This document shows, one piece after another, positions 1 through 25,103 of a DNA stretch of 25,103 nt; the stretch's first letter is position 1, and every line of letters begins with the position of its first letter. A program made the translations under genes and the position numbers. The DNA lies in the IMG/VR virus record IMGVR_UViG_3300044619_000176, positions 1-25,103 of that record, one strand, 5' to 3'. Under the pieces are notes generated by a model. The model was not told where the DNA came from. It did not search any database and saw nothing but the letters and a program-made list of their open reading frames with translations. The stretch is from a virus.

Positions 1-1971
1 CAGTGGGATGGAGTTAGCACCCAGTTCTACAAGGTTCCGGGTGGCCCATACCAAGCAGGTAGGGATTACAATGGTAATAACAACATTACCATGAATAATG
101 GGACAGCCACCATCACATTAGTTGCTGGTGACTACCAGTTGTCTAGCGGTATTGCTAAAGGCGTTGGGATTTCTTATGATATTTTAAGTGCTACTGCTGG
201 TACAAACATCGTTACCATTGCAACATCAATAGCTCACGGGTTGACGACTGGAGGCTCCGTGTTAATTGACGGGATAACACAATCCGCTGGGCCAGACCCT
301 AACGGAGTGCGTGTGGTCACGGTTACAAACACCACCACCTTTACAATTCCTCTGACTGGGGCTACTGGCACATACACTGTTACTGGAGCTACGGTTCGCA
401 AGGCAAGCAACACCATAATGTTTCCTGCGTTTTTCGATGATGGTTTTATTCCATCGCCAGTTGATGATTTCTACAATAATGCAACGCTTTCGATTTCTGC
501 AGCCACAAGAACAATTAACGACTATAATGGTTCTACCAAGGTTGCTACATTAGCGACTGGTTCATTTTTCCCTGATACCGAGTACGCATTCACGGCACTT
601 CAAGATAACCCTTTCTCCATTGGACAATCATTAAGACTGGCTAAAACTAGTTCCGTGTTTGAGGTTCTAAATGTTGGTGACATCTTGAATGTTTCTGGGC
701 TTCCAACATACAATAAGTGGACATTTTTTACTACTGAGCCTAATGGAACCCATACCATTCATTACTCCCAACAGGAGTCAATCGGTCTTGGCTTCTCTTA
801 TATGCCCGGCCCACCTTGGGCAACCTACTTCCAACGCCGCCTATGGATGCCATATCTGTACGAAAATGGTGGCACATTGACGGTTTCTGCCTACACTAGC
901 CGTGGAATTGCTGACGAGATCATTGCTTCCGACATTTTAGACAGCAACACCTATGACCGGGTGCTAAATCAATTCCGCATTTCTGGAGGCACGGCTGACT
1001 ATGTGGTGGCAATGCACGGGTTTTACGACGATGCGTTGGTTGTAATGAACCGCAATAGCATCCATGCGGTTGTTGGCACTCAAGGAAGCCTTGCAGACAC
1101 CGTGGTCAAGGAACTAACCAATGAGGTTGGATGCTTGGCTCGCAAGTCCGTGGTGATGCAAGCCAACAACCTACTATTCCTGTCTGACAATGGTGTGTAT
1201 GCCCTTACATTCCTCAACGATTATAACCTTCGTGGTACGGAGGAACCGCTTTCAAAGAACATCCAGCCATATATTGACCGCATCAACGCCAGACTAGCTG
1301 GAAATTCTACTGCGGTTTATTACGACAACAGGTATTACCTTGCGGTTCCGCTGGATTCTGTAGCGGGAGCTGATGATGCACAGGGAAACAACGCTATTTT
1401 GGTATTCAATTTCTTAAATAAAGGTTGGGAGTCGCTCGACACCTATGGTAACTCTGGGTTTTTGATTACGGACTTTGTAACTGCTGGGGCCGGCGTGCGA
1501 AATAACCTGTACGCTGTGTCATCTAGCGGTGGAATCCATAAAATGGAGGCAGTTGACTTTCCAGCAGATAGCATTTCAGCCGAGTTTGGTAGTTCTACTA
1601 TTGATTCTGAGTTAATTAACTCATCATTAACAACCCGTGGATACGATCTCGGAACCCAAGAGCGCAAAAGATTTACTGACTTTCAGACCCAAATGCAATC
1701 TTTCCCTGCTGGATCACCATCTACCTTCAATGTGTCATTTTCAACGGAAGATCCAGATAATGCCTTCCTTATTGGTAGCACTGACGCTTTAATTGGCGAT
1801 CTATCTAATAGCGATAATGAAGAAGAAACAGCTAATGTAAGAGGAAGGCTTGGTGGACTTCGCGGCTATACGGGAACTATGATCTTGACAAGGACTAGCG
1901 GCTCCCCCAAAGTGCATTCAGTTAAAATATCAGGAGCGGTTTCCAACCGCGCAATCATATCACAGAAATAA
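1..1971 (+). CDS. Tail nozzle / tail tube hub protein (3' part)
   Basis: The frame is open from the first base, so the gene begins upstream of the window and about 657 codons are visible; the ATG at 91 is internal. Around nt 190-410 there is a small beta domain with an AHGLTTGGSV motif, like the E1-FCCH-type inserts common in phage tail proteins. The remainder has short repeated beta-strand blocks such as ALVVMNRNSIHAVVG, CLARKSVVMQANNLLFLSDNG and YYDNRYYLAVPL, resembling the beta-propeller of podoviral nozzle proteins (T7 gp12, P22 gp10 class). Its role would be to form the distal end of the short tail and gate DNA exit. The next gene, a fibre, starts three bases after the stop. Assignment to the general class is fairly sure; the exact family is an inference. 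Confidence 0.7.
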   Translation, partial: QWDGVSTQFYKVPGGPYQAGRDYNGNNNITMNNGTATITLVAGDYQLSSGIAKGVGISYDILSATAGTNIVTIATSIAHGLTTGGSVLIDGITQSAGPDPNGVRVVTVTNTTTFTIPLTGATGTYTVTGATVRKASNTIMFPAFFDDGFIPSPVDDFYNNATLSISAATRTINDYNGSTKVATLATGSFFPDTEYAFTALQDNPFSIGQSLRLAKTSSVFEVLNVGDILNVSGLPTYNKWTFFTTEPNGTHTIHYSQQESIGLGFSYMPGPPWATYFQRRLWMPYLYENGGTLTVSAYTSRGIADEIIASDILDSNTYDRVLNQFRISGGTADYVVAMHGFYDDALVVMNRNSIHAVVGTQGSLADTVVKELTNEVGCLARKSVVMQANNLLFLSDNGVYALTFLNDYNLRGTEEPLSKNIQPYIDRINARLAGNSTAVYYDNRYYLAVPLDSVAGADDAQGNNAILVFNFLNKGWESLDTYGNSGFLITDFVTAGAGVRNNLYAVSSSGGIHKMEAVDFPADSISAEFGSSTIDSELINSSLTTRGYDLGTQERKRFTDFQTQMQSFPAGSPSTFNVSFSTEDPDNAFLIGSTDALIGDLSNSDNEEETANVRGRLGGLRGYTGTMILTRTSGSPKVHSVKISGAVSNRAIISQK

Positions 1972-1974
1972 ATT

Positions 1975-2685
1975 ATGCCAGTCGTCAATACAACTAGGAC
2001 ATTTACTAACAACGAACAAATTACATCCACGAAGCTCAATGAGATCATGGATAATTCGTCCTTTGTCTCTGGTGCTGTAGTGCCAAGTAGAGGCCTAGAA
2101 GTTACCGCAGGTGGTCAACTTCAGGTATCTAATAGTGGGATTACTACTGCTTTGCTTGAAAACTCAAGCACCACAAGTAATGGTGTAACTGCCGCTAAAA
2201 TTGCTAACGGAGCTGTAATTACTGAAAAGATTTCTAATTCGGCCGTTACCACAATTAAACTTGCAAACTCAACTAGCTCAACAACGGGTGTCACCACTGC
2301 TAAAATAGCGGATTCCAATGTGACAACTGCCAAACTAGCCAATGCTAGCGTAGTCGCTGAAAAGTTAAGTGGCGCACAAACTGGAAATGCTCCCGTTTAT
2401 GGGATTCGAGCTTATGCAAAAGTCCAAGCAAATGGTACAATTGACATAAATAAAGGTTTCTCTTCAATTTCAAGAGGTGGTAATGGATTTTATGATTTAA
2501 CACTATCAACCACCCCAACATCAGTTCCAGCTATTACAGCTACATGTCACACTCCGAGTGGAAACAGTTTTAATTATAGTGCGGCTGTTCAAATAAATTC
2601 GTCAAGTTCTTTTACTGTTAAAACTGGTTACGAAGATGTTGGACAATTAAATGACTCCGACTTCTCAATTATGGTTATTTATTGA
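1975..2685 (+). CDS. Repeat-containing tail fibre protein
   Basis: A 236-aa protein. Residues about 50-135 are a string of imperfect repeats of the type VTTAKIADSNVTTAKLAN (T-x-A-K-I/L with N/S-rich links), a pattern seen in trimeric phage fibre shafts. The C-terminal 100 residues are Ser/Thr/Asn-rich with alternating hydrophobics (for example FYDLTLSTTPTSVPAITATC), suggesting a small beta-rich tip. It follows the nozzle gene by three bases, so it probably attaches to the tail tip. There is no Shine-Dalgarno sequence; the start lies behind AATAAATT. A host-recognition role is inferred from repeats and position, and no enzymatic motif is visible. Confidence 0.6.
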   Translation: MPVVNTTRTFTNNEQITSTKLNEIMDNSSFVSGAVVPSRGLEVTAGGQLQVSNSGITTALLENSSTTSNGVTAAKIANGAVITEKISNSAVTTIKLANSTSSTTGVTTAKIADSNVTTAKLANASVVAEKLSGAQTGNAPVYGIRAYAKVQANGTIDINKGFSSISRGGNGFYDLTLSTTPTSVPAITATCHTPSGNSFNYSAAVQINSSSSFTVKTGYEDVGQLNDSDFSIMVIY

Positions 2686-2718
2686 TGAACCATCACCTAG
2701 CAAAAGCAATAGCAACAT

Positions 2719-3276
2719 ATGAACCTTGACCTTTCACACATCGACCCAGATGTACTCGCTACCTGTAGCGAGGTGGATAAGATTGAGTATGCGATGTATC
2801 AATCTGAAGAAAAGGTTGAATGCCCATTGACTCATTTATTTACGCCGGGTCTTTATGCTAGGACAATTTTTATGCCTGCTGGTTCACTGATTATGTCAAT
2901 GACTCACAAGACGAAACATCCGTTCATTATTAGCACTGGCGAGGTAGACGTGATTTCACCAGATGGTTCTGTAACTTATTTTGCTCCATACATGGGAATC
3001 ACCCAACCAGGAACAAAAAGATTTCTTCATGTAAAACAAGATACGACATGGACAACATTTCATGCGAATTCAGATAACTTAACTGATCCAGATGAAATTG
3101 CTTGCAGTGTTATTGAAATGCCAGCTAACCCACTTTTAGATCCAAATGATAAAAGATGCAATGGTTGGAGCAAAGACATATCTCCATCATTAATTGTTAA
3201 CGCAATTGATGATGACATTAAAATCGAAGAACACAAAATTAAAATTGAAATGGAGGAATCACAATGTCTTATCTAG
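2719..3276 (+). CDS. Cupin-like virion-associated protein
   Basis: A 185-aa protein. The central part (about residues 38-118) reads as a small cupin-type beta barrel: hydrophobic strands with Gly/Pro turns, including LYARTIFMPAGSLIMSMTHK, then HPFIISTGEVDVISPDG, then a GTKRFLHVKQDTTWTTFHAN segment. That last segment resembles a conserved one in uncharacterised proteins encoded in podoviral structural operons. Two of the usual cupin metal ligands are not obvious, so it may be structural rather than enzymatic. The C-terminus is Lys/Glu-rich and overlaps the next gene by 13 nt, showing translational coupling. The function is unknown. Confidence 0.55.
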   Translation: MNLDLSHIDPDVLATCSEVDKIEYAMYQSEEKVECPLTHLFTPGLYARTIFMPAGSLIMSMTHKTKHPFIISTGEVDVISPDGSVTYFAPYMGITQPGTKRFLHVKQDTTWTTFHANSDNLTDPDEIACSVIEMPANPLLDPNDKRCNGWSKDISPSLIVNAIDDDIKIEEHKIKIEMEESQCLI

Positions 3277-4298
3277 GATTAGGAACAGTTGCGGTTGGAA
3301 CAATTGCGTCCGCCTATGGTGCATCTCGCGCAGGGAAGGGTGGAGGCCAAGCACCCGCACCAATTGATATATTTAAAAGAGGTAAAAAAGGTGGCCCAAG
3401 TGTTGCTGAAAGGCAAGCTACTGGTCTTTTCTCGCAGTACTATCCAACGGCAATCCCACTAGCACTGCAAACCAGTGCTGAGTATGGTCCGCAGATAATG
3501 GGTCAAATGTTTGACCAGACTGGTCAATTCCTTGGTGGAGTAAACGGACAACCGGGCTTCCAAGCCCTCCAACTTTCAACCGGAAGAGAAGCTGGAAAAA
3601 CCCTAGCACAACTACGGGAAGAGGAATTGGCTCAGATGACTGGGCAAACTGGAATGACCCGTGGGCTAATGGCGGCACTTTCCCCAGAACAAGCTGCCGC
3701 AGTACAGGGTGCGGCGCAGGAAGCAGCTAGGGCAAGGGCATCTGCTCAAGGTGTAACCCCAGAGGAACAGCGGATGTACCAGCAGACCGCTAGAGAAGCG
3801 GCGCAAGCGTCTGGTCGACTTGGTGGCAACTCTGCTATTGCCGCAGAGATCATGGGTCGAGAGAATGTAATGGCACAAAAACGTGCAGAGGCTGCACAGG
3901 CGGAAAAGCAATCATATGCCCTTGCTGGTGAGTTTTACACCAACCCCGGCCTTCAAGCGTTGCGTAACGCTCCATTGTCATATGGTGCTGGTCAGCAGGA
4001 TCTCAGGACGGCACTCACACTTGGCCCTGCGTCCTCTGGCGAATTTGACTACAACATGCCGCTTGGATTTGCTCAGGAATTTGCTGGAGCGCAGAACCAA
4101 GCCAACCAAGCAAACTACCAGAACAGACTTGCTCAACAACAAGCTAAGGCACAAATGTGGAGTAGCATTGGAAGCTCTATGATGGGTGCTGGAATGAACA
4201 TGGGTGGAGGCGGGTTTAACTTTGGAGGTGCTGGTGGTGGTGCTGGAATGCAAACCGCACAAAGCCCTTGGGGAAATGTAAGATATAGCTACACTTAA
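3264..4298 (+). CDS. Probable internal virion (ejection) protein, Ala/Gly/Gln-rich
   Basis: A 344-aa protein starting at an ATG with a clear GGAGG site 7 nt upstream, inside the end of the cupin-like gene. A short hydrophobic N-terminus (LGLGTVAVGTIASAYGASRA) is followed by a long Ala/Gln/Glu-rich helical region (about residues 105-225) and a Gly/Met-rich C-terminal tail (MMGAGMNMGGGGFNFGGAGG). This make-up, with position right after tail genes and before much longer helical proteins, fits the T7 gp14-like class of core proteins that leave the virion with the DNA and insert in the host envelope. No specific domain is recognised; the role is inferred. Confidence 0.5.
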   Translation: MSYLGLGTVAVGTIASAYGASRAGKGGGQAPAPIDIFKRGKKGGPSVAERQATGLFSQYYPTAIPLALQTSAEYGPQIMGQMFDQTGQFLGGVNGQPGFQALQLSTGREAGKTLAQLREEELAQMTGQTGMTRGLMAALSPEQAAAVQGAAQEAARARASAQGVTPEEQRMYQQTAREAAQASGRLGGNSAIAAEIMGRENVMAQKRAEAAQAEKQSYALAGEFYTNPGLQALRNAPLSYGAGQQDLRTALTLGPASSGEFDYNMPLGFAQEFAGAQNQANQANYQNRLAQQQAKAQMWSSIGSSMMGAGMNMGGGGFNFGGAGGGAGMQTAQSPWGNVRYSYT

Positions 4299-4302
4299 AA
4301 TT

Positions 4303-4773
4303 ATGGCACTATTCGCAGGACAAGTACAAACAGCACCATATCAATCGCCAGACTACGGGCCTTCCGTAGCAGCTGCTAGGGAACTAGCTATGACTGGAGC
4401 GCAGGGAATTGCTGGGATGGTTGGTCAAGTGGGAGACTACTTCAAGCAGCAGGGGGAGAAGAAGAAGCAAGTTAAAGCCGCATCAACTCAAATTGACGCT
4501 GCTCTTAAACTCATGCCAGAACTCGCCCCGATCCTTGGAGATGTTGGTAATAGACTCAAGGACGAGGATGTCTCGTTGACAGATAGATTCGCAGACGCAT
4601 CAGTTGTTCCCGATCTTATCAAGAACAGCATGAGCGGACTAATGAGCCAGCAAATGATGAACCTTCGCCAGCAGAAGTTTGCCGCATCACAAGCCCAGGC
4701 ATCTGGTGGTGGTGCTTCTGGTGGTGGTGGAGACTCTTCAAACATTAACCCATTTACTGGACAACCTTATTAA
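4303..4773 (+). CDS. Small helical structural protein, probable ejection component
   Basis: A 156-aa protein. Its N-terminal segment has APYQSPDYGPSVAAARELA, followed by amphipathic helix with Lys-rich and hydrophobic stretches (DYFKQQGEKKKQVK; AALKLMPELAPILGDVGNRL), and a Gly/Ser-rich tail that ends NINPFTGQPY. It starts five bases after the previous stop behind a TTAAAATT leader with no Shine-Dalgarno sequence, and the next gene starts two bases after its stop. It belongs with its neighbours in the internal virion protein block. No known family is recognised. Confidence 0.5.
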   Translation: MALFAGQVQTAPYQSPDYGPSVAAARELAMTGAQGIAGMVGQVGDYFKQQGEKKKQVKAASTQIDAALKLMPELAPILGDVGNRLKDEDVSLTDRFADASVVPDLIKNSMSGLMSQQMMNLRQQKFAASQAQASGGGASGGGGDSSNINPFTGQPY

Positions 4774-4774
4774 A

Positions 4775-5815
4775 ATGGCTGAGCAAATTCAATCCCTGTC
4801 TAGTCTTCTTCCAGAATCCTCTCCATTTGGCAGGAAATTCATGGAGGCAGATGTTCTTATTTCTGATCTTGAAAACACTGGTTATAGTAAGCAAGCTCAA
4901 GATTACAGAAATAAAATTATTTCTCAAGTTGAACTTGGGAAAAGGGCAAAAAATGCGCAAGAGGTAAAGGCCATTGCCGGGAATATCGAAGGAATGCTTG
5001 GTGGACTTAAATCACTTTCTAAGACAACTCTTGAAAAAGCACCCAAAACAGAAGAACCATACACTTACATCACTCCAGAGCAAGAAATCCAACAATATGG
5101 TGGGCCTCTTGAAGGTACATATGTGAGAAAAGGTACTGGTGGTAAGCCAGAGCGAATAGAGCCAGGTCGAACTTACGCAAGTCCAGAGGAACAGCTTAGA
5201 CTTGAGCAACTTAAGGCGGCAGATCAGACATTAGGAGATGTGAAAAAAGAAGCTGAATCATTTCTTAAAATAACACCAGAATTGAATCAACTTAATAATT
5301 TGCTAGATAGTGGCGTTCAAACAGGTAAATTTCAAAACGCAATTTTGCCACTAAAACAATTTGCTACTGACCTTGGTATTTCTGTTGGTGATGTTGCAAG
5401 CCAAGAACAATTTAGAGCCATTTCTGGGCAACTCGCTTTAACATTTGGTCAAAAATTAAAAGGCAGTATGTCAGATGGCGATAGGGCATTGCTTGTTGAT
5501 AAAATATCTCCATCTGTTGGTTTGACTCCAGAGGGCAATAAAATGATCATTGAATTTTATAAAGCTGGAGCTGAAAAAAACAAAATGATTAGAGATACTG
5601 TACTTAGAGGCAGAAAGGAAGGGAAGAACCCATATGAGATTGAAGAAGATGTAAATAATATAATTGATAGTGATATTATTGTTGAAAAAGTTACAAAAAA
5701 ATTCCCACAATTGATGGGGCAAGGCCAACAAGCCACCCAACCTCCAACAATTAACTATACACCAGATGCTCAAAGCGCTCTTGAAAGAGCTAAAGCATTA
5801 CAGCAGAAAAAATAA
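4775..5815 (+). CDS. Putative internal virion protein, helical
   Basis: A 346-aa protein. The frame stays open upstream to 4679, but the ATG at 4775 is two bases after the preceding stop and begins a normal-looking protein (MAEQIQSLSSLLPESSPFG), so I take that start. The sequence is mostly polar helix with a middle part (about residues 180-300) that includes LNNLLDSGVQTGKFQNAILP and a segment ending QKLKGSMSDGDRALL. That second pattern is often seen in phage structural proteins next to large ejection proteins and recalls gp16-type accessory proteins. The next gene starts immediately after the TAA. Codons are A/T-rich compared with the capsid genes. The function is inferred from position. Confidence 0.5.
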   Translation: MAEQIQSLSSLLPESSPFGRKFMEADVLISDLENTGYSKQAQDYRNKIISQVELGKRAKNAQEVKAIAGNIEGMLGGLKSLSKTTLEKAPKTEEPYTYITPEQEIQQYGGPLEGTYVRKGTGGKPERIEPGRTYASPEEQLRLEQLKAADQTLGDVKKEAESFLKITPELNQLNNLLDSGVQTGKFQNAILPLKQFATDLGISVGDVASQEQFRAISGQLALTFGQKLKGSMSDGDRALLVDKISPSVGLTPEGNKMIIEFYKAGAEKNKMIRDTVLRGRKEGKNPYEIEEDVNNIIDSDIIVEKVTKKFPQLMGQGQQATQPPTINYTPDAQSALERAKALQQKK

Positions 5816-8800
5816 ATGGCAAACGGCAAATTAGATGAAGAATTTAAGCTGAAGTTTAATGAAATTAACTCAGCTATGGCTGCTCTTGGTGGTGCTTTGT
5901 CAACTGCCGAACAATCTGGGGATCAAGGTGCAGTATCTCAAATTACATCTGACATACTAGCTCTTGAAGGAGAAGCTGCTAGGTTGCAACAGCAACAAAT
6001 TGAAATTCAATCTCAGCAAACACAGCCAGAAATTGATTCAAGGCAGGCTGCTAGAGAATCACTTGCTACTGGAGACTACAAAGTTTACGAAGACCAACCA
6101 AATGTAAGGGTCAGCTCACTTTATGGACCTGGCTTAATGGCTGCTGGTGCAATCCCAAAACAAAACAAAAAAGAAACTGAAAAAAATCTATCTACTCAAA
6201 TTGCGCAAGCTCTTGGTGTATCTAATGAAGATGTAGACCTAAAAGAGGGCTTGCCAGTTTCTGACAGAATTACCTTGGACTGGTTTCAAAATCCAGAGCT
6301 AAAAGCAGAATACATAAAAAAGAACTACCCAGATAGTTCCGAAGCACTAGTTATTGACGGAGAGCCTGTTTTTGCGGTACGGACAAACGATGGTAAAGTT
6401 TCATTGTCTACAGGGTCTGGCGGTGCAATTGAAAATGCACTAGCGATTAGCGGAGGGCTAGCCTCCGAGGTTTTTCCTACGCTCGCGGCAATTGGCGGAG
6501 GGGTTGCAGCCACTCCAGCTGGAGGCGGTGCTGGTAGTTTTGTAACTGGCCCACTTGGAGCAATGGCTGGATATACCGTTGCTGGAACGGCTCAAGATGC
6601 CGTTGTTCAATGGATAACTGGAGTAGACCAGCCAGCAACAAGAACATTTACCGACAGAGGGAAACAGGCACTTATTGCGTTTCCTATTGATCTCGCAACG
6701 GCAGGAACAGGAAAGTTTCTAGCTAGGCGCATAGGAGCGGATGTAATGCAAGAAGCGGAAAACGCGACATTGCAGTCAATTGCCAGACTTGAGAAACAAG
6801 GTAAATTCTTTGATGTTCCTGCTGGCGTTCGGTTTGGACCCCAAGGGATGGAATCACAGAAAATTCTTGCATCGCAGAAAAACGGTAAATTGCGGAGAAG
6901 ACTTGAAAAAACACAAGAGCAACTACTCCAATATGATCGGGCGTTAAAAGAAGGTCTACCGAACGAGGCTGGAGCATATCAGCAAACAATCGAAAGACTT
7001 AAAAAAGAACATGATGAGTTGACCAATCAAATCGCTGGGGACGACGAGCAAATGCGTAAACTCATTCAAGGCAATTTCCAAAAACGAGTTGATGCTTTAC
7101 AAGTTGAAAGGACTGATCGTGAACCCGTTGGCAATTTCTTTAAACAATATCTAGATACAGCTGAGAAACTAGCAAACGATGCTAAAAGCGAGGCTTTTGG
7201 GGAATTTTATTCAATTGCGAACAAGAACAAGCTGAAGGTAAATCCTGATGAAATGGCTGACATTCTTCTTTCCGTTAGAAAAGAAATGAAAGGCAAGAGG
7301 AATCCTGCTACTGATTCCATTGAGCAAGAACTTAGACAAAGAAAATTCAAGCAAAAGGAGTACAACCAGTTCCTCAAAGCCGTTCGAAATGGCGAAGTAA
7401 AAGGAGACCCTGCGGTTATTCGTCGGCAACTTGACGACCTTAAAATGCAAGGTGGCCCATTGGATTATGCAACAATGAACGCCTATATTGAACGAATTGC
7501 AAAAGAGGTCCCAGAAGGTGGGGCTACAGGACAAGCGATTCCCAAGCAGGTGGCAGATGTAGCATCTGCAAGACTTCAAGAATTTAGAGATAAGATTTAC
7601 GCTAGGGACGGAATGGCTTCAGCTTGGGGAAAAGCCAGAATAAAAATGCAAGACAGGATGGCGTTTGAAGGGCAGACCCCCGCTAAAATGATGAAGACAA
7701 TGTTTGGCGATGATGTAACTACACCATCACAAGTTGTTAACACATTGATTTCAGATCCAACTAAAACAAGGCAAATATTCTCACTTCTTCATAATACGCC
7801 AGACCCAGCAATTGCTAGTCAACTTCCAGCTTTAAGGAAACAAGTCCAAGATATATACCTTGATTCAGTTGGACTTGGGCGAGTGCCTGGAGCCGACACT
7901 AAATTTGTTGATTTCAACCCAGAGGTTGTGAAGGTGCTTTGGGGTGTTGACCGAAAGGGAAACATAAACGAATTGGTAGGCCAACGGATGGTTCAAAAAC
8001 TCAACTATCTAAACAAATCGTTTGCTGATGCTAAAGTGCCAATCAAGGACATTACGCCAGATGACATTGGTGCTTATTTCCAGTCTCTTGATGAAAACTC
8101 GTCAAACAGTTTAGCTAAGGCGATGGTGTCTAAGGCTAAAGCTCAAGATGATCTTGATAAATTTACAAACAATAAAGTTGTTGAGCTTGCGTTAAAAGGC
8201 AAGTGGGAGTTCCTTGATGGAGACTCCCTCCCAAAAGCATTGATTTCTAATACAACCTCATATCGTGAAGTTGGCAGGGTTTTGTCCAAAATGCCAGATG
8301 AAGAAAAAGCTGTTTTAAGGAACGACTTCATGCGGGAGCTGTTGAATAATTATCCAGGAGGTGTTCCAATGAGACGCGCTCCATACGCAACGTTCTGGGA
8401 TGCAAAAAGGTTTCTGAAAGATGTTGATATTCCCAAAGGGAAATCAGATCTGGTAAAGAAAATGGAAACGGTTCTTGGCCCAGAGAAGACTCAGGAATTT
8501 ATAGATATTTCTAGGGTAATGGACGCTACTACTGTATCTGGTGCGCCACCGAAAGATCAGATTAGGGCTACACTTGGACTTGGTGGAGCTTCGTTCTACC
8601 TTGCTGAAGGACTTGGGTCTTACGCTAGGAATGCTTTTTACTCTGCGATGCTTGGGTCAAAAGCAGCTGATAGGTCAGGGCTTCTTAAGTTCATCGCTCG
8701 TGATGCAGGCCCACAAAAAACAGAGGAAGCGTTCAGAAAGGCGATTAAATATACAATTGGGACTAGAGCGGGTGTTCAAGCACTTATGGAGCAGTCGCGG

Positions 8801-8893
8801 AATGACCCGAGAGTTGCCGCCGAACTTCAGAAATTTGGGGCGACACTAAAGAAAAGCGAACTTGAGGCAATTGAAACAATAGATAAACAATAA
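5816..8893 (+). CDS. Large internal virion / DNA-ejection protein
   Basis: A 1025-aa protein, the longest in the window. Its N-terminus (residues 1-80) is coiled coil-like and Gln-rich. Residues about 203-265 form a Gly/Ala-rich hydrophobic stretch able to make one or two membrane helices (NALAISGGLASEVFPTLAAI; SFVTGPLGAMAGYTVAGTAQ). Residues about 355-425 are a charged coiled coil, and the remainder is mainly helical with many Lys/Glu residues. Very long, helical, weakly conserved proteins with an embedded hydrophobic segment are typical of podoviral ejection proteins, which build the trans-envelope channel. No lysozyme or transglycosylase motif was recognised. It directly abuts the preceding gene, and a tiny gene follows one base later. 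Confidence 0.6.
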   Translation: MANGKLDEEFKLKFNEINSAMAALGGALSTAEQSGDQGAVSQITSDILALEGEAARLQQQQIEIQSQQTQPEIDSRQAARESLATGDYKVYEDQPNVRVSSLYGPGLMAAGAIPKQNKKETEKNLSTQIAQALGVSNEDVDLKEGLPVSDRITLDWFQNPELKAEYIKKNYPDSSEALVIDGEPVFAVRTNDGKVSLSTGSGGAIENALAISGGLASEVFPTLAAIGGGVAATPAGGGAGSFVTGPLGAMAGYTVAGTAQDAVVQWITGVDQPATRTFTDRGKQALIAFPIDLATAGTGKFLARRIGADVMQEAENATLQSIARLEKQGKFFDVPAGVRFGPQGMESQKILASQKNGKLRRRLEKTQEQLLQYDRALKEGLPNEAGAYQQTIERLKKEHDELTNQIAGDDEQMRKLIQGNFQKRVDALQVERTDREPVGNFFKQYLDTAEKLANDAKSEAFGEFYSIANKNKLKVNPDEMADILLSVRKEMKGKRNPATDSIEQELRQRKFKQKEYNQFLKAVRNGEVKGDPAVIRRQLDDLKMQGGPLDYATMNAYIERIAKEVPEGGATGQAIPKQVADVASARLQEFRDKIYARDGMASAWGKARIKMQDRMAFEGQTPAKMMKTMFGDDVTTPSQVVNTLISDPTKTRQIFSLLHNTPDPAIASQLPALRKQVQDIYLDSVGLGRVPGADTKFVDFNPEVVKVLWGVDRKGNINELVGQRMVQKLNYLNKSFADAKVPIKDITPDDIGAYFQSLDENSSNSLAKAMVSKAKAQDDLDKFTNNKVVELALKGKWEFLDGDSLPKALISNTTSYREVGRVLSKMPDEEKAVLRNDFMRELLNNYPGGVPMRRAPYATFWDAKRFLKDVDIPKGKSDLVKKMETVLGPEKTQEFIDISRVMDATTVSGAPPKDQIRATLGLGGASFYLAEGLGSYARNAFYSAMLGSKAADRSGLLKFIARDAGPQKTEEAFRKAIKYTIGTRAGVQALMEQSRNDPRVAAELQKFGATLKKSELEAIETIDKQ

Positions 8894-8894
8894 A

Positions 8895-9041
8895 ATGCCT
8901 AAAGATCCAAGCAAAAGTAAAAAGCAAGTCCGCTACCTGCTCAGCAAGGTTTCTCCGCTTTCCTCGACGCAACAGGATAAGCTCAAAAAAGAGTTGCACT
9001 CTGGGGCCGTTAAGGTTAAAAACGGCAAGAAGACCAAATGA
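8895..9041 (+). CDS. Small basic conserved phage protein (48 aa)
   Basis: ATG at 8895, one base after the previous stop, TGA at 9039-9041. The 48-aa product is very Lys-rich (MPKDPSKSKKQVRYLLSKVS ... KKELHSGAVKV). The pairing of KQVRYLLSK and ELHSGAVKV matches my memory of short uncharacterised proteins next to terminase genes in other phages. The stop overlaps the next ATG (ATGA at 9038-9041), so it is coupled to the candidate small terminase gene. Its charge and place suggest DNA or packaging-motor binding, which is an inference. Confidence 0.65.
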   Translation: MPKDPSKSKKQVRYLLSKVSPLSSTQQDKLKKELHSGAVKVKNGKKTK

Positions 9042-9589
9042 GCGACGAAGACCTATCAGCGATTGATAGTAAAGAGGCGATGAAAGAGTTCTTCCTTGAA
9101 GTCAAGGAAAGGGCTAAGCAATTCCCTCGGAACACTATCGAGAACTACAACCCGAATGTGGCGGCACAGATCCTCTGGATGCTGGCGCAGGGTGGGCGTA
9201 TCAATGCTATTGCCAAGAAGTGCAAGGTGACGCATGAGACTGTCCGTGCGCTGGAATGGCGGCATAACGACACGCTGGAGTCAAAGCGTAAGGAGTTCTC
9301 TAAACGCTACGCCATTGCGGCGGCTGAGTACACAGACCTGCTGTTCGAGAAAGCCGAACAACTGAGCCGTGACCCAGATCAGCTCAAGGCAATCTCTCCA
9401 GACAGATTAGCGTTGACTATTGGCATTATGACCGATAAGGCTGGACAGCTCTCTGGCATGGCGAGTACCATTGTCGAGCATCGCAAGGGGCCGTCTATTG
9501 ACGATGCGGCCAAGATGATTGCGGAAGCTAAGTCTAGGATTGCCAATAAAGTCAAAACGCAAGCAGTTGAAGCCGAAATCGTAGAATGA
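9038..9589 (+). CDS. Candidate terminase small subunit
   Basis: A 183-aa protein. Residues about 52-75 form a helix-turn-helix (GGRINAIAKKCKVTHETVRA), followed by a long helical region and the segment ISPDRLALTIGIMTDKAGQL, as in small terminases and related DNA-binding packaging proteins where a central helical domain drives oligomerisation. It lies one gene before the large terminase. The start overlaps the stop of the small basic gene, and its own stop overlaps the next ATG. The protein would recognise phage DNA at the packaging site and hand it to the large subunit. The family call rests on the HTH, size and synteny, not on a certain signature. Confidence 0.6.
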   Translation: MSDEDLSAIDSKEAMKEFFLEVKERAKQFPRNTIENYNPNVAAQILWMLAQGGRINAIAKKCKVTHETVRALEWRHNDTLESKRKEFSKRYAIAAAEYTDLLFEKAEQLSRDPDQLKAISPDRLALTIGIMTDKAGQLSGMASTIVEHRKGPSIDDAAKMIAEAKSRIANKVKTQAVEAEIVE

Positions 9590-9939
9590 TACCAGAACCA
9601 GAATCAAGATACGCAGATTACGCTAAGGATGGTGGTAATCTAGTTCGCCACTACATGGTCGAGCATGACGGCGTTCAGCACAAGTGCCATACCAGCGTTT
9701 ACGCTTCGTATCTAGCCGAGAAGTTCAACGCTAAGATTTGGAATGTGGTGCTGGAGAAGTTCGTTAAGCCCTTCATTGGCGTGTGCAAACATTGTAAGAA
9801 GCGTCGAGAGCTTCACTTTGTTGACGGGAATAGAGGATCGTTCCCAGCCGAAGAGGATGCGTTTTGTTGCGAGGAGTGTGATAGTGTGTATCACATCAAA
9901 GACATCCTAATGGAGACTGGTGCGTATAAAACGAACTAA
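9586..9939 (+). CDS. Zinc-ribbon protein in the packaging operon
   Basis: A 117-aa protein with two cysteine pairs, C67-x2-C70 (VCKHCKK) and C95-x2-C98 (CCEECDS) about 25 residues apart. This spacing fits a single zinc ribbon or treble clef. The N-terminal half (HGVQHKC-like, residues 27-62) is not recognised. It overlaps the preceding gene by four bases and shares one base with the start of the large terminase, so all three are translationally coupled. A nucleic-acid or protein-binding role in packaging is plausible. An HNH nuclease was considered, but no HNH His/Asn core is visible. Confidence 0.6.
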   Translation: MIPEPESRYADYAKDGGNLVRHYMVEHDGVQHKCHTSVYASYLAEKFNAKIWNVVLEKFVKPFIGVCKHCKKRRELHFVDGNRGSFPAEEDAFCCEECDSVYHIKDILMETGAYKTN

Positions 9940-11537
9940 TGCAGTGGCGCAAACATCCAATCCTTCAGCCTCCCAGTGATGACGAGGTAGCCTTGATGGA
10001 GCCAGATGACCTCATTGAGCTTCATCGAATCTACCATGAGGCCATCGAGAACGCTGAAAAAGACCCATTCCGCTACGGGTTCAGGCTTCCGCATTGGGAA
10101 AAAGCTGAAGAGCAATTGTCGCAAGTCTCTGAGGTTCTGGCACTCGGGGGAAATCGCAGCGGCAAAACTGCGTGGGGTTCTTACTGCGTGGTCAAAGCCG
10201 CCATCGAAAACCCAAAGTCAGAGATCTTCTGTTTTGCTCAGACCTCGGAGGTAAGCATCCGCCAGCAACAAAGCGCGGTATGGAACTGGTTGCCGCATGA
10301 GATGAGGACAAAGCAAACCTCAGCTAACGCTTACATCTCGTACACGAAGAAGAACGGGTTCACGGATAATTCGTTGATCCTACCTAATGCTTCACAGATC
10401 ATCTTTAAGACATACTCTCAGTATCAGAACAATCCTACTATTCTAGAGGGTGCAGAGCTTGGTAGCCGTGACCCCCAGTGGCACAATATTGGCGTATGGC
10501 TCGACGAGTACCTTCTTGGTAATGAGCTAATTGACACCCTACGCTTCCGTCTTGCTACCCGCAATTCCAAGATGCTGGTGACATTTACCCCGATTGACGG
10601 GTGGACTGAGGTGATTAAGGAATACCTAGATGGTGCTACAAGCGTCCAGAGCGTCGAGGCTGAACTGCTCAACGGCGAACTTGTCCCCTATGTCCAGCGG
10701 AGTAAGAAGCGCAATGCCAGCGTCCATTACTTCCATTCCAAGGATAACCCTTTCGGTGGCTACGAGCGAATCAAGGAGACCCTAGTTGGAAGGCCTCGGG
10801 AGGAGATTCTAATTCGTGCGTATGGGGTTCCAGTTAAGTCCCACGCCACCAAGTTTCCCAAGTTCAATAAAGAAGTCAATGTTGTCCAGCCATCAGAGAT
10901 CCCAACTACGAATGTTACTCGCTATCAGATTATTGACCCAGCGGGTGCGAAGAATTGGTTTATGGCTTGGATTGCTGTGGATGCGTCTGGCACATTTTGG
11001 GTATATCGTGAGTGGCCGGGTGTCGATGTAGGCGACTGGGCTGAGTGGAAGGGTGGTAAGTGGATGCCAGGACAAGGGGCTAAGGGGCAGGGCTTTGGTA
11101 TCCGTGACTACATGGACTTGATTGCCGAGCTGGAGGGTGACGAGAAGATCTTCGAGAGACTAATTGACCCTCGGCTTGGAGCGGCAAAATACCAGTCTGC
11201 GGATGGGGCATCCTCTATCATTGAGGATTTGAACGATGCCGGCATGGTTTGCATTCCAGCTCCAGGGTTAGACATCGACGATGGACTACAGGCACTTATT
11301 GGCAAGATGTCATGGGATACCACTAGACCTGCAGATTCGGTCAACCGACCGCATTTCTATGTCTCTTCCGAGTGTGAAAACATTATCCAAGCGTTGTCGG
11401 AATACACGGGTGACGGGGGGCTAAAGGAAGCATGGAAAGATCCAGTCGATGTTCTGCGTTACGCCGCCATTGCTGGAATAGATCATGTTGACGAAACCAG
11501 AAATCTTGCTACAAGACAAGGAGCGGGAGGCTACTAA
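9939..11537 (+). CDS. terL: Terminase large subunit (packaging ATPase and nuclease)
   Basis: A 532-aa protein with the canonical features. Walker A is GGNRSGKT at residues 70-77. Walker B and the catalytic acid are IGVWLDE at 184-190. A motif III/coupling segment VTFTPIDGWTE lies near 214-224. The C-terminal RNase H-like nuclease starts with YQIIDPAG (catalytic Asp near 333), with further acidic positions in RLIDPRLG (about 408-414) and WKDPVDVLRY near the end. It pumps DNA into the procapsid through the portal and cuts the concatemer. Length and order match full-length large terminases. The ATG lies within the stop of the zinc-ribbon gene. Which packaging strategy (cos, pac or direct repeats) is used cannot be told from this sequence. 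Confidence 0.95.
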   Translation: MQWRKHPILQPPSDDEVALMEPDDLIELHRIYHEAIENAEKDPFRYGFRLPHWEKAEEQLSQVSEVLALGGNRSGKTAWGSYCVVKAAIENPKSEIFCFAQTSEVSIRQQQSAVWNWLPHEMRTKQTSANAYISYTKKNGFTDNSLILPNASQIIFKTYSQYQNNPTILEGAELGSRDPQWHNIGVWLDEYLLGNELIDTLRFRLATRNSKMLVTFTPIDGWTEVIKEYLDGATSVQSVEAELLNGELVPYVQRSKKRNASVHYFHSKDNPFGGYERIKETLVGRPREEILIRAYGVPVKSHATKFPKFNKEVNVVQPSEIPTTNVTRYQIIDPAGAKNWFMAWIAVDASGTFWVYREWPGVDVGDWAEWKGGKWMPGQGAKGQGFGIRDYMDLIAELEGDEKIFERLIDPRLGAAKYQSADGASSIIEDLNDAGMVCIPAPGLDIDDGLQALIGKMSWDTTRPADSVNRPHFYVSSECENIIQALSEYTGDGGLKEAWKDPVDVLRYAAIAGIDHVDETRNLATRQGAGGY

Positions 11538-11543
11538 CAAGCT

Positions 11544-11732
11544 ATGAAGACTCAAAACAAACCGATAGTTGCCGAGGAACTTATCATCGATTGCTTAAAA
11601 GAAGCGTATCTCAAGAGGGTAAAAATGGAAGAATATGGGAAAACCCCTAGGCTTACCGAGGAAATTGAAACCCTTGAACACGCCATTCGATACATGAAAT
11701 CTAAACTAAACCATGAAAACAGCACCAACTAA
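11544..11732 (+). CDS. Small helical protein of unknown function (62 aa)
   Basis: The protein is a single predicted amphipathic helix pair (EELIIDCLKEAYLKRVKMEE; EEIETLEHAIRYMKSKL). It starts 7 nt after the large terminase stop; a GGGAGG lies about 13 nt upstream of the ATG, too far for an optimal Shine-Dalgarno site. The 3' end overlaps the next gene by 20 nt. No family is recognised. The location between large terminase and portal suggests a role in packaging or motor assembly, but that is only positional. Confidence 0.6.
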   Translation: MKTQNKPIVAEELIIDCLKEAYLKRVKMEEYGKTPRLTEEIETLEHAIRYMKSKLNHENSTN

Positions 11733-12003
11733 GAAAGCAGCAAAGCGCGGCCGCCCACCTAAAGCTAAGCCAGAACCCATTGATTCCCCCGTGGAACCTC
11801 AAGATGACACCACCTATGAGGGCGATTATCTAGTAATCCGCAAATGCCCAAACCCTAGTTGGGTAATGGTTCGCATGGATGGTGAGGCAGTTCCGGTTAA
11901 GGCTCCACCTAGGGTATCGCACAAACTAGTTGGCAAACCTATAAAAGTTGTTATGATACGCCCCGAAGTAGGCGAGCAGTTCTACGAATATTTGCCATCA
12001 TGA
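11713..12003 (+). CDS. Small protein with AT-hook-like N-terminus
   Basis: A 96-aa protein. Residues 8-20 (KAAKRGRPPKAKP) contain a K-R-G-R-P core, the signature of an AT-hook minor-groove binder. A Pro/Asp-rich linker leads to a beta-rich C-terminal domain (YLVIRKCPNPSWVMVRMDG). It begins inside the previous gene and its stop overlaps the portal start (ATGA at 12000-12003). This could tether DNA or bind nucleic acid during packaging; AT-hook proteins in phages are also used to modulate host transcription. The AT-hook motif is visible, but its function here is inferred. Confidence 0.6.
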   Translation: MKTAPTKKAAKRGRPPKAKPEPIDSPVEPQDDTTYEGDYLVIRKCPNPSWVMVRMDGEAVPVKAPPRVSHKLVGKPIKVVMIRPEVGEQFYEYLPS

Positions 12004-14066
12004 GCGCACCAACAGAAGAGCAGGAAGAGTCGATGATCTACGCCGAGGACGGCCCTAATGTCATGGCGTTGGCTGATGCCTACGACAAGTGCCTTATTGA
12101 CTTGGAGGAATACTTTGAGGCTTGCTTGCGCTCGTATGATGATCGCCGCAACCTCTGGGAAGGTAAGTCTGATGACCTCCGCAAACAGGGCGCAAATGCC
12201 TTCCCTTGGCAGGGGGCAAGTGATATTGAGGTCAATGTCGTCGGAGAGCGTATCGACGCATTTGTGGCCATCCTAGACCAAGCATTGCAGCGTTCCCACA
12301 TTAAGGCGTTCCCGACTTCTATGGCATCCATGCCACGCGCCTCAATGGTGTCTGGATTCCTTAAGTGGATGCGCTCCACATACATCCCAAACTTCCGTCA
12401 ACAGATGGAATTGGGTGCTAATTATCTGCTAGAGAAGGGGTTGATGGTGTCATATGTCGGATGGAAGCGTGAAAAAAGGACATATTTGCAACAGGTATCC
12501 ATCGAGGAAATCGCACAAGTCTCCCCCGATCTAGCGGAACTTATTGTTAGTGGTGCTGATGACGAGATGGTATTCGGTATGCTTCAGACAGCATTCCCCG
12601 ACCTATCGTCAAAGCGTGCAAAAAAAGCCATTATGGATCTTCGTAAGAAGGGTTTGGCTGAAGTCTCTGTTCCTCGCACATCGGTAGATTGCCCAGTAGT
12701 TTACTCATGCGCCCCCGATGGCGAGGTTCTTTTCCCATCGTATGTGACTGATCCTCAACGCGCTCCGTATGTATTCTGGCGCACATTCCTAACATCTCAG
12801 GAGCTTGAGAAAAAAGTAACCTCCGAGGGCTGGGATGCTGGTTGGGTTGAGAACGCTATCGAACGGCTTCGTGGTAAAGATTCCATGTATCTCGACGGCG
12901 AGAAGCTCAAGACAATCGACCGTCTGCCTATCACGGACGACAATGACCTTGTGATGGTGGTGTATGGCTACCAGCGTTTGATTGACGAGGAGGACGGTTC
13001 TGAGGGCATCTACTGTACGGTCTTCCACCCAACCACAGAAGGCTTCGCCAAACACGAACTCCTTAACGGTTATGACGACTACCCCTTTGTGGTTACGCGC
13101 CTATCGAACGACCAGAAGCGCATGTACGAAACCCAGACCTTCTCGGACATCCTCCGTGGAGCGCAAATGCAAATCAAGACCGAGCGTGATTCTCGTATTG
13201 ATCGTGCTTCTCTGGCTACTCTCCCTCCATTGTTGCACCCGGCTGGTCGTCCTCCCTCTGATTGGGGGCCAGGAGTAAGGGTTCCGTATCGTCGCCTTGG
13301 TGAGATCCAATGGGGGCCACCGCCTCCAGCCGACAATGGTTCTGTTGAGGTTGAGGTGTCCATGACCGCGCAGGCAGATCGTGCCGTTGGTCTGGATATG
13401 TCCAACCCAATCTCCGCCTCCCGCCAGCAATTCGTGGTGTCCAAGTTCTTGGATCATGTCCGCGATGTGCTGAACATGGCGTGGAAGTTGTATCAGAGGA
13501 TGGGGCCAGATGAGGTATTCTTCCAAGTAACTGGCAACCCTAACCCACAGGTGATGACCAAGGGTTCGGCTGATGAGAACTTCAGCATCGTGGTGAACTT
13601 TGACTCACAGAGCAACGATCCAGAGACTGCCGAGACGCAGCTCAAGAACATGGTGTCTTTGGTGCAACTCGACCGCAACGGCATCATGGATGTGAATAAG
13701 CTACTTGAGTTTACAGCATCGAGCATCAACCCAATCTTCGCCGACTATGTTCTCCAGCCTGCTGAGGAAGCTCAACAGAAGGTTCAAAAGAATGTCACAG
13801 ATGACCTTGCTAAGATCTTCGCTGGTATCGAGGTTCCTGCCCAGCCTAATGGCGCACAGATGGCAATGCAGATGATCCAAGCGTATGTCCAGCAACCAGA
13901 CATCATGCAACGCGCACAACAGGACGAGGCATTCGGTGCAAGGCTTCAGAAATATATGGAGCAATACCAGTTCCAGCTTCAGCAAATGCAGAACGCTGAG
14001 ATCGGTCGCATCGGCACAGCTCCCGCTCAAATGGGAGGAGTAATGACCCAAGGAATGGAACAATAA
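12000..14066 (+). CDS. Portal protein
   Basis: A 688-aa protein directly following the terminase block. Features typical of podoviral portals are an N-terminal helical region with FPWQGASDIEVNVVGERIDA (about residues 68-87), a central part with VDCPVVYSCAPDGEVLFPS and FWRTFLTSQEL, then the segment FSDILRGAQMQIKTERDSRI leading to the wing/stem region, and a C-terminal Gln/Met-rich helix (residues about 620-688) resembling a barrel or crown extension. A dodecameric ring of this protein would form the DNA entry vertex, dock the large terminase and later the adaptor. The start is coupled to the AT-hook gene by ATGA. Confidence comes from size, sequence features and synteny. Confidence 0.85.
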   Translation: MSAPTEEQEESMIYAEDGPNVMALADAYDKCLIDLEEYFEACLRSYDDRRNLWEGKSDDLRKQGANAFPWQGASDIEVNVVGERIDAFVAILDQALQRSHIKAFPTSMASMPRASMVSGFLKWMRSTYIPNFRQQMELGANYLLEKGLMVSYVGWKREKRTYLQQVSIEEIAQVSPDLAELIVSGADDEMVFGMLQTAFPDLSSKRAKKAIMDLRKKGLAEVSVPRTSVDCPVVYSCAPDGEVLFPSYVTDPQRAPYVFWRTFLTSQELEKKVTSEGWDAGWVENAIERLRGKDSMYLDGEKLKTIDRLPITDDNDLVMVVYGYQRLIDEEDGSEGIYCTVFHPTTEGFAKHELLNGYDDYPFVVTRLSNDQKRMYETQTFSDILRGAQMQIKTERDSRIDRASLATLPPLLHPAGRPPSDWGPGVRVPYRRLGEIQWGPPPPADNGSVEVEVSMTAQADRAVGLDMSNPISASRQQFVVSKFLDHVRDVLNMAWKLYQRMGPDEVFFQVTGNPNPQVMTKGSADENFSIVVNFDSQSNDPETAETQLKNMVSLVQLDRNGIMDVNKLLEFTASSINPIFADYVLQPAEEAQQKVQKNVTDDLAKIFAGIEVPAQPNGAQMAMQMIQAYVQQPDIMQRAQQDEAFGARLQKYMEQYQFQLQQMQNAEIGRIGTAPAQMGGVMTQGMEQ

Positions 14067-14106
14067 CAATCTCAGATAAATAACAACCAACTAACTACCT
14101 AAAATT

Positions 14107-14415
14107 ATGTCAGCTAAAAAAACCACCAATAAAAGTCAAAGGAAATATCACGCAGATGGTTTCACTTACGACCAGAAGAAAAAATCTTTCACACTACTGA
14201 ATGCGGAAGATCCATCTAGAAAAGAAATGGTTAGATCGACATTGAGGCTGGGAGGTGTCGGCCCTGAAACCCCTGAATTACATAAAAAACGCATAAATGA
14301 ACGAATAGATTATCTTCATACGCAGAAAGGCGAAAGATTCACCGCCGATGGCAAAAGATTAGTTAATAAAGCTCGCGGAACCCAATCATCCACTACTCGC
14401 AAGCTAATTAAGTAA
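14107..14415 (+). CDS. Basic hypothetical protein (102 aa)
   Basis: A Lys/Arg-rich protein (MSAKKTTNKSQRKYH...; ERFTADGKRLVNKARG) with no recognised family. It follows the portal after 40 bases of A/C-rich sequence, and its ATG is preceded by the A/T-rich leader CTAAAATT, the same type seen before other genes here. The next tiny gene begins one base after its stop. The high positive charge suggests nucleic-acid contact inside or near the packaged head; this is speculation. Confidence 0.6.
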   Translation: MSAKKTTNKSQRKYHADGFTYDQKKKSFTLLNAEDPSRKEMVRSTLRLGGVGPETPELHKKRINERIDYLHTQKGERFTADGKRLVNKARGTQSSTTRKLIK

Positions 14416-14416
14416 T

Positions 14417-14542
14417 ATGAAAAAAGGTAAATCATGTGGCTGCGGCCACGAAAAGATGGAGCGTAAAGGCAAGGGCAAAGGCTATGTCGAGATTGAGATC
14501 AAAATGAGCCGTGCGCCCAAGAAAGCAGCCAAACGCAAGTAA
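14417..14542 (+). CDS. Tiny Cys/Lys-rich protein (41 aa)
   Basis: ATG at 14417, TAA at 14540-14542. The product starts MKKGKSCGCGHEKMERKGKG and ends in the basic segment APKKAAKRK. The C-G-C-G-H cluster could be half of a metal-binding site. It sits one base after the previous stop with the usual TAAT leader. Translation on the + strand is open and compact, but small size leaves room for doubt. No family is recognised. Confidence 0.5.
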   Translation: MKKGKSCGCGHEKMERKGKGKGYVEIEIKMSRAPKKAAKRK

Positions 14543-14672
14543 CACTATCCTAACAAGGTCATTTATCTCCCCCGCTTGTGGGCTTGGCCCGTCCTGCAAA
14601 GCTTCAAGGAGATGACGGTCATCGGATTCCAAATCCGCTTCCGAGTTAACGGGCCGCCAATCTAACACCACT
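14543..14672 (+). other. Intergenic segment with tRNA-like terminal helix and two triloop hairpins
   Basis: No convincing protein is encoded in these 130 bases. A seven-base helix GGCCCGT (14586-14592) pairs with ACGGGCC (14649-14655) and is followed by GCCA, like a tRNA acceptor end. Inside are two short hairpins, GATGA-CGG-TCATC (14611-14623) and CGGATT-CCA-AATCCG (14623-14637). The second can also be drawn as a seven-base anticodon loop, TTCCAAA. Only eleven bases remain for variable loop and T arm, so this is not an ordinary tRNA. It may be a small structured RNA, a decayed tRNA or chance. Confidence 0.35.
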
Positions 14673-14876
14673 ATGACACCAATACCGAAACCAAGCATCC
14701 AGACCGCCGTAGAAGCCCTCCGTGACCGCGAGGAATATGCCGCCATCCTTCAGTTTATCCACGATGAGCGTGAGAAGTTCTTTGGTGATTTCCGCCAAGC
14801 AGAATCATCGAATGATGTGATGAAGCTCGCAGGAAGCATCTCTACGCTGGATGAGCTACTCTCAGTCTTAGCTTGA
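14673..14876 (+). CDS. Small hypothetical protein (67 aa)
   Basis: The product is helical and charged (AVEALRDREEYAAILQFIHD; LAGSISTLDELLSVL). It is the last rightward gene before an 867-base break and is followed within 35 bases by a terminator, so it ends the packaging operon. There is no Shine-Dalgarno sequence. The frame is open back to 14616 but has no better start. Similar short helical proteins near portal or capsid genes are known from memory but have no function. Confidence 0.6.
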   Translation: MTPIPKPSIQTAVEALRDREEYAAILQFIHDEREKFFGDFRQAESSNDVMKLAGSISTLDELLSVLA

Positions 14877-14909
14877 CAAACCCGCTAGAATAGTCTAAGC
14901 ATTTCCCGA

Positions 14910-14935
14910 ACCTGCTTCGGTAGGTGTTTTGTTTC
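14910..14935 (+). terminator. Rho-independent terminator with TTCG loop
   Basis: ACCTGC-TTCG-GTAGGT makes a six-pair stem (one G-U) capped by the stable UUCG tetraloop, followed by GTTTTGTTTCG. It lies about 33 bases after the last gene of the packaging operon and would end rightward transcription. Confidence 0.75.
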
Positions 14936-14959
14936 GTTTCATCGTTCATAGTTTGGGAG

Positions 14960-14995
14960 AAGGTCACAGGTTAAAATCTGTGGCCTTTTCTTTTG
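14960..14995 (+). terminator. Second rightward rho-independent terminator
   Basis: AAGGTCACAG (14960-14969) pairs with CTGTGGCCTT (14978-14987), ten pairs with one U-G, across an eight-base loop, followed by TTCTTTTG. Two terminators in tandem indicate that the packaging operon must be firmly separated from what follows. Confidence 0.85.
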
Positions 14996-15005
14996 TCCCA
15001 TGCTA

Positions 15006-15029
15006 CATGGTACTTAAGCATGGTACTTA
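15006..15029. repeat. Direct repeat CATGGTACTTA x2
   Basis: CATGGTACTTA occurs at 15006-15016 and 15019-15029, a 13-base period. Flanking TGCTA (15001-15005) and TAGCA (15028-15032) make an outer inverted pair. It could be a protein-binding site; no known motif was recognised. Confidence 0.7.
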
Positions 15030-15047
15030 GCATTACCAACGGTTAAG

Positions 15048-15068
15048 TTGACTTACACTTGACTTACA
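15048..15068. repeat. Direct repeat TTGACTTACA x2 with 11-bp period
   Basis: TTGACTTACA occurs at 15048-15057 and 15059-15068, one helical turn apart. The ten bases ACTTGACTTA (15057-15066) recur at 15674-15683 on the other side of the gap, with a further TTGACTT at 15699-15705. TTGACT resembles a -35 element, but no matching -10 at proper spacing was found, so these may be iteron-like binding sites. Confidence 0.65.
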
Positions 15069-15130
15069 TTTGTGACCTTTAATTAAGACAGTCACCTCGC
15101 TTACGCTCGATCAAACTTCCCTCCGAGAGG

Positions 15131-15161
15131 AAAAAGACACACCAACCTCTTAGGGTTGTGT
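15131..15161 (-). terminator. Possible leftward terminator
   Basis: Read leftward, ACAACC (arm 15161-15154) pairs with GGTTG-GTGT (arm 15147-15139), eight pairs with one bulge and a six-base loop, and is then followed by GTC and five T (15135-15131). On the + strand the same stem is preceded, not followed, by the A/T tract, so polarity favours leftward transcription. The stem is modest, hence medium confidence. Confidence 0.45.
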
Positions 15162-15181
15162 TAATAAACCCTATGATTCGT

Positions 15182-15506
15182 GGTCTACCATGTGGAACCC
15201 CTATCTCTAGAGACCCAATTCGGTTGTGCGCTCTTCCCCCCGCTTCGGATTAAAGCCTATAACGGACGCTGGATGATAGGTTGGAATCAGAGCCAGCCGC
15301 GAGCCTAATGGTAGTGAAGTATTCTCATACCCCTTTGCCCGTCCTAATGGCTGTCTTGTTCCACTAGGAACTAGCACTTTGAAAAACAAAGGGCTAGCAC
15401 GAGGAGGTCGGAGTACTCGTGCCAGCCCTAGATCCATTGCTCTACGCGCCGGAGGGGTGAATAGTGACGATGAGTCCGACCTCTCGTCAACGCCAAAATA
15501 CCACAT
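15182..15506. ncRNA. Candidate structured RNA, strand uncertain
   Basis: Complementary segments are unusually dense. GGTCT/AGACC: 15182-15186 with 15211-15215. H-type pseudoknot: 15254-15260 with 15276-15282, and 15268-15272 with 15293-15297. Hairpin GGTA-g-TGA/TCA-TACC: 15310-15331. GTTCC-ACTA-GGAAC: 15358-15371. CTAGC-a-CTTTG/CAAAG-g-GCTAG: 15371-15397. A 12-pair stem: 15391-15428. Bulged hairpin: 15466-15488, whose loop is complementary to the loop of the 12-pair stem. Read leftward, the single mismatch of the 12-pair stem becomes G-U, giving 13 continuous pairs, and a leftward terminator lies at 15131-15161. No known RNA family was recognised, and protein coding on the minus strand is a competing view. 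Confidence 0.4.
15207..15506 (-). CDS. Doubtful leftward gene; C-terminus resembles a uracil-DNA glycosylase motif
   Basis: A 99-codon frame starts with ATG at 15506-15504, with a GGGGG tract five bases upstream. The C-terminal third contains LGSRLALIPTYHPASVIG. PTYHPA is the active-site motif 2 of family-4-type uracil-DNA glycosylases, where it follows a basic G-R/K strand much as here. The N-terminal GEAPG-type motif and the Fe-S cysteines are absent, so a full enzyme is impossible. Rare codons (AGG, ATA, CGA, CTA, GGG) are frequent, and the frame coincides with strong stem-loops, so it may be non-coding. If real, it is the only leftward gene in the window; it could also be a decayed fragment. 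Confidence 0.22.
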   Translation of the reverse strand: MWYFGVDERSDSSSLFTPPARRAMDLGLARVLRPPRASPLFFKVLVPSGTRQPLGRAKGYENTSLPLGSRLALIPTYHPASVIGFNPKRGEERTTELGL

Positions 15507-15541
15507 TCTTACCCCCAGTCAATAGGAAATCTTTAAGAATT

Positions 15542-15563
15542 TGTGACGGGATTTAAGGTCACA
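15542..15563. promoter_or_regulatory. Inverted repeat 1 (TGTGAC-N10-GTCACA)
   Basis: Perfect six-base arms at 15542-15547 and 15558-15563. It is the first of three similar dyads upstream of the scaffold gene and a probable operator or RNA hairpin. The half-site also appears as GTGAC (15072-15076) with GTCAC (15091-15095) at the far side of the gap. Confidence 0.55.
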
Positions 15564-15579
15564 TTTTGCGTCAAGTTTT

Positions 15580-15607
15580 GTGACAAATTTAACCCAGTAT
15601 TTGTCAC
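15580..15607. promoter_or_regulatory. Inverted repeat 2 (GTGACAAAT-N10-ATTTGTCAC)
   Basis: Perfect nine-base arms at 15580-15588 and 15599-15607 with the same ten-base spacer length as repeat 1. The centre is about 41 bases (four helical turns) from that of repeat 1. The symmetry fits a dimeric DNA-binding protein. Confidence 0.6.
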
Positions 15608-15612
15608 GGTTT

Positions 15613-15642
15613 TGTCAGAAAAACTACACATTATTTCTGACA
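15613..15642. promoter_or_regulatory. Inverted repeat 3 (TGTCAGAAA-N12-TTTCTGACA)
   Basis: Perfect nine-base arms at 15613-15621 and 15634-15642, centred about 34 bases after repeat 2. It ends next to a possible leftward -10 (15642-15647), a position where a bound repressor would block leftward initiation. Confidence 0.6.
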
Positions 15643-15670
15643 TAATGCGTTAAATTTAATACCTTGCCAA
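15642..15670 (-). promoter_or_regulatory. Possible leftward sigma70-type promoter
   Basis: Read leftward, TTGGCA (15670-15665) is followed after 17 bases by CATTAT (15647-15642), 5/6 and 4/6 matches to the -35 and -10 consensus. Transcription would start near 15635 within inverted repeat 3 and run into the candidate RNA/ORF. This was found by eye only, and the host consensus is unknown. Confidence 0.3.
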
Positions 15671-15743
15671 ACTACTTGACTTAGTAATGATTAAATGCTT
15701 GACTTCGCTCATCGCCACCGCAGGGCGTTAACCAGCGTACAAA

Positions 15744-16784
15744 ATGACTAATACCAATCAAGCTAACGCCGAGGCTGAAGAATCGGTGGACAATATCTCA
15801 TTCGAGGAGCTTATCGCTCGGAGAATTGGGGAAGCAACTGCACCAGAGGAGACTGAAGAGGAACCCCAGGATACCGAGGAAACCGAAGAAACCGAACCTG
15901 CCAGTCAAGAGGACGAGGAAGAGGTGGAGGAAACCGAGGAAGAATCCGAGGAGGAATCAGAGGGAACCGAGGAGCAGTCAGACATAGACCTGTTGAATCT
16001 CTCACCGGAGCAGATCCAAGAGCTTGCCAAAAAAGGTAAGAGTCGCCTCCTTCAACGGATTGGTGAACTCACCGCCCAAAAGCGAACCTTAGAGGAAAAG
16101 CTCGCGGCTCAACCGCAGATGGTTCGTCAAGTCGAGGAGAACGAGATCCCAGATGCTATCCGTAAATTGGAGAGCTTCGAGAACCTCAAAGACTTCTACG
16201 ACGAAATGACGAAGACTCTAGAGTCAACGGACGAGATCTTGGATGAACACGAAGACTACGGCCCCGATGACATCATCACCGTTGGCGATAAAGAGTTCAC
16301 CAAGCGTCAAATCCGCAAAGCCAACAGGAACGCCAAGGAGGCACTAACAAAGTACATCCCAGCCCAACAGCAGCAGTTGATCAAAGTTGCCCAGTTCGGT
16401 GAGATGTCCAAGCAGTACTCCGAGGCAGCACGAAAAGAAGTTCCAGAGATCCAAGACGAAGAGTCTGAGATCGGAAAGAACTATAAGGTGCTAGTCGAAG
16501 ATCCCCTAGTTTCTAGAGTGAAACGCGAAATCCCCGAGATTGGGATGCAAATTGAATACATTCTTGCTCATGCGGCAAGGTCTATCTTTGGAAAGAAAGC
16601 CAAGGCTATCCAAGCTGGAGCTGGGAACAAGTTGAAGGTGTCGCCACCCGCTTCCCCAGTTGGATCTGGTTCGGTTAAGTCTGGTTCAAATGCCAAAGCA
16701 AAGGTCAAAGACGCATACAGCAGGTTTGAAACGACTGGTTCGGTCGATGATTGGGTTGCCTCACGAATCGCTAAGTTAAAATAA
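15744..16784 (+). CDS. Capsid scaffolding protein
   Basis: A 346-aa protein just before the major capsid gene. Residues about 30-80 are extremely acidic (for example EETEEEPQDTEETEETEPAS). A predicted coiled coil follows around 95-120 (LLQRIGELTAQKRTLEEKLA), then mixed charged helices, and the C-terminus is basic (KAKVKDAYSRFETTG...WVASRIAKLK). An acidic helical body with a basic C-terminal helix that binds the capsid shell is the normal plan of podoviral scaffolds. The protein would guide procapsid assembly and leave before packaging. No Shine-Dalgarno sequence is present. Upstream are the three inverted repeats, which may control this operon. No protease domain is seen. Confidence 0.8.
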   Translation: MTNTNQANAEAEESVDNISFEELIARRIGEATAPEETEEEPQDTEETEETEPASQEDEEEVEETEEESEEESEGTEEQSDIDLLNLSPEQIQELAKKGKSRLLQRIGELTAQKRTLEEKLAAQPQMVRQVEENEIPDAIRKLESFENLKDFYDEMTKTLESTDEILDEHEDYGPDDIITVGDKEFTKRQIRKANRNAKEALTKYIPAQQQQLIKVAQFGEMSKQYSEAARKEVPEIQDEESEIGKNYKVLVEDPLVSRVKREIPEIGMQIEYILAHAARSIFGKKAKAIQAGAGNKLKVSPPASPVGSGSVKSGSNAKAKVKDAYSRFETTGSVDDWVASRIAKLK

Positions 16785-16804
16785 CCTTTATTTAAATAAT
16801 CATT

Positions 16805-17797
16805 ATGAGTATCTCAAATACCTATCAACCAAATGCGCCCCAGGCCAAGACTGGCACGGGTTCCGCTATTTCCAACCGCGAGGATCTCAGCAACGAGCTG
16901 ACCCTCCTTGCTCCCGAAGAAACCCCGCTCCTTAGCCTTTGCTCCAAGGGCAAAGCAAGTGGTACTTTCAGCGAGTGGACTGCCGATGTTCTTTCGGCTC
17001 CTTCGACTGCTGGTATCTCTGAAGGTACGGATGTTACTGCCTTTGATGACAAGTTCGCTAGCCGCGCTCGTCTTGGCAACTACACCCAAATCTTCCGCCG
17101 CGACTACATCGTGTCGAACCTGCAACAAGCCGTTAGCTCCGTTGGCCCAGCAAACGTTGCGCAGGCTGAAGCAAAGTCGATGCGTGAACTGAAGCGCGAT
17201 GTCGAAGCTGCTATCTGCTCGGACAATGACCGTACCGTTGAGAACGGTGCTGGCACTCCATACGCCCTCCGTGGCCTTGGTGACTGGCTTGACTCTGCAG
17301 GCCCATCCGATGTTCCTGCTGCTTATCGTACGCCTACGGCTTCGATCCTTGCCGCTGCTCCTACGGACACCACCTTCAACGACATCATCGCGTCTATCTA
17401 CACCGTCAATGGCGAGGCTAATAACCTTACCCTCATCGCTGGTGTTGCTCTCCGCAAGGTGATCTCGAACTTCCAACGCTCGTCTGGTCAAGCCACTAGC
17501 CCTGCTGAAGCGGTGTATCGCATCAATCAAGACGCTTCGAGTAAGAAGATCACCCATGCAGTTACCCTGTATGAGTCCGACTTTGGCATCGTTAATGTCA
17601 TCAATGCTAACCCATCCTGTATGCCAAACGCCAATCGCGGATATGTTGTTAACCCGAAATATCTCGGCTTCAACACCCTTATCCCAATGGGTTCGACTCG
17701 CCTTGAGAACCAAGGTGGTGGCGAGCGTGGTTTCGTGGACATGGTTGGTACGCTTGTTTGTAAGCATCCCGGCGCACACGGCAAGATCGCTTACTAA
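16805..17797 (+). CDS. Major capsid protein, SU10/DUF5309-like
   Basis: A 330-aa protein. The N-terminal part carries NREDLSNELTLLAPEETPLL, then FSEWTADVL, and LGNYTQIFRRDYIVSNLQQA followed by EAKSMRELKRDVEAAICSD. This series (P-x-x-T-P-L, E/W-x-x-D-x-L, Q-I-F-R, E-L-K-R-D-x-E) is typical of the SU10-type major capsid family with HK97 fold. The C-terminal segment (YLGFNTLIPMGSTRLENQGG; KHPGAHGKIAY) also fits. Codons are strongly biased to C-ending forms, as expected for the most abundant virion protein. It starts 20 bases after the scaffold behind AATAATCATT. A long frame on the opposite strand is a shadow of this codon bias. Confidence 0.88.
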   Translation: MSISNTYQPNAPQAKTGTGSAISNREDLSNELTLLAPEETPLLSLCSKGKASGTFSEWTADVLSAPSTAGISEGTDVTAFDDKFASRARLGNYTQIFRRDYIVSNLQQAVSSVGPANVAQAEAKSMRELKRDVEAAICSDNDRTVENGAGTPYALRGLGDWLDSAGPSDVPAAYRTPTASILAAAPTDTTFNDIIASIYTVNGEANNLTLIAGVALRKVISNFQRSSGQATSPAEAVYRINQDASSKKITHAVTLYESDFGIVNVINANPSCMPNANRGYVVNPKYLGFNTLIPMGSTRLENQGGGERGFVDMVGTLVCKHPGAHGKIAY

Positions 17798-17829
17798 TCG
17801 CAACTAAACACTAAAAGAAAGAAAATATT

Positions 17830-18309
17830 ATGCCACAACTTGCAAATAACGAGCGTAGCCCGTTTACTGATGTCATCACCCTTACTGTCGCCGACCTTGC
17901 TGCTATCGCGGCTGGCGGTGGCACTAAGGTTGTAGCCCGTATCCCCCGTGGTGGTGCTATCGAACTCGCTGGTATCTCTACCGTCGAGACCTTTGGTACT
18001 TCCGCTGGTGCTATCGCAGCCACTGGCGCAGTGTCCGTTGGTATCTCTGGTACTGCTGCTAAGCACATTGCTTCCGCTGTCCCACCCGCCACGGTTGGTA
18101 CTGCTCCCCGTTTCAACACGGGCAGTGGTTTCACCGCTGGAACCGGCACGAGCGCAAGCGGACTGGTGCAACCTATCGACATGGCCACCGCTGATACGGA
18201 TGTCATTCTGACGGTTGCTGCCGGCACATCGACTGGTGCGTACTCCGCTCTTACCACTGGTAAGATCGTTCTTGGTTTCCGCATCATCGACACGGCTAAG
18301 TTTGCCTAA
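17830..18309 (+). CDS. Probable capsid decoration / minor head protein
   Basis: A 159-aa protein made of short Ala/Gly/Thr-rich strands (LTVADLAAIAAGGGTKVVAR; GKIVLGFRIIDTAKF) with no charged helices. The fold is likely beta-rich. It sits directly after the major capsid gene and has the same C-ending codon bias, so it is likely expressed in quantity. Small beta proteins at this place usually cement or decorate the capsid. No exact family is recognised. A strong GC-rich hairpin follows its stop. Confidence 0.55.
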   Translation: MPQLANNERSPFTDVITLTVADLAAIAAGGGTKVVARIPRGGAIELAGISTVETFGTSAGAIAATGAVSVGISGTAAKHIASAVPPATVGTAPRFNTGSGFTAGTGTSASGLVQPIDMATADTDVILTVAAGTSTGAYSALTTGKIVLGFRIIDTAKFA

Positions 18310-18318
18310 TCACTGATG

Positions 18319-18349
18319 GCGGGGGGTGGGTTCTATCCCCATCCTCCGC
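18319..18349 (+). terminator. GC-rich hairpin after the decoration gene (attenuator or mRNA stabiliser)
   Basis: GCGGGGGGTGGG (18319-18330) pairs with CCCATCCTCCGC (18338-18349): twelve continuous pairs including two G-U, seven-base loop. The G-U pairs make the + strand the natural orientation. Only TCTCTTCT follows, so termination may be partial, limiting expression of the genes after the capsid pair. Confidence 0.65.
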
Positions 18350-18367
18350 TCTCTTCTAAACCAAACG

Positions 18368-18649
18368 ATGATCTCTGAGGAGGCAATGACCGATGCGTTG
18401 GTAAAGGAGCTTTGCTCTGGTCGCCAGCTCATGGAAACAAAACAAAAATTCCGCGAGATTTCCGCAGCTCAAGAAGCTGACACTCTCCGTGGAGTGAAAA
18501 CTGGCGCGTTGGGCCGAGCTGTTGCGGTTGTCCCTGCGCATGAGTATTTCCTAATCCGCAATAAATACGGTGAAGACGCATGGCATGACCGCGAGTTTAT
18601 CCGCGACTTCCAGAAGTTTCACCCAGAACTTTCCCCTAACGCTGTTTGA
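18368..18649 (+). CDS. Small conserved-type hypothetical phage protein (93 aa)
   Basis: The frame can be extended to a GTG at 18326, but that lies inside the hairpin. I prefer the ATG at 18368 (MISEEAMTDALVKELCSG); an ATG at 18386 has a GAGGAGG just two bases upstream, too close. The C-terminal part, YFLIRNKYGEDAWHDREFIR, then a DFQKFHPELSPN segment, resembles short uncharacterised proteins between capsid and adaptor genes of other podoviruses. The stop overlaps the next ATG (TGATG). It may bind head or adaptor; this is not demonstrated. Confidence 0.6.
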   Translation: MISEEAMTDALVKELCSGRQLMETKQKFREISAAQEADTLRGVKTGALGRAVAVVPAHEYFLIRNKYGEDAWHDREFIRDFQKFHPELSPNAV

Positions 18650-19380
18650 TGCAAGATAGATCCTACACCGATTTGTTTGACACGACTCAAGCTCTTTGCG
18701 GTGTCGTCTTTGCAAGTATTGAAAAAAGCCGTATTAAAGCCCTAATCAACAGAAGGGCGAGAAAGGCTTACAAATCCTCTAACTACTGGAGTAGGTTCAT
18801 TGGGGTTGGTGAAGAAAGGGCAGTTCTCAATGGTGTTATTCCGTTTGATGAGTCTGGACTCGCTTCGGTAGACACATTCCTTCGCGTTTTTGTTAATCGC
18901 CCCTATGGAGTTAACAGCAACCAAGAATACCAGTACATCGTAGGCCCATACGGAGCTACCCTATTGGCTGGGTCTTTTGAACCAGAAGTGGCCTATGTTA
19001 CATATAAGGCTCAATTTGCAATCACTTATGGGCCGGGGACTTCTGGCGGAGATCCAAGTGGAAGTGCCGCAGATGTTACGACAGTCCCATCAGAATGGTT
19101 TGATTACATGGCGCATGGTGCATACGCCGACTATCTTCGGGCTGAAGGACAGCAGGAAAAGGCTGCTGTTGCCGACCAAGAAGCCAATGAAATGCTGCTT
19201 GATGAGTTGATGCGATTGGACGAGCAACATACACAAACGGTGATCTCACCTAGAATCTTTACGAACGCTAATATGCAAATGCGTTTGGGTGGCCCATCCG
19301 CTGTCGGCGCGGCAAGCACTACCGCATCTGGCGAGCAGATTTCAGACGAATACGGAGAAGTAATTATTACAGAAGGATAA
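18649..19380 (+). CDS. Head-tail adaptor (connector) protein
   Basis: A 243-aa protein with the ATG at 18649 overlapping the previous stop; a TTG three bases earlier is unneeded. Between residues 15 and 165 is mixed alpha/beta sequence with a loop of Gly/Ser (GPGTSGGDPSGSA). It is followed by a helix typical of adaptors, with TVPSEWFDYMAHGAYADYLR, EGQQEKAAVADQEANEML and a DELMRLDEQH segment. Proteins with this C-terminal helix sit under the portal (T7 gp11, P22 gp4 or gp6-like adaptor class) and link it to the nozzle. The extreme C-terminus has RIFTNANMQMRLGG, a motif that recurs in a tiny gene at 21341. Role assignment rests on this pattern and gene order. Confidence 0.6.
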   Translation: MQDRSYTDLFDTTQALCGVVFASIEKSRIKALINRRARKAYKSSNYWSRFIGVGEERAVLNGVIPFDESGLASVDTFLRVFVNRPYGVNSNQEYQYIVGPYGATLLAGSFEPEVAYVTYKAQFAITYGPGTSGGDPSGSAADVTTVPSEWFDYMAHGAYADYLRAEGQQEKAAVADQEANEMLLDELMRLDEQHTQTVISPRIFTNANMQMRLGGPSAVGAASTTASGEQISDEYGEVIITEG

Positions 19381-19381
19381 C

Positions 19382-21157
19382 ATGCCAAGGAAAATATCAC
19401 AACTTGAGGTTGCTACTGATGTAACAGCATCCGACTTGATTCAAATCATTGACATCGAGGATACCGGGATGGCTGTTAGCGGAACCAATAAGAGGGCCAC
19501 CGCGCAACTAATGGCGAATGAGCTTGGGAAGCTGACTAATATCACGGCTACTGGATCTACGACTGCTCGCACCTTGGCAAATCGTTTTGCGGATGTGGTC
19601 AATGTCAAGGATTTCGGTGCAGTTGGGGATGGGGTGACGGATGACACAGCAGCAATTCAAGCCGCAATTAACTCTGTTCGTGACGGAATTGTTTTAGTTC
19701 CAAATGGAGAATATGTTGTAAACGGTAATATTGTTTTCTTAATAAAAGGCCAAAACCCAATAAAAGGGGGCTTCAAACTTGAGGCCACTGGTGCATTTTT
19801 TACCGGCACTGGGAAACTGATTATAGATAGCTGCAAGCGACTTCAGATCAATGGGCTTGATATGGCCAATATTGATTTGGCTATGCGTGGTTGCTGGTGG
19901 TCTCAAATTAGAAACACAAGATTTAGAAAATTGCACATAAACGATGCAACTGGTACAAATTTTAGTAGCAACTACTGGAACAATTTTCAACAATGCCAGT
20001 TTCAAAGTGTACTAATAGACTCAGCATCTACATCTCCATCAAACGAGTTTTCTTTTGATAGTTGTTCAATGCGCGGAAATATTGGTCAAGGGTTTTTAGA
20101 CACCGCCGCATACGCATTTGAATTTAACGCAAGCCAAAACTGTCAATCTTGGAAGTTTAATAATGGAGATATCAGTTATCACTCCACGTCCGTTTATAAT
20201 ATAGGGGCCGGTAATACATCAGGCGATATTGAGATATCGTTTAATGGTGTTTACTTCGACTCTGTGCTTCCAATTTCAACCGATAGGGAAAAAACGCGCA
20301 TTAGGCAGGTGAATTGCCATCATGCAAATGGATCTATTGGTATAGGTTCATTTAGCGCGATGACATGCCAAACGCTTGACCAGTTTCGTTCTGATCGCGC
20401 ATTCAAGCATGATGGGTGGACTGGTGTTAACCTTGTCCCAAATGGAGATTTTAAGGATAGGTTAAACATTTGGGTGGGATCTGGTTTGCCTATTGGATCA
20501 GCATCTGGGGCTACGGTCACTAGACAAAGTGGCGGGTTCTTTGGTAATTATTTAAACCTCAATCAAACTGCTACTACATCAAATGGAGTTCGATTTCGCA
20601 GTAAGCCGCTACCGATGCCTGGGCGGCTTACTGCGACGATTGTATTAAGGAATGCAGATGCCGGGTCGAAAACCATAACACTTCAAACTCCCGGGCCGCT
20701 AAATCCACCCGTTGTAATTTCTGATTCGGAATGGACTATTGCTACTATTACGAATAATACTATATTCAATACTGACACGACGCAAGATTTACAGGTATAT
20801 ACAAATGACAATACCGCATACAATGTTGATGTGGCGTATGTTGCAATTACCCTTGGTGAAGGTAGCCCGTTAGTTATTGAATCAACTGGGTTTCCAGTAA
20901 TACAACATACTGAAACCTGGAATGCTCCCGATATTGCAAATAATTCGCAAGTAACAGAAGTGTTTACGGTAAACGGAGCAGAATATGGTGATTTTGTAAT
21001 TGCATCTTTTTCTGGAACTGTTGGGGGGCTGGATGTGTCTTCATCAGTCAGTAATAATAATGAAGTAACATTAAAATTAAAAAACAATTCTGGGTCAAAT
21101 ATCAATCTTTCGAGCGGTGAATGGCGTTTTAGGGTGTTCAAGTCAAAATATTTGTGA
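19382..21157 (+). CDS. Tailspike with pectate-lyase-like beta helix
   Basis: A 591-aa protein. Residues about 1-70 form a head-binding N-terminal part (MPRKISQLEVATDVTASDLI). Residues about 73-98 contain VNVKDFGAVGDGVTDDTAAI, the hallmark start of the pectate-lyase superfamily beta helix. The region to about 330 has parallel beta-helix character with Asn/Asp-rich turns (KLIIDSCKRLQINGLDMAN; SWKFNNGDISYH). The C-terminal 230 residues form beta-rich domains (LTATIVLRNADAGSKTITLQ), possibly carbohydrate binding. It likely degrades or binds host capsule or LPS. Start: ATG with AAGGA upstream. From about nt 19650 the codons become A/T-rich, unlike the front, as expected of an exchanged receptor-binding module. 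Catalytic residues cannot be placed by eye. Confidence 0.8.
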   Translation: MPRKISQLEVATDVTASDLIQIIDIEDTGMAVSGTNKRATAQLMANELGKLTNITATGSTTARTLANRFADVVNVKDFGAVGDGVTDDTAAIQAAINSVRDGIVLVPNGEYVVNGNIVFLIKGQNPIKGGFKLEATGAFFTGTGKLIIDSCKRLQINGLDMANIDLAMRGCWWSQIRNTRFRKLHINDATGTNFSSNYWNNFQQCQFQSVLIDSASTSPSNEFSFDSCSMRGNIGQGFLDTAAYAFEFNASQNCQSWKFNNGDISYHSTSVYNIGAGNTSGDIEISFNGVYFDSVLPISTDREKTRIRQVNCHHANGSIGIGSFSAMTCQTLDQFRSDRAFKHDGWTGVNLVPNGDFKDRLNIWVGSGLPIGSASGATVTRQSGGFFGNYLNLNQTATTSNGVRFRSKPLPMPGRLTATIVLRNADAGSKTITLQTPGPLNPPVVISDSEWTIATITNNTIFNTDTTQDLQVYTNDNTAYNVDVAYVAITLGEGSPLVIESTGFPVIQHTETWNAPDIANNSQVTEVFTVNGAEYGDFVIASFSGTVGGLDVSSSVSNNNEVTLKLKNNSGSNINLSSGEWRFRVFKSKYL

Positions 21158-21336
21158 AACTAAACTCAAGTCAATGGCACATGGTCTCAAGCTCAGATAG
21201 TGTTATTTTATTTGACGGTAATATTATTGGTGTAATTTTTGATAATTTCGTGACACTATTTAATGGAGAGACGGAATGGTACGAACAAGCCCATTTAATG
21301 AACCTTGGGCGAATCACAATCTTAACAAAACACTAA
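21154..21336 (+). CDS. Small hypothetical protein (60 aa)
   Basis: A GTG start overlaps the tailspike stop (GTGA at 21154-21157). The product alternates hydrophobic and polar residues (SVILFDGNIIGVIFDNFVTL), suggesting a small beta fold. It could be a tailspike accessory or chaperone, since such tiny partners often follow receptor-binding proteins. No family is recognised, and an alternative is a non-coding remnant of a module exchange. Confidence 0.45.
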   Translation: MKLNSSQWHMVSSSDSVILFDGNIIGVIFDNFVTLFNGETEWYEQAHLMNLGRITILTKH

Positions 21337-21340
21337 CACA

Positions 21341-21427
21341 ATGGCATTCATCTTTGTCAACGCATTCAAGAGCGGGTTTGTGAGCAATCGCATCCGCACA
21401 AACGCAAACATGCAACTTCGCTGGTAA
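21341..21427 (+). CDS. Tiny protein carrying a TNANMQ motif (28 aa)
   Basis: ATG at 21341, TAA at 21425-21427. It sits exactly between two genes, four bases after one stop and one base before the next ATG. The product ends SNRIRTNANMQLRW. The R-I-x-T-N-A-N-M-Q-x-R part matches the C-terminal tail of the adaptor protein at about 19250-19280, while the codons differ at most wobble positions. That argues for selection on the peptide. The function is unknown; it might be a docking peptide. Confidence 0.45.
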   Translation: MAFIFVNAFKSGFVSNRIRTNANMQLRW

Positions 21428-21428
21428 T

Positions 21429-22895
21429 ATGCAATATGTCCTAGGAAACATGCTCAACGGAGGTGGTGGTCTTAACGCTGATGGCCTTGCCCTCGACCTC
21501 CAGTTCGCGGCTGACAAGACTCTGACTGCGCGGCGTGGGCCGACACCGACCTTTATACGGTCGAGCGGAGATAATGGCGGGACAACATATTTCGGGCCGT
21601 TAGTAGATTTCGACGAGGCAACCGCATTCTCAACAACAGGAATTTTTAATGGGCGGGCTTCGTGGTTTAAGTCATATGAAGGCACAGATATAACGATATC
21701 TTACACCGGAGCTAGATGGCGCGCTGTGACTGTAGACAACGGAGACGAGGTCACATACCTAGCTGCGCCCGGTAGTGAGTGGCGACCAGACCAAGCCGAC
21801 TGGAGTGGTGAGGCTTTCTCAGTAACAACTAGCAGCACCTTCGGCATTGTAAAGGCAGCGAACAACGAACCCCGCTTCGACCACGATCCAGTCACGCTCG
21901 CGTGCAAAGGCTTGCTGATCGAGGAGGGGCGGACGAATTTGTATCAGCAATCTGAAGTATTTAATGATTCTTTTTGGACGAAAACAAGATCATCTATTTC
22001 CTCAAACGCAACCACAGCCCCAGACGGGACTCTGACTGCGGACAAGCTTGTTGAAGACACGACAGCTTCAAACACGCACACTATACAGTCTACTGTAACT
22101 CCACCAGCGACCGCTCACACTCTCAGCGTGTTTGCTAAAAAAGGCGAAAGAACATGGATTGTTTTGAGGCTTGGTGGCACAAACACTTTTTTCAACCTTG
22201 ATGACGGAACGATTGCCGCAGGTTCTGTTAATTCTCCAACTATTACTAACTTTGGAAATGGGTGGTATCGTTGTGCAGTGACGAGCAGTCTTGGGACGCA
22301 GGGTCAGTTTTGGCTCGCCACCAATAGTACCACCACATCATATACTGGAGACGGAACAAGCGGGTTGTTCCTCTGGGGCGCACAATTAGAAGCAGGTTCA
22401 TTCGCCACCTCCTACATCCCGACGACGACTGGCACATTGGCTCGTAGCGCGGATGTGTGTAGTATTGCAAATACAGCATCATTTTGGAACTCTGATCAGT
22501 TCACGCTTTTTGGGAATGCAAACTTCCCAAATCCAGCACATGATGCGTATGCTGCTAATTTCAGCATCACTAATGGTTTCTTTGGGGTGCGCAGACCGAA
22601 CACCAATACCGCAGCTGCGATTATTCGATCCTCCGGCGTTAATGCAGATATTTCGTTAGGAACTTTTGTGACTGGGACAATGCGAATGGCAGTAGCTCAT
22701 TCATCAGGTCAGCAGGCTGCCGCCTTTAATGGTGGATCTGCTACTCAGACATCCTCCGCGTTTTCTCCGTCACTCAATCCGGCATTAAACATTGGTTATT
22801 CCGGCACTGCTGGTTACATCAACGGACACATTGCCGCCATCCGCTACTACAAAAAACGCCTGCCCAACGCGAAGCTCGTCACATTAACCACATGA
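21429..22895 (+). CDS. Tail protein with carbohydrate-binding-like domains
   Basis: A 488-aa protein. The N-terminus (MQYVLGNMLNGGGGLNADG) is followed by a region about 30-150 of short beta strands. Residues about 161-345 match a widespread phage domain: GLLIEEGRTNL, APDGTLTADKLVED, FAKKGERTWIVLRL, GNGWYRCAVTSS and LWGAQLEAGSFATSYIPT, a jelly-roll sugar-binding type. The C-terminal part (about 350-488) ends GHIAAIRYYKKRLPNAKL, like the last strands of LamG/concanavalin-type domains. It is probably a second receptor-binding or adhesion protein of the tail. It starts with a TAAT leader, and its stop overlaps the next start (ATGA at 22892). Confidence 0.7.
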   Translation: MQYVLGNMLNGGGGLNADGLALDLQFAADKTLTARRGPTPTFIRSSGDNGGTTYFGPLVDFDEATAFSTTGIFNGRASWFKSYEGTDITISYTGARWRAVTVDNGDEVTYLAAPGSEWRPDQADWSGEAFSVTTSSTFGIVKAANNEPRFDHDPVTLACKGLLIEEGRTNLYQQSEVFNDSFWTKTRSSISSNATTAPDGTLTADKLVEDTTASNTHTIQSTVTPPATAHTLSVFAKKGERTWIVLRLGGTNTFFNLDDGTIAAGSVNSPTITNFGNGWYRCAVTSSLGTQGQFWLATNSTTTSYTGDGTSGLFLWGAQLEAGSFATSYIPTTTGTLARSADVCSIANTASFWNSDQFTLFGNANFPNPAHDAYAANFSITNGFFGVRRPNTNTAAAIIRSSGVNADISLGTFVTGTMRMAVAHSSGQQAAAFNGGSATQTSSAFSPSLNPALNIGYSGTAGYINGHIAAIRYYKKRLPNAKLVTLTT

Positions 22896-23221
22896 TCACC
22901 GACTATTTGCTTAAATTCCCAGACCGCGCCACCGCAGTCCAGTTCGGACTAGCGAACGGCTTTGCGACCATCGACGAGGACGGCAACGAGCAAATCACCC
23001 TCGCGTCCCATGAGCATGCGCTGCACATCATCGGTGAGCATAATGGCGATGGACAATGGTGGGTGCTGTTTAGAGATCTCGTTGGCATCCCGATCCCCGA
23101 GGGCGGCGAGCAATTTATTTTCTGGGCATCCGACTGGACGGTCGAAGATGACGCTGGCAGCGAGATTTCCATTCCCAGACCAGAATTTAACCCCGATGTC
23201 CCAAATGTCTTTTGGGCATAA
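22892..23221 (+). CDS. Small partner of the tail protein (109 aa), unknown
   Basis: An acidic, aromatic-rich protein (FPDRATAVQFGLANGFATID; EQFIFWASDWTVEDD; PNVFWA at the end). The four-base overlap with the preceding gene implies coupled expression. Small proteins in this place often assist folding or attachment of fibres, or are minor tail components, but no family is recognised. Confidence 0.6.
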   Translation: MITDYLLKFPDRATAVQFGLANGFATIDEDGNEQITLASHEHALHIIGEHNGDGQWWVLFRDLVGIPIPEGGEQFIFWASDWTVEDDAGSEISIPRPEFNPDVPNVFWA

Positions 23222-23244
23222 TAATCTCAACACATAATACACAT

Positions 23245-23397
23245 ATGAAAACTACCGCACTCGGCATTCTTACTATCGTTGCAACGCTCGCTAATGTGGG
23301 TGTTCAAGTCCTCAAAGGTGGCGCACCCGACTTCATGGGAGCGTTCGCCGCTGTAACGGCAGGCATCGGACTCATCAAGGCCAAGGACAACAAATGA
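23245..23397 (+). CDS. Small membrane protein, holin candidate (50 aa)
   Basis: I chose the ATG at 23245 (MKTTALGILTIVATLANVGV); the frame continues upstream but the earlier starts overlap the previous gene end. A first hydrophobic helix spans about residues 5-23 and a second, Gly/Ala-rich one about 30-45, ending in IKAKDNK. Short two-helix proteins ending in GLIKAKD are common next to endolysin genes. The stop overlaps the next start (ATGA). It is a probable holin or anti-holin, inferred from topology and place. Confidence 0.55.
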   Translation: MKTTALGILTIVATLANVGVQVLKGGAPDFMGAFAAVTAGIGLIKAKDNK

Positions 23398-23570
23398 GCG
23401 CAGATGCCTCTAGAGACGCGCTACACGGCATTGTGGGCAGCGTAGTACCAGTTCTTGGCTTAGTCACCAGCCTGCAAGAGCAAATCGAGTGGGGGATGCG
23501 AATAACCTCGCTGGGAATCGGCATCATTGTTGGCTTGATTTCTGCCTACCAGTTGCTTAAAAAGCGGTGA
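23394..23570 (+). CDS. Second small membrane protein of the lysis cassette (58 aa)
   Basis: ATG at 23394 inside the previous stop, TGA at 23568-23570. A moderately hydrophobic stretch (IVGSVVPVLGLVTSL, about 13-27) and a clear C-terminal membrane helix (TSLGIGIIVGLISAYQLL, about 37-54) are followed by KKR. With the gene before it, it makes a holin/anti-holin-like pair, or one of them could be a spanin-like factor. No signal peptide or lipobox is present. Confidence 0.55.
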   Translation: MSADASRDALHGIVGSVVPVLGLVTSLQEQIEWGMRITSLGIGIIVGLISAYQLLKKR

Positions 23571-23571
23571 G

Positions 23572-23594
23572 TAGGTCAAGGTGGTCTTGACCTA
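23572..23594. promoter_or_regulatory. Perfect hairpin/dyad before the endolysin gene
   Basis: TAGGTCAAG (23572-23580) and CTTGACCTA (23586-23594) form a nine-pair stem with a five-base loop GTGGT. No T-run follows. It lies between the second membrane gene and the endolysin ATG, so it could protect or attenuate mRNA, or be an operator. Confidence 0.6.
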
Positions 23595-23613
23595 TGGTGT
23601 AACATTCAACCAT

Positions 23614-24177
23614 ATGCAATACCACCAGATCATTGAGTTGCAGAAGCGTATCGGAACTACGCCCGATGGATTTTTCGGGGAGAAGTCAGCAGCCAAGTGC
23701 AAGGAGTACCTCCGCAGTCTCATGCCCAAGGATCACCCTTGGCCGACATCCGACCAAGCATCGCTCACCAAGTTCTACGGCAGGGCTGGAGACGAGTCCC
23801 AATTGGTCAACCTTGCCGTCAACGACCTCGACATCCGCTATGATGGGAAGAATGTTAAGTCCATTAGGTGTCACTACAAGGTAGCTCCCAGCCTCCGCCG
23901 GGTGTTGGAGAACATCGCTAAAACACCCCACGCTTGGGTGCTTAAAGAGTACGCTGGGGTGTTTAACAACCGACCCATGCGCGGTGGTTCTCTGCCTTCC
24001 CTACACGCCCGTGGAGCCGCGATTGACCTTGCCCCAAGTACCAATCAATTCCGCGAATCGTGGCCTAGATCCGCGAACATGCCGATTGAAGTGATGGAAG
24101 CGTTTGCCAAGGAGGCTTGGCTTCCAGCAGGTGCTTTTTGGAATTACGATGCTCAGCATTTCCAAGCCACGCGATGA
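23614..24177 (+). CDS. Endolysin: peptidoglycan-binding domain plus M15-type peptidase
   Basis: I place the start at the ATG 23614 (187 aa); a GTG at 23581 lies inside the hairpin. Residues 5-33 (IIELQKRIGTTPDGFFGEKS) fit a short peptidoglycan-binding repeat. Residues 129-138 are S-L-H-A-R-G-A-A-I-D, the S-x-H-x2-G-x-A-x-D zinc-site motif of VanY/M15 peptidases, and H182 in DAQHFQ supplies the third histidine. It would cut the peptide part of peptidoglycan for lysis. There is no signal peptide, which fits export through a holin. The stop overlaps the next ATG. Confidence 0.85.
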   Translation: MQYHQIIELQKRIGTTPDGFFGEKSAAKCKEYLRSLMPKDHPWPTSDQASLTKFYGRAGDESQLVNLAVNDLDIRYDGKNVKSIRCHYKVAPSLRRVLENIAKTPHAWVLKEYAGVFNNRPMRGGSLPSLHARGAAIDLAPSTNQFRESWPRSANMPIEVMEAFAKEAWLPAGAFWNYDAQHFQATR

Positions 24178-24470
24178 ACATTCCCAAGCATCTCCAAATC
24201 GGTGGGTTGCGGGTGAAGATTGCGATTGTCGAAAATCTTGAAGATTTCGGTAGTTTTTCGCTTGACGATCTCACGATAAGCCTTAGGAAAGGTCACATCA
24301 AGGAAATGACTGACACCCTGCGCCACGAAATGATGCACGCCGCCTTCGCCATCGGGGGCATCGCGCATTGCAAACCTTTCGAGGAAGTGGAGGAGGGTGT
24401 TGTTCGTTGCCTTGATCACCTGTTTTTCCCAGCGTGGGGGAAACTCCAACAAACAAAACTAAAACAATGA
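24174..24470 (+). CDS. Mini zinc-metalloprotease-like protein (98 aa)
   Basis: ATG at 24174 overlaps the endolysin stop; an upstream extension in frame is not needed. Residues 49-58 (LRHEMMHAAF) contain an H-E-x-x-H zinc motif, with an acidic run (FEEVEEGVVR, about 69-78) offering a third ligand. The N-terminal part (IGGLRVKIAIVENLEDFGSF) is a beta hairpin region. Small HExxH proteins (SprT/ImmA-like or unnamed phage peptidases) are sometimes found in phage late regions. Whether it acts on peptidoglycan, virion proteins or host factors is unknown. Its stop overlaps the next ATG. Confidence 0.6.
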   Translation: MNIPKHLQIGGLRVKIAIVENLEDFGSFSLDDLTISLRKGHIKEMTDTLRHEMMHAAFAIGGIAHCKPFEEVEEGVVRCLDHLFFPAWGKLQQTKLKQ

Positions 24471-25103
24471 GCTACAAAAAGTTCCTCGTCGCAGCAGATA
24501 ACCACGGCTGCCTAGTTTCGGAAGAAGCTAAAAAGAAGATACTCGACTTCGCGAAAAGTTGGAAGCCGCACCACAAGATCCACCTCGGCGACCTGTGGGA
24601 TTTCTCGCCACTCCGTAGAGGCTGTAGCCCAGAGGAGAAAGCAGATGGGATTTCTGAGGACTATCGAATGGGCCTTGAATTCCTCGATGAGTTTAAACCA
24701 GACTACTTGACACTTGGAAACCACGATGACCGCATCTGGATGAACTCCACAAAGTGCGCTGATGGAATGCTTCGTGAGCATTGCGCAAAGTTAGCTCAAG
24801 CCTCCGAGGACGAGTTCCGTAAACGTAAGATCAAGTGGGTTCCGTACCATATTAGCAAGTATCTCATGCTTCCCGAAGGTGGCCCCAAATTGATACACGG
24901 ATTTCGTGCTACAATGTACCCAGCTCGCTCGCACCATGAAAATTGGGGGGCTTGCATTCATGGTCATGTCCACAAGCCCGATGTCTATGTAGCTCGCCAC
25001 ATTGAAGGCCAATCCTCGTTTAGCGTTGGATGCCTTGCCGACATTGACCAGCTATCCTACGCCGATAGAACCCCAGCTAAACTAGCATGGCGCAATGGAT
25101 TCC
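24467..25103 (+). CDS. Metallophosphoesterase (calcineurin-like), 3' end cut off
   Basis: The ATG at 24467 overlaps the previous stop, and the frame runs open to the window end (212 codons seen). All signature blocks are present: D11-N-H13, G41-D42-L-W-D, G84-N-H-D87, H144 and G166-H-V-H169. These coordinate two metal ions. Such phage enzymes resemble serine/threonine phosphatases, nucleotide phosphodiesterases and Mre11/SbcD-type nucleases; this one has no visible nuclease accessory domain up to the cut. It could act on nucleotides or host signals late in infection. The fold call is firm and the substrate is unknown. Confidence 0.85.
   Translation, partial: MSYKKFLVAADNHGCLVSEEAKKKILDFAKSWKPHHKIHLGDLWDFSPLRRGCSPEEKADGISEDYRMGLEFLDEFKPDYLTLGNHDDRIWMNSTKCADGMLREHCAKLAQASEDEFRKRKIKWVPYHISKYLMLPEGGPKLIHGFRATMYPARSHHENWGACIHGHVHKPDVYVARHIEGQSSFSVGCLADIDQLSYADRTPAKLAWRNGF

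Follow-up and report, generated by a model that had tools for sequence, protein, structure and literature searches.

A predicted leftward non-coding RNA unit with matched kissing loops between portal and head genes of uncultured phages

An accessory unit in the head gene region

The locus described here raises a simple question: what is encoded by a stretch of phage DNA, lying between the portal and head genes, in which no gene follows the direction of its neighbors? All long open reading frames (ORFs) around this gap (14877–15743) in the window, by which we mean the whole 25.1-kb virus record that was analyzed, read rightward. They comprise a T4-type large terminase (matching Pfam Terminase_6N), a portal identified through distant similarity to annotated portals, a scaffold-like acidic protein that starts at 15744 and a major head protein (matching phrog_1328). 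The gap is bordered upstream by a 67-aa gene ending at 14876 and downstream by the scaffold gene, and the ORF listing of the window contains no rightward ORF of at least 60 aa within it. This listing agrees with a preliminary description of the DNA, which held that every confident gene reads rightward and that the gap lacks such a gene. The two tandem rightward terminators that were said to open the island are likewise present. One, at 14910–14925 on the plus strand, is a UUCG-capped hairpin, ACCUGC(UUCG)GUAGGU, followed by a U-rich tail, and would serve the upstream (portal) operon; the other, at 14956–15000 on the same strand, consists of a 16-bp stem followed by TTTTCTTTT, and a comparable second terminator occupies the same place in relatives. 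Between them and the scaffold gene, folding of the minus strand of 15040–15540 against shuffled sequences gave a z score of −3.3, compared with −1.5 for the plus strand.

We compared the site across about 85 relatives. A portal scan of IMG/VR returned 80 loci at 81–100% identity, and DNA-pattern scans extended the locus set up to L140; several of our counts refer to loci rather than contigs, with some contigs represented twice, and counts of distinct sequences are given where relevant. In all relatives holding both flanks, the site has the 67-aa gene on one side and the scaffold gene on the other, and the gap varies in length from 195 to about 1930 nt. It is short, 195–255 nt, in about 15 relatives, where only the terminators and the last pre-scaffold stretch are left. 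The latter (15659–15738 in the window, plus strand) is probably a rightward control region and is kept even where the leftward unit is missing. In L054, L072 and L073, an unrelated 122-aa leftward ORF replaces the RNA unit, and no leader RNA is found. The relatives with neither a short gap nor this ORF carry the leftward RNA unit, which is conserved wherever it is present. One further arrangement was observed on the plus strand of the L034 island, where a 172-aa HNH-type gene reads rightward between the leader promoter and the scaffold gene.

Our model of the leader RNA, R1, has no match anywhere in seven unit-less contigs of 23–40 kb whose portals are 83–84% identical, and none in Phage C75C1 (OQ984151), which has a portal 55% identical and about 55 nt at the gap. 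These absences argue that the unit is an accessory insertion that does not belong to the packaging machinery. R1 also matched weakly on the plus strand at the gap starts of L067, L074, L065 and others; these matches were set aside as generic terminators that form one homologous set. With what appear to be its own promoter and terminator, a place between operon genes and absence from relatives, the unit has the attributes of a phage moron. A DNA-level search for the island in isolated phages gave chance matches only, and in a host search of GTDB bacterial genomes neither the capsid nor the 20-nt core pattern of the type II RNA described below was found.

The putative leftward promoter is of the sigma-70 type (TTGACT-16-TATTTT, 15522–15495, minus strand), with the −35 element TTGACT at 15517–15522 and the −10 element TATTTT at 15495–15500. 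TTGAC is present in all 48 distinct relatives and a −10 element in 47 of the 48; in nearly all of these upstream sequences the two are spaced by 16–17 nt and the −10 reads CATTAT, TATTTT, TAAGAT or TAGGAT. Three sites resembling TTTGTSACAAA lie between this promoter and the scaffold gene: the palindrome TTTGTGACAAA at 15577–15587, TTTGTCAGAAA at 15611–15621 and TTTCTGACATA at 15634–15644, where 0.12 sites are expected per shuffle of the 221-nt stretch. Similar sites occur in many, although not all, unit-bearing relatives, and of three unit-less relatives that were checked, two have none and L052 has a single site with two mismatches. The sites fit the putative operators of a divergent control region. 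The possible leftward promoter and the three dyads facing the scaffold gene proposed in the preliminary description are thus borne out. Its broader claim of a separately controlled divergent leftward unit is supported, the relatives supplying a conserved promoter, a covarying minus-strand RNA, operator-like repeats and empty or alternative versions of the site. Of the outcomes that it named as speaking against such a unit, neither a lack of conservation, where the unit is present, nor covariation at the level of shuffled sequence was observed. On these sequence comparisons, the island is best read as an accessory unit, placed between the portal operon and that of the head genes, that would be transcribed leftward into non-coding RNA.

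The predicted leader RNA and its kissing loops

The first part of the unit is a predicted leader, or small RNA, of about 110 nt (15382–15491, minus strand), in which hairpins B, C and A follow one another from 5′ to 3′. Hairpin B (15465–15489) forms the 5′ end of the RNA and, like hairpin C (15433–15453), is supported by covariation. Hairpin A (15390–15429) is a predicted intrinsic terminator with a 14-bp stem and a 12-nt loop, behind which lies the conserved T-tract TTTGTTTTT (15382–15390). The stem energy of terminator A ranges from −19 to −28 kcal/mol, and every aligned leader has the T-tract terminator, with variable sequence past it. A leftward terminator-like signal had been noted earlier, and one can indeed be seen at 15158–15143, but it lies inside the larger RNA and its U-run is lost in L065 and L068. 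We therefore rejected it as a working terminator; the conserved leftward terminator is instead the hairpin at 15429–15390 with its T-tract to 15382.

Two-sided changes are found in 25 of 35 leader pairs, and none of 500 shuffles did as well, so that covariation on the minus strand far exceeds that of shuffled sequence. With the pseudoknot included, 89% of cells in 32 distinct sequences are paired, compared with 34–44% when the structure is slid, a score that undercounts the kissing helix because the A1/A4 loop alignment is one column off in the CGAAGTAGGA allele. When the stems are read as the minus strand, G-U outnumbers A-C by 62 to 15, which identifies the minus strand as the RNA. The earlier alternative of a leftward reading frame or a structured RNA is settled in favor of the RNA. 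The frame in question, a 99-aa leftward ORF, was rejected as a gene because allelic loops that differ by 2 nt in length and indels of 1 and 2 nt in L037, L065 and L068 break it; PHROG and Pfam searches with it gave no match.

The kissing sequences in loop A (UCCGACCUC, 15404–15412) and loop B (GAGGUCGGA, 15475–15483), both on the minus strand, are complementary to one another. Such complementarity extends over 8–12 nt in 20 of 21 distinct loop pairs. Within an RNA, the loops form a mean of 9.1 Watson–Crick pairs across these 21 pairs, compared with a best permutation mean of 6.3, and when loops were re-dealt among RNAs the observed sum was reached in none of 50,000 permutations, a test independent of the A1/A4 column shift. 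At least 17 matched versions of the loop sequences exist, among them GAGGTCGGA/TCCGACCTC in the window, CGACCGAAA/TTTCGGTCG in L065 and AGACGGGGG/CCCCCGTCT in L030. The window and L005 are identical at all 84 non-loop columns and differ in both loops, each RNA still being matched, and the same holds for L114 and L132, again with 84 identical non-loop columns. The simplest reading, we infer, is strong selection on loop pairing in a recombining population. The leader at L019:10343–10452 carries mismatched alleles, with loop B of one and loop A of another, and could be a mutant in which the loops were swapped naturally or a chimera created by assembly. A search of the loci themselves for further sites that the 9-nt loops might target in trans gave one, compared with 2.5 expected, and the idea was rejected.

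Helix D, the second RNA and downstream genes

In hairpin A, the 3′ arm has two possible partners in a three-strand exchange, the 5′ arm of the hairpin and a stretch that immediately follows the U-tract. The alternative partner, segment 4 (15371–15381, minus strand), would form helix D with this arm; when segment 4 was permuted among loci of the same type, 0 of 20,000 permutations were as good as the observed pairing. Directly downstream of the T-tract lies a second RNA of about 145–290 nt, which belongs to one of three types. Such an RNA stands behind all 86 leader placements (57 distinct), and a leader precedes it wherever the DNA reaches far enough, with the one exception of L026, where only a type II 3′ tail is found, behind a GIY-YIG ORF. 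By-eye inspection revealed no promoter between the terminator and the second RNA.

In the window, the second part of the unit is a conserved type I structured RNA of about 290 nt (15080–15371, minus strand) with no ORF behind it. Type I has a mean column identity of 95%, an unchanged run of about 45 nt and a minus-strand folding z score of −2.7. Two-sided changes are few, which leaves its structure less certain than that of the leader. Two of its segments, AAGAGCGCAC and AUAGGGGUUC (15194–15241, minus strand), resemble motifs of bacterial RNase P RNA. Despite these two similar 10-mers, derivation from RNase P RNA was rejected, as no covariance match was found at E values up to 5. Type II, of about 260 nt (L016, L017, L078, L115 and others), shows compensatory changes and is absent from Rfam, and is a candidate for a new RNA family of its own. 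Type III, of about 145 nt, was observed in L114, L007, L124, L132 and L135–L140 as a conserved element whose end, a run of G, lies immediately ahead of HNH or GIY-YIG genes. Type III and a nuclease gene precede the 3′ tail of a type II RNA in L007, L021 and L137, as though they had taken the place of its 5′ part.

A leftward gene is often found behind the second RNA in relatives; it is HNH/endonuclease VII-like (phrog_1035), of the GIY-YIG T5orf172 kind or sigma-region-4-like. The nucleases, T5orf172 (GIY-YIG) or endonuclease VII-like, have 140–220 aa and are often absent. In L065 and L068 an HNH nuclease ORF follows the type I RNA, and a comparison of the HNH nuclease with solved structures gave no match. 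We also observed, as the last gene of the unit on the minus strand of the island in L007 (3929–4420), L010, L019, L028, L030, L037, L041 and L070, a leftward protein of 163 aa with a 55-residue N-terminal helix and a part similar to sigma-70 region 4 (Pfam E value of 3.5e-9 in L070; AlphaFold pLDDT of 81.5). It is possibly a phage transcription regulator.

A possible attenuator, alternative readings and known systems

The obligate association of leader and second RNA, the exchange of the 3′ arm and the lack of an intervening promoter suggest a switch between a short and a long transcript. We consider it about an even chance that the unit RNA is a phage attenuator of this kind with allele-specific kissing loops. 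Closure of hairpin A would stop transcription and leave an RNA of about 110 nt. Were loop B to capture loop A while the latter was leaving the polymerase, closure of the 3′ arm would come too late, the polymerase would read through, and the arm would then be locked with segment 4 as helix D. Helix D could not itself act as a classical antiterminator, because it forms only after the polymerase has passed the U-tract. Read-through would yield the downstream RNA and, in relatives, also a nuclease or sigma-like gene; in the window the regulated product would be the type I RNA, since no ORF lies downstream. The operator-like repeats between both promoters would let a phage protein balance the leftward unit against the head operon.

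Like the late formation of helix D and the lack of a downstream ORF in the window, L019 with its mismatched loop pair counts against such a switch, and B, A and the kissing helix could instead coexist as a static fold. A purely structural role for the loops, either in a compact cis fold or in dimers or larger homo-oligomers like those of phi29 pRNA or ROOL/GOLLD, with the T-tract as a linker or normal 3′ end, strikes us as unlikely. Each of the three stems covaries independently of the others, as does the kissing helix, and a single fold can accommodate them all; conserved inter-chain kissing loops are found in GOLLD, ROOL and OLE (PMC12286853), but both the conserved three-strand exchange with segment 4 and the presence of a terminator-like T-tract amid an obligate two-part unit would be left unexplained. 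The at least 17 matched loop alleles, jointly swapped on otherwise identical backbones, would also be expected if the 110-nt RNA acted in trans as an allele-specific regulator, with terminated copies using their A or B loop to bind nascent leaders that share their allele and so setting termination. This would shut off superinfecting phages that carry the same version and spare others, as with plasmid incompatibility RNAs and the P1/P7 c4 RNA. Loop diversification is a prediction of such self/non-self RNA specificity, and P4 CI RNA and c4 offer precedent (PMC4825925, PMC12197685); no lysogeny gene is seen in the window, however, and we hold a trans-acting role to be doubtful. We give similarly limited credence to a self-recognition RNA with lineage-specific loop pairs, in which selection for orthogonality between co-infecting phages would replace both loops together and the RNA would serve as a superinfection or incompatibility code that controls the second RNA.

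It is quite improbable that the unit serves chiefly as a site where homing nucleases land, with the RNAs and the HNH or GIY-YIG genes as mobile elements whose RNA features aid their spread. Such genes do stand behind the RNA in several relatives, and cargo is freely swapped at one place in the genome, but most units, including that of the window, have no nuclease gene, no empty site (a leader without a downstream RNA) was found among the 86 placements, and there is no Rfam intron match. The loops are near-perfect inverted repeats about 60–70 nt apart, and their complementarity might in principle be maintained without selection, through template switching between such repeats as a mutational process, with L019 as an uncorrected intermediate. 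We regard this as very improbable, because conservation extends to the stems, the promoter, helix D and the T-tract, and because new alleles depart from one another at most of their loop positions simultaneously.

At gathering thresholds, Rfam 15 gave no match in the window and seven relatives, and an E-value search gave weak matches only, with scores far under gathering; the described c4, IsrK, pRNA, ROOL, GOLLD, HEARO, group I intron and RNase P models would be included in this release. Neither the Rfam scan nor the literature searched holds a description of the unit, in keeping with the earlier suggestion that it is undescribed. The pRNA of phi29 is a structured phage RNA with complementary loops used for assembly. 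It is required for packaging and kept with the portal, whereas the unit is missing from relatives with similar portals. Complementary loops also serve assembly in ROOL and GOLLD, structured RNAs of phages (PMC12286853); unlike all three, the unit lacks an Rfam match and has a promoter and terminator predicted as its own. In some relatives the gene behind its RNA encodes an HNH or GIY-YIG nuclease, as in HEARO and group I introns, but the unit has no Rfam match and splits no gene, the nuclease is optional and several RNA types occupy one site. A group I intron was rejected because the unit interrupts no gene, standing in every case in the space that separates the 67-aa gene from the scaffold gene, and has no Rfam match, and a HEARO/IscB omega RNA was rejected because the adjacent nucleases are T5orf172 (GIY-YIG) or endonuclease VII-like and not IscB.

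By predicted working principle, the unit is closest to P4 CI RNA, IsrK and antisense attenuators, and neither its sequence nor its anatomy places it among any of them. In the P4 immunity region (CI RNA, seqA/seqC) and in Gifsy-1 IsrK, the leader either terminates early, giving a small RNA, or is read through, and complementary segments of the same transcript decide termination (PMC4825925). As far as sequence can tell, the unit likewise has its own promoter, an intrinsic terminator ahead of further transcript and complementary segments in one transcript (loop B with loop A, the 3′ arm with segment 4). It differs in having no sequence or Rfam match, in sitting in the head gene region and in pairing a 5′ hairpin loop with the terminator's own loop. 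The P1/P7 c4 RNA is short, with loop-borne target complementarity and specificity between related phages (PMC12197685). Loop-borne complementarity is common to both, but c4 blocks translation of ant, whereas the unit has no such ORF and its RNA appears to end in an intrinsic terminator of its own. Kissing hairpins control the formation of a terminator hairpin in pT181-type attenuators (PMC3753616). The unit shares these elements, but the antisense partner there is a separate RNA and here both partners lie in one RNA.

The unit brings to a widespread group of uncultured phages one leader RNA and as many as three larger structured RNAs, all absent from Rfam. Its anatomy predicts two transcript ends and rescue by loop swapping. 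With at least 17 distinct natural kissing-loop pairs on one scaffold, it constitutes a natural experiment in RNA–RNA specificity and its evolution in phages.
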